Source of the DNA: Arcobacter sp. LA11
GTDB taxonomy: Bacteria; Campylobacterota; Campylobacteria; Campylobacterales; Arcobacteraceae
Assembly: GCF_001895145.1 (NCBI RefSeq)
Contig: NZ_BDIR01000001.1
Span: 62,001 to 126,000 of the forward strand
DNA: 64,000 nt
Reading direction: 5' to 3'
Shown: positions 1-64,000 of the stretch, one piece after another
How positions within the stretch are numbered: position 1 is the stretch's first letter
Layout of the letters: every line of letters begins with the position of its first letter
Program-made: the position numbers and the translations under genes
Notes under the pieces: generated by a model
Seen by the model: the letters and a program-made list of their open reading frames with translations, nothing else
Databases searched by the model: none
What the model was told of the DNA's origin: nothing

Positions 1-1047
1 TTCAATTTGAGACGGGAATACATTTACTCCTCTAATAATCATCATATCATCAGTTCTAGCTTTAATTCTTTTCATTTTTCTCATATTTAGAAGGTCACCT
101 TCATATAGAGTTGATAAATCTTTTGTTCTATATCTAATAATAGGTAGAGCTTCTTTAGTAAGAGTAGTTAAAACTAATTCACCCTCTTCTCCATCAGGGA
201 TTGGATCAAATGTATCTCTATCTACAATTTCAGGATAGAAATGATCTTCCCAAACGTATAAATCTCCCCTATCTTCAAGAACCTCACAAGCAACACCAGG
301 TCCCATCATTTCAGAAAGTCCATAAATATCAAGAGCCGCAATTCCTACTTTTTCTTCGATATTTCTTTTCATCTCCATTGACCAAGGCTCTGCTCCAAAA
401 ATACCAACTTTAAGTGCAGTCTCTTTTGGGTCAATACCTCTATTCTCCATCTCTTCAATAATATTTAACATATATGAAGGGGTAACCATTATTACATTTG
501 CTTTGAAGTCATTTATCAAGGTAACCTGTTTATCTGTAAATCCTCCAGAAGCAGGAACAACAGTACATCCAAGTTTTTCAGCTCCATAATGTGCACCTAA
601 ACCACCAGTAAATAATCCATATCCATAAGAAACATGAACAATATCACCTTTCCCTCCACCTGCAAGTCTAATAGACCTAGCAACTAAATCAGACCAAGTA
701 TCAATATCTTTCCTTGTATATCCTACAACTGTGGGTTTTCCAGTAGTCCCAGATGATGCATGTAGTCTTACTATATCACTCATAGGATTTGCAAACATTC
801 CAAATGGATAGTTTAATCTTAAATCCTCTTTTGTAGTAAAAGGAAACTTTTTAATATCCTCTAAAAAAGTAAAATCATCAGGGTGAACACCGTGGTCATC
901 CCATTTCTTTTTATAATATGGTACAAAAGAGTATGCTCTTAGAAGAGTATGTTTCATTCTTCTTGTTTGTAGTGCAGTTAATTCATCTTTTGAAACTAAA
1001 ACTTTAGGGTAATAACTAACTGTTTTTCTATTTTTTGTATCTGCCAT
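1..1047 (-). CDS. paaK: Phenylacetate-CoA ligase PaaK, C-terminus cut by window edge
   Basis: ATP-dependent activation of phenylacetate to phenylacetyl-CoA, the entry step of the paa pathway. The reverse strand translates without a stop for 349 codons from ATG at 1047, beginning MADTKNRKTVSYYPKV. The acyl-adenylate P-loop LHASSGTTGKPTVVGYT is clear, and near the window edge the text RGVNVFPSQIE is the hallmark of the PaaK family. The family is usually about 430 residues, so roughly 80 C-terminal residues lie outside. A strong Shine-Dalgarno sequence (AAGGAAG, 1052-1058) overlaps the stop of the thiolase gene 9 bp upstream, so it is the last visible gene of the leftward paa operon. Confidence 0.95.
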   Translation of the reverse strand, partial: MADTKNRKTVSYYPKVLVSKDELTALQTRRMKHTLLRAYSFVPYYKKKWDDHGVHPDDFTFLEDIKKFPFTTKEDLRLNYPFGMFANPMSDIVRLHASSGTTGKPTVVGYTRKDIDTWSDLVARSIRLAGGGKGDIVHVSYGYGLFTGGLGAHYGAEKLGCTVVPASGGFTDKQVTLINDFKANVIMVTPSYMLNIIEEMENRGIDPKETALKVGIFGAEPWSMEMKRNIEEKVGIAALDIYGLSEMMGPGVACEVLEDRGDLYVWEDHFYPEIVDRDTFDPIPDGEEGELVLTTLTKEALPIIRYRTKDLSTLYEGDLLNMRKMKRIKARTDDMMIIRGVNVFPSQIE

Positions 1048-1056
1048 CTTACTTCC

Positions 1057-2277
1057 TTAGTCTTCTTGTAAATTTTCAATAATCATAGATATACCTTGTC
1101 CCACTCCAATACACATTGTACAAAGACCATATCTTCCATTTGTTTGCTCTAATTGATTTAGTGCTGTCATAACTAATCTTGCACCACTCATACCTAAAGG
1201 ATGTCCAATAGATATAGCTCCTCCATTTGGATTTACTTTAGGCTCATCATCTGCTAGCCCTAGTCCTCTAAGAGTTGCAAGTCCTTGAGAGGCAAAAGCC
1301 TCATTTAGCTCAATTACATCCATATCTTCAGTTGTAAGACCAGTTTTTTCTAATATTTTTTTAGATGAATAAAGTGGTCCAATTCCCATGATTCTAGGAG
1401 GAACACCTGCAACTGTCATCATCACAATTTTAGCTTTTGGTTTTAAATTATATTTTTCTATAGCTTCTTTTGAAGCTATAATCATAGCTCCCGCACCATC
1501 ATTTACTCCAGAAGCATTTCCAGCAGTTACTGTTCCACCCTCTTTTTTAAAAGGAGTTCTAAGAGTTGAAAGTTTTTCCAAAGTTGTATTTGGTTTTGGA
1601 TGTTCGTCAGAATCAACTATTAAATCATCTTGTTTTCTTCTTTTAACAGTTACTGGTGTAATCTCTTTTTTAAAGAATCCAGCTTCTGTAGCAGCTTTAC
1701 ATTTTTGTTGAGAGTTAAAAGCAAACTTATCTTGATCTTCTCTACTTATTTGAAACTCTTCTGCAACATTTTCACCAGTTTCAGGCATAGAGTCTGTTCC
1801 AAACATCTCATGCATCTTTGGATTTGTAAAACGCCAGCCAATAGTTGTATCATATACATTGTTTGCTCTTGTAAAAGCAGTATCCGCTTTAGGCATAACA
1901 AAAGGAGCTCTTGACATAGATTCAACTCCACCTGCAATGATTAAGTCACATTCTCCAGCTTTGATACTTCTTGCTGCCATTCCAATAGCATCCATTCCTG
2001 AACCACAAAGTCTATTTATCGTAGTTCCTCCTGAATGATGAGGAAGTCCAGCTAAAAGTGCAGACATTTTTGCCACATTTCTATTATCTTCGCCAGCTTG
2101 ATTTGCACAACCTAGAATAACATCATCTAGTTCTTCCCAGTTGATACTTGGATTATTTTCCATTAAGTATTTGATTGGAATTGCTCCCATGTCATCTGGT
2201 CTTATTGATGATAATGAACCACCATAAGCACCTACTGGTGTTCGAATATAATCTATAATATATGCTTCATTCATCAT
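1057..2277 (-). CDS. paaJ: Acetyl-CoA acyltransferase (thiolase), PaaJ/PcaF type
   Basis: Thiolase of 406 residues. The acyl-accepting cysteine is C91 in NRLCGSGMD, and the base/acid residues are H359 in GHPLGMSGA and C389 in CMCIGVGQG. In paa clusters this enzyme thiolytically cleaves 3-oxo-5,6-dehydrosuberyl-CoA and 3-oxoadipyl-CoA to acetyl-CoA and succinyl-CoA. The ATG overlaps the paaI stop (ATGA), a translational-coupling arrangement, and a second in-frame ATG follows immediately. Substrate is inferred from the neighbours paaI, paaH, paaG, paaF and paaK, because thiolase sequence alone does not separate PaaJ from PcaF or AtoB. Confidence 0.9.
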   Translation of the reverse strand: MMNEAYIIDYIRTPVGAYGGSLSSIRPDDMGAIPIKYLMENNPSINWEELDDVILGCANQAGEDNRNVAKMSALLAGLPHHSGGTTINRLCGSGMDAIGMAARSIKAGECDLIIAGGVESMSRAPFVMPKADTAFTRANNVYDTTIGWRFTNPKMHEMFGTDSMPETGENVAEEFQISREDQDKFAFNSQQKCKAATEAGFFKKEITPVTVKRRKQDDLIVDSDEHPKPNTTLEKLSTLRTPFKKEGGTVTAGNASGVNDGAGAMIIASKEAIEKYNLKPKAKIVMMTVAGVPPRIMGIGPLYSSKKILEKTGLTTEDMDVIELNEAFASQGLATLRGLGLADDEPKVNPNGGAISIGHPLGMSGARLVMTALNQLEQTNGRYGLCTMCIGVGQGISMIIENLQED

Positions 2278-2708
2278 AACTCCTCATCTTCTAATACAGT
2301 TCCAGGAATAGCTCTTGATTTACCAGTAAAAAAGGCTACTGATTCAAATTTTTGATTTACAACTACTACATCGTAAATACCACTTTTCCCTTTTATATAT
2401 TTTTCACTTGCAGTTGCAGTTAGTACGTCACCTAAAAATGCAGGTTTAACAAAAGATATATCACAAGCTTGAGCTACAGTTGCAACATTTCTTGAGTTAC
2501 AAGCAAGTGCAAATGCTGCATCGGCAAAGGAAAATATTGCTCCACCTTGACAAGTTCCATGACCATTTTTCATCATGTCTGTTACTTCCATTCTAACTTT
2601 TGCAAAACCTTCATCAACATTTACTAACTCAACACCTAAGGCATTCTCAAAGTTAGCAGTTGCTAACATCTTTTTGGCAACTTTATATGATAGTTTTTCT
2701 TCACTCAT
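2274..2708 (-). CDS. paaI: Hotdog-fold acyl-CoA thioesterase PaaI
   Basis: Small hotdog thioesterase (144 residues from the chosen start) with the typical segment GHGTCQGGAIFSFADAAFA, whose aspartate and preceding glycines form the active site. PaaI hydrolyses dead-end hydroxylated phenylacetyl-CoA species, freeing CoA. I chose ATG 2708 (MSEEKLSYK) rather than the GTG at 2720, because an AGGTGG ribosome site lies 8 bp before 2708. This start overlaps the end of paaH by 8 bp, and the gene overlaps the thiolase start by 4 bp. Confidence 0.9.
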   Translation of the reverse strand: MSEEKLSYKVAKKMLATANFENALGVELVNVDEGFAKVRMEVTDMMKNGHGTCQGGAIFSFADAAFALACNSRNVATVAQACDISFVKPAFLGDVLTATASEKYIKGKSGIYDVVVVNQKFESVAFFTGKSRAIPGTVLEDEEL

Positions 2709-4221
2709 AATATTTACCACCTATAATTGATTGCTCTACAATACTTCTATCTGCTCTATATCTAGTATCTTTATAAAATGATTCTAAATTATCTAAAGTT
2801 TCTAGGACAAATTCTGTACCTAACTTATCTGCCCATTTAAAAGGACCAATAGGATAGTTTACTCCATTTTCCATAGCAATATCTGCACTGCATTCGTCAC
2901 AAACACCATTTGTAACCGTTGAGCTAGCTTCATTTATCAACATACAAATAGTTCTTGACATAATCATTGCCGGAGAATCTTTGATAGTCAAAGTCTCTTT
3001 TTCAATTTGTGAAAAAAGTGCTGCAATATTTGGAGCTACATGTTGTTGTGCTAAAAGTGAAGTTGCAATTGTTACAGAACTTGAAAGTTCATAGTCAATA
3101 TTTATATCTAGTTGAGCGATGTTTTTTTCACTTAACTCTTTTGAAATTTCACTTGCCATTTTTCCATTTGCTACAAAAAGTTTTATTTCATTAAACTCAA
3201 TATATCCATCACCTTCTACTTGAACTACTTTTATTCCAGCTTTTTTAAATAGTGGAATAAGCTCATCAGCAACGCCTAAAGAACCATAAACATAGATTTC
3301 AGAAATTTTATTATTTGAAGGTGCTACCTTTCTAATATCATTCCTACCTTGTTGTTTTCCGTCTTCATATTTATAAAATCCTGCACCAGATTTTCTACCA
3401 AGCAATCCAGCTTGTGAAAACTCTTGTTGTGTTAAAGATGGCTTAAATCTTGGATCTTGATAGTATGAATCAAAGGTTGATTGTGTAACTGAGTAATTTG
3501 TATCATTTCCAATTAAATCCATTAGTTCAAATGGCCCCATTCTAAATTTACCCCCACTTCTTATAACCTCATCAATTGTTGCAAAAGATGAAACACCTTC
3601 TTCATATACCCTAAGTGCTTCTGCATAAAAAGGCCTTGCTATTCTATTTACAATAAAACCTGGAGATGATTTTACATATACTGCTTTTTTACCCCATGAA
3701 GAGATTAAAGTATGTACATCTTCAATAATTTGCTGGTCACTAAGTAATCCAGATATAACTTCTACAAGTTTCATTATAGGAGCTGGATTAAAGAAATGAA
3801 TTCCAATCATATTTTCAGGTTTTTTAAGACCATTTGCAAGTGCTGAAATAGAGATTGAAGAAGTGTTAGATGCAATAACTACGTCACCACAAATATCTTC
3901 AAGTTGTTTGAATATTTCTTGTTTTATTTCTTTATTTTCAATAATCGCTTCAATGATTAAATCACAAGGTGCTAAATCATTTATTTCCATAGTAGGATTC
4001 ATCAATGAAATAGTAGTATCTTTTGCTTCTTGAGTTATTTTCCCTTTAGAAACTAGTTTTGAAAGTTCTTTTTCATTAATTTTCATTGCATTATCAACTG
4101 CACCATCCCAGTTATCATATAAGATTACTTTATGACCAGCACGTGCAGCTACTTGGGCAATTCCTCTACCCATAATTCCTGCACCAACAATTCCAATAAT
4201 ACTGTTATTATCTATTTTCAT
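2701..4221 (-). CDS. paaH: 3-hydroxyacyl-CoA dehydrogenase PaaH (PaaC in older naming)
   Basis: NAD-dependent oxidation of 3-hydroxyadipyl-CoA to 3-oxoadipyl-CoA. The 506-residue protein opens with the Rossmann motif GIVGAGIMGRGIAQVAARAGH. It contains the HFFNPAPIMKLVEVI segment of the active site and the family arrangement of two C-terminal dehydrogenase domains, with GRKSGAGFYKY after the first. The duplicated C-terminal domain, about 30 residues longer than E. coli PaaH, matches the PaaC/PaaH subgroup rather than fatty-acid FadB. It sits 1 bp downstream of paaG in the same direction. Confidence 0.93.
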   Translation of the reverse strand: MKIDNNSIIGIVGAGIMGRGIAQVAARAGHKVILYDNWDGAVDNAMKINEKELSKLVSKGKITQEAKDTTISLMNPTMEINDLAPCDLIIEAIIENKEIKQEIFKQLEDICGDVVIASNTSSISISALANGLKKPENMIGIHFFNPAPIMKLVEVISGLLSDQQIIEDVHTLISSWGKKAVYVKSSPGFIVNRIARPFYAEALRVYEEGVSSFATIDEVIRSGGKFRMGPFELMDLIGNDTNYSVTQSTFDSYYQDPRFKPSLTQQEFSQAGLLGRKSGAGFYKYEDGKQQGRNDIRKVAPSNNKISEIYVYGSLGVADELIPLFKKAGIKVVQVEGDGYIEFNEIKLFVANGKMASEISKELSEKNIAQLDINIDYELSSSVTIATSLLAQQHVAPNIAALFSQIEKETLTIKDSPAMIMSRTICMLINEASSTVTNGVCDECSADIAMENGVNYPIGPFKWADKLGTEFVLETLDNLESFYKDTRYRADRSIVEQSIIGGKYYE

Positions 4222-4222
4222 G

Positions 4223-5014
4223 CTAGTTTCCTTTAAAGTTAGGAGTTCTTTTATTTAAAAATGCAGAAACACCTTCTTTATAATCATTAGAATGACCAGC
4301 AGCTCTTTGTAGATTTTTCTCTAATTCTAGTTGCTCTTCTAATGTGTTTTCAATAGATTCATTTAGGGCTTTTTTAATCAGACTTAATCCATATGTTGGA
4401 GCTGTTGAAAAGTGAACAGCTAACTTTTGTACTTCTTCATCAATAGTATCAAGTGGATAGACTTTTGAAATCAGTCCATACTCTTGTGCCGTTTGTGCTG
4501 AAAGTTTATCTCCTAACATACATAACTCTTTTGCTCTTGCCATTCCTACTAGTTGAGGAAGGAAAAAAGAGTTACCACTATCAGGTACCAATCCTATTTT
4601 ACAAAAAGCTTGTATGAAAGAGGCTTTTTCATTTGCAATTACAAAATCACAAGCAAGTGCTATTCCCACACCAGCACCAGCAGCTACACCATTCACTTTA
4701 CAAATAACTGGCATCTCTAATCCATAAATAGTTTTGATTAGAGGGTTATATTTTCTTTCAATTGATTCACCTAAGTCAAGTTTTGCATCACCATCGTTTA
4801 CAGATCTGTCATTTAAATCTTGACCTGCGCAAAATGCTCTACCTTCTCCTGTAATAATCAATACTCTAATAGAACTATCTTTTTTTATATTTTTAAAAGC
4901 ATCTTTTAACTCTGCATGCATTTCTTCATTTAGTGAGTTAAATACATCAGGTCTGTTAAATGTTAAAGTTGCGATACCTTCATTTACTTCATATTTAATT
5001 GTTTCGTATGACAT
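4223..5014 (-). CDS. paaG: 1,2-epoxyphenylacetyl-CoA isomerase PaaG (crotonase fold)
   Basis: Crotonase-family protein of 263 residues that isomerises ring-epoxide phenylacetyl-CoA to the oxepin-CoA and also shifts a double bond later in the pathway. The subgroup marks are GRAFCAGQDLNDR (residues 58-70), NGVAAGAGVGIAL, and D145 in GLVPDSGNSF, equivalent to the catalytic aspartate of E. coli PaaG. The usual second crotonase glutamate is absent, as expected for an isomerase. It lies 2 bp after paaF and 1 bp before paaH in one operon. Confidence 0.92.
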   Translation of the reverse strand: MSYETIKYEVNEGIATLTFNRPDVFNSLNEEMHAELKDAFKNIKKDSSIRVLIITGEGRAFCAGQDLNDRSVNDGDAKLDLGESIERKYNPLIKTIYGLEMPVICKVNGVAAGAGVGIALACDFVIANEKASFIQAFCKIGLVPDSGNSFFLPQLVGMARAKELCMLGDKLSAQTAQEYGLISKVYPLDTIDEEVQKLAVHFSTAPTYGLSLIKKALNESIENTLEEQLELEKNLQRAAGHSNDYKEGVSAFLNKRTPNFKGN

Positions 5015-5016
5015 TA

Positions 5017-5787
5017 TTATTGTCCTTTAAAATTTGGTTTTCTTTTTTCTTTAAATGCACTAATTCCCTCTTTTTTATCTTCACTTGATAATATTCCTGA
5101 GAAAACTGTCTTTTCATATTTAAGAGATGTGCTTAATCCATTATCATATGATGCTAAAACAGCACTTTTAATTGCACTAATTGCTAATGGAGATTTTTTT
5201 GCAATCTTATTTGCAATTTCTAGTGCTCTAATCATTGTACTTTGCACAGGAACTACTTCTGAAACTAAGTTCATCTTTTGTGCAGTTTTAGCATCAATGA
5301 AATCTCCTGTTAAAAGCATTAACATGGCATTTGATTTACCCATTGCTTTTACTGTACGTTGTGTTCCCCCTGCTCCTGGCATGATTCCTAAGTTGATTTC
5401 AGGTTGACCAAATTGTGCATTATCTCCGCATATAATAATGTCACAATGCATAGCAAGTTCACACCCTCCACCTAAACAAAATCCATTTACTGCAGCGATA
5501 ATAGGCTTTTTAAATTCTTTAATAGATTCCCAATAAGAAGTTCTAACATCATTTATTGATTCAACTGCACCTTTAACTTCTAGTTCATTAATATCTGCTC
5601 CCGCTGCAAATACTTTTTCTCCTCCAGTTAAAATAATACATTTAATTTCATCAGTGCTGTTTTGTAACACTTCATGAATTTCTTTTAATGTATTAGTTCT
5701 TAATGCATTGTAAACTTCACTTCTATTAAGTGTAATAATAAGTATATGTGAATCTTCAACATCTACTTTTATATCTTTAAAGCCCAT
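5017..5787 (-). CDS. paaF: 2,3-dehydroadipyl-CoA hydratase PaaF (enoyl-CoA hydratase)
   Basis: Enoyl-CoA hydratase of 256 residues. Crotonase signatures are FAAGADINEL (oxyanion loop), GFCLGGGCELAMHCD, and GQPEINLGIMPGAGGTQRT with the catalytic glutamate. In phenylacetate catabolism PaaF hydrates 2,3-dehydroadipyl-CoA. The start is ATG 5787, directly behind a strong GGAGGAG ribosome site. A longer reading beginning at TTG 5799 would place the start codon inside that site and is rejected. It is the first gene of the leftward paa operon, divergent from paaN. Confidence 0.9.
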   Translation of the reverse strand: MGFKDIKVDVEDSHILIITLNRSEVYNALRTNTLKEIHEVLQNSTDEIKCIILTGGEKVFAAGADINELEVKGAVESINDVRTSYWESIKEFKKPIIAAVNGFCLGGGCELAMHCDIIICGDNAQFGQPEINLGIMPGAGGTQRTVKAMGKSNAMLMLLTGDFIDAKTAQKMNLVSEVVPVQSTMIRALEIANKIAKKSPLAISAIKSAVLASYDNGLSTSLKYEKTVFSGILSSEDKKEGISAFKEKRKPNFKGQ

Positions 5788-5870
5788 TTTCTCCTCCAAA
5801 TAATATATCTATTTCAAAAAAACTAAAAAAATTCTAACAAATGTAATATATATTAAAGCTTAAAAATAAA

Positions 5871-5896
5871 TGCTATTTTTTTGCTATTTGCTATAA
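5871..5896. promoter_or_regulatory. Phased TGCTATTT repeats in the paaF/paaN divergent promoter
   Basis: TGCTATTT occurs at 5871 and again at 5882, exactly 11 bp apart, followed by TGCTATAA at 5889. An A/T-rich candidate -10 for the leftward paaF operon (reverse complement of 5846-5851) would put this block around -40. The same octamer pair at the same period occurs upstream of dctP (61227-61248). Eleven-bp direct repeats are the usual site geometry for OmpR/PhoB-type response regulators. Operator function is inferred. Confidence 0.5.
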
Positions 5897-5916
5897 AATA
5901 TACCAATTTTATGAGG

Positions 5917-5946
5917 ATTAAGTGATTTGTTTAATATTCGCTTAAT
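5917..5946. promoter_or_regulatory. Inverted repeat ATTAAGTG...CGCTTAAT upstream of paaN
   Basis: ATTAAGTG (5917-5924) and CGCTTAAT (5939-5946) form an inverted repeat with one mismatch and a 14-bp A/T-rich centre. It lies 50-80 bp before paaN, after the A/T-rich TATAAAAT element at 5892-5899. It could be a repressor site for the paaN arm, since paa genes are commonly controlled by a phenylacetyl-CoA-responsive repressor. No such regulator gene is in view, so this is weak. Confidence 0.25.
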
Positions 5947-5993
5947 AAAAAATATATTAAGATTTTCAAAAATATATTACATAAAGGATTAAA

Positions 5994-7652
5994 ATGAGTC
6001 TTTTTGAGAAACATAATGAAACATTGACAAGAGCATTGGAAGAAATCAAAAATAGAGGGTATTGGTCTCCTTATTTTGAAATTCCAAGTTCGAAGGTTTA
6101 TGGTGAAGGGAAAAAGGAGGAGTCAATAAACTCTTTTAAAGGGCAACTAAATAATAGATATGAAATCAAAGGTTTAGATACAGATAAATATCTAGGGGCT
6201 GAAACTTCTCCATATGGTTTTGATTTAGGAATTACATACCCATCAATTCCAGCTGATACTTTAGTTGAAAATTCAAAGAAAGCTATGAATCAATGGAAAA
6301 AGATTAGCTTAGATGAAAGAGCTGGTATCTGTTTAGAAATTCTTGATAGAATCAATAAAAGATCATTTGAAATTGCAAATGCAGTTATGCATACAACAGG
6401 ACAACCATATATGATGGCTTTTCAAGCAGGTGGACCTCATGCACAAGATAGAGGATTAGAAGCTTTAGCTTACGCATATAAGCAATTAGCAGATATTCCA
6501 ACAGAATCTGTATTTACAAAACCTACAGGAAGAGATAATCCTCCAATTGTTGTAAATAAAAAATTAAGAGTTGCTCCACGAGGTATCTCTTTGATTATTA
6601 CTTGTTCTACTTTCCCTACTTGGAACTCATATTCTGCTCTGTTTGCATCCTTAGTTACTGGAAATTCAATTATTTATAAACCGCATAGAAATGGTATCTT
6701 ACCAATTGCACTTACTGTTGAAATTGCAAGGGAAGTATTAGAAGAAAATGGAGTTTGTCCAGATTTAGTATCTATGATTATAAGTGATGATAGAACAGAG
6801 ACTCAAAATTTAGTTAAAAATAAAGCTGTAAAAATCATCGATTTTACAGGAAGTACTTCATTTGGTGATTGGTTAGAAGATAATGCCCCTCAAGCAAATG
6901 TATATACAGAAAAAGCTGGTGTGAATTGTTTAATTGTAGATAATTATGATAACTTAAAAGGTATGACTAGAAATATGTCTATGGCTCTTTCTTTATACTC
7001 TTCACAAATGTGTACAGCTCCACAAAATATCTTTATTCCAAAAGATGGTGTTGTTTCAAATGGTGAAAAAGTTTCATTTGATGAAGTTGCCTCTATGATT
7101 GCTGGAAGTGTTGAAAAACTTCTTTCTGTAGATGAAAGAGCAACTGAAATCCTAGGAGCTATTCAAAATAGTGAAATCTGTCAAAGGGTTGAAGAAGCTG
7201 GAAATATAGGTGAAGTTATTTTAGAATCAAAAGAGATTAAACATCCTATGTTTGAAAATGCTACAATTAAAACACCAGTAATAGTAAAAATTTCTGCAGA
7301 AGATAAAGATAAATATCATAATGAACATTTTGGGCCAGTGATTTTACTAATTGAAACAGAATCTAGAGAAGATACATTAGCCGTATGGCAAGAAACAATT
7401 GAACTTCATGGTGCAATTACAGCTGGTGTTTATACATCAGATGAAGAGTATTTAAAAAAAGTGGAAGATATTGCAATTGATGAAAAAGTAAACTTATCAG
7501 TTAATTTAACTGGTCATGTACTTATGAATCATTCAGCAGCATTTACAGACTTTCACGCAACAGGAGATAATAAGGCTGCAAATTGTGCATTGTCAAATGA
7601 CAATTTTGTTTCTGGGCGTTATTCTGTTGTAACAATTAAAAGGGATGCATAG
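5994..7652 (+). CDS. paaN: Aldehyde dehydrogenase PaaN (PaaZ-type dehydrogenase without hydratase domain)
   Basis: Aldehyde dehydrogenase-fold enzyme of 552 residues. The nucleophile is C340 in SSQMCTAPQNIF; the cofactor region has DFTGSTSFGDWLE and the TEKAGVN segment with the general-base glutamate. It would oxidise the ring-opened semialdehyde (3-oxo-5,6-dehydrosuberyl-CoA semialdehyde). E. coli PaaZ is about 680 residues because it carries a C-terminal MaoC-type hydratase that opens the oxepin ring; here the protein ends after the dehydrogenase domain, as in the shorter PaaN group. A weak AAAGGA ribosome site precedes the ATG. Its TAG overlaps the paaY GTG by one base. Confidence 0.9.
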   Translation: MSLFEKHNETLTRALEEIKNRGYWSPYFEIPSSKVYGEGKKEESINSFKGQLNNRYEIKGLDTDKYLGAETSPYGFDLGITYPSIPADTLVENSKKAMNQWKKISLDERAGICLEILDRINKRSFEIANAVMHTTGQPYMMAFQAGGPHAQDRGLEALAYAYKQLADIPTESVFTKPTGRDNPPIVVNKKLRVAPRGISLIITCSTFPTWNSYSALFASLVTGNSIIYKPHRNGILPIALTVEIAREVLEENGVCPDLVSMIISDDRTETQNLVKNKAVKIIDFTGSTSFGDWLEDNAPQANVYTEKAGVNCLIVDNYDNLKGMTRNMSMALSLYSSQMCTAPQNIFIPKDGVVSNGEKVSFDEVASMIAGSVEKLLSVDERATEILGAIQNSEICQRVEEAGNIGEVILESKEIKHPMFENATIKTPVIVKISAEDKDKYHNEHFGPVILLIETESREDTLAVWQETIELHGAITAGVYTSDEEYLKKVEDIAIDEKVNLSVNLTGHVLMNHSAAFTDFHATGDNKAANCALSNDNFVSGRYSVVTIKRDA

Positions 7653-8245
7653 TGCAAATTTATGAACTTGATGGATTGGTGCCTGTAATTAGCCCCCAGG
7701 CATTTGTCCACGAAACAGCTGTTATTATAGGTGATGTTTTTATAGAAGAAGGTGTTTATATTGGACCAAATGCTTCTATAAGAGGTGACTTTGGAAGAAT
7801 TATTATTAAAAAGAATGCAAATATCCAAGACTGTTGTGTTTGTCATTCTTTTCCAAACATAGATGTAATAGTTGAAGAAAACGGACATATTGGACATAGT
7901 GCTATTTTACATGGTTGTCATGTAAAATATAATGCTATGGTTGGTATGGGAGCTGTTGTAATGGATGAGGCGGTAATTGGTGAAAATGCAGTTATTGGTG
8001 CATCTTCATTAGTTCCATCTAAAATGGAAATTCCAGCAAATCATTTAGCTTTTGGGAATCCCGCAAAAGTAAGACGTGAACTTAAACCAGAAGAGATAAA
8101 TTGGAAAAAAGATGGAAGCCAAGCTTATACAAACTTAGCATATAACTGTCTAGAAAATCTAAAAAAATGCGAACCTCTTAATAGTTCAAATGAACAAAGA
8201 GACTCTTTAAGATGTGATATGCACTATAAACCAAAACATAACTAG
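7652..8245 (+). CDS. paaY: Hexapeptide-repeat thioesterase/gamma-carbonic-anhydrase-like PaaY
   Basis: Left-handed beta-helix protein of 197 residues with repeated [LIV]G-x4 hexads (IIGDVFIEEGVYIGPNASI) and metal-site histidines in HSFP, GHSAILHG and HGCHV, as in gamma-class carbonic anhydrases. PaaY is a thioesterase that helps clear toxic CoA esters in phenylacetate degradation. The start is GTG 7652, preceded by AAAAGGG. An acidic/asparagine-rich C-terminal tail follows KVRRELKPEE. It is co-transcribed with paaN. Confidence 0.9.
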   Translation: MQIYELDGLVPVISPQAFVHETAVIIGDVFIEEGVYIGPNASIRGDFGRIIIKKNANIQDCCVCHSFPNIDVIVEENGHIGHSAILHGCHVKYNAMVGMGAVVMDEAVIGENAVIGASSLVPSKMEIPANHLAFGNPAKVRRELKPEEINWKKDGSQAYTNLAYNCLENLKKCEPLNSSNEQRDSLRCDMHYKPKHN

Positions 8246-8271
8246 AAGCTTTTGCTTTTAGTTAGTTTTTC
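8240..8271 (+). terminator. Rho-independent terminator after paaY
   Basis: AACTAGAAGC (8240-8249) pairs with GCTTTTAGTT (8254-8263), one G-U wobble, across a TTTT loop, and is followed by AGTTTTTCTTTT. The stem covers the stop codons of both convergent genes, paaY and the EamA exporter. The T-tract favours rightward transcripts. Confidence 0.75.
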
Positions 8272-9109
8272 TTTTACTTAAAATAGCAATAGCAATACCT
8301 GTTAATATAATATCTGTTGAAATAAATAGTTTAAATGTAAGCTCTTCATTTAATAGTAATACACCTAAAAAAATTGCAATTGGAGGAACAATTAATTGGA
8401 TTATTCCTGATGTTATGATTTGAATTTGAGGCAATATATGATACCAAATTGCATATCCTAAAGCAGAAGTAATTCCTCCTGAAATAAAAGCTAATATAAT
8501 ACCATTGAAACTAATATGTGTTTGAGATACAAAAAGAAGATAAAAGATACTTACGAAAACTAAGGATTTCAGAAAGTTATCTGCTGTATGTTGTAGGGCA
8601 TTTGTTGTACCTTTCCCTAAAATGGTATATGCTCCCCATGCAAGTCCTGCAATAATCATTAAAAAAACATGGTAAAAAGATAGTGAAAATGACTGTTCGG
8701 GAAATAAAAGATAAGTAAGTCCTGCAAAAGCTATGAATATTCCTATACTCTTTTGTAAGGTTAAACTCTCTTTTTTCAATAAAGCAACTAAGATTATAAA
8801 TAATTGTACTACAGCAAAAAGTATTAGTGCTCCTAATCCTGCATCTAAGTTTAAGTAAGAGTAAGAAAAAGCAATAGCATATAAAAAAAGCATGAATGAA
8901 CTTATCCAGTTTTTTTTAAGAGTGATATCAAATCGTTTTTGTTTAAAATATAAAAGTATTAGTAAAATAATAGCTCCAGAAAGAAGTCTAATAAAAGTAA
9001 AACTAAACGCATCTATATAATTTTCAACTAAAGCTGCACGTGCAAGAATAGAACTAGTTGAAAAGAAAAAGAGTGTGATAATAATTAAGATAAATAGCTT
9101 ATAGTTCAT
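8258..9109 (-). CDS. EamA/DMT-family inner-membrane transporter
   Basis: Protein of 283 residues made of about ten hydrophobic helices arranged as two EamA repeats; the N-terminal half has FSFTFIRLLSGAIILLILLY and the second repeat starts near FYHVFLMIIAGLAWGAYTILG. The DMT superfamily exports amino acids or other small metabolites, but substrate cannot be read from sequence. It is convergent with the paa genes and is one of three EamA proteins in the window. Confidence 0.85.
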   Translation of the reverse strand: MNYKLFILIIITLFFFSTSSILARAALVENYIDAFSFTFIRLLSGAIILLILLYFKQKRFDITLKKNWISSFMLFLYAIAFSYSYLNLDAGLGALILFAVVQLFIILVALLKKESLTLQKSIGIFIAFAGLTYLLFPEQSFSLSFYHVFLMIIAGLAWGAYTILGKGTTNALQHTADNFLKSLVFVSIFYLLFVSQTHISFNGIILAFISGGITSALGYAIWYHILPQIQIITSGIIQLIVPPIAIFLGVLLLNEELTFKLFISTDIILTGIAIAILSKRKTN

Positions 9110-9123
9110 AAGCTATTATATCT

Positions 9124-10152
9124 TTAGTGTTTGAAAGTTGGATTATTTATAAAAAATTCTTCTACTTTATCTGTATGGGCATATATTTTTCCACTTCTTC
9201 TCATGTATGAATTTACTATGTGATATCCATGATTAAGAGCAGCAGCAATTGAACCACCTGTATTAAAGGCAATATCTCCTGCTACATACATACAGTCTAT
9301 ATTTGTTCTATAGTGTTCATCATAGATTGGTTTACCTTTTTCATCTGTTTTAATTCCTACTTTTTTAAGAAAGTCAACGGGTGCAGTTCCCCCAATAGCA
9401 TAGATAACTCTATCATAAATAGTGTAATATCCATCATCAAAATTTACTTTTACTTTTCCATGTTCGTTTTCAACTGATTGTATATCTGTATTCATACGAA
9501 GTCGTAGCTTTTCTTGACCATTATATTGATATAAAATATCTTCATTTTCAGGGTTTAGTCTATTAAAATCCTCTCTTCTATAAACTAATGTTACAGTATT
9601 ATTTTCATCCGCTAGTTCATAAGCATATTCAGCGGCACTATTTCCTCCACCTACTACTAAAACTTTTTCACCTTCAGAACATTTATCAAGGTTATAATTT
9701 ACATACTCTTTGATTGAAGGTGGGATTTTATACGATGGTTTATTAGGTTTTCCCATTTTTCCAATAGTAATCACCACTGCTATTGCTTTAAAACTTTGTG
9801 TTGCAGTTGTAATTAAAAAACAATCTTCATCTTGACTTCTTACTATATTTTCAACTTCTGTATTAAAAGCAGTATCAATTTTTTCTTCATCTAAAAGTTG
9901 GTCAAAAAAGTCTAAAGTTGTCTCTTTTGTTCCATCCATAAAAGGTATGTTTCCTTCAATGTTTATTGTTTGACCTTTCCAATCTTTATCAACTCTTTTA
10001 TTATCTTTATAAAATTTTCTAATAGTACTTGAGTGGTTGTCTGCTTTGTCTATTAGTAATATATTTTCAATACCATGAACAGCTGCTTCAATGGCAGTAC
10101 CAATCCCTCCTGGTCCTCCACCAATAATTGCAATATCATAAATAGTTGTCAT
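9124..10152 (-). CDS. Thioredoxin-reductase-like NAD(P)H flavoprotein without CXXC
   Basis: Two-dinucleotide-domain flavoprotein (342 residues). The FAD motif is IAIIGGGPGGIGTAIEAA near the N-terminus, the NAD(P)H motif is VLVVGGGNSAAEYAYELA, and the C-terminal FAD motif is MYVAGDIAFNTGGSI. The CXXC pair of thioredoxin reductase is absent, so it is more like ferredoxin-NADP reductase or the YpdA group; the electron acceptor is unknown. Start ATG 10152 follows a GGGGAGAAATTT ribosome site; the 21 residues read from further upstream fall in the promoter repeats and are rejected. Confidence 0.8.
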   Translation of the reverse strand: MTTIYDIAIIGGGPGGIGTAIEAAVHGIENILLIDKADNHSSTIRKFYKDNKRVDKDWKGQTINIEGNIPFMDGTKETTLDFFDQLLDEEKIDTAFNTEVENIVRSQDEDCFLITTATQSFKAIAVVITIGKMGKPNKPSYKIPPSIKEYVNYNLDKCSEGEKVLVVGGGNSAAEYAYELADENNTVTLVYRREDFNRLNPENEDILYQYNGQEKLRLRMNTDIQSVENEHGKVKVNFDDGYYTIYDRVIYAIGGTAPVDFLKKVGIKTDEKGKPIYDEHYRTNIDCMYVAGDIAFNTGGSIAAALNHGYHIVNSYMRRSGKIYAHTDKVEEFFINNPTFKH

Positions 10153-10184
10153 AAATTTCTCCCCAGAATATGTATTTAAGCTTG

Positions 10185-10239
10185 ATATTATACTATAATA
10201 TTCTCTTATAACCAAACTTACGTATAATATTCTCTTATA
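10185..10239 (-). promoter_or_regulatory. Operator-like repeats upstream of the flavoprotein gene
   Basis: A perfect 17-bp palindrome (ATATTATA, C, TATAATAT; 10185-10201) overlaps the first of two identical 17-bp direct repeats TATAATATTCTCTTATA at 10194-10210 and 10223-10239, 29 bp apart start to start. The block sits 33-87 bp before the flavoprotein ATG, where a promoter is expected. It looks like a regulated promoter; the binding protein is unknown. Confidence 0.5.
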
Positions 10240-10349
10240 TCATCTAGATACTATTTTCATGGAATATTAATACAACATTTGTAAGTTTGTTTTAGATAAA
10301 ATGGCTATTTTAAGAAATAAATATAAAATTATTAAAAGGTAAATATATA

Positions 10350-10727
10350 ATGAAATATGGTGAAAAAGAGATACTTGAATTTGATATAAACAAAGATGAG
10401 AATTTTTGGCCAAATGAGCATGATAAAACTTATATTATTGATATTGAACTTCCAGAGTTTATGGCAAAATGTCCAAGAAGTGGATATCCAGATTTTGCAA
10501 CAATTAAAATACAATACTCTCCAAACAAATTAGTAGTTGAACTAAAAGCTTTAAAACTTTACATCAACTCATTTATGAACAGAGAAGTATCTCATGAAAA
10601 TTCAATAAATGAAATTTTTGACGTTTTATACGCAAAACTAGAACCAAAATGGATGAAAGTTATTGGTGATTTTAAGCCACGTGGAAACGTTCATACAGTT
10701 ATTGAAATAGATAGCGCAAAGATGTAA
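10350..10727 (+). CDS. queF: NADPH-dependent preQ0 reductase QueF
   Basis: Reduces 7-cyano-7-deazaguanine to preQ1 for queuosine in tRNA. The protein is 125 residues, the short single-domain (YkvM-like) subfamily. C41 in AKCPRSGYPDFA forms the covalent thioimide, D48 is the proton donor, and E64-LKALK is the family NADPH/substrate motif normally written ESKSLK. The start has a short AAAAGG site 10 bp upstream. The next gene starts 9 bp after its stop. Confidence 0.95.
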   Translation: MKYGEKEILEFDINKDENFWPNEHDKTYIIDIELPEFMAKCPRSGYPDFATIKIQYSPNKLVVELKALKLYINSFMNREVSHENSINEIFDVLYAKLEPKWMKVIGDFKPRGNVHTVIEIDSAKM

Positions 10728-10736
10728 AGGTTTTCC

Positions 10737-11324
10737 TTGGAAAGATTAGTTACTACTGCACAGGCTGCTCAAATATTAGGACTATCCTTACAAGGTGTAC
10801 ATTATAGAATAAAACACAATCAACTAAAATCACTAAAAAAATCTGGTAAAACATATGTATATATTAGTGATCATGTTGAGACAAAAGAAGAACCAAGAGT
10901 AGAGATTCAAGAAAACCCAAATGAAACTCTAAGAGAAGTAATTGAAGTTAAAAATGAACAAATAGTACTTTTGAAAAAAAATATAAAATGGATGAAAAGG
11001 CAATATACTTCTGAAATCTCTAGATTAGAAAAAAACCAAAAAAGAATTATAGGGGTTTTTAACCGAGAAATAGAACTACTTCAAAGTGCATTTAATGAAA
11101 TGCGTTCAGTTTATAAACAACCACAAATTGCTCAAGTTGAAACTGAAGAAAAATTTATCTCACTCCAAGAGTTTTCTTTATATTTAAAAAAGAACAACAA
11201 AAATGAAAAAGAGATAAAACTAATTATTTTAAAAGCTATTAAAACTAGAGATAGTAGATTTATTTATAATAAAAAAGATAAAAAACTTTTGATTTTAAAT
11301 AGTGATTTTTCGGATTTGATTTAA
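10737..11324 (+). CDS. MerR/excisionase-type HTH DNA-binding protein with coiled coil
   Basis: Residues 5-45 (TTAQAAQILGLSLQGVHYRI...) form a helix-turn-helix of the excisionase/MerR-N type. Residues about 60-130 are charged and heptad-like, suggesting a coiled coil. A lysine-rich C-terminal segment (FISLQEFSLYLKK...) ends the 195 residues. Start is TTG 10737, 9 bp after queF and 6 bp after AAAGG; no ATG is available near the HTH. Targets are unknown. Its stop abuts the terminator of the opposing SRP RNA gene. Confidence 0.7.
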   Translation: MERLVTTAQAAQILGLSLQGVHYRIKHNQLKSLKKSGKTYVYISDHVETKEEPRVEIQENPNETLREVIEVKNEQIVLLKKNIKWMKRQYTSEISRLEKNQKRIIGVFNREIELLQSAFNEMRSVYKQPQIAQVETEEKFISLQEFSLYLKKNNKNEKEIKLIILKAIKTRDSRFIYNKKDKKLLILNSDFSDLI

Positions 11325-11347
11325 AAAAGGGAGTGCTAAAAGCACTC
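11325..11347 (-). terminator. Intrinsic terminator of the 4.5S RNA gene
   Basis: Reading the minus strand, GAGTGCT (11347-11341) pairs with AGCACTC (11337-11331) across TTT, followed by CC and six T residues. It terminates the SRP RNA transcript and directly abuts the stop of the opposing HTH gene. Confidence 0.85.
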
Positions 11348-11450
11348 TTCTCCAGATACCCAAACACACTAAAGATAGAGGTGCCTTGCTATGTTCCCAT
11401 CCTGGGGCATTGTCTCTAAAAATAATTGTAAGGGTCTAAAGAAGAGCATA
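11346..11450 (-). ncRNA. ffs: 4.5S signal recognition particle RNA
   Basis: The minus strand contains CCAGG-ATG-GGAA-CAT-AGCAA (about 11404-11386), which is the SRP domain IV: a GGAA tetraloop on a 3-bp stem (11400-11391), the symmetric loop formed by CAGG and AGCA, then GCC/GGC. E. coli has the same pattern, TCAGG-TCC-GGAA-GGA-AGCAG. The outer helix is supported by TCTTCTTTAGACCC (11445-11432) pairing with GGGTATCTGGAGAAGA (11361-11346) with two wobbles and a 2-nt bulge. This is the small bacterial form without an Alu domain. The 5' end is approximate. Confidence 0.88.
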
Positions 11451-11493
11451 AAAAGTATCTAAATACTCTTTGTGCTCATCTTTGAGGGTTGTT

Positions 11494-11499
11494 ATTATA
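11494..11499 (-). promoter_or_regulatory. -10 element of the SRP RNA gene
   Basis: TATAAT on the minus strand predicts a start near 11487, about 40 nt before the outer SRP helix. The extra 5' leader would hold a 9-bp hairpin (AAAGAGTAT, TTAG, ATACTTTTT), so 5' processing is likely. No good -35 is visible. Confidence 0.5.
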
Positions 11500-11535
11500 T
11501 CTTTTGGAAACTTAAACTTCTTATAAATGAATTCC

Positions 11536-11563
11536 TTGACATAAAACTTTAAAAGAGTATAAT
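11536..11563 (+). promoter_or_regulatory. Consensus sigma-70 promoter for the EamA/YqaA gene pair
   Basis: TTGACA (11536-11541) and TATAAT (11558-11563) are both exact consensus, with a 16-bp spacer. The predicted start near 11570 leaves a 26-nt leader before the TTG start codon at 11596. Confidence 0.75.
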
Positions 11564-11595
11564 CCAATCTTAATTTCATAAAAAGAGTATAAAAA

Positions 11596-12498
11596 TTGTC
11601 AAAAAATTTTAATTTAATAGGTCTATTTTCAATTATCTTTGCAATGTTTATTTGGGGTAGCTCATTTATTGCATTAAAATCAGCTATGGCTGACTTAGGT
11701 GAATTTACGGTTATATTTTTAAGAATGTTTATTGCTTCACTTTGTTTTGTATATTTTATAAAAGGCTTTTTAAAATATGACTTTACAAAAGATGATATTA
11801 AATATATTTTACTTTTAGCACTGTTTGAACCTTGTTTATATTTTATATTTGAAGCTAAGGCTTTAGTTTATACCTCTGCTTCTCAGGCAGGTATGATTAC
11901 ATCTTTAATGCCTCTAATAACAGCTATGAGTGCTGGATATTTTTTAAAAGAGATTATTTCACGACAATTAATTTTTGGTTCATTAATTGCTATGGTAGGT
12001 GCTGTTTGGCTAAGTGTGCAAGCTACAACAACTCTTAGTGCACCAAATCCGATGCTAGGGAACTTTTTAGAACTATGTGCGATGATATGTGGTGCTGGGT
12101 ATACAATTGTCACAAGATATTTAGTTGAAAAATACTCAGCTCTTTTTATAACAGCAATTCAGGCGTTTATAGGAGCAATATTCTTTTTCCCTTTCTTTAT
12201 ATATGAATATTTTACAAAACCTATGACTTTTACAACTGAAGCTATGAGTTGGGTTGTTTATCTTGGAGTGGTGGTTACACTTGGGGGATATGGTTTGTAT
12301 AATTTTGCATTGACAAAAATTGAGGCTTCAAAAGCTGCTATGTTTGTTAATTTAATTCCTATTTTTACATTGATTTTAGCTTTTTTAATACTTGGAGAAA
12401 AGCTTTCAATTCAAGAACTAATAGCAAGTTTAACAATTCTAAGTGGGGTAATTCTATCTCAAATTTCAGTTAAAAGATTTAAAAGAAAAAAAGCTTGA
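11596..12498 (+). CDS. EamA/DMT-family transporter
   Basis: Protein of 300 residues with ten predicted helices in two EamA repeats; the first opens FAMFIWGSSFIALKSAMADLG and the C-terminal repeat contains GGYGLYNFALTKIEASKAAMF followed by LIPIFTLILAFLILGE, typical of the RhaT/YdcZ-like DMT branch. Start TTG 11596 is chosen because it follows a strong promoter and AAAAGAG; the next ATG would remove half of the first helix. Its stop overlaps the next start (TTGA), so the two are coupled. Confidence 0.85.
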   Translation: MSKNFNLIGLFSIIFAMFIWGSSFIALKSAMADLGEFTVIFLRMFIASLCFVYFIKGFLKYDFTKDDIKYILLLALFEPCLYFIFEAKALVYTSASQAGMITSLMPLITAMSAGYFLKEIISRQLIFGSLIAMVGAVWLSVQATTTLSAPNPMLGNFLELCAMICGAGYTIVTRYLVEKYSALFITAIQAFIGAIFFFPFFIYEYFTKPMTFTTEAMSWVVYLGVVVTLGGYGLYNFALTKIEASKAAMFVNLIPIFTLILAFLILGEKLSIQELIASLTILSGVILSQISVKRFKRKKA

Positions 12499-12905
12499 TT
12501 TATATAACTCTTTTTTTCTCCGCTTTAATTTCTGCAACACTCTTTCCTTTGGGTAGTGAAGCTTTATTAATCTATGATATCAAACAAGGCTATAACTTAT
12601 ATTTACTACTTCTTTTTGCAACAACTGGAAATGTATTAGGTTCAGTTATTAACTATTATTTAGGCTTAAAAGGTGAAGAATATTTAGTTGAAAAAAACTA
12701 TTTAAAAGAAGAAAAAATAAAAAAATACAAATCTTTTTTTGATAGATTTGGTGGCTTTGCCCTTTTGCTATCTTGGATGCCTATAGTAGGTGACCCAATA
12801 ACTTTCATAGCAGGTATTTTAAAATATGATATTAAAAAGTTCCTATTTTTAGTAACTCTTGCAAAATTTGGAAGATATCTTATTTTAGCACTTCTAATAA
12901 TCTAA
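12495..12905 (+). CDS. YqaA/DedA-like (VTT domain) membrane protein
   Basis: Short membrane protein (136 residues) with the VTT/SNARE-associated core: a re-entrant LFPLGSEALLIYDIKQGYN, GNVLGSVINYYLG, and RFGGFALLLSWMPIVGDPITFIAG. DedA-family proteins are linked to lipid flipping and envelope homeostasis. The length matches the compact YqaA group. Start is TTG 12495 overlapping the preceding stop by 3 nt. It converges on modC with a 4-nt overlap. Confidence 0.8.
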   Translation: MIYITLFFSALISATLFPLGSEALLIYDIKQGYNLYLLLLFATTGNVLGSVINYYLGLKGEEYLVEKNYLKEEKIKKYKSFFDRFGGFALLLSWMPIVGDPITFIAGILKYDIKKFLFLVTLAKFGRYLILALLII

Positions 12906-13750
12906 GAAATAGTTGGTGCAAAAGCTTTTGTACTTACATTTACTTTTTGTCCAATTTTTAGTTTTTTAACTTCATCATTACTAATTACTACCTCAACAAG
13001 CTGTTGTCCAATAGAAATAATAGCAATATGAATAACATCAACTTTTACAATCTCTAAAAGCTCCCCTTCAAAGGAAAACTTTGCACTTCCTTGTGTTTTT
13101 AGTAAAACTTTTTTTGCTTTTCCATCATCTATTACTTTCCCTTGATTAAGAACTATTACTCTATTGCTTAATCTATATATTTCACTTGGATCATGACTTA
13201 CCATGATAGTTGTTGTTCCAAACTCTTTATGAAGTGTTAGAATCTCATTTTGTAGTTTCGTTCTCATTTCTGGGTCAAGGGCTGAAAGTGGTTCATCCAT
13301 AAGTAATAACTTTGGAGAATTCATCATTGCTCTACATAGACTTACTCGTTGTTTTTGTCCCCCACTAAGGGTATTTGGTAATCTTTTTTTAAGTTCACTT
13401 AAACCTGTAATATCTAAAAGGTGATTTGCTAAGTTTTTATCTTTTTTTACATATAAAAGGTTCTCTTCTACATTCATATTAGAAAAAAGTGCATAGTCTT
13501 GAAATACAAAACCAATCTCTCTTTTTTGAGGTGCTAATGATATTTTTTCATCAAGCCAAGTTTGCCCTTCAACTTCTATCTTTCCTTTTGCAGTTTCAAG
13601 TCCAGCTAAAATACGTAAAAGAGTAGTTTTCCCGCTACCACTAAGACCACTTAATGCAATAAAGTCACCTTTTTTTATTTGTATATTTACATCTAGGTTC
13701 ATCTCTCCATTTGAACCATGCAAAGCTTTTTGTATATCAATATTAATCAT
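12902..13750 (-). CDS. modC: Molybdate ABC transporter ATPase ModC
   Basis: ATPase of the ModABC importer. Walker A is GLSGSGKTT (35-43), signature LSGGQKQR, Walker B LLMDEPLSALD, H-loop MVSHD. After the ATPase domain only a short TOBE-like tail remains, so the 282-residue protein is shorter than the usual 350. Start ATG 13750 (MINIDIQK) is chosen; the 28 residues readable upstream come from the opposite end of nth and are not homologous. The gene overlaps nth by 8 bp. Confidence 0.92.
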   Translation of the reverse strand: MINIDIQKALHGSNGEMNLDVNIQIKKGDFIALSGLSGSGKTTLLRILAGLETAKGKIEVEGQTWLDEKISLAPQKREIGFVFQDYALFSNMNVEENLLYVKKDKNLANHLLDITGLSELKKRLPNTLSGGQKQRVSLCRAMMNSPKLLLMDEPLSALDPEMRTKLQNEILTLHKEFGTTTIMVSHDPSEIYRLSNRVIVLNQGKVIDDGKAKKVLLKTQGSAKFSFEGELLEIVKVDVIHIAIISIGQQLVEVVISNDEVKKLKIGQKVNVSTKAFAPTIS

Positions 13751-14411
13751 TTTTACTCTTTGTTTCATCACAGTAGTTTTGAACAGGGCATTGTTCACAG
13801 TTTGGATTCCTAGGTAAACAAATAGTTTGTCCAAAACTAACTAGTGTAAAATTTAAACGGTTCCAAAACTCTTTAGGTACTTTTTTACATAAGGCTTTAA
13901 AGGTTTCTTTCTCACTCTTTGTATCAATAAACTTCCATAAGTTTGGCAAACGATGTACATGAGTATCTACAGCAATCGTAGGAATATCAAAAGCATTATT
14001 TAAAACAATATTAGCTGTTTTCTCACCTACACCTTTTAGACTTAATAACTCTTCTTTTGTATTGGGAACTTGACTATCAAATCGTTCAATCAGGTTTAAA
14101 GAGACTTCTCTTAATACTTGTGCCTTTTTACGATACATACCCGTAGGTCGTACAATTTGTTCTAATTTTTCTATTGGGATTTCAAGTAATTCTTTAGGAC
14201 TTATTGCAGGATTAAAAAGGTTACCACATACTTGAGCAGTATTTTCATCTTTTGTTCTAAGACTTAAAAGTGTAGCCATAAGAATAGTATATGGATTTCT
14301 TTCAAAACTATTTTTTAAAATATTACTTGGACTGTTTGAAGGTATATTGTTTTGTAGTATTTCTAAAATATTTAAGAAGGTTTTTGTTGTCATAATTGTT
14401 TTCTTTCTCAT
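13743..14411 (-). CDS. nth: Endonuclease III (DNA glycosylase/AP lyase) Nth, inside the mod operon
   Basis: Base-excision repair enzyme for oxidised pyrimidines, 222 residues. The helix-hairpin-helix LLSLKGVGEKTANIVLNNAF contains the catalytic lysine, and the catalytic aspartate follows in IAVDTHVHRL. The 4Fe-4S loop is C-x6-C-x2-C-x5-C in CLPRNPNCEQCPVQNYC. A GGAG ribosome site lies in the end of modB, 2 bp upstream, and its end overlaps modC. It is therefore translated as part of the molybdate operon, although it has no role in molybdate uptake. Confidence 0.93.
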   Translation of the reverse strand: MRKKTIMTTKTFLNILEILQNNIPSNSPSNILKNSFERNPYTILMATLLSLRTKDENTAQVCGNLFNPAISPKELLEIPIEKLEQIVRPTGMYRKKAQVLREVSLNLIERFDSQVPNTKEELLSLKGVGEKTANIVLNNAFDIPTIAVDTHVHRLPNLWKFIDTKSEKETFKALCKKVPKEFWNRLNFTLVSFGQTICLPRNPNCEQCPVQNYCDETKSKND

Positions 14412-14413
14412 CT

Positions 14414-15106
14414 TTATACTCCAAACTTCTTATTTAGTCTTCCATTTATTATATAAACACTAAGAAGGACTATGAAGCTTAGTATTATCATAATAGCACT
14501 ATATATGTGAGCTGCTTGATAATCTAAAATTTCTACCATTTCATATATTGCAACTGAAGCTACTTTTGTTTCTCCTGGAATACTTCCTCCTACCATTAGA
14601 ACAACTCCAAACTCTCCAACTGTATGGGCAAAGGTTACGATGATAGCTGTTAGAAGTGCTGGTTTTATATTTGGTAAGGCTACTTTTAAAACAGTTTCTA
14701 TTTTTCCTTTTCCACTTAAAAAACTTGCTTCTAACATATTTTTATTTAGTGATTCAAAGCCACCTTGCAGAGGTTGAACCATAAAGGGAAGACTGTAAAA
14801 ACAACTAGCTATTACAAGTGAAGTGAAGTTAAAAACAAGTTTTATATCAAATACTTCCTCAAAAAAGGCTCCTATTGGAGAGTTTGCTGATAGTGTAACT
14901 AAGATATAAAATCCAAGTACAGAAGGAGGCAGTACAATAGGAAGTGCAGTAAGAGCTTCTATGACTGGTTTTATTTTTGATTTGGTTTGTGATAAATACC
15001 AAGCTAGAGGAAGACTTAGTATAAATAAAATCAAAGTAGTAACTCCTGCTAGTTTAAAAGATAGTAAAAAAGGTTCAAAATCTAGAGCACTTAAAATATC
15101 AATCAT
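14414..15106 (-). CDS. modB: Molybdate ABC transporter permease ModB
   Basis: Inner-membrane permease of 230 residues with five or six helices. The ABC-permease EAA loop is ASFLSGKGKIETVLKVALP, followed by GEFGVVLMVGGSIPGETKV, which is diagnostic for ModB/CysU-type permeases. It forms the channel of ModABC with ModC. Its start overlaps the TOBE protein gene by 8 bp and nth follows 2 bp after the stop. Confidence 0.93.
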   Translation of the reverse strand: MIDILSALDFEPFLLSFKLAGVTTLILFILSLPLAWYLSQTKSKIKPVIEALTALPIVLPPSVLGFYILVTLSANSPIGAFFEEVFDIKLVFNFTSLVIASCFYSLPFMVQPLQGGFESLNKNMLEASFLSGKGKIETVLKVALPNIKPALLTAIIVTFAHTVGEFGVVLMVGGSIPGETKVASVAIYEMVEILDYQAAHIYSAIMIILSFIVLLSVYIINGRLNKKFGV

Positions 15107-15500
15107 CTAAAACCTTTGATATTGAAATTTCACTCGCTTTGATAAATGCAGTTACATTATCATTTTCTTTTAAGTCTAGTTTTTTAGCAGATTTTGATGT
15201 GATGATTGATTCAAAAGTTGTTCCTTTTGAGATTAGCTTTATAGAACATAAGAGTTTACCTATTTCTATTGATTGTATAGCACTTTCTATTTGGTTTGAA
15301 TAGCTTATTTCTCCACTAAAGTTTTTAGCAATAGCTATTGTCGTTGGTTTTATTCCTAAAATTACTTTTTTACCAATTTGTACCTCATCTTTAAGTTCTA
15401 AACTCATCATAGTTAATGGCGTACCAAAAAAATCAAAACTTACTATATTTAAGCTATCTATTGTCTCTATCTCTTTTATTGTTGCTATTAGATTAGTCAT
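15099..15500 (-). CDS. TOBE-domain (molbindin-like) protein of the mod operon
   Basis: Protein of 133 residues consisting of about two beta-rich TOBE/Mop repeats; the second (NQIESAIQSIEIGKLLCSIK ... NDNVTAFIKASEISI) closely resembles Mop domains of ModE and ModC, while the first is more diverged. Such molbindins bind molybdate/tungstate oligomerically in the cytoplasm. Because ModC here has a shortened TOBE tail, this protein may supply the missing regulatory domain in trans (inference). It overlaps modA and modB by 8 bp each. Confidence 0.75.
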   Translation of the reverse strand: MTNLIATIKEIETIDSLNIVSFDFFGTPLTMMSLELKDEVQIGKKVILGIKPTTIAIAKNFSGEISYSNQIESAIQSIEIGKLLCSIKLISKGTTFESIITSKSAKKLDLKENDNVTAFIKASEISISKVLDD

Positions 15501-16245
15501 TTACTATATATCCAAAATCTTTAAATATTTTTTTTGCTTTATTACTTAATATAAAATCATAAAAAGCTCTTACTTCTTTGTTATTCTTTGCTTTTTTTAG
15601 TATTACAATCCCTTGACTAATAGGAGTATAAAGCTTTGTATCAAGACTTATCCAGTTTATATCTTCTTTATATTTAGACATTTTAGGACTATAGAGTGAA
15701 GACTTAGCTATAAAACCTATATCAGCAGCCGTAACTGTATACGAAACAGTTTGAGAGATAGACTCGCCATAGATAAACTTCTTTTTAAGAGTTTTATATA
15801 TATTTGCATTTTCTAAAGCTTGTTTTGTAGCTATTCCATATGGAGCTGTTTTAGGATTTGCAACAGCGATTCTTTTTATTGAGTCTTCTTTTAAAAGATT
15901 AAATCCTTTTGAGAAATCTCTTGGTTTAGAAGATAAAATTGCTAAACTTCCTTGTGCATATACAAGTGGTTTGGTAATAGTAATATTGTCTTTATATAAG
16001 CTATCTGGATATTTCATATTTGCTGACATAAACAGGTCATATGGTGCTCCATGTTTTATTTGTGCAGTTAGCTTTCCGCTACTTCCAAGTGTAACTCTTA
16101 CTTTTGTATCTGGATTTGTTTTATTAAACTCTTTTATCAAATCATTTATTGCATAAGATACATTTGCTGCAACAGCTATATTTATTTTTTCGGCAAATAA
16201 AGAGCCTACTAAAAATAGAGTAATAAGTAATATCTTTCTAATCAT
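15493..16245 (-). CDS. modA: Periplasmic molybdate-binding protein ModA
   Basis: Solute-binding protein of 250 residues with a signal peptide (MIRKILLITLFLVGSLFA, cleavage about residue 18). ModA hallmarks are INIAVAANVSYAINDLIKEF, VTLGSSGKLTAQIKHGAPYD and DLFMSANMKYPD, which contribute the oxyanion-binding serines. It delivers molybdate or tungstate to ModB. It begins 9 bp after modE, so it is in the ModE-controlled operon. Confidence 0.95.
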   Translation of the reverse strand: MIRKILLITLFLVGSLFAEKINIAVAANVSYAINDLIKEFNKTNPDTKVRVTLGSSGKLTAQIKHGAPYDLFMSANMKYPDSLYKDNITITKPLVYAQGSLAILSSKPRDFSKGFNLLKEDSIKRIAVANPKTAPYGIATKQALENANIYKTLKKKFIYGESISQTVSYTVTAADIGFIAKSSLYSPKMSKYKEDINWISLDTKLYTPISQGIVILKKAKNNKEVRAFYDFILSNKAKKIFKDFGYIVND

Positions 16246-16254
16246 TTATTGCCT

Positions 16255-17028
16255 TTATAATATGATTACATTGTATGCTTTAAATGAAGCATATACTTCA
16301 TCGTCAACTTTTAATTCAAGTTTTTCACAACTTGATGAGGTGATCTTTGAATAAATAATATCATTTTCTCCGCAGTTTATAGTTATATTTGAGTTTATTT
16401 TATCATCATGTATAGATGTTACTTTGCCAAATATTCTATTTCTTGCACTATTATTTATTTGATTGTTTTTAGTAAGTATGATGTTATCAGTCTCTATTAA
16501 GAAGTTAATTTCATCTTCAACTTTAAAGTCTTTTTCTATTACAAATTTTTTATTTTCTATTGATGTAAGAATTTGTCCTGATTTTAATCTTATAGATATT
16601 TCATAGTTCTCATCAATATTTTTCATCATACAAATTGTTCCACAGAGTCTACTAAATGCTGGTTCTTGTGATGAGGTATCACTTATTTGCTCATTAAAAG
16701 AGTTTTCTAAAGTTTGGAAGTAGTTTTTATAAAGTTTTGATATTTCTTCATAGGCTTGTATTAATTCTTTTGCGTGTGAAGTTATAACTGTGCCACCTCC
16801 ACCTTTTCCACCAGTTACTTTTGTAACTAAAGGTTTTTGTGATAGTTTATTCATAATATCCACACTATCCCATGCAGCTTTATAACTCATTTTCATGTGT
16901 TTAGCAGCTTTTGAAATAGAACCATATATTTGAATATTTTGTAAAAGTTCTACTCTTCCACGACCAATAAATCCACGATTGTCTTTTTTTATCCAGATGT
17001 TTCCATCTATATCAAATAAATTATTCAT
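16255..17028 (-). CDS. modE: Molybdate-dependent transcriptional regulator ModE
   Basis: Full-length ModE (257 residues): an N-terminal LysR-like winged helix (GRVELLQNIQIYGSISKAAK, then MSYKAAWDSVDIMNKL), the GGKGGGGTVIT loop typical of ModE, and two C-terminal Mop/TOBE repeats that bind molybdate. It represses the mod operon when molybdate is plentiful. No ribosome site precedes ATG 17028; a promoter ends so close that the mRNA may be leaderless. The operator lies 1 bp upstream of the start codon. Confidence 0.95.
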   Translation of the reverse strand: MNNLFDIDGNIWIKKDNRGFIGRGRVELLQNIQIYGSISKAAKHMKMSYKAAWDSVDIMNKLSQKPLVTKVTGGKGGGGTVITSHAKELIQAYEEISKLYKNYFQTLENSFNEQISDTSSQEPAFSRLCGTICMMKNIDENYEISIRLKSGQILTSIENKKFVIEKDFKVEDEINFLIETDNIILTKNNQINNSARNRIFGKVTSIHDDKINSNITINCGENDIIYSKITSSSCEKLELKVDDEVYASFKAYNVIIL

Positions 17029-17029
17029 A

Positions 17030-17057
17030 AGCGTAATATATCAAAATATATAACGCT
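17030..17057 (-). promoter_or_regulatory. ModE operator and promoter at the modE start codon
   Basis: Arms AGCGTAATATAT (17030-17041) and ATATATAACGCT (17046-17057) are inverted with one mismatch around CAAA; this matches the known ModE site pattern of CG-TATATA halves. On the minus strand TTGACA (17063-17058) and TATATT (17039-17034), spacer 18, form a promoter lying on the operator. The predicted start coincides with the modE ATG, so ModE bound here would block its own operon. Confidence 0.8.
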
Positions 17058-17114
17058 ATGTCAATATTAATGAAGAGTAAGAAAAGAACTCTTCATTAAA
17101 AAATTTAGAAGTTT

Positions 17115-17681
17115 TTATTTTGTTTTAATACCTTCAAGTTCTATGTTCAATTTTACTATTTCTCCTACAACAAGTCCTCCTGCTTCTAATAACATGTTGT
17201 TTTTAATTCCATAATCAAATCTATTTAATTTTCCACTTAGTGCAAAACCTGCCCTTGTATTCCCCCAAGGGTCTTTAACAGAACCATAGTTTTCAAAATC
17301 AAGTTTTACATCTTTTGTAACATCTTTTATAGTAAGTTTTCCATAAGCATAATCTCCATCAATTTTATTTAGTTTAAATTTTATATCTGGAAACTTATTT
17401 GCTGCAAAGAAATCTGAATCTCTTAAGTGATTGTCTCTTTTTGTATTTTCCGTATTTATAGATTTTACTTGGATATTACCATTTAGAGATTTTAAAACTT
17501 TTGTTTTTTCATCATATTCAAATGAGCCAGAAAACTTATCAAATTTACCAGTTGTATTGGAAATCATCATATGTTTTACTTTAAAACCAACATTTGAATG
17601 ACTCTCATCTACTTTGTATGTACCTGCAAATAATGCACCCGAAGCTAACAGTGAAGCTAGTCCTAATTTAATTAATTTCAT
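17115..17681 (-). CDS. YceI-family periplasmic lipocalin-like protein
   Basis: Secreted protein of 188 residues: signal peptide MKLIKLGLASLLASGALFAG, then the YceI beta-barrel with GTYKVDESHSNVGFKVKHMM, DSDFFAANKFPDIKF and the C-terminal NRFDYGI. YceI proteins bind polyisoprenoids in the periplasm and are often induced by stress or alkaline pH; the physiological role is unsettled. An AAAGGATTAAT ribosome site precedes the ATG. It diverges from a MarR regulator across paired palindromes and is probably its target. Confidence 0.9.
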   Translation of the reverse strand: MKLIKLGLASLLASGALFAGTYKVDESHSNVGFKVKHMMISNTTGKFDKFSGSFEYDEKTKVLKSLNGNIQVKSINTENTKRDNHLRDSDFFAANKFPDIKFKLNKIDGDYAYGKLTIKDVTKDVKLDFENYGSVKDPWGNTRAGFALSGKLNRFDYGIKNNMLLEAGGLVVGEIVKLNIELEGIKTK

Positions 17682-17700
17682 ATTAATCCTTTTATTAAAT

Positions 17701-17720
17701 TTATCTTTCTAGAAAGATAA
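17701..17720. promoter_or_regulatory. Perfect 20-bp palindrome, candidate MarR operator O1
   Basis: TTATCTTTCTAGAAAGATAA is a perfect inverted repeat 20 bp upstream of the yceI ATG, where it would cover the yceI transcription start. The same core TATCTTTCTAG recurs in O2 at 17751-17774, centre to centre 52 bp, about five helical turns. Confidence 0.7.
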
Positions 17721-17750
17721 TATTCAAAATCTTAGCATTCTTAAACTTAA

Positions 17751-17774
17751 ATATATCTTTCTAGGAAGATATAT
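17751..17774. promoter_or_regulatory. 24-bp palindrome, candidate MarR operator O2
   Basis: ATATATCTTTCT (17751-17762) and AGGAAGATATAT (17763-17774) pair with one mismatch. It touches the -35 of the marR promoter, fitting autorepression. Same core as O1. Confidence 0.7.
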
Positions 17775-17802
17775 TGAAAAAATATAATAAAAATTGTATA
17801 CT
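17774..17802 (+). promoter_or_regulatory. Promoter of the MarR gene, start point predicted at its ATG
   Basis: TTGAAA (17774-17779), a 17-bp spacer and TATACT (17797-17802). The seventh base after the -10 is the A of ATG 17809, so the transcript would be leaderless; no ribosome site is present, in agreement. Confidence 0.6.
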
Positions 17803-17808
17803 ACGATT

Positions 17809-18300
17809 ATGGATGTAGAAAAATTAAAAGAAGGAATTATTTTTCATAAAAAGAATTCCCCAAAAACTTACAAAAAAGATATAGACCTAGGTGTTCCTAT
17901 TTTTGTATTACACAAAAATATTATTAATGGAATAGATAGAATATTAAATAAAAAATATGAAATGACAAATATAGAACTAGATGTTTTATCATCATTAGTT
18001 TTAGGTGGAGGAGATGAATGTATATTGTCCCCTACTCAACTTTATGATAGACTTGTTTTTTCTTCAGGTGGTATGACTAAGGTTTTAAAAAAACTAGAGC
18101 TAAAAGAATTTATTACACGTGTTGAAAATAGTGAAGATAAAAGAAGTAAGCTTGTAAAACTTACATCAAAAGGTAGAGAAATTTGTGATAAAGCACTTAA
18201 AGAAGTTGTAACTTATGAGTGTCAGTATTTTGAATGTCTAGAAAAAGGTGAAAAAGAAAATCTAAAAAGTATTCTTTTTAAAGTTTTGGAAAATAATTAG
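17809..18300 (+). CDS. MarR-family transcriptional regulator
   Basis: Winged-helix protein of 163 residues. The fold is seen in LDVLSSLVLGGGDECILSPT, the recognition helix LYDRLVFSSGGMTKVLKKLE, and the wing FITRVENSEDKRSKLVKLT, which is the classic MarR D-x-R wing. MarR dimers bind 16-24-bp palindromes and release on phenolic ligands or oxidation. ATG 17809 (MDVEKL) is preferred over TTG 17794. The divergent yceI and the downstream arylamine acetyltransferase are the likely targets. Confidence 0.88.
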   Translation: MDVEKLKEGIIFHKKNSPKTYKKDIDLGVPIFVLHKNIINGIDRILNKKYEMTNIELDVLSSLVLGGGDECILSPTQLYDRLVFSSGGMTKVLKKLELKEFITRVENSEDKRSKLVKLTSKGREICDKALKEVVTYECQYFECLEKGEKENLKSILFKVLENN

Positions 18301-18343
18301 AAATACTTTTGATAGAATATTCTTAATTAATAAAGGCTAAATT

Positions 18344-19147
18344 ATGGATAAAGATAAAATAGTAAATGGATACTTATCTGCATTGGATATAGATAATAAA
18401 ATTTCAAATATTGAAGATATAACTAAGTTAATAAAAGCTCATCTAAGAACTTTCCCTTTCTCAAGTATGAAAGTTTTACTAAAAGAAGATATTTCTTTGG
18501 AGTTAAAAGATATTTATGAAAATATTGTTGTTAGAAAAAGAGGTGGATATTGTTACGAACACAATAAGCTTTTTTATGAAGTTCTAAAAAATTTAGGTTT
18601 TGAGGTAGAGTATTATTTAGCAAGAGTTGTTAACAATACTGATAGTATAGTCCCTCAAACACATAGATTTACGGTTTTAAACTTTGAAGATAAACGATAT
18701 CTAATTGATGTAGGAATAGGATTCCGTTCTCCTACTAGTCCTGTGAAGTTTGGAAAAGAAGTCTCTTCTTGTTTGTTAGGAACTTATTGTATAAAAGAGT
18801 TTGATGATAAAACTTTTGCAATGCAATTAATACAAAATGACAAGCCCTTTATTGTGACAAAGTTTGATTTGAATAAATGTTATGAAGTTGACTTTACTTT
18901 AGGACATTTTTATTCACATAAAAATCCAGAAGCAGTTTTTGTAAATAATTTAGTTGTTTCATTGATGGATAATGATGCGATATATTCTTTAGTTAATAAA
19001 AATTATTTAAAAATTTATAAAGATAAAACTGAAAAGATTGAAATTAATAGTCTTGAACAATTTCAAGAAATATTAGAACATGATTTAAACTCAAATTTTA
19101 ATCTTGATGAAGTTGTATTTCTTTATGAGAAATATATAGAAGAATAG
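18344..19147 (+). CDS. Arylamine N-acetyltransferase (NAT)
   Basis: Acetyl-CoA-dependent N-acetylation of arylamines and hydrazines, a cytoplasmic detoxification enzyme. The catalytic triad is visible: C70 in RKRGGYCYEHN, H107 in PQTHRFTVL and D122 in YLIDVGIGF. The 267-residue length is typical. It starts 43 bp after the MarR gene on the same strand with a GGCTAA/AAAGG context, so it may belong to the same regulon. Confidence 0.92.
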   Translation: MDKDKIVNGYLSALDIDNKISNIEDITKLIKAHLRTFPFSSMKVLLKEDISLELKDIYENIVVRKRGGYCYEHNKLFYEVLKNLGFEVEYYLARVVNNTDSIVPQTHRFTVLNFEDKRYLIDVGIGFRSPTSPVKFGKEVSSCLLGTYCIKEFDDKTFAMQLIQNDKPFIVTKFDLNKCYEVDFTLGHFYSHKNPEAVFVNNLVVSLMDNDAIYSLVNKNYLKIYKDKTEKIEINSLEQFQEILEHDLNSNFNLDEVVFLYEKYIEE

Positions 19148-19188
19148 TTTTCAACTATTTTTCAACTCATTAATTCTATACTTCAATT

Positions 19189-19590
19189 ATGAAAAAAGAT
19201 AATGATGTACGATTAGAAAGAATATATGAAAAACAAGTTACAGTTTTTGGTAAACCATTACGTGTTAAACGATTGATATTAATCTCTTTAACTGGTTTAC
19301 TACTTGGTGTTTTAGGTTATATGGAAATTTTTGCAATTGCTTGGTTAGTTGTCGCTTTTTTCTTTTTTTGTTTAGCAGTTTTTTCTTTTTTACTTTATTT
19401 TAAAACTATTTTATATTTTGGTGAGTATAGTATTGAGTCTTCACCTTCTGGAGATATATTTGTCACGAAACTTCATGGTCAATGTACTATTTGTTTAGGT
19501 GAGCTTAGAATAGTTAAGAATAAAAAAGGTACTTTTATTCAGTGCAAAGAAGATAAAAGTCATACTTGGGATGTTCACAAGAAATCTTAA
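19189..19590 (+). CDS. Membrane protein with C-terminal CXXC, function unknown
   Basis: Protein of 133 residues: charged N-terminus with a basic patch (KPLRVKRLI), two adjacent transmembrane helices (about 28-72), and a cytoplasmic tail with C-x2-C (CTICLGEL) and a lone later cysteine (FIQCKEDKSHTWD). The pattern resembles a small metal-binding or zinc-ribbon tail. No ribosome site better than ACTTCAATT is visible. It ends in a 4-bp convergent overlap with the pseudouridine synthase. Confidence 0.7.
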   Translation: MKKDNDVRLERIYEKQVTVFGKPLRVKRLILISLTGLLLGVLGYMEIFAIAWLVVAFFFFCLAVFSFLLYFKTILYFGEYSIESSPSGDIFVTKLHGQCTICLGELRIVKNKKGTFIQCKEDKSHTWDVHKKS

Positions 19591-20489
19591 GAATTAAATT
19601 CCTTGTAAATCTCTGGGTTTTTTGAAAATATTTTATATACTACTTTTTGAAATTCGAACTCTAAATAGTTTGCATGAAGCCAAAGTCTATGCGAATTTGT
19701 AGCTTTTATTCTATCTTCATTATTTAATGTTTTATTTAAGTATGCTTCTGCATTCATATCATCAACTCCATAAATTGGGTCTCCTAAAATTCTATGCCCT
19801 ATAGAATTAAGATGAACTCTAATTTGATGTTGTCTTCCTGTAATTGGAATAAGTTCTAAAAGTGTAATATCTTTTTCTTCATTATATGAAATAGGTTTAA
19901 CATGCGTTATTGAGTGTTTACCTTCATTATTTTCACAAGTGGCCATTCTAACACCGATGTTTTTACCCTCTTTTTTTAGATTTTTGTCTATTGTAATATC
20001 TTTTTCAATTTTTCCTTCTACTATTGCAAGATAAGATTTTTTATAATCTTTTGTCTCAAACATTCCGGCAAGTTCATTTGTTGCTTTTTCATGACGACCT
20101 ACAAGAACTAGTCCAGATGTTTCAGCATCTATTCTATGTGCTTGGTTTGCTTTTTCTCCAAAGTGGTATCTTATCTCATCTAAAAGGGAATATTCTGTCT
20201 TTTTTGAGTTTGGATGAATTACTAAATTCGATGGCTTATCAAAGATTGCAAAATCTTTAAAAATGTGTAAAGGTTTTAACCCTCGTGTGTGTCCTTCAAA
20301 TAATGCAATATAAACAGAGTCTTCTTTTATTGATTGGGATATCAAGTAAGAGTTGTGTTTGCTATCAAAGATTCTACCTCTACTTATTAGACGGTGCGCT
20401 ATAGCGGGTTTGTAGCCTAAAGTTTTCAATAAAAATAGCTGAATTTTTTCGCCTTTAGGGGCATTAAATCTTTTTAATATAAATGGCAA
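19587..20489 (-). CDS. RluA-family rRNA/tRNA pseudouridine synthase
   Basis: Isomerises uridine to pseudouridine in RNA. The 300-residue protein has an N-terminal S4-like RNA-binding segment (LKTLGYKPAIAHRLISRGRI) and the synthase domain with HRIDAETSGLVLVGR, containing the catalytic aspartate, plus GRQHQIRVHLNSIGHRILGDP, the RluA motif III. Whether the target is that of RluC, RluD or a tRNA cannot be decided. It is a single gene facing its neighbours on both sides. Confidence 0.9.
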   Translation of the reverse strand: MPFILKRFNAPKGEKIQLFLLKTLGYKPAIAHRLISRGRIFDSKHNSYLISQSIKEDSVYIALFEGHTRGLKPLHIFKDFAIFDKPSNLVIHPNSKKTEYSLLDEIRYHFGEKANQAHRIDAETSGLVLVGRHEKATNELAGMFETKDYKKSYLAIVEGKIEKDITIDKNLKKEGKNIGVRMATCENNEGKHSITHVKPISYNEEKDITLLELIPITGRQHQIRVHLNSIGHRILGDPIYGVDDMNAEAYLNKTLNNEDRIKATNSHRLWLHANYLEFEFQKVVYKIFSKNPEIYKEFNS

Positions 20490-20625
20490 TATTATTTCCT
20501 AAAATTAAGTAAAAATTTAACAAAAATTAAACAAAATCTTTGTCTAAATTAGATACGATATCATACAAAAATAAAGAGAAATTCTTGATAAAAATCTAAG
20601 AATATTGATAATAAGGGATACACAG

Positions 20626-21957
20626 ATGGTTGAAAGATATGCCAGAGAAGAAATGACACAACATTGGACTCAACATGCAAGATATGCAGCATGGCTTGAA
20701 GTTGAAAAAGCAGCTGTAAAAGCTTGGAATAAATTAGGTCTTATTCCTGACGATGATTGTGAAAAGATTGTTAAAAATGCTACATTTTCAGTTGAAAGAA
20801 TCGAAGAGATTGAAGCTGTTACAAAGCATGATTTAATCGCTTTCAATACAAGTGTAAGTGAAAGTCTTGGAGAAGAATCAAGATGGTTCCATTATGGTAT
20901 GACAAGCTCAGATGCCGTTGATACAGGTGTTGCACTTCAAATGAAAAATTCACTTGAAATTGTTATAAAAGATGTAAAAATGTTAATGGAATCTATTAAA
21001 AAAAGAGCCGAAGAACATAAAATGACTCTTATGGTAGGAAGAAGTCACGGTATCCATGGTGAACCTATTACATTTGGTCTTACATTAGCTGTTTGGTATG
21101 ATGAAATGGCTAGACACTTATTAAATTTAGAACAAACTATGGATGTAATTGCAGTTGGTCAAATTTCTGGTGCTATGGGTAACTTTGCCCACGCTCCTCT
21201 TGAACTTGAAGAATTAGCAATGACTGAATTAGGTTTAAAACCTGAACCTTGTTCAAATCAAGTAGTTCATAGAGATAGATATGCAAGATTAGCAACTGCT
21301 TTAGCTTCAATGGCTTCATCAGTTGAAAAATTTGCAGTTCAAGTTAGACATTTACAAAGAACAGAAGTTTATGAAGCTGAAGAGTTTTTTGCAAAAGGAC
21401 AAAAAGGTTCTTCTGCTATGCCTCATAAAAGAAATCCTATTTTAACTGAAAATATTACAGGACTTGCAAGAACTATTAGAGCATATGCAGCTCCAGCTAT
21501 GGAAAATGTTGCATTATGGCACGAAAGAGATATCTCTCACTCTTCAAATGAAAGATTTTGGCTTCCAGATGCATTTATTACAACTGATTTTATGCTTCAT
21601 AGAATGAACAATGTAATTGCAAACTTAACTGTTATGCCTGAAAATATGATTAAAAATTTAAACTTAACTGGTGGTTTAGTTTTCTCTCAGAGAGTTTTAC
21701 TAGAATTGCCAAAAGCTGGTGTAAGTAGAGAAGATGCATATAAAATTGTACAAAGAAACGCAATGAAGGTATGGGAAGAGATTCAGCAAGGTAAACCAAC
21801 AACAAATGAAAATGGTGAATCTTTATATCTTGGACACTTATTAGCAGATGATGAGTTAAGAAACTCATTAAGTGAAGAACAAATTAGAGAGTGTTTTAAT
21901 TATGATTATTACACTAAAAATGTTGATGCTATTTTTAATAGAGTTTTCAACAAGTAA
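20626..21957 (+). CDS. purB: Adenylosuccinate lyase PurB
   Basis: Splits SAICAR and adenylosuccinate with release of fumarate, two steps of purine synthesis. The fumarase/aspartase superfamily signature GSSAMPHKRNP is intact, with the conserved TSSDAVDT and GRSHGIHGEP histidine region. The chosen start ATG 20626 (MVERYAREEM) follows AAGGG by 8 bp; a TTG 21 bp earlier is not supported. From this start it is 443 residues, normal for the family. nrdA follows after 37 bp. Confidence 0.96.
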   Translation: MVERYAREEMTQHWTQHARYAAWLEVEKAAVKAWNKLGLIPDDDCEKIVKNATFSVERIEEIEAVTKHDLIAFNTSVSESLGEESRWFHYGMTSSDAVDTGVALQMKNSLEIVIKDVKMLMESIKKRAEEHKMTLMVGRSHGIHGEPITFGLTLAVWYDEMARHLLNLEQTMDVIAVGQISGAMGNFAHAPLELEELAMTELGLKPEPCSNQVVHRDRYARLATALASMASSVEKFAVQVRHLQRTEVYEAEEFFAKGQKGSSAMPHKRNPILTENITGLARTIRAYAAPAMENVALWHERDISHSSNERFWLPDAFITTDFMLHRMNNVIANLTVMPENMIKNLNLTGGLVFSQRVLLELPKAGVSREDAYKIVQRNAMKVWEEIQQGKPTTNENGESLYLGHLLADDELRNSLSEEQIRECFNYDYYTKNVDAIFNRVFNK

Positions 21958-21994
21958 ATAAAATAAATATAATATTAATCACAAGGCGACAAAT

Positions 21995-24379
21995 ATGGCG
22001 ATAATGATTCAAAAAAGAAATGGTAGAAAAGAAGTTTTAGATATTACTAAAATCCAAAAGATGACTATTGAAGCAACTGCAGATTTAGATGGTGTATCTC
22101 AAAGTGAATTAGAACTAGATGCTCAAATAAAGTTTATTGATGGAATGGGTTCAGCAGATATCCAAGATGCTTTAATTAAAACAGCAGTTGAGAAAATAGA
22201 TATTGATGTTCCAAATTGGACTTTTGCAGCTTCAAGACTATTTCTATTTGATCTTTATCACAGAGTTGGAAAAGTAACTCATGGTATTAAAGGTGAACCT
22301 TATTGTCACTTAAAAGAGTATTTAAAATATGGAAAAGATGCAGGTAGACTAATCCCTAACTTAGGTGAAGGTTATGATTTAGATGATTTAAATAGCCATA
22401 TTGACCCTTCAAGAGATTATCTTTTTAATTACCTTGGAATCAAAACTTTATATGATAGATATTTAATTAAAAACAAAGATGGAGTTCCTATTGAACTTCC
22501 TCAGCAAATGTTCATGGCAATCGCTATGTTCTTAGCACAAGATGAAGATGATAAACAACAAAAAGCAAAAGATTTTTATGATGTAGTTTCAAAATTTGAA
22601 GTTATGTTAGCAACTCCAACTTTATCAAATGCAAGAACAAATAGACATCAACTTTCTTCTTGTTATATTGGTTCAACACCAGATAATATTGAAGGTATTT
22701 TTGATTCTTACCATGAAATGGCACTACTATCTAAATTTGGTGGTGGTATTGGTTGGGATTGGAACCAAGTAAGAGCTTTAGGTGGTGTTATTGATGACCA
22801 TAAATCAGCTGCTGGTGGTACAGTACCATTCTTAAAAATTGCAAATGATGTTGCAATTGCAGTTGACCAACTAGGTACAAGAAAAGGTGCAATTGCAGTT
22901 TATGTTGAACCTTGGCATATGGATATAGTTGATTTCATCGACTTAAAGAAAAATTCTGGTGAAGAAAGAAGAAGAGCTCATGATTTATTCCCTTCTTTAT
23001 GGATTACAGATATGTTTATGGAGAGAGTTTTAGAAGATTCTCACTGGACTTTATTTGACCCTTATGAAGTAAAAGATTTATCTGAACTTCATGGAGATGC
23101 ATTTAGAGCAAAATATATTGAGTATGAAAATGACGAATCAATCACAAAAGATAGAATGAAAGCAAAAGATTTATGGAAAAAAATCTTAACTTCATATTTT
23201 GAATCTGGTTCTCCTTTTCTTTGTTTCAAAGATACTGCAAATAGAGCAAATCCAAACGGACACGTAGGACATATTAGATCTTCTAATCTTTGTACAGAGA
23301 TTTTCCAAAATACAAATCCAAACCACTATAAAATCAAACTAGAGTTTATAGATGGAACAATTGAAACTTATGAAGAAGAAGATTTAATTGTTGTTGATGG
23401 TGGAATTGAAAAGAAAGCAAATAAAGTTTCTGCACTTGACTCAATCAATGGAAAAAGAGTATTTATTGTTGAAAAAGAGAAAATAGATGGTGATACTGCT
23501 GTATGTAATTTAGCATCAATTAACCTTTCAAGAATTAATACTAAAGAAGATATAGAAAGAGTTGTTCCAATCGCTGTTAGAATGTTAGATAACGTTATTG
23601 ATTTAAATTTCTATCCTCTTAGAAAAGTAAAAGCTACAAACTTAAAATCAAGATCAATTGGTCTTGGTGTTATGGGTGAGGCTCAAATGGTAGCAGAGAG
23701 CAAGCTTGTTTGGGGAAGTAATGAGCACTTTAAAAAGATTGACTCTATTATGGAAGCAGTTTCATTTAATGCAATCAAGTCTTCATCTGAATTAGGAGCT
23801 GAAAAAGGTATCTATCCTACATTTGAAGGTTCTAATTGGTCAAAAGGTATTATGCCACATGATCATACTCCACAAGCTGTAAATGCACTTGTAGACAAAG
23901 ATTTATTTGATGCAGGATATGATTGGGATGCGTTAAGAGAGCAAGTTAAAAAAGATGGTATGAGAAATGGTTATCTTATGGCAATTGCTCCTACTTCATC
24001 TATCTCTATTTTAGTTGGAACTACGCAAGCTATTGAACCAGTTTATAAAAGAAAATGGTTTGAAGAGAACTTATCAGGACTTATTCCTGTAGTTGTTCCA
24101 AAGCTATCTCCAGAGACTTGGGCTTACTATACTCCTGCATATGAAGTTAGTCAATTAGACTTAATCAAAGCAGCAGCAGTAAGACAAAAATGGATTGACC
24201 AAGGTCAGTCTACAAATATCTTTATGTCTTTAGATAAAGCAAGTGGTAAACACTTACATGAAATCTATACATTAGCTTGGAAGCTTGGATTAAAATCGAC
24301 TTACTATTTAAGAAGTCAATCTCCAGAAGCTGCAAATGATGTAGAAGATAGAAGCATGGAATGTTCAGGTTGTCAATAA
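21995..24379 (+). CDS. nrdA: Ribonucleoside-diphosphate reductase alpha subunit NrdA (class Ia)
   Basis: Large subunit of the aerobic reductase that makes deoxyribonucleotides. An N-terminal ATP-cone (IQKRNGRKEVLDITKIQ) is the allosteric activity site. The catalytic cysteine region SSNLCTEI, the AVCNLASINLS motif, and a C-terminal C-x2-C (ECSGCQ) that re-reduces the active site are present. At 794 residues it is longer than E. coli NrdA because of an extra block of about 60 residues (roughly 440-500) between the CTEI and CNLAS motifs. It begins with an AAGGCG ribosome site; nrdB follows after 80 bp. Confidence 0.96.
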   Translation: MAIMIQKRNGRKEVLDITKIQKMTIEATADLDGVSQSELELDAQIKFIDGMGSADIQDALIKTAVEKIDIDVPNWTFAASRLFLFDLYHRVGKVTHGIKGEPYCHLKEYLKYGKDAGRLIPNLGEGYDLDDLNSHIDPSRDYLFNYLGIKTLYDRYLIKNKDGVPIELPQQMFMAIAMFLAQDEDDKQQKAKDFYDVVSKFEVMLATPTLSNARTNRHQLSSCYIGSTPDNIEGIFDSYHEMALLSKFGGGIGWDWNQVRALGGVIDDHKSAAGGTVPFLKIANDVAIAVDQLGTRKGAIAVYVEPWHMDIVDFIDLKKNSGEERRRAHDLFPSLWITDMFMERVLEDSHWTLFDPYEVKDLSELHGDAFRAKYIEYENDESITKDRMKAKDLWKKILTSYFESGSPFLCFKDTANRANPNGHVGHIRSSNLCTEIFQNTNPNHYKIKLEFIDGTIETYEEEDLIVVDGGIEKKANKVSALDSINGKRVFIVEKEKIDGDTAVCNLASINLSRINTKEDIERVVPIAVRMLDNVIDLNFYPLRKVKATNLKSRSIGLGVMGEAQMVAESKLVWGSNEHFKKIDSIMEAVSFNAIKSSSELGAEKGIYPTFEGSNWSKGIMPHDHTPQAVNALVDKDLFDAGYDWDALREQVKKDGMRNGYLMAIAPTSSISILVGTTQAIEPVYKRKWFEENLSGLIPVVVPKLSPETWAYYTPAYEVSQLDLIKAAAVRQKWIDQGQSTNIFMSLDKASGKHLHEIYTLAWKLGLKSTYYLRSQSPEAANDVEDRSMECSGCQ

Positions 24380-24459
24380 GATAATCTGGCATTTGTCAAT
24401 GTAAAAAATTAAAAAATTGAATAAAATACGAAGAAAATAAAAAAGTTAAGGTAAAGCTT

Positions 24460-25479
24460 ATGGCAAGAAAAACGATATATAACCCAGAATCAACTGAATC
24501 ACTAAATGATAGAAGAATATTTGGTGGAAACCCAGATGGAATGATTAATTTCACAAGAATGAAATATCAATGGGCATTGAATCTTTGGGATACGATGGAA
24601 GGAAACACTTGGTTTCCTAAAGAAGTGCAAATGACAGGTGATGCAAAAGATTATAAGTTTTTAGCACCAGCTGAAAAAAGAATGTATGACCTAGTTTTAT
24701 CTCAACTTATTTTTATGGATTCTTTACAAACAAATAACCTAATGGATAATATCAATCCATATATCACCGTTCCAGAAATCAATGCTTGTCTTTCAAGACA
24801 ATCATATGAAGAAGCAAATCACTCAAAATCATACGCAGTTATGGTTGAATCTATTTCTGATAACACAGATGAAATCTATGATATGTGGAAAAATGATACT
24901 CAACTAAGAGAAAAAAACAACTATATTGCAGCTGTATATGATGACCTTGCTGGTGATATCACAGATGAGAAAATGGTACTTGCAATGTTTGCAAACCAAA
25001 TTTTAGAAGGTCTTTACTTCTACGCAGGTTTTGCAGCTATGTATGCCTTAGGAAAATCAGGGAAAATGCTTGGTTCTTCACAAATGATTAGATTTATTCA
25101 AAGAGATGAAGTAACACATTTACTTCTGTTCCAAAATATGATTAACTCAACTAGAAAAGAGAGACCAGAACTATTTACTCCTGAGTTAGAGCAAACTGTA
25201 AGAGGAATGTTCAGAAAAGCAGTAGATTTAGAAGCTTCATGGGGAGCATATATCACTCAAGGTCAAATCCTAGGTTTCACAGATGCAATTATCAGACAAT
25301 ACATCGAATACCTAGCAGATAGAAGACTAGAAGCAGTTGGATACGCACCAGAATATAACGTAAAACATCCAATACCATGGGTAGATGGTTATGCAAGTTT
25401 CAATGACCAAAGAACAAACTTCTTCGAAGGGAATGTAGTAAATTATTCAAAAGGAAGCATCGACTTCGACGATTTCTAA
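24460..25479 (+). CDS. nrdB: Ribonucleoside-diphosphate reductase beta subunit NrdB
   Basis: Diiron-tyrosyl radical subunit, 339 residues. Iron ligands and the radical tyrosine can be read directly: D87 (FMDSLQ), E118 and H121 with Y125 in EEANHSKSY, and a second E-x2-H pair in QRDEVTHLL. The tyrosine is at the position of E. coli Y122, so this is a tyrosyl-radical (class Ia) enzyme rather than the Mn/Fe Ic type. The start has AAGGTAAAGCTT before ATG. The usual C-terminal tail that docks to NrdA is present (SIDFDDF). Confidence 0.96.
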
Positions 25480-25507
25480 AAAAAAGAAGATTTTCTAATA
25501 TTTCTTT

Positions 25508-25576
25508 TTGCCAATCTCTGCGTTGGCAATCGTATTTTATGGACTCACCTACTTCCTGTAGGCTCCTCCATAAAAT
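25508..25576. repeat. Palindromic intergenic element (two hairpins) after nrdB
   Basis: TTGCCAA/TTGGCAA (25508-25529, 8-nt loop) is followed by ATTTTATGGA (25534-25543) pairing with TCCATAAAAT (25567-25576); inside the latter CCTAC/GTAGG makes a second stem. Base composition is richer in G and C than the surroundings. No T-tract follows, so it is not a simple terminator; it resembles a REP-like repeat. Confidence 0.6.
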
Positions 25577-25639
25577 CCAATCACCGCCTTGACCTTAACA
25601 AAAATAAACATCATAAAATCTCTTTTTGGAGTTCACAAT

Positions 25640-26203
25640 ATGGAAAATACTTTAAGTAAAAATATTCTAATTGCTTGGGAAAATACAAAAAATAATTTGG
25701 AAACAAAAATTTCATCTGAAAAAACTCTAGTTTTTAGGTTCTCTATGGAATTATCTAAATTATATAATTGCAGAGATATATTTATTGACTTTGAATATCA
25801 AGCTTATACTGAGATAGAAACTAAAGATAAATATTTAGATTTATTAGTTTATGAATTGGCTAACAAAGAAAAAAAATATGCAATTGAATTTAAAGCTCCT
25901 ACTAAATCAATAAAAGGGAATTCTAATCAAACTGAGACACGAGAGAAAATATATAAAGATATAGCAAGATTAAAATATTTAAAAAGTCATAAGAATTTCA
26001 CTGCATGTATTTTTTTTATGATTACAGATGAAAAGCCTTATGTTAATAAAAGTGAAAATAGAGATAATACTTATGACACCTCTATGGGACATATTGGAAA
26101 TTTGAATAAGTTTACTGAAAAATATGCAATAGAGAATTTTCAATTTACTTTTAATTGGGAAGAAAAGAATTTGTATTATTGGTTAAATCCGATTACTATT
26201 TGA
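25640..26203 (+). CDS. Orphan protein with PD-(D/E)XK nuclease-like motif
   Basis: I do not recognise a named family. The 187-residue protein has DIFIDFEYQAYTEIE, then KYLDLLVYE and KYAIEFKAPTKS, a spacing D-x(about 15)-E-x-K that matches the PD-(D/E)XK core of restriction enzymes and related nucleases. A conserved-looking arginine/lysine helix (TREKIYKDIARLKYL) follows, as in that fold. No methyltransferase or toxin-antitoxin partner is adjacent. Start ATG 25640 follows GGAG by 9 bp. It is isolated between two palindromic repeat blocks. Nuclease activity is a hypothesis from the motif only. Confidence 0.6.
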   Translation: MENTLSKNILIAWENTKNNLETKISSEKTLVFRFSMELSKLYNCRDIFIDFEYQAYTEIETKDKYLDLLVYELANKEKKYAIEFKAPTKSIKGNSNQTETREKIYKDIARLKYLKSHKNFTACIFFMITDEKPYVNKSENRDNTYDTSMGHIGNLNKFTEKYAIENFQFTFNWEEKNLYYWLNPITI

Positions 26204-26218
26204 TTTAAATCCCAGCCC

Positions 26219-26361
26219 TTGTCAAAGCCGAAAGTTTTATAACTATTTTCGAAAAAGACCGAGAATGTCTGAGTAATAAAAGGTACTAAATATACCTTTT
26301 ATTACGAGTTTCACAGGTCAGAAAATATTTCTAAAACTGTAGGGGACTTCAGCTTTGACAA
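26219..26361. repeat. 143-bp long imperfect palindrome (MITE-like)
   Basis: TTGTCAAAGC (26219-26228) is inverted as GCTTTGACAA (26352-26361). Successive inner pairs share nearly the same centre: AGTTTTA/TAAAACT, TATTTTC/GAAAATA, GACC/GGTC, and a perfect 13-bp stem GTAATAAAAGGTA (26273-26285) with TACCTTTTATTAC (26293-26305) around a 7-nt loop. No clear target-site duplication is seen. It is a miniature inverted-repeat element or a structured RNA. Confidence 0.7.
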
Positions 26362-26381
26362 CTCGGCTTGTTGCTTTTTGC

Positions 26382-26430
26382 ACTACTTTTTTCAACAAAA
26401 AAGTAGTAAAGCGAAGAACGCTAGTTCTTC
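26382..26430. repeat. Two adjacent hairpins upstream of the small membrane genes
   Basis: ACTACTTTTTT (26382-26392), CAAC loop, AAAAAAGTAGT (26397-26407) is perfect over 11 bp and extends through GCTTT/AAAGC. GAAGAAC (26413-26419), GCTA, GTTCTTC (26424-26430) follows at once. Together with the preceding element these fill the 305-bp gap 26204-26508, which holds no gene. Confidence 0.7.
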
Positions 26431-26508
26431 AAGAGGGAAAAGTACATATAAAGAAAATATAATAATAAAACTTATACAATATACCTAAACTCATATAAGG
26501 AGTACTAA

Positions 26509-26757
26509 ATGGTCTTCTCTTTTACAATTTTTCTAATCATAAATTTCATAGTCACATACAAACTTCTAAAAGATGAATATTATGAAAAAAGACAAAAAAC
26601 AATCCAACTTTTTATAATATGGCTATTACCCATCTTGGGTGCAATTCTTGTATACCTATTTTTAAATAGAGAAAAAGATAAAAAGAATTCATATGGTGGA
26701 GGAATTGACCCTGGCTATTATGATTCAGGAAGTGGCACCTCTGGCGGTGGAGATTAG
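26509..26757 (+). CDS. Small two-helix membrane protein with glycine-rich tail
   Basis: Protein of 82 residues not matched to a family with certainty. A first helix (FSFTIFLIINFIVTYKLL), a short basic loop, a second helix (IQLFIIWLLPILGAILVYLFL), then a charged stretch and a Gly/Ser-rich end (SYGGGIDPGYYDSG). The helix pair with a LPxxGA motif recalls the phospholipase D N-terminal (PLDc_N) module, without the rest. Strong ribosome site AAGGAG 9 bp upstream. The next gene starts 3 bp after the stop, so they are co-transcribed. Confidence 0.65.
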   Translation: MVFSFTIFLIINFIVTYKLLKDEYYEKRQKTIQLFIIWLLPILGAILVYLFLNREKDKKNSYGGGIDPGYYDSGSGTSGGGD

Positions 26758-26760
26758 TAA

Positions 26761-27147
26761 ATGCTAAATTATGATGATTTCAAACCTAAAAATATTTTTA
26801 AAAAAGATAGTAAAGGAAATAATATTTTCTTCTTTCTTTTTAGTGGTTATATAATAGAAGATGAAAGAAAAAAAGATAAGCTAATTGACTTAATGGGTTC
26901 TAGGTATTTTTATTTATCATTTAAACCTCCTATGTTATTAATTAGTATGTTAATTGGATTTAAAGTATTAGTTATAGCACATTTTATGTATGATTTATCT
27001 ATGTTTTCTAGTGAAACATTATTTGTATATACGGGAATTTTCATATATTTATTTTTTCTTACTATTTATTTACTGAGAATTATTTTTACACTTAAAGGTT
27101 GTAGTAAAATAACAAAAGATGAAAAAGTTTGGATAGAAAAAAACTGA
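26761..27147 (+). CDS. Small membrane protein of unknown function
   Basis: Protein of 128 residues with a charged N-terminus (DDFKPKNIFKKDSKG), a weakly hydrophobic FFFLFSGYII, and two clear helices (PPMLLISMLIGFKVLVIAHF and LFVYTGIFIYLFFLTIYLL). C-terminus is basic and cytoplasmic in the likely topology. No motif is recognised. It follows the previous gene by 3 bp and lacks its own strong ribosome site, which suggests coupling. Confidence 0.6.
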   Translation: MLNYDDFKPKNIFKKDSKGNNIFFFLFSGYIIEDERKKDKLIDLMGSRYFYLSFKPPMLLISMLIGFKVLVIAHFMYDLSMFSSETLFVYTGIFIYLFFLTIYLLRIIFTLKGCSKITKDEKVWIEKN

Positions 27148-27247
27148 TAAAATGAATATTTCTTTAAAAAAAGCTCTATTAAAAGTATATATAATAATTA
27201 AATCATAATATCTTAGCTAAACTACACTCTTCACATTGGAGCAAAAA

Positions 27248-27511
27248 ATGAACACAGAAAAAGAATGCGAACAAATCTTCGATAGCCTAAGAAAAGTCCT
27301 CTTCTACGTAGGACATGGAAAATACAACGACTATATGACTTTAGAAGAAGTTCAAGCTATCAAAACCACACTAGAAAAAATTCTTGATATAGAAAAAGAA
27401 TATGAACAAACTACAACTATAGAAGAAAAAGAACTTATCTATAAAAGATTAGAACCTTTCAAAACTTTTAGTATCAAAGATTTTATAGATTATAAAATAG
27501 AAACTATATAA
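27248..27511 (+). CDS. Short helical protein, paralogue A of an 87-residue family
   Basis: 87 residues, strongly charged and helical, ending FKTFSIKDFIDYKIETI. It aligns along its length with the 87-residue protein at 31223: both have IFDSLRK/KR-x2-L, GKYN, EE/ED-x5-IK, and end F-S-I-[KR]-D-F-[IM]-[DE]-Y-K-I-E-x-I. ATG 27248 after TTGGAG is chosen, which gives exactly the paralogue's length. Function unknown; it stands alone. Confidence 0.75.
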   Translation: MNTEKECEQIFDSLRKVLFYVGHGKYNDYMTLEEVQAIKTTLEKILDIEKEYEQTTTIEEKELIYKRLEPFKTFSIKDFIDYKIETI

Positions 27512-27592
27512 AACTATTTTGATAAATTTGTGATAAACATATAAACTGACATAAAACTCCTACGAAAAAACAAAAAATAGATGTAATATATC

Positions 27593-27598
27593 TATAAT
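27593..27598 (+). promoter_or_regulatory. -10 element for the 37-residue protein
   Basis: TATAAT at 27593-27598 predicts a start near 27605, giving a 25-nt leader with a GGGAG ribosome site before ATG 27630. No convincing -35. Confidence 0.5.
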
Positions 27599-27629
27599 AA
27601 GAATTATTTCAACTTTTCGGGAGAAGAAG

Positions 27630-27743
27630 ATGAGCAATACTACAAGAACAGAAGAATCTAAAACACTAAGAAACTACACTATTTTTACTGTAATATTTTC
27701 AGCTACTATAGTAAGTGGATTTTTTTTGGTACTAGTTAAATAG
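27630..27743 (+). CDS. 37-residue single-helix membrane protein
   Basis: A short open reading frame starting MSNTTRTEESKTLRNYT and followed by one membrane helix (IFTVIFSATIVSGFFLVLVK). It has its own promoter-like TATAAT and a strong GGGAGAAGAAG ribosome site, so it looks like a genuine small gene. Small one-helix proteins often stabilise larger membrane complexes, but no partner is identifiable here. Confidence 0.6.
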   Translation: MSNTTRTEESKTLRNYTIFTVIFSATIVSGFFLVLVK

Positions 27744-27771
27744 TAAAAAAATTGATATTCTTTTTTCATTG

Positions 27772-27795
27772 TGATATCCTCAAAAAAGGATATCA
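27772..27795. terminator. Hairpin between convergent genes
   Basis: TGATATCC (27772-27779) pairs with GGATATCA (27788-27795) across 8 nt, extendable with CAAT/ATTG past a bulge. It lies between the 37-residue gene and lysE, which converge. T-tracts are weak on both sides, so terminator function is probable but not certain. Confidence 0.4.
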
Positions 27796-27826
27796 TCAAT
27801 ATGTAAATTAAGTGTTTAGTAAAAAA

Positions 27827-28444
27827 CTATTCTAAAATAATAGGTAATACAGAAGCAACTAAAAGTATTGCCATTATAATATTTAATACTCTAACAATCT
27901 TTTCGTCTTTTACAAAACGTTTTAAGACAACTCCACCAGCTGTCCATGCATTAGTTGAAAAGATAGACGATAAAAGATAAATAAGAGCTATTATAACAAC
28001 TTGTGTAAAACTTTCATCCTTTGATGTGACAAAGATAGATATGGCTGTTATGGCCATTATCCAAGCTTTTGGATTTACCCATTGAAATGCTGCACTTTGA
28101 ATAAAAGTAAAAGGTTTACTCTCTTCACCTTCTTTTACTTCCAAGGTACTTTTATTTGTAGCAATTTTAAATGCCATCCAAAATAGATATAAAATTCCAA
28201 CTACTTTTAAAATTGTAAATATCACAGGAAACTTTTCAAAAACAATTCCAAGTCCTAATCCAACAAGAAGAACCATAAAAGGGAAACCTAACATGATACC
28301 AAGCATATGAGGAATCGTTCTTTTATATCCAAAAGTTAGCCCAGAAGACAAAAGCATGATATTGTTTGGTCCTGGAGTTGATACAGTTGATAAGGTAAAT
28401 GTTGCTATTGAAAGTAACATTGCTACAGTGTAAAACTCTTCCAT
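27827..28444 (-). CDS. LysE/RhtB-family amino-acid exporter
   Basis: 205 residues, six helices, with the family signature STPGPNNIMLLSSGLTFGYKR near the N-terminus and QWVNPKAWIMAITAIS in the middle. The family exports basic amino acids or homoserine/threonine; substrate not decidable. Its ATG follows the TAA of the EamA gene with no gap, so the two exporters are translated from one mRNA, divergent from an AraC regulator. Confidence 0.88.
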   Translation of the reverse strand: MEEFYTVAMLLSIATFTLSTVSTPGPNNIMLLSSGLTFGYKRTIPHMLGIMLGFPFMVLLVGLGLGIVFEKFPVIFTILKVVGILYLFWMAFKIATNKSTLEVKEGEESKPFTFIQSAAFQWVNPKAWIMAITAISIFVTSKDESFTQVVIIALIYLLSSIFSTNAWTAGGVVLKRFVKDEKIVRVLNIIMAILLVASVLPIILE

Positions 28445-29326
28445 TTATACTCCTTCATAGTTTTTTATAAATATTCTATTTCCATAAAGATTAACAATCA
28501 ATGCAGAAATGATTATAAAAGAGGCAAGAATTTTTATAAAACCTATCTCTTCCCCAAAAATTAAATATGAACCTAATAATCCAAATATAGGTACAAGTAG
28601 AGCGGTTGGTGCAACACTTGAAGCAGGATATTTATGTAATAGACTATTCCATATCCAATATCCAAAAAGTGTAGTAGGATAGACTTGGAACACTATTGAA
28701 AATATGGCTATATTATCAAGGTTTTCAAAAAAGTCTGTAAATACAATATTTCCTTGTGTTATATATCCTAATATAAATAATGGAATAGGAGAAAATAAAC
28801 TTGCCCATACCATAAATGAAAATACATTTTTTGTGCCTGCTTTTTTTATTATAATATTTGTAAAGCTCATAGATACAGCTGCAATAAGAACTAAGATTAG
28901 ACCTATTATAGTAACAGAACCATCTGTTACAGTAATAATTAATGTTAATCCTAATAATGCAATCGCAAATGCAAGTTTTTTAGAAATATCTATTGTTTCA
29001 TTTAACATTATACTTGCAAGGATTACTGTAAAAAATATACTCATTTGTAAAACAAGTGAAGCCATTCCAGCTGATATTCCAAAGTATATACCTAAAGAGA
29101 CTATTCCCCAAAGTCCAACACCAAAGAGTAGACCATAACTGATAATATATTTTAAATGAACTTGTGGTCTTTTTATAAAAAAGACTAAGGGAATAGCACA
29201 AAATAAAAACCTAAGTCCAGAGAGTATAAAAGGGTCAAGGGAAGCTAGTCCTAGCTTAATTACAGAAAAATTTATGCCCCAAATGAAGGTAACCAAAACT
29301 GCTAAAATTAAATCATTTTTCTTCAT
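28445..29326 (-). CDS. EamA/DMT-family exporter, first gene of an exporter pair
   Basis: 293 residues with ten helices and two EamA repeats: LAVLVTFIWGINFSVIKLGL at the start and VFQVYPTTLFGYWIWNSLL followed by APTALLVPIFGLLGSYLIFGE in the second half, close to the YdcZ/EamA O-acetylserine-cysteine branch. Substrate unknown. Start ATG 29326, preceded by AAAAAGGAGTAGTATA. Divergent from the AraC-type gene. Confidence 0.86.
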   Translation of the reverse strand: MKKNDLILAVLVTFIWGINFSVIKLGLASLDPFILSGLRFLFCAIPLVFFIKRPQVHLKYIISYGLLFGVGLWGIVSLGIYFGISAGMASLVLQMSIFFTVILASIMLNETIDISKKLAFAIALLGLTLIITVTDGSVTIIGLILVLIAAVSMSFTNIIIKKAGTKNVFSFMVWASLFSPIPLFILGYITQGNIVFTDFFENLDNIAIFSIVFQVYPTTLFGYWIWNSLLHKYPASSVAPTALLVPIFGLLGSYLIFGEEIGFIKILASFIIISALIVNLYGNRIFIKNYEGV

Positions 29327-29476
29327 TATACTACTCCTTTTTAGATTTTTATTAATAGAAAAATAATTTTAGCAATTAAATTTTTTTTATTCTTCACATA
29401 TAATGTGATAAAAGTTATCTATAATTGTTATAAAATATAACTTTTTATGTTAAAATTACTAACAATAAGGAATAAA

Positions 29477-30361
29477 ATGCAAAAAAGAAGTACATATAAT
29501 AAAAATGTTCAAATAGCAAATAATACTATGTACTATATTTATGAGCATATAGATACGGATATAAATATTGATGATTTAGCTTTAGAGTTTAATCTTAGTA
29601 AGTTTCATTTTCATAAAATATTTAAAGAGATAATGGGCGTAAATATTTATGAAACAATAAAATCTATAAGATTACAAAAAGCGTCAAATCTTCTTTTGAC
29701 TAATAAGTATTCAACTATAACAGAAATTGCAAATATGTGTGGATATAGTTCTCAGACTTCTTTTATCCGAGCTTTTAAAGAGAGGTTTCATCAAACTCCA
29801 AAGCAGTGGCGTAAAGGTGGATACAAAGAGTACTCAAAAAATATTTTAGATAATTCAAAAATATCATATTATGAGAAGTCGGATTTTGAAAAAATAGAGC
29901 CTAAAATAGTTAAAACAAAAGCTAAGGCTATGTATTATATTAGAAATAAAGGTTATATTACAAATGAAGTCAAAAGAGTATGGCAGAAACTTCAAGCATG
30001 GGTCTATACGAATGATATAAAAGAGTATGAAGAAGTTGCAATTTATCATGATAATCCAGCTATTACTTCCCATGCAGATTGTTTTTATGTTGCAGGAGTT
30101 ATTCCAAAAGATGATAAAGATTTATCAAATACTAATCTTCCTCATTTTTATACTCCAGAGGCCTTATATGCAACTTTTGAGATAAATGGGAAGATTGGTG
30201 ATGCTCTTAGATTTATCCAATGGGCATATCATGATTGGTTACCAAAAAGTGGATTTGAAACAACTACAAATCCCTCTTATGCAGTATTTAGAAAAAACCA
30301 ATTTTTAGAAGAAGATGAGAAGTTTGAGGCAACTTATTATTTACCAATTCAATATGTTTAG
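29477..30361 (+). CDS. AraC-family regulator with GyrI-like effector domain
   Basis: 294 residues. Two AraC helix-turn-helices occupy residues about 18-112 (DDLALEFNLSKFHFHKIFKE and ITEIANMCGYSSQTSFIRAF with the PKQWRKGG end). The C-terminal part, from IEPKIVKTKAKAMYYIRNKG to EATYYLPIQYV, is a GyrI-like/effector-binding domain as in Rob and SbmC-type proteins, which bind drugs. ATG 29477 follows AAGGAATAAA. Probably controls the divergent exporter pair. Confidence 0.88.
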   Translation: MQKRSTYNKNVQIANNTMYYIYEHIDTDINIDDLALEFNLSKFHFHKIFKEIMGVNIYETIKSIRLQKASNLLLTNKYSTITEIANMCGYSSQTSFIRAFKERFHQTPKQWRKGGYKEYSKNILDNSKISYYEKSDFEKIEPKIVKTKAKAMYYIRNKGYITNEVKRVWQKLQAWVYTNDIKEYEEVAIYHDNPAITSHADCFYVAGVIPKDDKDLSNTNLPHFYTPEALYATFEINGKIGDALRFIQWAYHDWLPKSGFETTTNPSYAVFRKNQFLEEDEKFEATYYLPIQYV

Positions 30362-30427
30362 AGTTTTGATTTAAACAAAAACTAAAAGCATTTTGCTAAA
30401 CTATTTTACTTTAATATGGAGAGATAA

Positions 30428-30868
30428 ATGTTTACAGAAGTAATACAGCCACGTTTTTTAGAAACTGATGCTTTAGGGCATATAAATAACAATACTTATG
30501 GTGTTTGGTTTGAAGCTGCGCGTGATCAATTTTTCCGTATTTTTGTTCCTGATTTAGATATCAAAAAATGGAATCTTGTTATTGCACACAGTTCTTTTGA
30601 TTTTTTAAAAGAGGTATTTTTTGGAAGAGAAGTTATAGTTAAAACAGGTATCTCAAAAATAGGAAACTCTTCTGTTGATTTAATTCACTCTGTTTATCAA
30701 GATGGAAAGTTATGTACTACAGGAAAAGGAATAATGATTCATTATAATCTAGAAACAAAAAAATCTATGGCTATCCCTGATGCTATTAGATATGAGCTTG
30801 AAAAACATATGTTTACAACTCCTTGGCCAGCTACATTGAATGAATTAGAAGTTTTAGAAAAAAATTAA
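30428..30868 (+). CDS. Acyl-CoA thioesterase (4HBT hotdog family, YbgC-like)
   Basis: 146 residues. The 4-hydroxybenzoyl-CoA thioesterase motif R-x2-E-T-D-A-L-G-H-I-N-N-x2-Y is present at residues 8-23 with the catalytic aspartate. The substrate is unknown. Ribosome site GGAGAGATAA immediately precedes ATG. It is followed by a monooxygenase-fold protein after 28 bp. Confidence 0.85.
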   Translation: MFTEVIQPRFLETDALGHINNNTYGVWFEAARDQFFRIFVPDLDIKKWNLVIAHSSFDFLKEVFFGREVIVKTGISKIGNSSVDLIHSVYQDGKLCTTGKGIMIHYNLETKKSMAIPDAIRYELEKHMFTTPWPATLNELEVLEKN

Positions 30869-30896
30869 ATAAGATTTAAAAAAGGGAATAGAAAGT

Positions 30897-31193
30897 ATGA
30901 GTAATATAATTTTAGTAGTTAAAGTAAAAGTTAAAGAAGAGTTTACTCAAGAAGTTTACACATTTATGAAAGCTTTGCATAAATTAACACATGAACTAGA
31001 TAGTGGATGTATTCAGTATGATTTACATAAAGTAAAAGAAGAAGAATCGATGTTTTGTTTTATAGAAACTTGGGAAAATCAAGAGTCTTTAGATGAACAC
31101 ATGCAAAAAGGTCATTTTAAAAACTTTATGGAGTTTACAGATGGTAAAGTTGAAGAGATAAAAATAGATTTTCTAGAAAAATATGTGGAATAA
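30897..31193 (+). CDS. ABM-domain (YgiN-like) quinol monooxygenase
   Basis: 98 residues with a dimeric ferredoxin-like ABM fold: VVKVKVKEEFTQEVYTF, DSGCIQYDLHKVKEE, FIETWENQESLDEHMQKGHF. The W-E-x2-Q-x2-L-x3-H-x4-H-F pattern is typical. These enzymes oxidise small phenolic/quinol compounds or serve as stress proteins. AAAGGGAA 15 bp before ATG. Confidence 0.85.
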   Translation: MSNIILVVKVKVKEEFTQEVYTFMKALHKLTHELDSGCIQYDLHKVKEEESMFCFIETWENQESLDEHMQKGHFKNFMEFTDGKVEEIKIDFLEKYVE

Positions 31194-31222
31194 ATGTAGA
31201 TATTTATAAAAAAGGTTTATCT

Positions 31223-31486
31223 GTGAATATTGAGCAAGCAAGTCAAAATATTTTTGATAGTTTAAAACGAATACTTTTATATGCAAATGCAGGGAAATAT
31301 AACCATGTTATGCAAGTAGAAGATATAGAGCAAATTAAAAACTCAATTAATAAAATAGTAGAGTATGAAGAATCTTTTAACAATGCCATTTTAGAAGAAG
31401 AAAAAATAGAAATTTATAATAAAATCAAAAAATATAAAAACTTTTCTATTCGTGATTTTATGGAATATAAAATAGAGAGAATTTAA
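31223..31486 (+). CDS. Short helical protein, paralogue B of an 87-residue family
   Basis: 87 residues starting GTG 31223, with AAGG 8 bp before. It is homologous along its whole length to the protein at 27248: IFDSLKRILLYANAGKYN, then a charged helix, then NFSIRDFMEYKIERI. Both are predicted all-helical and soluble. Identity is moderate, so the duplication is not recent. Function unknown. Confidence 0.75.
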   Translation: MNIEQASQNIFDSLKRILLYANAGKYNHVMQVEDIEQIKNSINKIVEYEESFNNAILEEEKIEIYNKIKKYKNFSIRDFMEYKIERI

Positions 31487-31493
31487 ATCAAGT

Positions 31494-31534
31494 AATAAAG
31501 AAGAAGAGTTATTTTAAAACTCATCTTCTTTATT
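31494..31534. terminator. Bidirectional terminator between convergent genes
   Basis: AATAAAGAAGA (31494-31504) pairs with TCTTCTTTATT (31524-31534), and GAGTT with AACTC inside, leaving a 7-nt loop. The stem crosses the end of the cytochrome gene. Serves both the 87-residue gene and the cytochrome gene. Confidence 0.7.
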
Positions 31535-31996
31535 ATAGTATTTATTTACTCCATTAAAACCTTCTAAAAAGTATAAAAAGAAAGTAACATCTTCAACCTC
31601 TTCATCTGAAATTTTACCCTTCATACTAGGCATTGTATCAAAGTGTCTAATTACACCAGGAAGACAGATAGTTTTGGCTTTATCTGGATTATTAATATAA
31701 TCTTTTACAAAATCTGCTGTTTCTATCAAATGAAACTCTACATCTTCTCTATCACCTATTTGTTGTTTTAGTCTAAATGATATTTCATTTCCAGTTGGGG
31801 CTTTTAGATTTAGTAATTTATTATCTTCTTCTATAAAGTTTTGCATAAGAAGTCCTATTGGCATAGACTTGACATGACATTCGCTACATTTATTTTCAAA
31901 GATTTTTTCACCAATTTGATAACGTTCTTTATCAAACTCTTCAGGAAGTGCAAAAAGTGAACTTATAAACAAGATAATTAAAAATAAAACTTTCAT
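31514..31996 (-). CDS. Periplasmic monohaem c-type cytochrome
   Basis: 160 residues with signal peptide MKVLFLIILFISSLFA. Haem attaches at C37-x2-C40-H41 (NKCSECH), and FDTMPSMKGKISDEE supplies the methionine axial ligand. Likely electron carrier in the periplasm; the redox partner is unknown. Good GAAGGAG site. It follows the HPHV-motif periplasmic protein by 32 bp on the same strand, suggesting co-expression. Confidence 0.88.
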   Translation of the reverse strand: MKVLFLIILFISSLFALPEEFDKERYQIGEKIFENKCSECHVKSMPIGLLMQNFIEEDNKLLNLKAPTGNEISFRLKQQIGDREDVEFHLIETADFVKDYINNPDKAKTICLPGVIRHFDTMPSMKGKISDEEVEDVTFFLYFLEGFNGVNKYYNKEDEF

Positions 31997-32028
31997 AATT
32001 TCTCCTTCTTTTAAGATAAATTTGTATT

Positions 32029-32385
32029 TTATTGTATTTCTACAACAGCTTCTTTACCACCATATCCATGAACTAGGTCATGAGCTCTTATTATTACTGA
32101 GTTTATATTTTTGGGAATTTTTACATTTGAAATACTTCTTGTAAAAGGTTGTTCATCTACGTGGGGATGATGAAGTATTCTAGTTGCAATGATTTTTCTA
32201 TCGGGTGTTAATATTTCATATCTATTTGCGAAATGTTTCCATCCTGTATCTTCATGTTTAATAGTTACAAAAAAAGTACATGAATTATACTTAGAACATA
32301 TAGATTTTACTTTTAATACATCGGCTTTATTTGCATAAAGAAAACCAGTTAAAAATATGCTTAGAATGATAAGTAAACGTAACAT
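32029..32385 (-). CDS. Secreted protein with HHPHVDEQPFTRS motif, function unknown
   Basis: 118 residues with signal peptide MLRLLIILSIFLTGFLYA. Mature part has two cysteines (SICSKYNSC) and the histidine-rich stretch RILHHPHVDEQPFTRSIS, then a C-terminal AHDLVHGYGGKEAVV. The motif looks conserved and could coordinate a metal, but I cannot name the family securely. It precedes a cytochrome c gene. Confidence 0.7.
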   Translation of the reverse strand: MLRLLIILSIFLTGFLYANKADVLKVKSICSKYNSCTFFVTIKHEDTGWKHFANRYEILTPDRKIIATRILHHPHVDEQPFTRSISNVKIPKNINSVIIRAHDLVHGYGGKEAVVEIQ

Positions 32386-32590
32386 TTAAACTCCTTAATA
32401 AATATATCAATAGATTATAATAAAAAGAGAAAAATTTAAACTTAGATTTTAAATATAATATTTTCCTACAAAATAAAATGTCTTACAAATGGCTCAATTT
32501 TTTTAGGAAATAACAAAAATGAAATTTAATTTCAAACAAAATTGATGAATAATAAGCTAAAATAATCAGAAATATAAATAAAGATTACCT

Positions 32591-33496
32591 ATGAGCACAG
32601 AAAAGAAAGTACTTTTTTTATTTTTAACATTGATTATCTTAATTGTTACGTGCGTATATACGCATGTAGATGATTTAAAAACAGAAGAAAATACTACTGT
32701 TGATACATCAGTAGAATCTGACTCTTTTTTAATTATTGATGCAATAAAAGAAAAGGTAAAATCATTTATTTCTCCTGTAGAGGAAGAAATTACTCAAGAA
32801 AAAGTTATTCAAGAAGAAATTCCTGTTATAGAAAAAGCAGAAAAATCTGCAAATCTTGATAAAACTATAGAAACTCAAACGGTTCAAGAAGATACAACAA
32901 CTGAGAATAAAATATCTGAAGAAAATATAACAGATAGTTCAAATAAAAATGAGTCAAATACAGAAGTAGTAGATGCTCAAGAAAAAATAGAAAATACTGA
33001 ACAAGAAACTATAGAAAATGTTGTTGAAGAGGAAAAAATAGAAGAACCTGTAAAACCATTGATAACTACTGATAAAAGATATACTAGAACAGGTGATGAA
33101 AAAAATATAGAAAACTTATCTGAAGAAGCTCAACTTCTTCAAATCAAAATGAATGAATTTGTAAAAGAAAATCCTATTATTTTTAAAAGAGGAAGTAATA
33201 AGATTACAAGGTCTAGTAATAAAACGATTAAATCTGTAGTAGAGGCTTTAAAAGAGTTTCCAACTATGAAAATAGAAGTTGCAGGTCATACTGATGCAAT
33301 TGGTGCAGCAGCCTTTAATAAAACAATTTCAGAACAACGGGCAATAAGTGTTAAGAAAAGACTTGTTTACTATGGTGTAGAAGCTAATAGAATCAAAGCA
33401 AGAGGTTATGGTGAAGATATTCCATTAGTTAAAAATAGTAAAAATGGATATTCTAAGATAAATAGAAGAGTAGAATTTAACATAATTGAGGAATAA
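32591..33496 (+). CDS. OmpA-like peptidoglycan-binding protein with acidic linker
   Basis: 301 residues: one N-terminal membrane helix (LFLFLTLIILIVTCVYTHV), a long Glu/Thr-rich low-complexity linker (about 40-165), then an OmpA C-terminal domain with TMKIEVAGHTDAIGAAAFN and NRIKARGYGEDIP, the residues that bind diaminopimelate. It probably anchors the inner membrane to peptidoglycan. The following GTG-start gene lies 3 bp downstream, so they form an operon. Confidence 0.85.
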   Translation: MSTEKKVLFLFLTLIILIVTCVYTHVDDLKTEENTTVDTSVESDSFLIIDAIKEKVKSFISPVEEEITQEKVIQEEIPVIEKAEKSANLDKTIETQTVQEDTTTENKISEENITDSSNKNESNTEVVDAQEKIENTEQETIENVVEEEKIEEPVKPLITTDKRYTRTGDEKNIENLSEEAQLLQIKMNEFVKENPIIFKRGSNKITRSSNKTIKSVVEALKEFPTMKIEVAGHTDAIGAAAFNKTISEQRAISVKKRLVYYGVEANRIKARGYGEDIPLVKNSKNGYSKINRRVEFNIIEE

Positions 33497-33499
33497 AAA

Positions 33500-33901
33500 G
33501 TGGTAGAAATAGCATCTCAAATAGTAATTTGTTTAGTAATTGCAGCATTTATTGGTTTTTTAATAGGCTTTTTAATAGGTCGTGCATTTGGAGGTGATAG
33601 AACTTCTATTTTTAACAGTAATAGTACAGCTTCCTACGGAGCAGTTCAAGCAAATATCTATAATAAACCTCTTATAAGAAGTACTCCAAGACCTACTGGA
33701 AAAGATAATTTACAAGAAATAGAAGGTATTGATAAAGAATTAGAATCAAAACTAAATGAACTTGGAATTTATCATTTTGACCAAATTGCAAAATGGAACG
33801 CAAAAAATTGCCATTGGGTTGAAGAATATTTCACCTTAGAAGATAATCAAGTTAAAGAAGCAAATTGGATAGAGCAAGCTCAAGGTCTATCTAAAATTTA
33901 A
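33500..33901 (+). CDS. Membrane-anchored helix-hairpin-helix protein
   Basis: 133 residues: an N-terminal helix rich in glycine (CLVIAAFIGFLIGFLIGRAF), a Ser/Asn linker, and a C-terminal helix-hairpin-helix domain (DNLQEIEGIDKELESKLNEL, then HFDQIAKWNAKN and EANWIEQAQGLS). That domain resembles the predicted 5'-DNA nuclease/NuoE-tail type found on many membrane proteins. Start GTG with GAGGAATAAAAA. Partner of the OmpA-like protein. Confidence 0.75.
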   Translation: MVEIASQIVICLVIAAFIGFLIGFLIGRAFGGDRTSIFNSNSTASYGAVQANIYNKPLIRSTPRPTGKDNLQEIEGIDKELESKLNELGIYHFDQIAKWNAKNCHWVEEYFTLEDNQVKEANWIEQAQGLSKI

Positions 33902-33905
33902 AAAA

Positions 33906-34358
33906 TTAGTTTAAAACCTTATTTTCTATAAGGTTTTTTACGCAAGTATCAATCATTTCATAAACCTTATCAAAACCTTCAAAGCCATCAAAAAAGTATG
34001 GGTCTGGTACATCATCCCCATCACAACCAAAATCACCTAATTTTAAAGGGTTTTTACAACCTAGCTTTTTTAAATCTCTAACATTATTATCATCAAGTCC
34101 AATAACTAAATCAAAGTTTTTAAAGTCATCAACTTGTACAAGTTGTGCTCTTTGAGAGGAAATATCTACGCCATTTTGTTGACCAATTTTAATCGAATCA
34201 GGACAGGGTGCTTCCCCTATATGCCAATTCCCAGTTCCTGCACTTTCAATTTTAATATCAAGATTGTATTCTTTTGCGTATTTCTTTGCAATTCCTTCTG
34301 CTAAAGGAGATCTACAAATATTCCCTAAACATACAAATATAATTGATTTTACTTGCAT
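33906..34358 (-). CDS. Low-molecular-weight protein tyrosine phosphatase
   Basis: 150 residues. The phosphate loop is C10-LGNIC-R16-S in FVCLGNICRSPLAEG, and the general acid is in DDVPDPYFFDG. These enzymes dephosphorylate tyrosine kinases of polysaccharide export or arsenate-like substrates. Its start overlaps the end of the nitrilase gene by 10 bp, so they are co-transcribed. The end contains the terminator of the opposing gene. Confidence 0.93.
   Translation of the reverse strand: MQVKSIIFVCLGNICRSPLAEGIAKKYAKEYNLDIKIESAGTGNWHIGEAPCPDSIKIGQQNGVDISSQRAQLVQVDDFKNFDLVIGLDDNNVRDLKKLGCKNPLKLGDFGCDGDDVPDPYFFDGFEGFDKVYEMIDTCVKNLIENKVLN
33913..33939 (+). terminator. Terminator of the OmpA-like/HHH operon
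   Basis: AAAACCTTAT (33913-33922) pairs with ATAAGGTTTT (33928-33937) over a 5-nt loop and runs into a T-tract (TTTTTT, 33934-33939). It lies inside the 3' end of the opposing phosphatase gene. Confidence 0.75.
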
Positions 34359-35074
34359 TTTTTTAATCCTATATCTATGTATTTTCTAATTTTTTTAATC
34401 TCTTCCAAATTCATTTTATGTGAAATTATCTCTTTTGAATCATCTCGTATTTCTTCTCCCCATGGAGTTATAATTCCACTACTTTTTGCCATATTATCAT
34501 CGGCACTATTTGCTGCTAATACATAACATTGGTTTGCAACAGCAAGGGCTTTTGTCATAGTTTCATAATGATTTTTTCTTTTTGCTCCCCACATAGAAGG
34601 GTTTAGTATTAAATCTGCTCCTAATACTTTTAACCAATATTGAGGAAATCTAATCTCAAAACAGATTAATACAGCAACTTTTATTCCGTTGATATTTAAG
34701 ATTTTCATATTATCAAGTTTTCCACTCTCAAAATGTTCAGGTTCATTTCCAAGTGGGAAAAGTCTATGTTTTGATTGAATATGAATTATCTCTTTATTAT
34801 GAAAGATGTATAAGGTATTAAAAAAACCAAGGTCTTGTCTTTCAATAAATGTTATAGCAATAGTTTTATTTTTTGATAGTTTTTTTATCTTTTTTATTGC
34901 TTTTGATGCAAATTCCGAAGCTTCATCCATTCGTTCATAACAAAACCCAGTAAGGCAAAGTTCTGGAGCTAAGATAAAAGAGTTATCTTCACATGAAGTG
35001 ATTAATTCTTTTAAGTCTTTTAGATTTTGTTTAAAATCTTTTGTTGTTTTAGTTTGTAGTGCTATTAAGTTCAT
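34349..35074 (-). CDS. Carbon-nitrogen hydrolase (nitrilase/amidase family)
   Basis: Cytoplasmic amidase-fold protein, 241 residues. The Glu-Lys-Cys triad is visible as E in FILAPELCLTGF, K in IQSKHRLFPLGNE, and C in VLICFEIRFPQYW. The substrate class (such as omega-amidase or a damaged-metabolite amidase) is not fixed. ATG 35074 (MNLIALQTK) is used; a TTG 15 bp earlier is less likely. It overlaps the phosphomannomutase gene by 26 bp. Confidence 0.88.
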   Translation of the reverse strand: MNLIALQTKTTKDFKQNLKDLKELITSCEDNSFILAPELCLTGFCYERMDEASEFASKAIKKIKKLSKNKTIAITFIERQDLGFFNTLYIFHNKEIIHIQSKHRLFPLGNEPEHFESGKLDNMKILNINGIKVAVLICFEIRFPQYWLKVLGADLILNPSMWGAKRKNHYETMTKALAVANQCYVLAANSADDNMAKSSGIITPWGEEIRDDSKEIISHKMNLEEIKKIRKYIDIGLKKCK

Positions 35075-36455
35075 CTTGTGCCATCGCAATTAGATTATTT
35101 AATTTTTCTTCATACAGTTTTGCATTTTCTTCAATAGTTGACTCAAATCTTGTTACAAGAACTGGCGTCGTATTTGAAGCTCTTACTAATCCCCATCCTT
35201 GATTAAATATTACTCTAACTCCATCAACATCAATAATATCTATAATTGTTGGGAAATCTGCTGGTGGATCTTCTAGAAGCTTTTTTAATTTATCAATTAG
35301 TAAAAATTTTTCTTCTTCTGTCGTATGAACTTTTATCTCTTCAGTTGAAAATGTTTTAGGTAAAGCATCAATTTCTTTATCAATATCCATTTTGTTATAA
35401 ATTAATTCAAGTAATCTAAATGTTGCATAAATAGCATCATCAAAACCAAAATATCTGTCATTGAAGAATATATGTCCTGATACTTCTGCTGCAAGGTCAG
35501 CATTTACTTCTTTTAGTTTTACTTTTAGATTTGAGTGTCCTGTTTTATACATAATTGCAGTACCAGACTCATTGATTAAATCATACATAATCTGAGTACA
35601 TTTAACCTCTCCAACTATTGTTGGGTTTTCCATAGTCTTTGCAAAAAGAAGTGCCATAATATCACCTTTTACATTATGCTTTTTAGTTAAAAATGCAATT
35701 CTATCAGCATCTCCATCATAAGCAAAACCGTATTCATAGTCACTTTTAAGGGCTTCAATTACATCTTTAAGATTTTTTTCTTCACTTGGGTCTGGATGAT
35801 GGTTTGGAAAGCTTCCATCTGGTTTGCAATAAAGTCCATCATAGTTTAATTCTAATTTATCTAAAATAGTTGTAAGGACTGTATCTGCTACTCCATTTCC
35901 ACAATCTATGATGAATTTTTCTTTCATACCTTTTAAGTGTGAAAATTCATTTACTATATAATCTATGTATATAGATTTCACATCTATTTTATAGTTTTTA
36001 TCATTGTTTTCAATATCTATATTACTTGCAATAATTTCATCTCCAAGAGCATATATTTCATCACCAAAGAAAGGTTTTTTATCAAGAGTTATTTTAAAGC
36101 CATTGTATTGACTTGGATTATGACTTCCTGTAATCATAACAGAGGCATTTGCTTGGATAGTTTTTCCCTCTATTTCAAAAGTTTGGTAGTTTGCAAAATA
36201 GTTAACACCAGTTGCAACCATATCCATATTTAAAACAGTACATCCTGCTTTGTTAAAACCACTTGCTAAATAAGAGAATAGTTCAGGTGAATGAGTTCTT
36301 GCATCGTATCCAATAGCTACATATGAATCTTCTTTAAATTTTTCATAAACTTTTTGTCCTAAAAAATATCCAATAAGTTTCACTGATTCTTGATTTAATT
36401 CATCTCCTACAATACCTCTAATATCGTACTCTCTAAAGATTGATTTATTTACCAT
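35049..36455 (-). CDS. Phosphomannomutase/phosphoglucomutase (ManB/AlgC-type)
   Basis: 468-residue alpha-D-phosphohexomutase. Phosphoserine loop is MITGSHNPSQYNGFK, the metal loop AYDGDADRIAF, the sugar loop EVSGHIFF, and the phosphate site RASNTTPVLVTRFES. It supplies mannose-1-P or glucose-1-P for surface polysaccharide. The C-terminal end overlaps the nitrilase start. Confidence 0.92.
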   Translation of the reverse strand: MVNKSIFREYDIRGIVGDELNQESVKLIGYFLGQKVYEKFKEDSYVAIGYDARTHSPELFSYLASGFNKAGCTVLNMDMVATGVNYFANYQTFEIEGKTIQANASVMITGSHNPSQYNGFKITLDKKPFFGDEIYALGDEIIASNIDIENNDKNYKIDVKSIYIDYIVNEFSHLKGMKEKFIIDCGNGVADTVLTTILDKLELNYDGLYCKPDGSFPNHHPDPSEEKNLKDVIEALKSDYEYGFAYDGDADRIAFLTKKHNVKGDIMALLFAKTMENPTIVGEVKCTQIMYDLINESGTAIMYKTGHSNLKVKLKEVNADLAAEVSGHIFFNDRYFGFDDAIYATFRLLELIYNKMDIDKEIDALPKTFSTEEIKVHTTEEEKFLLIDKLKKLLEDPPADFPTIIDIIDVDGVRVIFNQGWGLVRASNTTPVLVTRFESTIEENAKLYEEKLNNLIAMAQDELNSTTN

Positions 36456-36480
36456 TTTGACCCTTGTTTAATATGCATTT

Positions 36481-37050
36481 TTAATGCTCATGACTATGAT
36501 TTTTGCGAATTATATCAGAAGAATGATTATTTTCAAGTTCAAGAAGAGCTTCTTTTTTATCTAATCCACCAGCATATCCTCCTAGTTTTCCACCGGTTTG
36601 AATTACTCTATGACATGGGATTATAATGCTTATCATATTTTTACCATTTGCACTTCCTACTGCTCTTACTGCTTTTGGATTTTTCAGTAAGGCTGCTTCT
36701 TCTTTATATGATATTGTTTCTCCATAAGGAATTGACATTAAAATTTTCCAAGCACTTTGTTGAAAAGAAGTTCCTACTAATTGTAAGGGAACAGTAAAGT
36801 CAATTCTTTTACCTTCAAAATATTCATCAAGCTCTTTTTGTAAGCAATCAAAATACTTATTATGAGCTGGAATAGCTTCTGCTTTGAAGAATTTTTGTAC
36901 TCTTTGTATTTGGTCTTCTAGATTTTTTTGTTTAAAGAAACTAAGTATACAAATACCTTTATTTGTAGCAGCACAGAACATATCACCTAAAGGTGTTTTA
37001 ATAACAGTTGTAGCAATAATATTTTTCTTTATAGGGTTATATTCTCTCAT
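36481..37050 (-). CDS. ogt: O6-methylguanine-DNA methyltransferase (Ogt/MGMT)
   Basis: Direct repair of O6-alkylguanine by suicide transfer to cysteine. The active site is IIPCHRVIQTGGKLGGYAGG, with PCHRV diagnostic, and the arginine-finger region is AVRAVGSANGKNM. 189 residues; it has no AdaA domain, so it is the constitutive type. It ends 25 bp before the phosphomannomutase start and may be co-transcribed. Confidence 0.93.
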   Translation of the reverse strand: MREYNPIKKNIIATTVIKTPLGDMFCAATNKGICILSFFKQKNLEDQIQRVQKFFKAEAIPAHNKYFDCLQKELDEYFEGKRIDFTVPLQLVGTSFQQSAWKILMSIPYGETISYKEEAALLKNPKAVRAVGSANGKNMISIIIPCHRVIQTGGKLGGYAGGLDKKEALLELENNHSSDIIRKNHSHEH

Positions 37051-37106
37051 AAAATTCCTTTAATAAGTAGAGATTTTAACATAAAGAAATTAAGATATAA
37101 TACTAT

Positions 37107-37787
37107 ATGTTAAAAGATATAAATAAAAATATAAAAATTCTATACGTAGAAGATGATGATATAACTAGAGAAAATGCAATTGAATATTTAGAAAACTATT
37201 TTGAAAAAATATATGAAGCTAATAATGCAATAACTGCTTTGAAATTATATGAAACAGTTTCCCCTGATATTATCATTACAGATATTCAAATGCCTAAATT
37301 AAATGGCTTAGAGTTTGTAAAAAGAATAAGAGAAAAAGACAAGAAAGTACAGGTTATCATAGTTACAGCTTTTTCAGATAAGGATTATTTATTTAAAGCT
37401 ATAGAATTGCAACTTGTAAAATATTTAGTAAAGCCTATAAAAGAAAAAGAGTTAGAAGAAGCCTTGTTTTCTTGTGTTAATAGTATAGAAAATGATAGTT
37501 CAAATATTATAAAGCTTGATAAAAATATGCTTTTTGATATTTATAATAAGACACTTTTAATTGATGATGAGATAATTAAGCTAAGGACTAAAGAACTTCT
37601 TTTATTAGAGTTATTACTTAAAAACAAAAATAGGTATGTAACTTACAATGAAATAGAAAATATAGTTTGGTTTGATAGTGCCATGAGTAAAGATGCTTTA
37701 AAAACTGTTATAAAAAATTTAAAATCTAAACTTTCAAAAGATTTAATATCTAATCTCTCTGGAACAGGATACAAAATTGAGTTATGA
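37107..37787 (+). CDS. OmpR-type response regulator
   Basis: 226 residues: receiver domain 1-125 with phosphoacceptor D59 in IIITDIQMPKLNG and the conserved K in YLVKPIKEKEL, then a winged helix (LRTKELLLLELLLKNKNRYV, then TVIKNLKSKLSKD and SGTGYKI). It pairs with the following histidine kinase, whose start overlaps its stop by 11 bp. Confidence 0.92.
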   Translation: MLKDINKNIKILYVEDDDITRENAIEYLENYFEKIYEANNAITALKLYETVSPDIIITDIQMPKLNGLEFVKRIREKDKKVQVIIVTAFSDKDYLFKAIELQLVKYLVKPIKEKELEEALFSCVNSIENDSSNIIKLDKNMLFDIYNKTLLIDDEIIKLRTKELLLLELLLKNKNRYVTYNEIENIVWFDSAMSKDALKTVIKNLKSKLSKDLISNLSGTGYKIEL

Positions 37788-39096
37788 TTTAATTATGATT
37801 CTTTTATATGGAATAACTTTTGGAATAGTTTTGATGACTATTGTATATACTTTTATAAGATATATTTACTCTAAAGAGATTCTTTATATAAGTTATGGGT
37901 TTATGCAAATATTCTCTTTAGTATATATATTCTCTTATAGTAAGTTATATCCTGTCTCAAATGTTTTACAAGAATTATCTTTAGTTTTTGCTACTTTATG
38001 TGCAGTTGTTTTTGCTATTGGTTTTTATGAAGGAAAGTTTTTACCTAAGATGGTAAATATAAAAGAGTTGCTTTTTAATACTTTTCTTTTAAATGTAGTA
38101 ATCTTAACAGCTTTTTATCATTATATGCTTTTTGAATATTTACCATATACAATAATTTATGCAATTTTATTTGTTTCTGTGGTATTTAATTTTAAACAAG
38201 GTTTTAAGCCAACAATTATTTATGTAGTGGGTTGGTCTATTTTTTGTTTTCTACTCTTTGTGTTCGATTTTAAAGACTATTATGCGCAAAAAGGATATAT
38301 GGATATAGTTTTAGTTGCTTTTGCAATTGAAGCAATGCTTTTTACTCTATCTGTAGCATATAAATATAGTACAATCCAAGTACAATCTAAAAGTTATGAA
38401 AATATGCTTCTTCATCAATCAAGACTAGCTAAAAGTGGTGAAATGATAGCTAATATTACTCATCAATTTAGACAACCACTAAATAATATCTCATATATTT
38501 TAATAAATATGAGAAAGAAATTTCATAATAAAAAACTTGATGAGGTATATTTTGAAAAAAAAGTAAATCAGGCAAATGAACAGTTAGATTTCTTATCTAA
38601 AACAATTGAAGATTTCAAAGAATTTTATGCACCTACAAAAGAGAAAGAAGATTTTGAGATAAAAGAAGCAATTGAAAATTCGATTACTATATTAAGTGCA
38701 GATTTAAAAAAAAGAAATATAGATATAGAACTTACTTTTCATATAAATGAAAATGTCAAAATTTTTGGAATAAAGAATGAACTTTCACAAGTTATTCTTG
38801 CCATTCTTTCTAATGCAAATGATGCTTTAAAGAATATAGAAGAACCGTATATTAAAATTGATGTTAATTCAAATAATGCAGAGGTAATTATTTCTATAAG
38901 GGATAATGCTGGTGGAATAAAAAAGAAAAATTTACAAAAAATATTCGAACCATATTTTTCTACAAAAGAGGAAGGTACAGGTATAGGTTTATATTTAGTT
39001 AAATTAATTGTAGAAGAGAGTTTTGAAGGTAAAATAGCAGTTGAAAATCAAAAACAGGGAGCAGTTTTTACTCTCTGTTTTGAAAAATCTATTTGA
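37777..39096 (+). CDS. Sensor histidine kinase with 7-helix (7TMR-DISM-like) sensor
   Basis: 439 residues: seven N-terminal helices (1-200) resembling a 7TMR-DISM module without the periplasmic domain, then a phosphoacceptor region with H229 in ANITHQFRQPLNNIS, and an ATPase domain (NDALKNIEEP, RDNAGGIKKKN, TGIGLYLVKL). Start TTG 37777 is supported by AGGA 7 bp upstream. Partner of the preceding regulator; the signal is unknown. Confidence 0.9.
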   Translation: MSYDLIMILLYGITFGIVLMTIVYTFIRYIYSKEILYISYGFMQIFSLVYIFSYSKLYPVSNVLQELSLVFATLCAVVFAIGFYEGKFLPKMVNIKELLFNTFLLNVVILTAFYHYMLFEYLPYTIIYAILFVSVVFNFKQGFKPTIIYVVGWSIFCFLLFVFDFKDYYAQKGYMDIVLVAFAIEAMLFTLSVAYKYSTIQVQSKSYENMLLHQSRLAKSGEMIANITHQFRQPLNNISYILINMRKKFHNKKLDEVYFEKKVNQANEQLDFLSKTIEDFKEFYAPTKEKEDFEIKEAIENSITILSADLKKRNIDIELTFHINENVKIFGIKNELSQVILAILSNANDALKNIEEPYIKIDVNSNNAEVIISIRDNAGGIKKKNLQKIFEPYFSTKEEGTGIGLYLVKLIVEESFEGKIAVENQKQGAVFTLCFEKSI

Positions 39097-40432
39097 TTAA
39101 ATCATTTCTTGGATAGATAAATGATATTTCTCTTGAGAGTTTTACATCATTATCTTCTTTTGCATAAGCAATAATCTTTAGTTTTAAAGCGCTATCTTTT
39201 GTATCAGATAAAAATAGTTTCTTTTTAGTTTCTATAAGTAATACTGTTTTTATTCTTTTTGAGGCTTCTATTTTCTTTTCATTAAATCTTTTTATTCTAA
39301 AGTTTTCATTATCTTCTAACTTGATATTAAAAGTATATGTTTTTTTACTTGTATTGTGAATAGTTAGAATATAGTTGTTTCTTACTTGACCATCTTCTTG
39401 AATTCTATATAAATTTGTTGTTTTATTAACATTTAGTAAAAAGTGTTCTTTTTTAGAACCAAAAAATCCTGCAAGGGCTATACATAAAACTAAAGAAGCC
39501 ATATATACAATATTTCTTGTAGAAAAGATAGATTTTGTATCTTTTTTTATAACTGAATTTGTACTTCCCCATGAAATAAGTGATGGTTTCCCAAGTTTTC
39601 CCATAACAGTATCACAAGCATCAGAACACTCTAAACAGTTTATACATTCAACCTGTAAACCTTTTCTAATATCAATATGAGTAGGACATACTCTTACACA
39701 AGCTTCACAAGTTGTACACTCTTGATTTCCTGCCCATTGTTTTACATCAAAAATAGATTTTGCACCATTTTCGTAAATAGTACCTCCACGGTTTGTATCA
39801 TAAACGATTTGTTTTGTATCATCATCATATAAAACTGACTGGATTCTTGAATATGGACATACGTAAGTACAAAAATTTTCTTTCATAAAAACAATATCGT
39901 AAAATAAAAAAACAGCAATAGAGATAATAAACATGTATAAAAAGAAGTGTTCTTGTGGATTTTGAATATAGACTATAAAATCTTCATATGCAACAAAATA
40001 TAACATGAAATTAATTGAAATAATTACACAAAGAATAGCCCAAAGAATTAAAGATATATATTTTCTAATTTGATTTGATGTTTTATTATAGTCTATATCT
40101 TTTTGTTTGTTTTTTATTCTTCTTAAATCTAGAATAGTAGTTTCTATTAAATCTCTATAGATTACTCTAAAGATAGTTTGAGGACAGGCCCATCCACACC
40201 AAACTCTTCCAAGTATTGCAGTCATAGCAAAGATACCAATAAATAAAAACATAAGTAAAAATGGCATTACGTACAATTCATTCATATTAAAAACAATACC
40301 TAATAGATGAAATTCAAGTTTATCAAATGATAATAAAAGAATATGATTGCCATTAATTTTGATAAATGGAATACCTATTGTAAATATAGTTATTAAAATA
40401 TATGTGATATATCTTTTTTTTGTATAGTTCAT
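39089..40432 (-). CDS. ccoG: Cytochrome cbb3 oxidase accessory protein CcoG (RdxA/FixG)
   Basis: 447 residues with five or six helices and two 4Fe-4S motifs: C-x2-C-x2-C-x3-C in ECTTCEACVRVCP and the second in CINCLECSDACD. Further cysteines sit in RVWCGWACPQTIF and NFCTYVCPYSR. The C-terminal periplasmic Ig-like domain is present. CcoG helps mature the copper centre of cbb3 oxidase by reducing copper. No ccoNOQP is in view. It converges with the kinase gene with an 8-bp overlap. Confidence 0.93.
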   Translation of the reverse strand: MNYTKKRYITYILITIFTIGIPFIKINGNHILLLSFDKLEFHLLGIVFNMNELYVMPFLLMFLFIGIFAMTAILGRVWCGWACPQTIFRVIYRDLIETTILDLRRIKNKQKDIDYNKTSNQIRKYISLILWAILCVIISINFMLYFVAYEDFIVYIQNPQEHFFLYMFIISIAVFLFYDIVFMKENFCTYVCPYSRIQSVLYDDDTKQIVYDTNRGGTIYENGAKSIFDVKQWAGNQECTTCEACVRVCPTHIDIRKGLQVECINCLECSDACDTVMGKLGKPSLISWGSTNSVIKKDTKSIFSTRNIVYMASLVLCIALAGFFGSKKEHFLLNVNKTTNLYRIQEDGQVRNNYILTIHNTSKKTYTFNIKLEDNENFRIKRFNEKKIEASKRIKTVLLIETKKKLFLSDTKDSALKLKIIAYAKEDNDVKLSREISFIYPRNDLIK

Positions 40433-40558
40433 AATTTTTCCTTTTGAATAATTTTTATCTTCTATTTTTGTAGTTTATATTTTATAAGTGTTCATTTGGT
40501 GGTATGGAAAACTTTTTTCTAATTTGGTTATAATACTTCTTTTTATAAAGGATATTAG

Positions 40559-41188
40559 ATGATTGAATTATCAAGTTTATATATGTTTATTGCGGCTTCT
40601 TTTTTATTATGCCTTGCTCCTGGTCCTGATAATATTTATGTTTTAACACAAGGCATGACAAAAAGTAAAAAAGCAGCGATTATTACAACTTTGGGATTAA
40701 CAACTGGATTGATAATTCATACAAGTGCAGCAGCTTTTGGTATATCTGTTATTTTTCAAACTTCAGAAGTTGCATTTAATATTGTAAAATATGTAGGAGC
40801 TGGGTATTTATTATATATTGCATATCAAGCTTTTAAGTATAGAAATGAACCTCTTGATTTATCTGTTCAAAATTCAAGTAGTGAACTAAAAAAACTTTAT
40901 ATAAAAGGATTTATTATGAATATTTTAAATCCAAAAGTTTCAATATTTTTCTTAGCATTTTTACCTCAATTTGTAACTCCAGCTAATGGTAATATACCTT
41001 TACAAATGATTACTTTAGGTTTTGTATTTATGCTTATGACGATTGTTGTTTTTTCTTCTATAGGAGTAGCAGGAAATATGTTAAGTTCAAAACTTTTAGA
41101 AAAACCAAGTATTGTAAAATATATGAATATTTTAACTTCTTTTGTTTTAGTTAGTTTAGGATTAAAACTAGCTCTTTCTTCAAGGTAG
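40559..41188 (+). CDS. LysE-family amino-acid exporter
   Basis: 209 residues, six helices. The signature APGPDNIYVLTQGMTKSKKAA in the first loop and FIMNILNPKVSIFFLAFLPQF mid-protein are canonical for LysE/RhtB. The substrate is unknown. Its ATG has AAAGGATATTAG upstream. Single gene, convergent with proA through a shared terminator. Confidence 0.9.
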   Translation: MIELSSLYMFIAASFLLCLAPGPDNIYVLTQGMTKSKKAAIITTLGLTTGLIIHTSAAAFGISVIFQTSEVAFNIVKYVGAGYLLYIAYQAFKYRNEPLDLSVQNSSSELKKLYIKGFIMNILNPKVSIFFLAFLPQFVTPANGNIPLQMITLGFVFMLMTIVVFSSIGVAGNMLSSKLLEKPSIVKYMNILTSFVLVSLGLKLALSSR

Positions 41189-41207
41189 TAAAATTTTAAA
41201 TATTTAG

Positions 41208-41239
41208 AAATAAGATAGAGAGAAATCCCTATCTTATTT
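41208..41239. terminator. Bidirectional terminator between lysE-type gene and proA
   Basis: AAATAAGATAG (41208-41218) and CTATCTTATTT (41229-41239) are perfectly inverted around a 10-nt loop. The proA stop codon is part of the stem. Confidence 0.65.
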
Positions 41240-42461
41240 GACCATTTCCAAATACTTTGTATTTAAATGTAGTAAGGTCGTTAATTCCCATTGGTCCTCT
41301 TGAGTGAAGTTTATTTGTAGAAATACCCACTTCAGCTCCAAGTCCAAATGCTCCACCATCAGTAAATCTTGTACTTGCATTTGCATATACACAAGCAGCA
41401 TCTACTTCATCTAAAAACTTATTTACAATAGAGTAGTTTTCACTTATAATTGCTTCTGAGTGTCCTGAACCATATTTACCAATATGATAAATCGCATCAT
41501 CAACACTATCTACTACTTTAACATTTAAAATATTTGCTAAATATTCAGTATCATAATCTTCTTGCGTCGCACATTGAATATCAATATACTTTCTAGTCTC
41601 ATCACAACCTTTTACTTCTGTGCCATATCTTTCATATGCTTCATGTAAAGGTGGTAAAATATATGCTGCAACATCTTTATGTATTAATAGTGTTTCCATT
41701 GCATTACAAACACCTGGTCTAGATACTTTTGCATTTATTGCAATTTGTATTGCTTTTTCATGATTTGCATCTTTATCAATAAACACGTGACAAAGTCCTT
41801 TATCATGTTTAACAACTGGAACAGTTGCATTTTTACTTACGTATTGAATTAAAGCTTCTCCTCCTCTTGGAACGATTAGGTCAACATATTTATCTTGTTT
41901 AATTAAATTTGCAACACCTTCTCTTGTTGAATCAGGTAATAAGGAGATAGCTTGTTCTGGTAATTTATTTTTAGCTAGTACACTTCTTAAAACATTTGCA
42001 ATTGCAATATTTGAGTGCTCTGCTTCTTTTCCACCTTTTAATACACATACATTTCCACTTTTAAAACAAAGTGCTGCAGTATCAGAGGTAACATTTGGTC
42101 TACTCTCATAAATTATACCAATTACTCCAATTGGTATAGATACTTTTTGAATCTTTAATCCATTTTCAGTAACCCAACCATCAAGAGTTCGTCCTACAGG
42201 TTCTTTAAGTGTTGCAATTTCTCTTATTGCATCAGCCATACCTTGAACTCTGTCACCTGTAAGTAATAGTCTATCAAGAAGTGCTTCATCTAGATTTCCT
42301 AGTCTTCCTGCACTCATATCTTTTTCATTGTTTCCTACAATAAAATCACAATGCTCCATTAGTGCATCTGCCATTTCATTTAGTACTTTGTTTTTTACTT
42401 CACCACTTAGTGTGGCAATTTCTCTACTAATTTTCTTTGATTCTTCTAAAAATTGTTTCAT
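41229..42461 (-). CDS. proA: Gamma-glutamyl phosphate reductase ProA
   Basis: 410-residue NADPH-dependent reductase giving glutamate-5-semialdehyde for proline. The catalytic cysteine lies in SRPGVCNAMETLL, the NADPH region is GVIGIIYESRPNVTSD, and LHSRGPMGINDLT closes the active site, all canonical. Start ATG 42461, with AGGAAATTGC upstream. Its partner proB is not adjacent. Confidence 0.95.
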   Translation of the reverse strand: MKQFLEESKKISREIATLSGEVKNKVLNEMADALMEHCDFIVGNNEKDMSAGRLGNLDEALLDRLLLTGDRVQGMADAIREIATLKEPVGRTLDGWVTENGLKIQKVSIPIGVIGIIYESRPNVTSDTAALCFKSGNVCVLKGGKEAEHSNIAIANVLRSVLAKNKLPEQAISLLPDSTREGVANLIKQDKYVDLIVPRGGEALIQYVSKNATVPVVKHDKGLCHVFIDKDANHEKAIQIAINAKVSRPGVCNAMETLLIHKDVAAYILPPLHEAYERYGTEVKGCDETRKYIDIQCATQEDYDTEYLANILNVKVVDSVDDAIYHIGKYGSGHSEAIISENYSIVNKFLDEVDAACVYANASTRFTDGGAFGLGAEVGISTNKLHSRGPMGINDLTTFKYKVFGNGQIR

Positions 42462-42554
42462 GCAATTTCCTAATATGTATTTACATTTTGGGTAATTTTA
42501 TCTAAAAAATTCTTTTTTTAACTAGAAAGGTTTGTTTGGAGGGGTAGTTGATTA

Positions 42555-42576
42555 GGTAGTAGAAGTTTCTACTACC
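42555..42576. terminator. 10-bp hairpin after trxA
   Basis: GGTAGTAGAA (42555-42564) and TTCTACTACC (42567-42576) are perfectly inverted with a tight 2-nt centre. The T-rich tract (TTTTATTTG) lies on the trxA side, so for the leftward trxA transcript the terminator would be imperfect; it may instead stabilise the 3' end. Confidence 0.45.
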
Positions 42577-42588
42577 TTTTATTTGTTA

Positions 42589-42906
42589 TTATAATTGTGC
42601 GTTAATTTTATCAGCTAATGCTTGTTTAGATTGTGCACCAATAACTTGGTCAACGATTTCTCCATCTTTCATAAATAAAATTGTTGGAACTGATCTAACA
42701 CCATATTTTACTGCTAAATCTTGTTGTTCGTCTGTATTTACTTTACAAATGTTTGCTTTTCCATCAAACTCAGATGCTAACTCATCGATAACGGGAGCAA
42801 TCATTCTACACGGTCCACACCAAGGTGCCCAAAAGTCTACTAAAGATACTCCATTATTTACTGTTGCTTCAAAATTTTCTGCTGTTAATTCTATATATTG
42901 TGACAT
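42589..42906 (-). CDS. trxA: Thioredoxin TrxA
   Basis: 105-residue thioredoxin with WCGPC at residues 29-33 (C30, C33), the buried aspartate in SLVDFWAPW, and the cis-proline in VRSVPTILF. It reduces cytoplasmic disulphides such as those of NrdA. AAGGAAAAATT precedes ATG. It is divergent from an HxlR regulator through a palindrome, suggesting redox control. Confidence 0.95.
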   Translation of the reverse strand: MSQYIELTAENFEATVNNGVSLVDFWAPWCGPCRMIAPVIDELASEFDGKANICKVNTDEQQDLAVKYGVRSVPTILFMKDGEIVDQVIGAQSKQALADKINAQL

Positions 42907-42985
42907 AATTTTTCCTTGTATTTTTTTAAATTGATGAAAGTTTATCTTAATAGTGAAATAATGTCAAGTATGTACTTTAAAGTTC

Positions 42986-43009
42986 TATAGTTACTTTTAG
43001 GTAACTATA
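42986..43009. promoter_or_regulatory. Palindrome between trxA and an HxlR gene
   Basis: TATAGTTAC (42986-42994) and GTAACTATA (43001-43009) are perfectly inverted around TTTTAG. Situated in the 145-bp gap between the divergent trxA and hxlR-type genes, it is a plausible binding site for that regulator. Confidence 0.6.
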
Positions 43010-43051
43010 AAGTAGTTTTTGTTAAACTTCTAAAAAATAAGAAAGATTAGG

Positions 43052-43408
43052 ATGGATAAAAAACAATATAACTGCTTTTTTCAATTAGCAACAGATATGA
43101 TTGGTGGTAAATGGAAAGGAATGGTTCTTTGGGCACTTAAAAAAGATGTCAAAAGAAATGGTGAATTAAAAAGGTTAATCCCTCATATTAGTCAAAAAAT
43201 GTTAACTCAACAACTACGTGAACTTGAAGATGTTGGAATAGTTGAAAGAATAGTATATCCTGTAATTCCTCCTAAAGTTGAGTATAAACTTACTAATAGT
43301 GGTGAAAAATTGATTCCTATTTTAGAAGAGCTACATGATTGGGGGAAAGAATATGCTGTTGAAAATGGTATTAATATAGTAAAAGATGCTAATTGTGTAA
43401 TTGAATAA
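43052..43408 (+). CDS. HxlR-family regulator with N-terminal cysteine (I)
   Basis: 118 residues, winged helix of the HxlR type: MIGGKWKGMVLWAL, then LKRLIPHISQKMLTQQLREL and the wing RIVYPVIPPKVEYKLT. C8 precedes the first helix at the place of the redox-sensing cysteine in YodB/QorR-like members; a second cysteine is near the C-terminus. It likely senses electrophiles or oxidants. Divergent from trxA. Confidence 0.9.
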   Translation: MDKKQYNCFFQLATDMIGGKWKGMVLWALKKDVKRNGELKRLIPHISQKMLTQQLRELEDVGIVERIVYPVIPPKVEYKLTNSGEKLIPILEELHDWGKEYAVENGINIVKDANCVIE

Positions 43409-43428
43409 AGAAAAATAAATAGTGAAAT

Positions 43429-45612
43429 TTAATCAGCATATTGATCTCTTATCTCAATAAATTTTTCTTTATTTTCAAAGAAAAGATTTACTAGGTTTGG
43501 ATCGAAACTTACTCCTTTTTCTTCTTCAAAGTATTCAAGGATTTTTTTATTTGGCCAAGCTTTTTTATAACATCTTTGACTTCCTAATGCATCAAATACA
43601 TCTGCAATAGCAGTAATTCTTCCAAAGATATGAATTTCTTCACCTTTCAATCCTCTAGGGTATCCTTCTCCATTCCATTTTTCATGATGTTCGTAAGATA
43701 CAATTGCAGCAGCTTTTAAAACTTTTCTTTGGGAACCTTTTAAAATGTTGTATCCTATTTCTGCATGGGTTTTCATAAATTCAAATTCATTTTTTGTAAG
43801 TTTTGCAGGTTTTTTTAAAATAGCATCAGGGATTCCTACTTTACCGATATCATGCATTGGTGATGCAGTAAATAACAAGTCTGTATTCTCATCGTCAAGA
43901 CCATGCAATTCAGCTAATAATTTTGAGTATAAAGCTACTCTTTTTACATGGTTCCCTGTTTCATTACTTCTTGTTTCTCCTATTTCACCCATTCTATATA
44001 TAATCTCTTTTTGAGTATTCTCAATTTCATCATGAAGCTCAAAAAGTTCTGTTAAATCATTTCTAATTGACATATACTCAATGATATTATTATTTTTATC
44101 TTTAATTGGGACGATAGTTGTATCTACCCAGTAAGTATTTCCTTTTTTCCCTTTATTTTTAAGAATACCTTTCCAAATTTTATCTTTTTTAATAGTTCTC
44201 CATAAATCTTGAAATATTTCAACTTTCATATCTTCATGTCTTACTATATTATGGCCTTCTCCTATGAGTTCTTCTCTTGTATAGCCTGAGATTATACAGA
44301 ACTGGTCATTTACAAATGTAATTTTTCCATCTAAATCTGTCCTTGAAATAATATTACTAGAATACATTGCTTTTTTATATTCATTTGCTTTTGATATTGC
44401 GTGTTCTAGATTTTGGTTAGAGGTGCTAAGTTGATTTTTAAAGAAGTCCTGAACCATTTCATTTTGAGTTATGTCTTTACTTATTGCAATATATTCAATT
44501 ACATTATTTTGAGAGTCTAAAATAGGATTTATTATAGTACTTATCCAAAAGGTTTTTCCACTTTTTTTTCTATTTTTGATTTTCCCTTTCCAAGGCTTTT
44601 TTTTCTCTTTTATAGTATTCCAAAGTTTTTTGAAAAACTCTTCTTTCATATCTTTATGGCGAAGTATACTTAATTTTTCTCCTAAGAGTTCTTTTTCTGA
44701 ATATTCAGAAACTTTACAAAACTCACTATTTACGTATATTATTTCCCCTTTTGGGTTTGTTTTATATACTATAGAGCTTCTATCTACAGTCTCTTTGTAT
44801 TGATTTAATAGTTTAGATGATTTCTCTATTTCTTCTTCTTTTCTTTTATAATCTATCCATAAATCTACTTTTAATATTATCTCTTCTGTAACATATGGCT
44901 TTTGAATAACATCTACTGCACCAGCTTTTAATCCATCTCTAATTATGGATGAATCAATTTGACCTGATATTACAATTACTGGAATCTTTTTTTTATTTAT
45001 AATTGCAACTTTATTTTCTTGTAAAAATGTTAAACCATTTGAGTTTTTTAATTGGACATCTAAAATAATAAGATTTATAGTCTCTTTTTCTATATATTTT
45101 TTTGCATCAGTTGTATCTGCACAAACTTGAACTTTATAGTGTCTATTTTCAAGTAATTCTTTTAATTGTATTTGAATAACTTTTGAATCATCTACAACTA
45201 AAATTGTTGATAGTTTATTTTTTTCTAAACGTTCTATAGTTTTAGTTATTTCTTCTATTTTATGAAAGAAATCTTTATCTTTATGAATAAAATCAATAAT
45301 TCCTTTTTTATAAGAATCATCTATAAATGCTCTGCTGTTTTCTGCAGTTAATACAAATATTTTAGTATTTGAATCTTGAAATTTTTGAATAATTTCTGAA
45401 CCATCTCCATCAGGAAGATTCAAATCAAGCATTATATAGTGGATATCGTTGTTGTATAATATTTTATAAGCTTCTTTAAGAGTAAAGGCACTAAAACAAT
45501 TGTAATTTAACTCTTTAAATTCTTCAGTAAGTATTTTATTAATTGAAGTTGAATCTTCAAGAATAAGTATATTATAGTTTATAGGATTAAATATTATATT
45601 ATTTTGTTCCAT
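43429..45612 (-). CDS. HD-GYP cyclic-di-GMP phosphodiesterase with two receivers and two PAS domains
   Basis: 727 residues. Receiver 1 (13-125, D63 in YIMLDLNLPDGDG), receiver 2 (135-262, D185 in LIILDVQLKNSNG), two Aer-like PAS domains (about 275-395 and 405-525), and a C-terminal HD-GYP domain with HDIGKVGIPDAIL and HHEKWNGEGYPRGLKG, both complete. It probably degrades cyclic di-GMP in response to phosphorelay and redox or ligand signals. No cognate kinase is adjacent. Confidence 0.93.
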   Translation of the reverse strand: MEQNNIIFNPINYNILILEDSTSINKILTEEFKELNYNCFSAFTLKEAYKILYNNDIHYIMLDLNLPDGDGSEIIQKFQDSNTKIFVLTAENSRAFIDDSYKKGIIDFIHKDKDFFHKIEEITKTIERLEKNKLSTILVVDDSKVIQIQLKELLENRHYKVQVCADTTDAKKYIEKETINLIILDVQLKNSNGLTFLQENKVAIINKKKIPVIVISGQIDSSIIRDGLKAGAVDVIQKPYVTEEIILKVDLWIDYKRKEEEIEKSSKLLNQYKETVDRSSIVYKTNPKGEIIYVNSEFCKVSEYSEKELLGEKLSILRHKDMKEEFFKKLWNTIKEKKKPWKGKIKNRKKSGKTFWISTIINPILDSQNNVIEYIAISKDITQNEMVQDFFKNQLSTSNQNLEHAISKANEYKKAMYSSNIISRTDLDGKITFVNDQFCIISGYTREELIGEGHNIVRHEDMKVEIFQDLWRTIKKDKIWKGILKNKGKKGNTYWVDTTIVPIKDKNNNIIEYMSIRNDLTELFELHDEIENTQKEIIYRMGEIGETRSNETGNHVKRVALYSKLLAELHGLDDENTDLLFTASPMHDIGKVGIPDAILKKPAKLTKNEFEFMKTHAEIGYNILKGSQRKVLKAAAIVSYEHHEKWNGEGYPRGLKGEEIHIFGRITAIADVFDALGSQRCYKKAWPNKKILEYFEEEKGVSFDPNLVNLFFENKEKFIEIRDQYAD

Positions 45613-45676
45613 AGGAAATATAACCTCTTTTATAAGTATAACATAATATACAAAAAGAGATTATATTTATTTAAGT

Positions 45677-46654
45677 CTATTTGATTTTTACTAAGTACCT
45701 TCCTACTGCTTGGCCTGCTAGTAATGCTTGGTATGCTTCTTTTATTTCTTCTAATGAAATTTCATTCGTAAGCTCTTCTAATGTGTCTATTTTAAAATCA
45801 CTTGCAATTTTTTTCCATGCAGCTTCTTTTTTCTCTATTTTTGCTTCAACTGAATCAATACCTATTAGTCTTACACCTCTTAAAATAAAAGGAAATACAT
45901 TTGTTGGTAATTCATGAGAAGATGTTAGTCCACAACAAGTTGCAACACCATCATATTTTACTAGTTTTAGTGCTTCCGCTAATATATTACCACCTACTGT
46001 ATCTACTACACCGTCAAACTTTTCACTTCCCATAGGTCTTTTATTTTCTACATCAAAATCACGTCTAAGGATAACTTCTTTTGCTCCAAGTTCTTTTAAA
46101 AATGGAATTTTATCTTCTTTTCCAGAAATAGCAGTAACCTCAAATCCAAGTTTACTTAAAATTGATACGGTAATAGAACCAACACCACCTGTTGCGCCTG
46201 TTACTAAAACTTCACCACTAGTAACTCCGTTGTTTAATAACTCATTTACTGATAGTGCAGCTGTAAGACCTGCTGTTCCATATGTCATAATTTCTTTGTC
46301 TGAAATATTTTCTGGCATTTTTACAACCCAAGATGCTGGAACTTTTACAAATTCGCTATGTCCACCATTTGTATTCATACCCATATCATAACCAGTTACT
46401 AGTACTTTATCTCCAACTTTAAATTGATTAGAATTTGTTTTAGCAATAGTTCCTGCAACATCAATACCTGTTACATGGGGAAATACTCTTGTAACTCCTG
46501 GATTACCAACTGAACTAAGTGCATCTTTAAAGTTTAAAGAGGAATATGATGCTTCTATCAAGACTTCATTTTCAGAGATTTCTGGAATATCTATTTCTTG
46601 AATACCTGACTCAAATTTTTTATCTTCGACTTTTTCAACAATATATGCTTTCAT
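45677..46654 (-). CDS. acuI: YhdH/AcuI-type NADPH acrylyl-CoA reductase
   Basis: 325-residue zinc-free medium-chain dehydrogenase. NADPH fold GEVLVTGATGGVGSITVSIL; the group motifs YSSLNFKDALSSVGNPG and FPHVTGIDVAGTI match YhdH/AcuI, which reduces acrylyl-CoA to propionyl-CoA and can also reduce quinones. AAAAGGAGTAAA precedes ATG. The 230-bp upstream gap has two hairpins and separates it from a divergent HxlR regulator. Confidence 0.87.
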   Translation of the reverse strand: MKAYIVEKVEDKKFESGIQEIDIPEISENEVLIEASYSSLNFKDALSSVGNPGVTRVFPHVTGIDVAGTIAKTNSNQFKVGDKVLVTGYDMGMNTNGGHSEFVKVPASWVVKMPENISDKEIMTYGTAGLTAALSVNELLNNGVTSGEVLVTGATGGVGSITVSILSKLGFEVTAISGKEDKIPFLKELGAKEVILRRDFDVENKRPMGSEKFDGVVDTVGGNILAEALKLVKYDGVATCCGLTSSHELPTNVFPFILRGVRLIGIDSVEAKIEKKEAAWKKIASDFKIDTLEELTNEISLEEIKEAYQALLAGQAVGRYLVKIK

Positions 46655-46671
46655 TTTACTCCTTTTAACTA

Positions 46672-46742
46672 GTCCCTAATAAAAGGGACCTAAATTTAAT
46701 TATTACTTTTTATCAATGGATATGAAATCCATTTAAAAGTAA
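46672..46742 (-). promoter_or_regulatory. Leader hairpins upstream of acuI
   Basis: GTCCCT/AGGGAC (46672-46689) lies just before the acuI ribosome site, and a longer nested stem (TTACTTTT/AAAAGTAA outside, ATGGAT/ATCCAT inside, 46703-46742) lies beyond it. If the transcript starts further upstream these would be 5' leader structures; otherwise they may be operator palindromes. Confidence 0.45.
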
Positions 46743-46843
46743 CAAAACCTAAAGAGAACAACGAGTTGCTCTTGTTTTCTTTACTTATATTGAAACTTTA
46801 GCTAAAATATAACAAAAGAGCAAGAACTAACAAAAAAGTAAGG

Positions 46844-46864
46844 TACTATCTAAAAAGATACTAT
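46844..46864. promoter_or_regulatory. TACTAT direct repeat upstream of the second HxlR gene
   Basis: TACTAT at 46844 and 46859, with ATCT/AGAT inverted between them. The adjacent CTATAGTTA is also found in the palindrome upstream of the first HxlR gene. Candidate operator, weak. Confidence 0.35.
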
Positions 46865-46884
46865 AGTTAAATTAGGATATACAA

Positions 46885-47220
46885 ATGGTTAAGAAAATAG
46901 ATGATATAAATATAGATAAATGTCCAGTAGAAACAGCACTTGATGTACTTGCTGGTAAATGGAAGATACTTATTTTATGGTATTTAAGAAGTGAAACTAA
47001 AAGATTTAACGAATTACAAAAATTACTTCCACGAACAACACAAAAGATGTTAATCCAAAAACTAAGAGAGTTAGAAGATGATGGAATTGTTCATCGTGAA
47101 GTATATCCAGTTGTTCCTCCAAAAGTTGAATACTCTTTAACTGAGTATGGAAAAACTTTGAAACCCATATTAAAACAGCTTTATTTATGGGGTGAGATTC
47201 ATAAAAAAAAGTATAAGTAG
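46885..47220 (+). CDS. HxlR-family regulator with N-terminal cysteine (II)
   Basis: 111 residues: [36 protein letters not shown] and [17 protein letters not shown], a clear paralogue of the regulator at 43052. The only cysteine, C13 (DKCPVETAL), is at the redox-sensor position. AGGA 9 bp upstream of ATG. Divergent from acuI, a gene type commonly controlled by such regulators. Confidence 0.9.
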
Positions 47221-47427
47221 TTATCTTTTATTTTTTGGTTTACAATCACAACCTTCATGAGGGAAGAAGCAATCTTTTAAAATTAAAAGAATAGAAATAA
47301 AAAATAAAATATTTAATATCCAATTATTCCCCATCTCTAAATAGAAATAAAAAATGGGTAAACCTATAACAATTGGATATTTAAGAAAATAGAAAAAAAA
47401 GATCAAGCTTCCATATATTTTATTCAT
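47221..47427 (-). CDS. Small membrane protein with Cys-rich C-terminus
   Basis: 68 residues: two hydrophobic segments (IYGSLIFFFYFLKYPIVIGL and WILNILFFISILLILKDCFF) and a tail with HEGCDC and basic residues. ATG overlaps the fetB stop by 4 bp (coupled). Family not recognised; the tail cysteines could bind a metal. It may act with the FetB-like permease. Confidence 0.6.
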   Translation of the reverse strand: MNKIYGSLIFFFYFLKYPIVIGLPIFYFYLEMGNNWILNILFFISILLILKDCFFPHEGCDCKPKNKR

Positions 47428-48116
47428 TTAGTATCCTTTTTTAGTAAAAAATATATAATTGTACTTATTCCTGCACTTGATATTACCATAGCCATTATCA
47501 TTATTTGATATCTAACAGCAATTAGTGGATCTACTCCTGAAAGTATTTGTCCTGTCATCATTCCTGGTAAGGATACTAGCCCAACAGCAAGAAGTGCATT
47601 TATTTGTGGAATCATACATGCTTTAAAGGCAATTGATCGAGCTTTTTCATACTCTATATCTCTTTGTATCTCTTTTTCAAAACGTTCAATTGCTAAAGAT
47701 AAGGCATTCATGGTATTAGCAAATATCATACCTGCAATTGGAATGACATATCTTGGTTCATAAATAGTTTCTAAATCAAGAACAAAACCTATGATTAGAA
47801 TAAGATTTATTAGTCCGGCAATACTTATTGCTATAAATATTTGTAAATAGTGCTTAAGTGATTTATCTATTGTATTTCGTAGACTTATCCAAGAGGATAC
47901 TGCTATCATAAAACTTATTATAAATATTCCTATTAGATTGTTTTTTTCTTCAAATATAAAAATTAGAAGATATCCAATAAGAATTAATTGTAAAATCATT
48001 CTAATTGTAGAAATTAGAATTTCAAACTTGTCATTGGTCCATTTATAATAATAGTACCATATAAAAATAAGAGGAATTAGAAGTAGAGATAAGTTAAAAA
48101 ATGATATTGTCTGCAT
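47424..48116 (-). CDS. fetB: FetB/YbbM-family membrane permease
   Basis: 230 residues, six or seven helices. The motif MIPQINALLAVGLVSLPGMM with TGQILSGVDP is diagnostic of the UPF0014/FetB family, where FetAB is an iron-exporting ABC transporter. The ATPase FetA is absent here; instead a 68-residue membrane protein overlaps the 3' end. It follows gpsA by 3 bp. Confidence 0.85.
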   Translation of the reverse strand: MQTISFFNLSLLLIPLIFIWYYYYKWTNDKFEILISTIRMILQLILIGYLLIFIFEEKNNLIGIFIISFMIAVSSWISLRNTIDKSLKHYLQIFIAISIAGLINLILIIGFVLDLETIYEPRYVIPIAGMIFANTMNALSLAIERFEKEIQRDIEYEKARSIAFKACMIPQINALLAVGLVSLPGMMTGQILSGVDPLIAVRYQIMIMAMVISSAGISTIIYFLLKKDTK

Positions 48117-48119
48117 CTT

Positions 48120-49016
48120 TTAACTTCTTAGTAAATCCTTTAAACTATCAAGAGGGTTTTTCCCTTCAAGTACTAGTTTAACTTCATTTGCAATTGGAGT
48201 ATAAATTCCATGTTTTGATGATAGTTTATCTATCGCTTCTGCTGTTTTTACACCTTCTGCTACTTCTCCTAGTTCTTCTAAGATAGTATCTAAGGTTTTT
48301 CCTTCTGCAAGACCAAGACCTACTCTATAGTTTCTACTTAGAGTACTACTAGCAGTTAAGAAAAGATCACCTGCTCCACTAAGACCTACAAATGAAGATT
48401 TTTTTGCTCCAAAATGCAATCCAAATCTTTGCATCTCGACAAGACCTCTTGAGATTAAAGAAGCTCTTGCATTATTTCCTAAGTTTAAACCTTCACAAAT
48501 ACCACTTGCAATGGCAAGTACATTCTTATATGCCCCTGCAACTTCTGCTCCTATAACATCTTTTGAGTAATAAGTTTTTAGAAATGTTGGAAAAAATGGT
48601 GAAAACTCTTTGTATAATTTTTTAGATGTTGAATTTATAACGATTGCTGCTGGAAGTCCTTTTATAACTTCAGCTGCAAAAGAAGGTCCTGAGATAAAGC
48701 CTACATTTTTTTCTGGTACAAATCTTGCATATATTTCATTTAAAAATTCACCAGTATTTGCTTCAATACCTTTTGATGCTACTAGTATTTTTTGATTTTT
48801 AAATTTAAAGTTTTCTTTTAGCCATTGTCCTATTTGTTGAGCAGGAATTGCAATAACTAAATATTCACAATTCATTGCAGTATCTAAATCAACAAAATTT
48901 TTTATATCTTTTTTTGTTCTTGATGTGATTAAACACTCTTGATTTTGACTTAGTGCAAAATGAAGAGCTTGTCCCCATTTCCCTGCACCAATTACTGCAA
49001 TAGAATTTTTTTTCAT
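48120..49016 (-). CDS. gpsA: NAD(P)-dependent glycerol-3-phosphate dehydrogenase GpsA
   Basis: Makes sn-glycerol-3-phosphate for phospholipids. The dinucleotide motif is IAVIGAGKWGQALH, the catalytic lysine lies in GAEVAGAYKNVLAIASGI, and GLGLAEGKTLD/EGVKTAEAI are the usual C-terminal motifs. 298 residues. It lies in an operon gatB-gpsA-fetB, 14 bp after gatB. Confidence 0.95.
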   Translation of the reverse strand: MKKNSIAVIGAGKWGQALHFALSQNQECLITSRTKKDIKNFVDLDTAMNCEYLVIAIPAQQIGQWLKENFKFKNQKILVASKGIEANTGEFLNEIYARFVPEKNVGFISGPSFAAEVIKGLPAAIVINSTSKKLYKEFSPFFPTFLKTYYSKDVIGAEVAGAYKNVLAIASGICEGLNLGNNARASLISRGLVEMQRFGLHFGAKKSSFVGLSGAGDLFLTASSTLSRNYRVGLGLAEGKTLDTILEELGEVAEGVKTAEAIDKLSSKHGIYTPIANEVKLVLEGKNPLDSLKDLLRS

Positions 49017-49030
49017 TAAGCCTCTTTAAA

Positions 49031-50458
49031 TTAAGATAATCTTTCTTTTAATAACTCATTTACTTTTGCAGGATTTGCAGCACCTTTAGATGCTTTCATA
49101 GTTTGACCTACAAAGAATCCAAGTAATTTTTCTTTTCCTGCTTTGTATTGTTCTACTTTATCTTGATTTGCTGCTAAAATACCATCAATTATTTCTAAAA
49201 TAGCACCATCATCAGATACTTGTTTTAGACCAAGTTCATCAATTACTGCATCTACTTTGGCTTCTGGTTTTTCCATTAAGAAGTCAAGGACTTCTTTTGC
49301 TGCTTTTCCAGAGATTGTACCATCTTCAATTCTTTTAACTACAGTTGCTAATGTTTTAGCTTGTACTGGAGATGTTTCTAAAGTAACACCTTCTTTTAAT
49401 CTTGATGGTAATTCAACTGTTAACCACGTAGCTGCATTTTTACCTGAAATACCCTCTTTCATCATTTCATCGAAGAAATTAGCTGTTTCTAAAGATGCTG
49501 TGATAACTGAAGCATCATACTCTTTAATTCCAAAGTCATTTACAAATCTATCTTTTTTTTCATCGGGAAGTTCAGGTATTTGAGTGTACTTTTCCATCAT
49601 TTCATCAGTTATGATAACTGGTAAAAGATCTGGGTCTGGGAAATATCTATAATCAGCTGCATCTTCTTTACCTCTCATAGATCTTGTTTCACCTTTTTCA
49701 GGATCAAATAATCTTGTTTCTTGAACAATTTCAGTATCATGTATTCCATCTTCCCAAGCTTCAATATGTCTATTAACTTCATACTTAATTGCTTTTTCAA
49801 TGAATTTAAATGAGTTCATATTTTTGATTTCACATCTTGTGTATAACTTTTCCTCACCTTTTGGTCTAATAGATACGTTTACATCACATCTAAATGAACC
49901 TTCTTGCATATTTGCATCAGAGATACCTAAGTATCTTACAATTGAATGAAGTTTTTTAAGATATAAAATTGCTTCTTCTGCACTTCTCATATCTGGTTCT
50001 GATACAATTTCAAGTAAGGGTGTTCCAGCTCTATTTAAATCCACATGAGAAACAGAACCTGCATGGATATTTTTCCCTGCATCATTTTCTAAATGTGCTC
50101 TTGTTACACCTATAGTTTTATGAGAACCATCAGGAAAGTCAATTGTTAGTTCTCCTAGTCCCACAACAGGTACTTCAAATTGAGAGATTTGATATCCATT
50201 TGGTAAATCTGGGTAAAAGTAATTTTTTCTGTTAAAAATAGATTTTTGGTTAATTTGAGATTTTAAAGCCGTCCCTAACATAATCGCTTTGTGTACTGCT
50301 TCTTTGTTTAAAACTGGCAATGCTCCTGGAAGTCCTAAACAAGTTGGACATACATTTGTATTTGGTTCTTCACCAAAACTTGTTGCACAAGAACAAAATA
50401 GTTTAGAATTAGTATTTAATTGTGCGTGAACTTCAAGACCTATAATAACTTCAAACAT
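49031..50458 (-). CDS. gatB: Aspartyl/glutamyl-tRNA amidotransferase subunit B GatB
   Basis: 475 residues. The catalytic kinase-like core contains [37 protein letters not shown] and [17 protein letters not shown], with the zinc cysteines. A YqeY-like C-terminal tail binds tRNA. GatCAB converts Glu-tRNA(Gln) and Asp-tRNA(Asn). gatA and gatC are not adjacent. It lies 15 bp after the SurA-like gene. Confidence 0.96.
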
Positions 50459-50473
50459 ATATATTTTTCCTTT

Positions 50474-51298
50474 TTATCTTACTATTTTTATATCTGCAGA
50501 TAGTTTTAACTTTTCAAAATAATCTTTTAAATATTTTTTTTCTCTATCTTGCATTACGATGTTAAATATTCTATCTCTTACGTTTTCAAATTCGATTGTT
50601 TCTTGATCTTCTTTTTCAACAATCAATAAAGATACAAATTGTTTGTTTGATGTAAATACTGGAGTAAATTGATTAATCTTCGTTTCATTGATAATATATC
50701 TTAACTGTGGATTTAAATTTGATTGATCTAATTCAACTCTACTTTTACTAATCCCTGGAACATTTGCCATTGGATTTTTTCTTATATTGATTAATTCTGC
50801 TTTATCTTTTGATGAATATTGAATTGCACTTACTTTTGAAGCCATTTGAAATTTACTACTGTTATTTTCATAATAGATTTTTAAATCTTCTTCTGAAGCA
50901 AGTTTTAAATTACCACGAACAAGCTTATCTGTTAATTTTTGTCTAATAATTAAATTTTTTGTTTGCTCTTCATATCTATCATAATCTTTATACTTTTGTT
51001 TGATTATCGATTTAAATGTATATAAATCCATACCATTTGAAGCAGCTAGTTTTTCTAAATAGTTATTCACATCAAATACATCAGCTGTTATGTTATTTTT
51101 TCTTACTAGTTGGCTAAATAATGCTTCGTCAATTAATTGACTAACCGCATCTTCTTTTGAAAGTTTCTTTTCATACTTTCTTTTCTCAATATCAAATAGA
51201 GTAATTGGGTCATCGTTTACAACTAATGCAATTCCATCAACCATCCCTGCAAAAGAGATTGTAATAGACATTATTAAGGTAAATATCATTTTATTCAT
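50474..51298 (-). CDS. SurA-like periplasmic chaperone/PPIase-type protein
   Basis: 274 residues with signal peptide MNKMIFTLIMSITISFAG. SurA-type N-terminal helices (ALVVNDDPITLFDIEKRK) are followed by a degenerate parvulin region (VSAIQYSSKDKAELINIRKN) and a C-terminal helix that returns to the chaperone core. The classic PPIase signature is weak, so it may be a chaperone only. Upstream of gatB in one operon. Confidence 0.8.
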   Translation of the reverse strand: MNKMIFTLIMSITISFAGMVDGIALVVNDDPITLFDIEKRKYEKKLSKEDAVSQLIDEALFSQLVRKNNITADVFDVNNYLEKLAASNGMDLYTFKSIIKQKYKDYDRYEEQTKNLIIRQKLTDKLVRGNLKLASEEDLKIYYENNSSKFQMASKVSAIQYSSKDKAELINIRKNPMANVPGISKSRVELDQSNLNPQLRYIINETKINQFTPVFTSNKQFVSLLIVEKEDQETIEFENVRDRIFNIVMQDREKKYLKDYFEKLKLSADIKIVR

Positions 51299-51455
51299 TT
51301 TAATCCTTTATTAATAAAACGGACATTTTACCATAAGAATAGTAAAATAAATGTTTTACTTAAATCCAAACAATAAAATTAAAAATTATTTTAGTTTTAA
51401 ATATTGCTTTTTGTCTCATAATTTGATATTATTTTACTTATATTAGGACGTTAAA

Positions 51456-54400
51456 ATGAGATTGTTAATTATAATATTATACGTATTTTCAAATTACGTA
51501 TTTGCACTTTCAAATACTCAATTTTTTGATAAATTGAATACTGAAGAAAAAGAATTCCTAAAAACACATCCTCAAATTATAGTATCAAACGAAAAAGATT
51601 GGGCACCTTATGATTACAATGAACAAGGAGTAGCAAAAGGTTATTCTATTGATTATTTAAAATTAATCGGATCAAAGTTGGGCGTAGAGTTTAAGTTTGA
51701 AACTGATACTTGGTCAAATCTAATAGAAAAAATTAAAGCAAAAGAAATCGATATAATTCACCCTATTTCTTATATTGAAAAAAGAAAAGAGTATATAAAT
51801 TATGCTAAGAGTATTCTTGATGCAGATTTATCTATTGTAAGTACGGATATTCAGTCAGAAATAGACTCTTTAAATGATTTGAAATTTAAAACTGTTGCTG
51901 TTGTAAAAGGCTGGAGTTCAACAAAATATTTAAAAAAAAACTATCCAGAAATAATATTTAAAGAGTTTGATACTTCAAAGGAAAAACTTGAAGCTGTAGC
52001 CTTTGGAAAGGCAGATGCGGCTATTGAATATTTTATTACTGCTAATTATATTAAAAATAGATATTTACTGAATAATCTTAAAATAGTACATCGTATAGAG
52101 ATAGAAGATTTAAAACGAAGTTTGCACATTGCAGTTAGAAAAGATTGGGAAATTTTAGTTCCAATTATTAATAAAGCTATTGAAAGTATTACAGAAGAAG
52201 AAATCTTATTATTAAACAGAAAATGGATGAATGTAAAAGATGATATTGTTGTTCTAACTGAACAAGAAAAAGACTTTTTAAAAAAGATTCCTTATATATT
52301 AACTCGTGTGGCAAAGGATTATTATCCTTTTTCTTTTACTGAAGATAGTAAGGAAAAAGGTTATGTAATAGACTATACAAATCTTATTGCTAAAAAATTA
52401 GGAATAGAAGTACGTTATGTAAAAAATCAAACTTGGAAAGAATCAATACAAGATTTAAAAGATACAAGAATTGATATTTTACCTATGATGAAAAAAACAC
52501 CTGAAAGGGAAATGTATGCTATATTTAGTACCCCTCTTTTAGAAACCTATATAGGTATAGCAACATTAGAAAAGAATATAAAAAAAGCTTCTTTAGAAAC
52601 TTTATCAGGTAAAAAAGTAGGTATTTTAGGAGGCTATTGGTTTGTAGATAATCTAAAAAAACACTATCCTAAAATAAAAAGAGTGATTTATAAAAGCAAT
52701 TTAGAGGCATTGGTTGGTTTAAAAGCAGGAGAGATTGATGCTGTTGTTTCAACAGAACCTGTAATGCAATATCTAATAAAAAGAAATTTCTTTTCGGAAA
52801 TAAAAACCAAACCTATATTAAATAATGTTTATTTACCTAAAACAATTGGTCGATATGCCATAAGAAAAGATTGGCCTTTAATGGAATCTATCTTACGAAA
52901 AACAATGGCTACGATAAAAGAAAAAGATATTTTGGCATTAAAAGAGAAGTGGTTTGGTAAAAGAACTAATTTCTCTAACCCTTTGGGATTAAAATTTAAT
53001 AATGATGAATTAATGTACATGAAAAACAAAAAAGTTATAAAAATGTGTGTTGATCCCAATTGGATGCCATATGAACAAATCAAAAATAATAAACATATAG
53101 GTATGTCTTCTGATTATTTTGATATTTTTAGAAAAGTTATTCCTATTCCTGTTAAGTTGGTTAATACTGATAACTGGACGCAAACTCTTTCTTATGTAAA
53201 ACAGAGAAAATGTGATTTGATTTCTTTAGCAATTCCTACTCCTATGAGATTAAAATACTTGGATTTTTCAAAAAGTTATATTGATGTACCTTTAGTAATG
53301 GCTACAGATCTTATGAAGCCTTTTGTTACGAGTTTCACAGATGTTTTAAATTATAAAATAGGTGTTGTAAAAGGGTATGCATATTATGAAATTTTAAAAA
53401 ATAAATATCCTAAGCTAAATCTTGTAGAAGTTGAAAATGTAGATGATGGTATGAATAAGGTTATTTCTGGTGAGATTTATGGTTTTGTAGATTCCTTAGC
53501 CGTTGTAGGTTATAGTGTACAGAAGAATTATCTTGGAAGTGTAAAAATTGCAGGAGAGGTAGATGAAAATCTAGAACTTGGTGTTGCTGTACGAAATGAT
53601 GAACCATTACTAAAAAGTATTTTTGACAAAATAATATCTGAATTAAAACCAAGTGATCACCGTAGTATCTTAAACAAATGGGTTTCTGTAACTTATGATA
53701 AATCTTTTGATTCTTCGTTAGCATGGAAAATTGCAATTGCAATTTCGATTATTTTAGGTTTCTTTTTCTATAGACAAAATATGTTAAAGAAACAAAACAA
53801 TATGTTATTAAATTCTCAGAAAATATTACAAGAAGCAAATGAAGAGTTTGAACATTTGATTAATTCTACAATAGAAGCAATTTTTGTATGGAAAGATGAC
53901 AAATGTATTAATGCAAATTCAGAAGCTGTGAAACTTTTTGGTTATAAGGATAAATCTGATTTATTAGAATTATCTGCACTTGACATAGTGGACCCGTTAT
54001 TTCATGAAGAAGTAAAAGAGAAAAGAGAAAAAAAGTTAACTTCTGCTTATGAAATAAATGCTATAAAAATGGATGGTACTGTTTTCCCTGTTTTAGTAAA
54101 AGGATACAATTTTATTCTTAGAAATAGTGAAGTTAGAGTTTCTGCTTTTATTGATTTATCAGATATAAAACATAAAGAAAGATTATTGACAGAACATACA
54201 AAAATGGTTGCATTAGGTGAGATGTTAGGAAATATAGCCCATCAATGGAGACAACCTCTATCTGTTATTTCTACTGCGGCAAGTGGTATTCAAATACAAA
54301 AAGATATGGGGATGCTAAATGATAATATGTTTAATGAAACAATGGATTCAATTGTTTTAAATACTAATTATTTATCTAATACAATTAATGATTTTACAAA

Positions 54401-54893
54401 TTTTATAAAAGATAATAAAACTAAAAAAGATTTTGATTTAAAAGAACATATCAAAAAAGATTTGACTATTTTAAATTCAATGATAAAAACTGAACATATT
54501 AATGTTGTTACAAATATTGAAGAAGATATTATTATAAATAATTTTGAAAATGAGTTTTCTCAAGCAATTATAAATATAATTTCTAATTCTAAAGATGCAT
54601 TTGTTGAGCGTAATATAGAAAATAGACTTATTCTTATAGATGGAAAGAAAGAAAATAATACTGTTTTATTAACTATTAAAGACAATGCAAATGGGATATC
54701 TAAAGATATCCTTGATAAAGTTTTTGAACCTTACTTTACAACTAAACATAAATCTCAAGGAACAGGTGTAGGTTTATATATGACTAATAAAATCATTGTA
54801 GAGAGTATGAAAGGAACAATTGATGTTTCTAATGATAACTATACTTATGAAGGAGTTCTTTATAAAGGAGCCATGTTTAGGCTCACTTTATAA
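51456..54893 (+). CDS. Orphan sensor kinase with three solute-binding (SBP_bac_3) domains
   Basis: 1145 residues: signal peptide, three tandem periplasmic SBP_bac_3-type domains (roughly 25-255, 262-500, 510-750, each with a DxxPxxY-like ligand region such as DWAPYDYNEQG), one membrane helix near 756, a PAS domain (about 795-905), and a kinase core with H929 in AHQWRQPLSVIS and FEPYFTTK/GTGVGLYM. It lacks a receiver and no response regulator adjoins, so its partner is elsewhere. The BvgS-like sensor may detect amino acids or related polar ligands. Confidence 0.92.
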   Translation: MRLLIIILYVFSNYVFALSNTQFFDKLNTEEKEFLKTHPQIIVSNEKDWAPYDYNEQGVAKGYSIDYLKLIGSKLGVEFKFETDTWSNLIEKIKAKEIDIIHPISYIEKRKEYINYAKSILDADLSIVSTDIQSEIDSLNDLKFKTVAVVKGWSSTKYLKKNYPEIIFKEFDTSKEKLEAVAFGKADAAIEYFITANYIKNRYLLNNLKIVHRIEIEDLKRSLHIAVRKDWEILVPIINKAIESITEEEILLLNRKWMNVKDDIVVLTEQEKDFLKKIPYILTRVAKDYYPFSFTEDSKEKGYVIDYTNLIAKKLGIEVRYVKNQTWKESIQDLKDTRIDILPMMKKTPEREMYAIFSTPLLETYIGIATLEKNIKKASLETLSGKKVGILGGYWFVDNLKKHYPKIKRVIYKSNLEALVGLKAGEIDAVVSTEPVMQYLIKRNFFSEIKTKPILNNVYLPKTIGRYAIRKDWPLMESILRKTMATIKEKDILALKEKWFGKRTNFSNPLGLKFNNDELMYMKNKKVIKMCVDPNWMPYEQIKNNKHIGMSSDYFDIFRKVIPIPVKLVNTDNWTQTLSYVKQRKCDLISLAIPTPMRLKYLDFSKSYIDVPLVMATDLMKPFVTSFTDVLNYKIGVVKGYAYYEILKNKYPKLNLVEVENVDDGMNKVISGEIYGFVDSLAVVGYSVQKNYLGSVKIAGEVDENLELGVAVRNDEPLLKSIFDKIISELKPSDHRSILNKWVSVTYDKSFDSSLAWKIAIAISIILGFFFYRQNMLKKQNNMLLNSQKILQEANEEFEHLINSTIEAIFVWKDDKCINANSEAVKLFGYKDKSDLLELSALDIVDPLFHEEVKEKREKKLTSAYEINAIKMDGTVFPVLVKGYNFILRNSEVRVSAFIDLSDIKHKERLLTEHTKMVALGEMLGNIAHQWRQPLSVISTAASGIQIQKDMGMLNDNMFNETMDSIVLNTNYLSNTINDFTNFIKDNKTKKDFDLKEHIKKDLTILNSMIKTEHINVVTNIEEDIIINNFENEFSQAIINIISNSKDAFVERNIENRLILIDGKKENNTVLLTIKDNANGISKDILDKVFEPYFTTKHKSQGTGVGLYMTNKIIVESMKGTIDVSNDNYTYEGVLYKGAMFRLTL

Positions 54894-57731
54894 TTATTGT
54901 TTTGGTGTTGTACACTCATCAATAAGATAGAAGATTGAATTATAATCTAATTCGGCTTGTTCACTTAATCCTATTTCACAAGTTTTTGATGTTGAGAATG
55001 CATATTTAGCATCTTTAACATCATCTTTTAAAAATCTAAGTGCAGAGTTATTTAATTCTGGGAAATTAAATCCTCTATCCCCTGCAAAACCACAACATTT
55101 TACATTGTCAGGAACAATAACATTTGTTGAACACATTTTTGCTAATTCAATGAATTTCTCATGTAATCCCATTTTTCTTGAACTACATGTTGAGTGAATA
55201 GCAATTGGTTCATCAATTGGATTAAAGTCAAACTCTTGCGTAAAATGTTCTAATGCAAATTCTATAGGTTCATAGATTTTTAATTTATCAGAGAAACCTT
55301 CTAGCATTTTTTTAGTACATGGACTCGTGTCACAAAGTATTGGATATTCTCCAAAGTTACTAACTTCTTGAAGTGCATGTTCCAATTCATCAGATTTTTG
55401 TTTAGCTTGTTTATTAAAACCTTTTGAACTAAATGGCATACCACAACATAAATTTCCTAAGTCATTAGGGAATAAGATTTGAAAACCTGCTTTTTTAAGT
55501 AATTTAACTGTTAAATCAAATAACTCTTCATCAACTGTTGTTTTAGAGCTTCTACCCATACTTCTATTAATACAAGAAGGGAAATAAACAACTTTTTTAC
55601 TTGTTAACTGTTGTTCAAAATCTAAATTGATTTTTGCAGGTTTTGGTAAATATGGACTCCATTTTGGAATACTACCATTTGTCCAATCTCTTAAAGTTTC
55701 CGTAATAGAACCCATACTTGGTGTTCCAAAAACTGCATGTGTTATGTTTGCAGAGCTAAGACCAAACTTCATCCCTTTTAAAGTTGTAGAGAAGTTATTT
55801 GCAATTGTATTAGCTATTTTATCAGCACTAGAACTTATTTGTTCTGCTCTTAGGTGTTTAGTTAAACTTCCTGTATCGATTTTAACTGGACAAGCTGTTG
55901 AACATAAAGAACATGTAGCACAAGTTTCTATTCCATCATATTGATATAAATCTCTATACTCTTTTGCTTCATCTTTTTCTCCAATTGATTCAAGTCTTGA
56001 TATTTCTCTATTGATTACAATTCTTTGTCTAGGAGTTAATGTTATGTCATTTGATGGACATGTAGGTTCACAGAATCCACATTCGATACATTTATCAACT
56101 ATTTCATTTGTTGCTGGCATACCTTTTAAGTTTTTAAGGTGAGCTTCTGCATCATCATTTATAATAACACCTGGGTTTAAAAGCTCTTTTGGATCAAAAA
56201 GGTCTTTTATTCTTTTCATCATTTCATATGCAGTTTTACCCCATTCTACTTCAATGAATGCAGCCATATTTCTACCTGTACCATGCTCTGCTTTTAAGCT
56301 ACCTTGGTACTTAACTGCAACTGAAGTTACAACATCATTCATAAATGCATCATATCTTTTTACTTCTGATTCAATTGCAAAATCTTGTGTAAATACAAAG
56401 TGGAAGTTACCCTCTAATGCATGACCAAAAATTAATGCTTCATCATAACCATGCTTTTTAAATAAGTCTTGAAGTTCTAAAGTGGCTTCTGCAAGTACTT
56501 CAATTGGGTATGCAACATCCTCAATGATTACAGTTGTACCTGTTTCTCTAACTGCACCAACTGCTGGGAATAGACCTTTTCTAATTTTCCAGTAAAGTGT
56601 GTATTCTGCTACATCTTTTGTAAAGTAAATATCTCTTACTACAACAAATTCAGCAAGCAATTCTTCTAACTCTTTAATTTGAACGTCTAAAGCTTCTTTA
56701 TTTACAGCTCTTGTCTCAATTAAAAGTGCAGTTACTTCATTATCAAAATCTTTAATAAATTCAGGCATTGCTGGATCGTTTTCTATACTTCTTAATCCTG
56801 CTCTATCCATTAGCTCTACTGCATCTACAGTAATATTATTTGCTTCTCTTGCTAATTTTATTTTTGTAACAGCATTGCAGGCTTCTTTTACATTTTTAAA
56901 GTAAATAAGCGCAGACGCTTTATCTTTTAAATCTTCTACTGTTTGGTATGTTATTTCTTCAATAAAAGCTAAAGTTCCCTCTGAACCAATTATTAAGTGT
57001 TGTAAAATTTCAAATTCATCTTCAAAATCTATAAGTGCATTTAGTGAATAACCACATGTATTTTTGATTTTGAATTTCTTTTCAATTTTTGCTCTTAATT
57101 CTTCATTGCTAACTGTATCTGTTGCAATTTGTTTTAAATCTTTTAAGAAGTTTCCATGAGTCTTTCTAAATTCTGCTTTACTATTTTCACATCCAGTATC
57201 TAGTCTTGCTCCATCTTGAAAAATCAATTTCATAGATTTAAGAGTTTTATAAGAGTTTTGGGCAATACCACAACACATTCCTGATGCATTGTTTGCTGCA
57301 ATTCCACCAATCATAGCTGCATTTATTGAAGCTGGATCTGGACCAATTTTTTTAGAAAATGGAGCTAAAATATTGTTTGCTTCTTGTCCTGTAATTGCAG
57401 GCTGTAAAGAGATTAACTTTTTATCTTCTGATAATCTAAAGTCTCTAAAGTTTCTTGAAGTAACAACTAATATAGAATCTGTAATTGCTTGTCCAGATAG
57501 AGAAGTTCCTGCTGCTCTAAATGTAACGCTTAATTCCATGTTATTTGCAAGCTCTAAAATTGAAGCTACTTGTTCTGGAGTATCTGTCTTAATAACTATT
57601 TTTGGAATTAGTCTATAAAAAGATGCATCAGTACCGTATGCTAATGTGTGTAATTTATCTGTAAAGATATTTTTTTCATTTATTGTTTGAGAAATTTTGT
57701 CGTAAAATTCTTGATATTTTGTTTCTAACAT
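54894..57731 (-). CDS. FAD- and Fe-S-containing D-2-hydroxyacid (lactate-type) dehydrogenase
   Basis: 945 residues: FAD-binding-4 domain (FRAAGTSLSGQAI and ASGMCCG region), FAD-oxidase C-terminal domain (HALEGNFHFVFTQDF), two ferredoxin motifs (CIECGFCEPTCPS and CATCSLCSTACPV) and CCG domains (GNLCCGMPFSS, KCCGFAGDRG). This fused layout is that of respiratory D-lactate dehydrogenases and relatives that feed the quinone pool. It is the last gene of the dctPQM operon on the same strand, which favours a hydroxyacid as transported substrate. Confidence 0.88.
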   Translation of the reverse strand: MLETKYQEFYDKISQTINEKNIFTDKLHTLAYGTDASFYRLIPKIVIKTDTPEQVASILELANNMELSVTFRAAGTSLSGQAITDSILVVTSRNFRDFRLSEDKKLISLQPAITGQEANNILAPFSKKIGPDPASINAAMIGGIAANNASGMCCGIAQNSYKTLKSMKLIFQDGARLDTGCENSKAEFRKTHGNFLKDLKQIATDTVSNEELRAKIEKKFKIKNTCGYSLNALIDFEDEFEILQHLIIGSEGTLAFIEEITYQTVEDLKDKASALIYFKNVKEACNAVTKIKLAREANNITVDAVELMDRAGLRSIENDPAMPEFIKDFDNEVTALLIETRAVNKEALDVQIKELEELLAEFVVVRDIYFTKDVAEYTLYWKIRKGLFPAVGAVRETGTTVIIEDVAYPIEVLAEATLELQDLFKKHGYDEALIFGHALEGNFHFVFTQDFAIESEVKRYDAFMNDVVTSVAVKYQGSLKAEHGTGRNMAAFIEVEWGKTAYEMMKRIKDLFDPKELLNPGVIINDDAEAHLKNLKGMPATNEIVDKCIECGFCEPTCPSNDITLTPRQRIVINREISRLESIGEKDEAKEYRDLYQYDGIETCATCSLCSTACPVKIDTGSLTKHLRAEQISSSADKIANTIANNFSTTLKGMKFGLSSANITHAVFGTPSMGSITETLRDWTNGSIPKWSPYLPKPAKINLDFEQQLTSKKVVYFPSCINRSMGRSSKTTVDEELFDLTVKLLKKAGFQILFPNDLGNLCCGMPFSSKGFNKQAKQKSDELEHALQEVSNFGEYPILCDTSPCTKKMLEGFSDKLKIYEPIEFALEHFTQEFDFNPIDEPIAIHSTCSSRKMGLHEKFIELAKMCSTNVIVPDNVKCCGFAGDRGFNFPELNNSALRFLKDDVKDAKYAFSTSKTCEIGLSEQAELDYNSIFYLIDECTTPKQ

Positions 57732-57781
57732 TTAAAATCCTTTGTATTCTTTATTATATAATGATTTGTAAATGATTTCTA

Positions 57782-57895
57782 TTATTCAAGCCTTGGGACA
57801 GTGTATATTCTTTGTTGAGGATCGTAAATAAAAGAGTACATTTTATCTTGTTGTTTGAATATTATATTAATAATAAGCTTCAAAAATTTAGACAT
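57782..57895 (-). CDS. 37-residue protein between dctM and the dehydrogenase gene
   Basis: Short open frame MSKFLKLIINIIFKQQDKMYSF... ending ...YTVPRLE, with an AGGAG ribosome site 7 bp before ATG 57895. Its start is 19 bp after dctM and its stop 50 bp before the next gene. It has a hydrophobic N-terminus and a polar C-terminus. Likely a real small protein of the operon; function unknown. Confidence 0.6.
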   Translation of the reverse strand: MSKFLKLIINIIFKQQDKMYSFIYDPQQRIYTVPRLE

Positions 57896-57914
57896 AATGT
57901 ACTCCTATATAATT

Positions 57915-59264
57915 CTATCTATCAGATACCATTCCGAAGAATTCTGGATAGAATGCTACAATTGCAAGCACGATGACTTGTATCGCAATGAATGGTAAAA
58001 CCCCTTTATAAATCTGGGAAGTCCTAACACTTGATGGGGCACACCCTTTTAAGTAGAAGAGACTAAATCCAAATGGTGGGGTTAAGAACGATGTTTGTAA
58101 ATTCATAGCAATTAAAATTGCAAACCAAACTGGATTAATTCCTAAAGCATCAGCTACTGGTAATAAAATTGGAACAATAATATATGAAATTTCAATAAAA
58201 TCAATAAAGAAACCTAATACTAAAATTGCCAACATTGTAAAGATTATAAATCCCCATTTCCCATCACCTGGTAAGCTAAGCATTGCATGTTCAACTAATT
58301 CTTCTCCACCTGTATATGAGAATACCATTGAGAATGCTGTTGCACCAATTAAGATACCAAATACCATAGATGTGATTTTAACAGATTCTAATGCGGCTGT
58401 TCTAACCATATCTAACTCAAAAGTTCTATACATTAATGCAAGACCAATTGCTCCAATACAACCAACTGCAGCTGATTCTGTAGGTGTTGCAACACCAGCA
58501 AAAATTGAACCAAGTACTAATATAATAAGCGTTAATGATGGAATAATATCAACTAATGCTTTTAGTACTTGTTTCTTTTTAGTTCCACGACTTGGATCAG
58601 AAGGAATAGCTGGTGCCATATCTTTAAAGAAATAAGCCATAACTAAAATATATAAAATATATGCTGCAACTAATGCAAGTCCTGGCCCAACTGCTGATTT
58701 AAAAAGGTCACCAACTGGAACTTGAAATACATCCCCTAAAATAATTAATACAATTGAAGGAGGGATAATTTGCCCTAATGTTCCAGAAGCACAAATTGTA
58801 CCTGTTGCTAATTCTGTATTATATTTGTATTTTAACATTACAGGAAGGGATATTACACCCATTGCAACAACTGATGCTCCAACAACTCCTGTTGATGCTG
58901 CTAGTAATGTACCAACAAGTACAGTTGAGATAGCAACTCCACCTCTAATTTCTCCAAATAAGAATCCCATAGATTCTAATAGTTTTTCTGCAAGACCAGT
59001 TTTTTGTAAAACAATTCCCATAAAAATAAACATTGGAATTGCCATTAAAATTGTATTTTGTTGAATGGCATAGATTCTAAAAGGCATATAGTCAAACATT
59101 GCTATACCTTCCATAATTCCTTCAATTAAAGTACCATCTGCACCTATTTCTACAATCCCTGCAATTATTCCGAAGAATACTGATACTGCAGCAAATGTAA
59201 ATGCAACAGGAAATCCAATTAACAACATAAACAATGCTGTAAAAAACATAATTATACCAATCAT
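57915..59264 (-). CDS. dctM: TRAP transporter large permease DctM
   Basis: 449-residue permease with about twelve helices. DctM motifs: LIGFPVAFTFAAVSV at the N-terminus, STGVVGASVVAMGVISLP, ASGTLGQIIPPSIVLIILG, and NLQTSFLTPPFGFSLFYLKG. It couples Na+ entry to solute uptake together with DctQ and DctP. Overlaps dctQ by 4 bp. Confidence 0.95.
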   Translation of the reverse strand: MIGIIMFFTALFMLLIGFPVAFTFAAVSVFFGIIAGIVEIGADGTLIEGIMEGIAMFDYMPFRIYAIQQNTILMAIPMFIFMGIVLQKTGLAEKLLESMGFLFGEIRGGVAISTVLVGTLLAASTGVVGASVVAMGVISLPVMLKYKYNTELATGTICASGTLGQIIPPSIVLIILGDVFQVPVGDLFKSAVGPGLALVAAYILYILVMAYFFKDMAPAIPSDPSRGTKKKQVLKALVDIIPSLTLIILVLGSIFAGVATPTESAAVGCIGAIGLALMYRTFELDMVRTAALESVKITSMVFGILIGATAFSMVFSYTGGEELVEHAMLSLPGDGKWGFIIFTMLAILVLGFFIDFIEISYIIVPILLPVADALGINPVWFAILIAMNLQTSFLTPPFGFSLFYLKGCAPSSVRTSQIYKGVLPFIAIQVIVLAIVAFYPEFFGMVSDR

Positions 59265-59881
59265 TTTGAATCTCCTTTCTCATCACCTTTTTCATCAATA
59301 TCTACTATGTGATGCTTATGCTCTTCTAATTCTTGTTTTAAATTTTCAATTTCACCTTTTAGATTATATTCTTCTAATCCGTGTAATCCTTTATATGTAT
59401 TTAGATTTTTAAGAAAAAATCCAATTGTTGTAATAATCAATAAAAAGAAAGATAAAGGAATTAAAGCCTTTACTATCCATCTATAATGCAATCCTCCTGG
59501 ATCACCACTTTGTTCCATTGATTGATATGCTTCTACTGCATTATCAATTGAACTAATTCCAACTAAAAAAGCAATTGGTAAAATAAATAGAATTGCACCA
59601 ACCATGTTAATCATAGCTTTTTTTCTTGGAGTTAATCTATCATAAATTAAGTCAACTCTTACGTGCCCATCTTCTTTTAAAGTATAAGCAACACCTAATA
59701 ATATTATTACAGAGAATAGGTGCCATTCCATCTCTTGCATTGCAATTGAACCTGATTTAAAAAAGTATCTCATGACAACATCGTAAAATACATTTATAAT
59801 CATTAGAACCATTGCCATAGCAGTTATAAGTCCAATAAAGTCTGCAAACTTATTGAAGCCTCGTTCTAGTTTTAACAACAT
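59261..59881 (-). CDS. dctQ: TRAP transporter small permease DctQ
   Basis: 206 residues, four helices; the W-H-x3-I (MEWHLFSVIILLG) and DGHVRVDLIYDRLTPRKK motifs define the DctQ family. The C-terminus is an extended charged coil (ENLKQELEEHKHHIVDIDEK), longer than usual. It lies between dctP, across a hairpin, and dctM. Confidence 0.92.
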   Translation of the reverse strand: MLLKLERGFNKFADFIGLITAMAMVLMIINVFYDVVMRYFFKSGSIAMQEMEWHLFSVIILLGVAYTLKEDGHVRVDLIYDRLTPRKKAMINMVGAILFILPIAFLVGISSIDNAVEAYQSMEQSGDPGGLHYRWIVKALIPLSFFLLIITTIGFFLKNLNTYKGLHGLEEYNLKGEIENLKQELEEHKHHIVDIDEKGDEKGDSK

Positions 59882-59975
59882 AAAAATCCTTTGGGTATGT
59901 TAAAAAATAAGTCAGATAAATATATTTAGTTTTATTATATTTATGTTACCTATCATCATTAGTTATTATATAAGT

Positions 59976-59996
59976 AGTCCCCTTAAAAAGGGGACT
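59976..59996 (-). terminator. GC-rich hairpin between dctP and dctQ
   Basis: AGTCCCCTT (59976-59984), AAA, AAGGGGACT (59988-59996), a perfect 9-bp stem of unusual G+C content for this genome. The tract after it on the transcribed strand is A/T-rich but not a clean U-run. Expected role: partial termination or protection so that DctP is made in excess over the permease. Confidence 0.6.
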
Positions 59997-60009
59997 ATAA
60001 TTAGATATC

Positions 60010-61083
60010 TTATAAGTTATCTTTTAAGTATAGGTAGTCTGACATTTTAGTCCACTCTCTAGCTTTCTTTTGGAAAGCAGCTTGAGAATCTAATACCTCT
60101 TTTAAGAATGGTTGACCTTTAGTTTTTTCAACTAATAAGTCTGCATTCGCTTTTTTCATAGCATCCATAACTTCTTTAGGGAAAGTTTTGATTTTAATAT
60201 TTGGATAATCTGACTCAATTTTTGACCAAGCATCAGCTGACATTGCGTAGTTTTGTACATACATATCATATGCAGAAACTCTCATAGCTGTAACTAAGAT
60301 TTGTTGTAAATCTTTTGGTAATTTATTGAATTTTCTTTCATTTACTAGGAATTGTAATTCAGTTCCTGGCTCATGCCATCCTGTAAAGTAGTAAGGAGCA
60401 ATTTTGTGGAATCCCATGTTAATGTCCATACCAGGCCCAACCCATTCTAATGCGTCAATAGTTCCTCTTTCTAGTGATGTATATAATTCACCAGAAGCAA
60501 TGTTAGTAACTGTTAATCCTAATTTTGCCATAACTTCACCAGCAAATCCAGGGATTCTCATTTTAAGACCTTTTAAGTCATCAACAGTTTTAATATCTTT
60601 TCTGAACCATCCACCCATTTGGTTACCAGTGTTTCCACCAGGATATGATAATACTTTATGTTTTTTATATGCTTTTTTCATTAAGTCCATACCACCACCG
60701 TAGTAGAACCAAGAGTATTGCTCAACAGCTGTCATACCAAATGGCATAGTTGTAAATGGTAAAGTATTAATATCTTTACCTTTCCAGTAATAAGATGCAG
60801 AGTGACCCATGTCATACTGACCACCTTTTACCATATCTAAAATACCTAAAGCAGCTTTATGTTTATTTGAAGCATCTACTCTAATTAGTAATCTTCCATT
60901 TGACATCTCTTTTACAAGTTTTGCCATATTTTTTGGTGCATCAATAAATGGTGACAGTGTTGGTCCCCAAGTTGTTGCTAATTTCCATTTGTAAACTTTG
61001 TCTTTTGCCATTGCAGCAGTTCCAAGTCCTGCAACTAAAGCAGTAGCTACAAGTAGCTTTGTCGTTTTACCGAACATATTCAT
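60010..61083 (-). CDS. dctP: TRAP transporter solute-binding protein DctP (TakP/lactate-type)
   Basis: 357 residues with a signal peptide (MNMFGKTTKLLVATALVAG, cleavage after AMA). The binding arginine lies in GLKMRIPGFAGEVM, and LEWVGPGMDINMGF with TGWHEPGTELQF is characteristic of the branch that includes keto-acid (TakP) and lactate-binding members. ATG 61083 follows AAAGGAG by 5 bp; an upstream in-frame start within the promoter is rejected. First gene of the operon. Confidence 0.9.
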   Translation of the reverse strand: MNMFGKTTKLLVATALVAGLGTAAMAKDKVYKWKLATTWGPTLSPFIDAPKNMAKLVKEMSNGRLLIRVDASNKHKAALGILDMVKGGQYDMGHSASYYWKGKDINTLPFTTMPFGMTAVEQYSWFYYGGGMDLMKKAYKKHKVLSYPGGNTGNQMGGWFRKDIKTVDDLKGLKMRIPGFAGEVMAKLGLTVTNIASGELYTSLERGTIDALEWVGPGMDINMGFHKIAPYYFTGWHEPGTELQFLVNERKFNKLPKDLQQILVTAMRVSAYDMYVQNYAMSADAWSKIESDYPNIKIKTFPKEVMDAMKKANADLLVEKTKGQPFLKEVLDSQAAFQKKAREWTKMSDYLYLKDNL

Positions 61084-61177
61084 GTGATCTCCTTTGTTTT
61101 GTCTCAATTCAAATTGTAACCGCACTAAATGAAAAAGGTATGATATTTTTGTCATATTAAGAAAAAAATCGCTATAT

Positions 61178-61183
61178 AATATA
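61178..61183 (-). promoter_or_regulatory. -10 element of the dctP operon
   Basis: TATATT on the minus strand, with a start near 61171 and a leader of about 88 nt. The -35 zone (near 61201-61206) is not consensus, as expected for an activated promoter. Confidence 0.4.
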
Positions 61184-61226
61184 GTGTTTTGAGCATATGT
61201 TCATTAAAAATAAGGATTTGTCTAAA

Positions 61227-61248
61227 AATGCTATTTTAATGCTATTTT
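61227..61248. promoter_or_regulatory. Tandem 11-bp direct repeat upstream of dctP (response-regulator box)
   Basis: AATGCTATTTT occurs twice head to tail, 61227-61237 and 61238-61248. An exact tandem 11-bp repeat is the binding geometry of OmpR/PhoB-type regulators, and such a regulator is encoded immediately upstream. The same TGCTATTT core at 11-bp phase occurs in the paaF/paaN promoter. Confidence 0.7.
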
Positions 61249-61267
61249 AGTACTAGAATTACTATTT

Positions 61268-61912
61268 TTAGTCAGTTTTGAATATATAACCAGTATCAAC
61301 TACTGTTTGAATATAATCTTCTTTTACAACTTTTCTTAGTCTTCTTATAAGACTTCTTATTGATTCTATTGATGCAAAAGAGCCTTCCCATACATAGTTT
61401 TCTATTGCTTCATATGATAAGACTTGATTTTTCTTTGTTAAAAAAAGATTCATAAGCAATCTCTCTTTTTTTGTGAGTCTTTGTATCTCTCCATTAATTG
61501 TAATAGTAGAAGATTTATAATCAAAAGTAGAGTTTTTATCAAATTGTATAATTTCGTCTTTTATTTGACAAAGTCTTTCTACTTTTATTTCTAGCTCATC
61601 AATAAAGAAAGGTTTTTTTAGATAATCGTTACAACCAAAGTCATATGATTCTTTTATAATATCAAGTTCAACTGTAGCACTTATTATAATTACAGGAACT
61701 TCATCATAGTATTCTCTAATTTTTTTTAATATTTTTATTCCATCTATATTTGGTACGTTTATATCTAAGATAAAACAAGAAAATCCTTCAGTAATGTTAT
61801 CTAAAGCATCTCTTCCATCAATATAGTTAAAAACCTTATATCCCTTAAGTTCTAAACGTTTTTTAATAGTAGTATTTAATTTCTTATTATCTTCAAGAAG
61901 TAGTATTTTCAT
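61268..61912 (-). CDS. OmpR-type response regulator of the TRAP operon
   Basis: 214 residues: receiver with D50 in CFILDINVPNIDG and K in DYLKKPFFIDEL, then a winged helix (RLTKKERLLMNLFLTKKNQVL, IRSLIRRLRKVV, VDTGYIF). It likely activates dctPQM from the tandem repeat just downstream of its stop. Overlaps the kinase gene by 20 bp (coupled). Confidence 0.92.
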   Translation of the reverse strand: MKILLLEDNKKLNTTIKKRLELKGYKVFNYIDGRDALDNITEGFSCFILDINVPNIDGIKILKKIREYYDEVPVIIISATVELDIIKESYDFGCNDYLKKPFFIDELEIKVERLCQIKDEIIQFDKNSTFDYKSSTITINGEIQRLTKKERLLMNLFLTKKNQVLSYEAIENYVWEGSFASIESIRSLIRRLRKVVKEDYIQTVVDTGYIFKTD

Positions 61913-64000
61913 TTGAAAAACCTTTATTATGAGGAAGTTTTAATGTAAATATAACATTATTATCTTTATTTTGTGCACTTATAATTCCATCCATCTTATC
62001 TTCAATAATCACTTTTGCCATATAAAGCCCAAAACCTGTACCATCTTTTTTTGTAGTAAAGTATGGTTCAAATATTTTATCAATAATATTGCTATCAATA
62101 TTACCACCATCATCAATAATCTCCACAACTGTGTATGATGGCCTTTTTCTAATATTAATTGTTAAATTGAATTTTTCATCAGATTTTTTTTCTACAATTT
62201 TATTCTTTGCATTGTTAATAAGGTTTAATAATACTTGTTTGAACTCATTTTCGTATCCATATATTAACAATTCTTCTTCGTGTGTATCATAGTTAATACT
62301 CATATTGATGTTAGAATAAAAAATTTGTTTTTCTATAATCTCAAATATATCTTCAAAAGACTTTCTAATAGAGAAAAGTTTTTTCTTTGTAGATGGTTTT
62401 AAAAAGTTTCTAAAGTCACTTAATGTTTGTGACATATATTTTATTTGAACCATCGAATCATTTACAAAATCTTTTACATCAATGTCTTTTAATTCATTTA
62501 AGAGAAAAGAGGTCTGAATATCCTGTACATGAGCAGACAATTCAACTAATGGTTCATTCCATTGGTGTGCAATTGCAGCAACCATATCACCCATTTCTGC
62601 TAGTTTACCTTGTTGAATTAAAAATTGTTTTTGTTGTATTCGTTCAGTAATATCATCCATGATACATACAATTCCACCTATTGAACTATCATTATTTAGA
62701 TAAACTGCTTTATTGATAATTATATGTTTCATATGATTATTGGATAAGTGAAGAGTAACTTCTGAAGTATTAGTACCTAAGCTTTTTAGTAATTCTTTAT
62801 CTACTTCTTCATTTCTTTTTGCAATATCAGGAGCAAAAAAGTCATGAGCTGTTTTTCCTATAACATCTTTTTTTCTAATATTTAATAGGTTCGAAAATGC
62901 TTTATTACATCCTAAAAACTTACCTTCTTTATTTTTATAATAAATTGGATTAGGCAGAGTATCTAATAGTACTTTATCAAACTTGATTCTATTTTGTAAA
63001 TCTTTTTCTACAATTTTTCTTCTTTGGATATTGGCTTTCATTGAAAAGACCATTATTGTTAAAACAAGAATTATTGTTATAGTTATAACTACTAATTTTG
63101 TATATTTTCTAAAAAATCCATGGGGTTCGTTTATAAGTTCATAATCTTCTAAATGTTTATCCACATCTATATTAAATCTATTTAACTCTTCATAATCAAA
63201 AAGATATTTATTTGGAGATTTTTCTAAAATGGGGATATCTTTTATTTTTTTTCCATTAAAAATTTTAAGAGCCATGTCTGAAACTGCGTTACCTTGTGCT
63301 GTGGCAGAAGTTAAGAGCCCTCCAACAATTCCAAAATCAAGATAAAAATCCCATAGCCCATAGATTGGTACGACACTTGTTTTTCTAATTTCTTCTAAAC
63401 TCTGCTTATAAGTGAAATATTTTCCAGTTTTATCTTTAAAAAGAAGTACAAAAAGAATAACAGTATCATCATCTAGTTGGGAAACTTTTTTTTGTAAATT
63501 TTTTATTTCAATATCATCCACATACTCTATTTCTACTTTTTGGGAATATTTTTCAATTATTGGACGTAAATCTCTTTTTATTGCATAACCTGTTTTGGAT
63601 CTATCATTTACAATTACAAGTTTTTTCAATGTTGGATGGAGTTTTAAAATTAACTCAAAATTTTTCTCTAAGTCTACTTGTTCTACAACTCCACTCATAT
63701 ATTTAGTCATGTAATTTTCGTCAAGTTGTGCTTTGTCAAAATTATTAATTCCCGTAAATAATACAGGAAGCCCTTTGAACAAATATTCATGATATCTAAT
63801 TGCAAAATCAAAGGCATTATTATCACTTGCTATGATTAAATCAAAATTTCTTCGTGAAAGTTGTTCTTTATAGAGTTCTGCTAGTTTATCAAGATAGATT
63901 GGACCTACAATTCTTTTTGTATCCATATACAATGTTGTAAGTTCTATATCACTATGAGGCCCAAATTTTTCTTCAATTGCTTTTGAAATATCATCACTCC
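61893..64000 (-). CDS. Sensor histidine kinase, N-terminus beyond window edge
   Basis: The frame is open through position 64000, so the N-terminus is missing. Visible parts: a periplasmic ABC-sugar/ABC_sub_bind-like sensor half (FDLIIASDNNAFDFAIRYHE, KKLVIVNDRSKTGYAI, VPIYGLWDFYLDFGIVGGLL), a membrane helix (about 63040-63100), a PAS domain (PNPIYYKNKEGKFLGCNKAF), and a kinase core with AIAHQWNEPL in place of the common AHQWRQPL, then NNAKNK, DDGGNID and GTGFGLYMAK. Cognate to the following regulator; presumably senses the TRAP substrate or a related signal. Confidence 0.9.
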   Translation of the reverse strand, partial: SDDISKAIEEKFGPHSDIELTTLYMDTKRIVGPIYLDKLAELYKEQLSRRNFDLIIASDNNAFDFAIRYHEYLFKGLPVLFTGINNFDKAQLDENYMTKYMSGVVEQVDLEKNFELILKLHPTLKKLVIVNDRSKTGYAIKRDLRPIIEKYSQKVEIEYVDDIEIKNLQKKVSQLDDDTVILFVLLFKDKTGKYFTYKQSLEEIRKTSVVPIYGLWDFYLDFGIVGGLLTSATAQGNAVSDMALKIFNGKKIKDIPILEKSPNKYLFDYEELNRFNIDVDKHLEDYELINEPHGFFRKYTKLVVITITIILVLTIMVFSMKANIQRRKIVEKDLQNRIKFDKVLLDTLPNPIYYKNKEGKFLGCNKAFSNLLNIRKKDVIGKTAHDFFAPDIAKRNEEVDKELLKSLGTNTSEVTLHLSNNHMKHIIINKAVYLNNDSSIGGIVCIMDDITERIQQKQFLIQQGKLAEMGDMVAAIAHQWNEPLVELSAHVQDIQTSFLLNELKDIDVKDFVNDSMVQIKYMSQTLSDFRNFLKPSTKKKLFSIRKSFEDIFEIIEKQIFYSNINMSINYDTHEEELLIYGYENEFKQVLLNLINNAKNKIVEKKSDEKFNLTINIRKRPSYTVVEIIDDGGNIDSNIIDKIFEPYFTTKKDGTGFGLYMAKVIIEDKMDGIISAQNKDNNVIFTLKLPHNKGFSNENTTS

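Follow-up and report, generated by a model that had tools for sequence, protein, structure and literature searches.

Why does one octamer, TGCTATTT, occur twice at 11-bp spacing both in the paa region and in the dctP promoter region of Arcobacter sp. LA11, and which regulator would read it? We addressed this question with a 64,000-nt stretch of the genome, referred to as the window, and with related genomes. The two octamer pairs that a preliminary description had reported at 5871/5882 and 61229/61240 are both perfect and both on the plus strand (Table 1), and they are the only pairs in the window with up to two mismatches. The first pair is ~104 bp from the paaN start and ~83 bp from the likely paaF start (5787), and is followed after 2 bp by TATAAA, while the second is oriented away from dctP. 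The accompanying statement that the window holds no other phased pair does not stand, since a different 11-bp direct repeat, TATCAT-N5-TTTCAT, lies on the minus strand of the same dctP promoter.

Table 1. Features of the paa and dct regions of the window, and the candidate regulator gene located outside it
Feature	Position	Strand	Remarks
paaF-like enoyl-CoA hydratase	5017-5799	-	first gene of divergent paa operon; best NCBIfam model PaaF, below cut-off
TGCTATTT-N3-TGCTATTT box	5871-5889	+	divergent paaF/paaN intergenic region; PWM score 26.6
paaN	5994-7652	+	TIGR02288, above cut-off
dctM	57915-59264	-	Pfam DctM
dctQ	59261-59881	-	Pfam DctQ
dctP, TRAP solute-binding protein	60010-61083	-	likely start 61083, after AAGGAGATCAC
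TACAAT, likely dctP -10 element	61113-61118	-	GTTA(C/A/G)AATT aligned at fixed spacing in orthologous promoters
TATCAT-N5-TTTCAT, 11-bp direct repeat	61129-61145	-	10 bp before TACAAT; G000:C1:123129-123146
TGCTATTT-N3-TGCTATTT box	61229-61247	+	between response-regulator stop and dctP; PWM score 33.8
OmpR/PhoB-type response regulator	61268-61912	-	receiver and Trans_reg_C; adjoins dctP
Sensor kinase	61893-63932	-	ABC_sub_bind-like sensor region, PAS, HATPase; partner of 61268-61912 regulator
OmpR-type regulator (L164)	G000:C2:377058-377717		sodium:solute (acetate-type) symporter cluster; beside Cache-domain kinase

Consensus and genomic distribution of the box

The box is essentially TGCTA-N6-TGCTA. 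Its unit, derived from 76 intergenic sites of the LA11 genome and its relatives, is TGCTATTTTAA, repeated head-to-tail at 11 bp. The columns that had been left as N in the search are T in 92%, A in 74% and A in 75% of these sites, and because this consensus is independent of how the sites were found, it serves as an internal check on the box. In 61 genomes of the family, 143 exact octamer pairs are separated by 0-25 bp; 48 of them have a gap of 3 bp, against 12 for the next commonest gap, indicating that the 11-bp phase is specific. This preference, together with the repeat unit present in the position weight matrix, bears out the proposal of an OmpR/PhoB-type direct repeat. The architecture is of a known kind, the OmpR/PhoB tandem repeat, with direct repeats ~11 bp apart centre to centre and sites in promoters rather than in coding sequence.

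Genome-wide sites were collected by pattern matching with mismatches, using the reversed pattern as a control. The 3.1-Mb LA11 genome contains four perfect pairs and nine pairs with at most one mismatch, all nine intergenic, and none in the reversed pattern; matches with two mismatches are weak and mostly coding, and were left out of the counts. The refined pattern yields 15 sites in this genome against 0 for its reverse. In 42 genomes of the Arcobacteraceae (family f1), the box has 126 sites against 3 reversed; the named relatives in this family are Arcobacter, Aliarcobacter, Poseidonibacter, Malaciobacter and Halarcobacter. The pair is therefore far more frequent than chance predicts; a frequency at chance level was what the preliminary description had said would speak against it. 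From these sequence patterns, we infer that the doubled word is a real, conserved docking site of a regulator.

The two pairs of the window are the visible part of a larger regulon. With operon functions assigned from Pfam/NCBIfam hits, from orthology to such proteins, or from translations, boxes in the LA11 genome precede, besides paa and dctPQM, a sox sulfite-dehydrogenase/moeA operon, a dctP-type TRAP protein/gltB operon, two branched-chain-type ABC transporters (one of them upstream of an enoyl-CoA-hydratase-like gene), pta, actP (twice), oadG/oadA (weakly), a Cache-domain periplasmic protein, an NiFe hydrogenase, a lactate permease and glpD/ABC genes. In relatives from many genera, the box again precedes the orthologues of actP, pta, liv, soxC, the hydrogenase and gltB/dctP, and in some of them it precedes lactate permease, nuoA, ccoN or aldehyde dehydrogenase. 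Since the same operons bear the box in relatives, the earlier idea that one regulator links aromatic-acid catabolism with organic-acid uptake proves right in spirit but too narrow, the set of box-bearing operons being larger.

The paa and dct sites themselves are conserved only narrowly. The paaF-paaN box is found at the same place in G292 and is absent from G404 and G397, giving two of four paaN loci, and the box beside dctP is found in 4 of the 26 loci where the regulator gene and dctP are separated by a clear gap. Conservation of both sites stays at the genus level, and the two operons therefore look like recent recruits to the regulon.

Box orientation and distance to the start codon differ among targets. 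The pta promoter of LA11 carries a longer array with three box copies, and the box beside the acetate-cluster regulator itself (TGCTAC.TTTTTTGCTA) is weaker than the regulon consensus. Upstream of DUF485-actP in G390 (L264:439-511), five TGCTA boxes overlap or stand head-to-head. The liv promoters (L104, L113, L127, L130 and others) contain a third phased repeat, TTAAG-N6-TTAAG, positioned after the TGCTA box and before the liv start codon, and soxC promoters carry similar TTAAG elements; this repeat is reminiscent of the HsrA/CosR-type motif. G058, a genome of family f4, contains 11 identical TGCTATTTCATTGCTTTTT matches (for example L230, L238 and L246), and the three inspected lie inside coding sequence. 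As these matches are one and the same sequence and the inspected ones are coding, they probably represent a repeated (mobile) element that the motif scan picked up falsely.

The dctP promoter and its neighbouring regulator

An OmpR-type regulator is indeed encoded next to dctP, as the preliminary description had noted, and was its suggested binder of the TGCTATTT pairs. The box lies 20 bp from the stop codon of this regulator gene and is close by as well in G292, G390 and G425, all of the same genus. Among the loci of its orthologues, these and LA11 are the only four in which a TGCTA box adjoins dctP. Although the regulator gene has kept its position next to dctP across many genera, in ~22 other genomes with orthologues 69-84% identical, including G376 and G395 of the same genus, no TGCTA box was found beside dctP. 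Conversely, small genomes such as G008 have TGCTA boxes without a close orthologue of this regulator. In addition, its recognition region, SIRSLIRRLRK, is unlike the.TIRAE..R.KK of the TGCTA-linked clade.

What the orthologous promoters share is the second repeat. Among the 26 loci with regulator and dctP side by side (30 minus 4 in which a wrong neighbour had been picked or dctP was not the next gene), 25 carry TATCAT-N5-TWTCAT at a fixed distance from a TTACAAT-like -10 element, and shuffled promoter sets contain it at a mean of 0.005 per set. TATCAT-N5-TTTCAT is likely the box of the 61268-61912 regulator, judging from this conservation, and the regulator is probably not the TGCTA binder. 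On the strength of the orthologous loci, we rejected it in that role, for which we consider it very unlikely. The assignment of both phased repeats in the dctP promoter is hereby corrected. The TGCTA box lies >100 bp from the -10 element and points the other way, and for this reason it probably adds a second, distal input to a promoter on which the neighbouring regulator would already act via TATCAT-N5-TWTCAT.

The partner kinase of the dctP-adjacent regulator has an N-terminal match to the periplasmic-binding family ABC_sub_bind, fused to PAS and HATPase domains, and is encoded beside the TRAP transporter.

A candidate regulator in the acetate-symporter cluster

The LA11 genome encodes ~48 OmpR-type regulators. 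In 69 OmpR-type loci from LA11 and G008, a box is found at three only, namely the window locus, L164 of LA11 and L193 of G008. L193 is orthologous to L164, and both lie within an acetate-symporter cluster. Homologues of the L164 regulator in families f4, f7, f8 and f10 likewise have a box nearby, before actP or dctPQM; in G318, where dctPQM and a porin-DUF485-actP operon belong to one cluster, boxes precede both.

Linkage between the L164-type regulator and the box is consistent across genomes. Forty named loci encode a regulator with 65% identity or more, and in 29 of them a box with a score of 11 or higher lies within 320 bp downstream; the same downstream box appears in 0 of 335 shuffled sequences and in only 1 of 27 loci with less similar regulators. 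When the 40 loci were read individually, two exact TGCTA words 11 bp apart were seen downstream of the regulator gene in 34, mostly 10-111 bp past its stop codon. The refined pattern occurs in 46 of the 56 genomes that have the regulator clade and in 0 of 24 sampled genomes without it (Fisher p 8e-13, for genomes that are not phylogenetically independent), and where the regulator is absent, most one-mismatch matches are weak or fall in coding sequence. The linkage has exceptions: the regulators of L374-L376, 70-71% identical, have no box beside them, and G395, G106, G237, G273 and G323 have the regulator and no exact refined site.

The linked regulator has Response_reg and Trans_reg_C domains, and nearly all regulators linked to the box share the recognition region.TIRAE..R.KK. 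The partner kinase comprises an sCache_2 sensor domain and HisKA/HATPase, as scanned in the G358 orthologue, since the LA11 gene runs off its contig. Cache-type sensor domains often bind small carboxylates. Taken together, the TGCTA box probably belongs to the acetate-linked OmpR-type regulator at C2:377058-377717, outside the window, which would run a multi-operon regulon, an assignment that we hold with good confidence.

Three other readings of the box were weighed against this assignment. The one with most in its favour, tentative and in our judgement unlikely, is that paralogous OmpR-type regulators (the acetate-cluster type L164, the FIST-kinase type L174 and perhaps more) share the box, with cross-regulation of a common set of operons. 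The recognition residues of the two types are almost the same, and at L174-type loci of G207, G292, G241 and G273 a box lies between the FIST kinase and aldehyde dehydrogenase. Furthermore, G336 retains boxes, one of them before soxC, with an L174-type regulator alone; as its closest regulator is only ~53% identical, paralogues of this type may use the box alongside the L164 type or in its place. Against sharing, the L174 locus of LA11 has no box, and named loci at 50-64% identity have one within 320 bp downstream in just 1 of 19, a count that would not register boxes located upstream of the kinase. A FIST-domain kinase and an OmpR-type regulator adjoin aldehyde dehydrogenase at L254:5761-8327, L272, L273, L108 and L115.

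A role for CemR (HP1021/Cj1608/Abu0127) is suggested by its control of energy conversion in A. butzleri, where it binds the nuoA promoter (PMC11334517), and by one TGCTA box before nuoA in G358. The published HP1021 box, TGTTWCW (PMC6052347), is not the TGCTATTTTAA unit found here. Although high conservation of CemR across Campylobacteria has been described, sampled genomes of families f2, f3 and f6 that have no member of the OmpR clade lack the TGCTA box. On the basis of box sequence and distribution, we rejected CemR as the binder, a role that we regard as highly improbable. An artefact of chance or composition in an AT-rich genome could be argued from the single octamer, whose enrichment in the window is mild (14 occurrences against 7.8 expected), and from G058, whose repeats are able to mimic the signal. 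However, in third-order Markov simulations of the intergenic sequence of the window, which makes up ~8% of its length, the exact pair arose in 0 of 400 runs, and in 0 of 300 simulations was any octamer with at least two G/C paired twice. With the reversed controls, the phase specificity, the intergenic placement and the conservation before orthologous operons adding to this, chance is ruled out as the origin of the pairs and has a negligible probability in our estimate.

Promoter geometry and comparison with known regulons

The acetate-linked regulator at C2:377058-377717 would bind TGCTATTTTAATGCTATTT, with two monomers placed side by side on one face of the DNA, in response to a signal that would probably be a short organic acid. 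TATAAT follows the box after exactly 8 bp in eight promoters, six of which are pta promoters. The pta box replaces the -35 element at this distance, a geometry that suggests that the regulator acts as an activator there. Throughout the Arcobacteraceae, the predicted regulon would comprise acetate uptake, pta, branched-chain-type ABC transporters, TRAP transporters, lactate permease, thiosulfate oxidation and NiFe hydrogenase, with phenylacetate degradation and dctPQM added in the LA11 genus.

By analogy, ArcA is the closest functional parallel. The half-site is TGCTA here and TGTTA in ArcA, the regulator gene is accompanied by acetate symporter genes and by a Cache-domain kinase gene instead of ArcB, and, unlike in the ArcA system, the geometry of the pta promoter suggests activation. 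What the two share are an OmpR-type regulator, tandem direct repeats that in E. coli ArcA boxes are also 11 bp apart centre to centre (PMC3798270) and are often present in three or more copies, and a regulon covering carbon oxidation and electron donors. The C2:377058-377717 regulator is not an ArcA orthologue by NCBIfam, where it stays far below each of the cut-offs listed, reaching no equivalog, and ArcA is not among its 25 best models; the PhoB model scores 75, with a cut-off of 296.

PhoB-dependent promoters have the 11-bp direct repeats of the Pho box in place of a -35 element, a short distance from the -10 element, as pta has the TGCTA box, but half-site and signal differ here and no phosphate genes are among the targets. 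CrbS/CrbR resembles the present system in the two-component control of actP and acetate use. CrbR, however, is a LuxR-family regulator with an inverted-repeat ACTU motif (PMC5715377), whereas the regulator here is OmpR-type, with Trans_reg_C, and its motif is a direct repeat. CemR regulates energy metabolism globally in these bacteria (PMC11334517) but is an orphan atypical regulator with another box, and occurs in lineages without the TGCTA box.

Searches of the open-access literature returned nothing relevant for the motif string, no paper on the TGCTA box or its regulon, and none on an OmpR-type regulator linked with acetate genes in Campylobacterota. On balance, we favour the view that the box marks an undescribed, family-wide regulon for carbon and energy sources in the Arcobacteraceae. 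A local, acetate-linked OmpR-type regulator of Campylobacterota, controlling actP and dctPQM elsewhere, would have widened there into an ArcA-like global regulon that takes in hydrogen, sulfur, lactate, amino-acid and aromatic substrates, individual genera having recruited operons such as paa simply by gaining TGCTA-N6-TGCTA. The precise box, the candidate regulator and kinase and the list of predicted targets lend themselves to direct testing, and the case illustrates a way in which the local switch of a transporter may expand to a regulon of global reach.

Apart from these elements, the window contains a bacterial small SRP RNA (Rfam RF00169) at 11346-11442 on the minus strand, its sole Rfam match.

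Follow-up and report, generated by a model that had tools for sequence, protein, structure and literature searches.

ERIC (IRU, RU-1), a 127-bp enterobacterial MITE, has long been used for typing, and we know of no mover for it. Two other systems invite comparison with the locus described in the present study. In integron gene cassettes, single exchangeable genes are each followed by a long imperfect palindrome, the attC site, and the core defence hotspots of P. aeruginosa and the defence islands of E. coli reportedly hold accessory defence genes between core genes. According to Table 1 of PMC2229807 and passages of PMC2759123, ERIC copies have TA termini with a terminal inverted repeat and a TA target duplication, and a section of a review gives Enterobacteriaceae and Vibrionaceae as its hosts (PMC10969869). 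Our literature search found no report of ERIC in Campylobacterota, or of the palindrome that forms the right-hand repeat of this locus.

We analysed 64 kb of the 3.1 Mb genome of Arcobacter sp. LA11 (G000, C1:62001-126000; hereafter the window), in which a gene for a 187-aa protein lies between an ERIC-like element and a long palindrome. The left repeat shares with ERIC the core TCACTTACTT..GTAAGCTCC and the motifs CTGCGTT and GCCTTG, which follow each other as they do in ERIC, and TA-ended terminal inverted repeats, co-varying arms and intergenic placement are found here as well. Its length is comparable too, with 116-171 bp from TA to TA where the ends are clear. Unlike ERIC, it is hosted by Campylobacterota, with further matches in Bacteroidota, Planctomycetota, Bacillota and others, and it has a fixed site behind nrdB with an accessory gene on its right side. 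The likeness to integron cassettes lies in the single exchangeable gene followed by a long imperfect palindrome; however, no integrase was present in the units that we read, and the end boxes of attC, which we take to be GTTRRRY and its partner, were not recognised by eye in the palindrome. As in the defence hotspots, accessory genes occupy fixed sites at core genes, but the slot described here typically contains a single gene, with a different repeat family on each side. We consider it probable (approximately 0.62) that the 187-aa gene occupies, as cargo, a slot for exchangeable single-gene cassettes. Framing by the two repeats, their fixed order, cargo turnover, allele exchange and empty sites were all observed. 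The main interest is the slot and its two repeats, rather than the provisional nuclease label of the protein.

The locus behind nrdB and its ERIC-like repeat

The arrangement of the locus, from nrdB to the gene at 26509, is as follows.

24460..25479, + strand: nrdB, the left-flank core gene (ORF; stop codon 25477-25479)
25477..25628, + strand: ERIC-like element, outer ends approximate (core 25504-25616 by nhmmer; folding z −4.4 against shuffles for the interval after nrdB)
25508..25529, + strand: first hairpin of the ERIC-like element, terminator-like (inverted-repeat analysis)
25529..25581, + strand: central stem with the ERIC core TCACCTACTTCCTGTAGGCTCC (arms 25529-25552/25558-25581; alignment; arm-pairing test)
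25640..26203, + strand: cargo gene, a 187-aa orphan with D...ExK, candidate PD-(D/E)XK (ORF; coding test; sub-threshold PF08011)
26211..26371 (approximate), + strand: long imperfect palindrome, a dispersed Arcobacteraceae repeat (perfect 13-base arms 26273-26285/26293-26305)
26373..26412, + strand: trailing hairpin with T- and A-rich arms, kept alongside the palindrome in many copies
26413..26430, + strand: second trailing hairpin, GAAGAAC...GTTCTTC, common to some palindrome copies
26509..26757, + strand: 82-aa membrane protein gene (homologs directly 3' of the ERIC-like element in G001 and G003)

The preliminary description of a lone gene flanked on one side by a hairpin pair after nrdB and on the other by a long palindrome that two hairpins follow was confirmed from ORFs, stems and folding scores (z −7.5 against shuffles for the palindrome and trailing hairpins), and its right-hand boundary, 26430, is the end of the last hairpin. 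It had also stated that no methyltransferase or transposase is present, which agrees with the finding that the interval from nrdB to 26509 holds no other ORF of such size. A linked methyltransferase, as expected of restriction-modification, was likewise absent from nrdB up to the LysE-like gene, judged from the ORFs and from Pfam searches of three neighbours. The region and four other loci had no match in Rfam, one chance hit aside.

An nhmmer model built from 28 copies behind nrdB, the window copy included, matched positions 25504-25616 with an E-value of 1.4e-26. The same Arcobacteraceae model matched the E. coli ERIC consensus printed in PMC2759123 at 24.7 bits (E 8.1e-7, 64 kb of shuffled sequence), with CTGCGTT through GCCTTG aligned. 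The pairwise match of the window copy alone to the consensus was weaker, its score being reached by two of 1000 shuffles. The core of the left element, TCAC-TACT..AGTA-GCTCC, is that of the ERIC primers, as far as their core sequence is given in PMC3696847. Of the 28 copies, 11 have a TA-ended terminal inverted repeat of 12-18 matched bases that begins precisely at the stop codon of nrdB, and the window's own copy showed no clear repeat of this kind (5/5, the control level). The empty sites (G009 and G014 at nrdB, and the HIT-def site described below) were too diverged to display a TA target duplication. The arms of each copy paired better with each other than with swapped arms, a value reached by none of 2000 permutations in the Arcobacteraceae, Enterobacterales and other sets, the permutations ignoring the relatedness of the copies. 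A first covariance model retained only five pairs and was left out of the results.

The ERIC-like element lies directly behind nrdB in 14 of the 16 genus genomes, all of which have an nrdB match, and is absent from G009 and G014. Among 40 genomes of other genera, namely those fetched from a search of 61 genomes of the family, 14 carry it behind nrdB by pattern, together with a few degenerate copies. Each of 100 relatives has 0-12 exact-core copies, the reversed pattern matched nowhere in them, and G000 has three further copies. A pattern scan of genome contigs gave at least 120 stretches, 80 of which were retrieved as loci. Among the matches listed, most were from Enterobacterales, and the others included Bacteroidales, Scalindua, Chlorobi, Desulfobacteraceae, Selenomonadales and Pseudomonas; several of the matches are metagenome bins, of which single cases may be contamination. 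Also among the matches listed were named Halarcobacter and Arcobacter with the same sequence behind nrdB, and many of the listed loci have GCCTTG together with outer arms that pair. ERIC-like cores accompanied by matching outer stems thereby came from many phyla, and multiple contigs from one Scalindua bin and from one Bacteroidetes bin are among them.

Two features next to the element were considered and set aside. At some right ends, all of type A (see below), there is a promoter resemblance, TTGACC-17-TATAAA, in some cases followed by GGAG. Promoter-like spacing was found in 12 of 35 right ends, not above shuffles (mean 7.3, maximum 16), and a role of the element as cargo promoter found no support overall. 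The nrdB tail GACTTCGACGA (window 25462-25479), which differs from the T-ending codons in which nrdB is otherwise rich, was present in 20 of 26 carriers of the element compared with two of 14 non-carriers, with G017 and G451, both missed by the pattern, relabelled by hand as carriers. Co-inheritance of this tail with the element was rejected as evidence, the association not being significant on the nrdB tree. In three genera (G011, L070; G017, L222; G048, L220), an insert beginning CTCAAAGAGAGT lies within the left arm of the nrdB copy.

The 187-aa cargo protein

The 187-codon ORF is preceded by a good ribosome site (GGAG, 25628-25631). Shuffling its interval 2000 times gave no ORF of more than 141 codons, and among the reading frames only the ORF's own had a positive codon score; the GC content of the ORF is 0.234, compared with 0.290 for the window. 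The preliminary description regarded the product as PD-(D/E)XK-like. The D...ExK motif is indeed present (YLDLLVY, then YAIEFKA), with the same placement as in the PDDEXK_9 family, PF08011, but the Pfam match to this family over residues 51-120 (E 0.0015, 18.9 bits) was below the cut-off of 25.5. In an hhalign comparison with 12 PDDEXK_9 domains, the D and ExK of both were aligned; the score of 16.9, however, lay among those of 100 shuffles, which reached 19.6, and was lower than that of one unrelated window protein (18.0). The protein stands alone with 187 aa, whereas many PF08011 matches in relatives are frames of over 500 aa; matches above the cut-off occur in 21 of 100 relatives, and the 16 genus genomes have none.

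No match was found in PADLOC at an E-value of 1 or better, or in NCBIfam, and PHROGs gave weak matches only. The search for homologs returned the protein itself alone among 100 relatives, and none in genome contigs, viral contigs, plasmids or phages. Three weak matches in 397 genomes of the phylum were dropped, their frames being, as judged by sequence, a CheW-like protein, a UbiD-like/DNA-repair region and an ATPase. A single-sequence AlphaFold2 model was uninformative (pLDDT 38.8).

Judged from its motif, the protein is plausibly a nuclease, and we use this label provisionally. The alternative, an orphan protein with an unrelated fold and no nuclease function in which D...ExK occurs by chance, is in our view a serious one, although we hold it to be the less probable. 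The hhalign score relative to shuffles and to the unrelated protein, the low pLDDT and the lack of relatives in the searches above are consistent with it, whereas the PF08011 match over residues 51-120 and the pairing of D and ExK argue for a nuclease. If it is one, the protein might be a small PD-(D/E)XK enzyme acting alone against foreign DNA. The solo defence nuclease of the preliminary description is a candidate only, and the sole hints of a defence role come from some neighbours in like slots.

Turnover of the nrdB slot and like-built units elsewhere

Invariance of the locus across strains, which the preliminary description had raised as one half of the case against its reading, was not seen; compared among relatives, the nrdB slot is far from invariant. 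It contains one or two accessory genes, which differ in nearly every genome: two genes in G003, one of them for a membrane protein, proteins of 229 aa (G007), 304 aa (G002), 123 aa (G012) and 149 aa (G005), a gene on the reverse strand in G010, and, in G004 (E 1.1e-7) and G013 (E 2.9e-22), proteins of the putative phage-abortive-infection family putAbiC. In G001, G006 and G013, the ERIC-like element and cargo occur without the palindrome, and in G008 and G015 the element has little or no clear cargo ORF. The whole unit is missing from G009, an empty site with a right flank common to G005, G012 and G015. As homologs of the 26509 gene lie directly 3' of the ERIC-like element in G001 and G003, the orphan and palindrome probably entered between this element and the 26509 gene. 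Between the slot and the next gene, to the right of the palindrome site, G015 (L065) and G005 (L064) have tandem pairs of approximately 30-codon ORFs for similar small membrane peptides (MTLKYESG..., METRYESQ... or MKTRYESQ...).

The ERIC-like alleles fall into four types, A-D. Across the 26 carriers, their distribution on the nrdB tree implies no fewer than 13 changes of type, and presence or absence of the element across 40 genomes implies no fewer than seven changes. For example, nrdB of G000 groups with type-B carriers (G007), yet its element is of type A, and G029 (type A) groups with G055 (type C). Since the allele types cut across the nrdB tree, the slot has been exchanged between species and between genera.

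Copies of the palindrome were found in 14 of the 16 genus genomes and in 22 of 100 relatives, in six genera, often adjoining the same core genes. At nrdB it is whole or split in nine of 16 genus genomes, with a remnant in two more, and has one orientation relative to nrdB throughout. In G002 and G010, it is split close to the middle by IS110-like genes. The insertion point of the IS110-like elements is similar in several copies (L068 in G002, behind nrdB; L341 in G002; L340 and L345 in G010), and a target preference for the palindrome centre is possible. Two inverted copies lie close together in G000 (L304, G000:C1:343335-343780), and similar inverted pairs were observed at L300, L309, L326, L330 and L346. 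Another copy in G000 adjoins an AbiGi-like gene (E 4e-41, L311).

We read 60 other palindrome loci. At ten of them, an ERIC-like element lies no more than 3 kb upstream of the palindrome and always shares its strand, and no such element lies downstream at any; approximately eight of the ten look like distinct sites. Eight exact-core pairs were observed compared with 0.13 expected, a value that assumes uniform placement, with any shared preference for the same spacers outside the model, and for which copy counts were entered by hand with 62 instead of 60 loci. No ERIC was detected at the remaining 50. Palindromes also recur beside identical core genes with differing neighbours. The best replicate of the unit is the HIT-def site, compared in 12 genomes (the other four of the 16 have no close match to this def). 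It carries element, cargo and palindrome in G007 and G001, element and cargo only in G015, and cargo and palindrome in G002 and G010. A gene without either repeat is found in G000 and G004, several genes in G003, and an oxidase-like gene adjoining def, on a short contig, in G011; G005, G009 and G012 have almost nothing between HIT and def, so that the site is empty in three of 12 genomes. Differing slot genes between the same two repeat families, together with the like-built units elsewhere, lend good support to the earlier suggestion of a gene hitch-hiking with palindromic repeats.

Proposed routes of cargo exchange, and defence content

We suggest that the ERIC-like element originally inserted at a TA target, the route published for ERIC, and that later exchange of cargo took place mainly through recombination within shared repeat sequence and the core genes on either side, for example after DNA uptake; recombination is favoured because no recombinase was present in the units read. 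Around the cargo, the hairpins would probably serve as transcriptional insulators or terminators. The palindromes without ERIC (50 of 60), together with cargo next to ERIC but without a palindrome, suggest that the two repeats may be independent insertions. They could have collected at a permissive site, in spacers behind stop codons where they act as terminators, and be bystanders of ordinary gene turnover. This is the strongest competitor of the cassette slot, and we regard it as less probable but well worth keeping in mind. It accommodates the ERIC-like elements that lack a palindrome at nrdB (G001, G006 and G013) and at def (G015), the terminator-like hairpin of the left element and the stable hairpins of the palindrome, and the elements with scant cargo (G008 and G015) and the cargo on the opposite strand (G010) count against a cassette slot. 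The independent placement of bystanders is at odds with the order and strand, fixed in all ten pairs outside nrdB, and with the excess of exact-core pairs over the uniform expectation. A composite transposon-like unit, moved whole with its cargo by a trans-acting transposase using the ERIC-like left end and the palindrome as right end, would fit the TA-ended terminal inverted repeats of the left element and the constant order at several sites, but it is improbable, as no likeness was noticed between the two ends, no target duplication was established around a whole unit and no transposase was found in the units read, apart from the IS110-like gene that splits the palindrome.

Returning to the exchangeable cassette slot, it is conceivable, if rather doubtful, that the locus belongs to an unrecognised Arcobacteraceae cassette system, with an ERIC-class left end, a dedicated palindrome of approximately 200 bp as right end and exchangeable single-gene units, often anti-phage, and that ERIC-like elements are a family spread across several phyla and not an enterobacterial peculiarity. 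Should the framing prove functional, the pair of repeats would provide a handle for accessory, perhaps defence, genes where few are annotated, the 187-aa orphan would be one of many such cargo genes, and ERIC would gain a much wider host range and a testable role beside gene exchange.

Clear defence families among the cargo were SpbK-like, AbiLi-like, AbiZ-like and SIR2-like proteins and PDC-S31. All but PDC-S31, which came from the other cargo proteins, were in a set chosen by eye as defence-like. PADLOC matches at an E-value of 1e-5 were obtained for eight of the ten proteins of that set, whose scan was run at 0.01, three of ten other cargo proteins (one, SspA/DndA-like, probably a housekeeping desulfurase), one of ten nrdB-slot proteins and none of ten downstream neighbours. 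Of 20 cargo proteins taken in locus order, three matched (upstream proteins were scanned at 40 of the 60 palindrome loci), compared with a window background of at most 10 of 57 proteins (ten families, one member each), and there was no excess of defence genes among the cargo in this comparison. The matches among the window's 57 ORFs of at least 100 aa were single members, including mad3 (3e-31), REase_II (5e-17), mad8 and SduA, and the 64-kb window may contain another defence locus.
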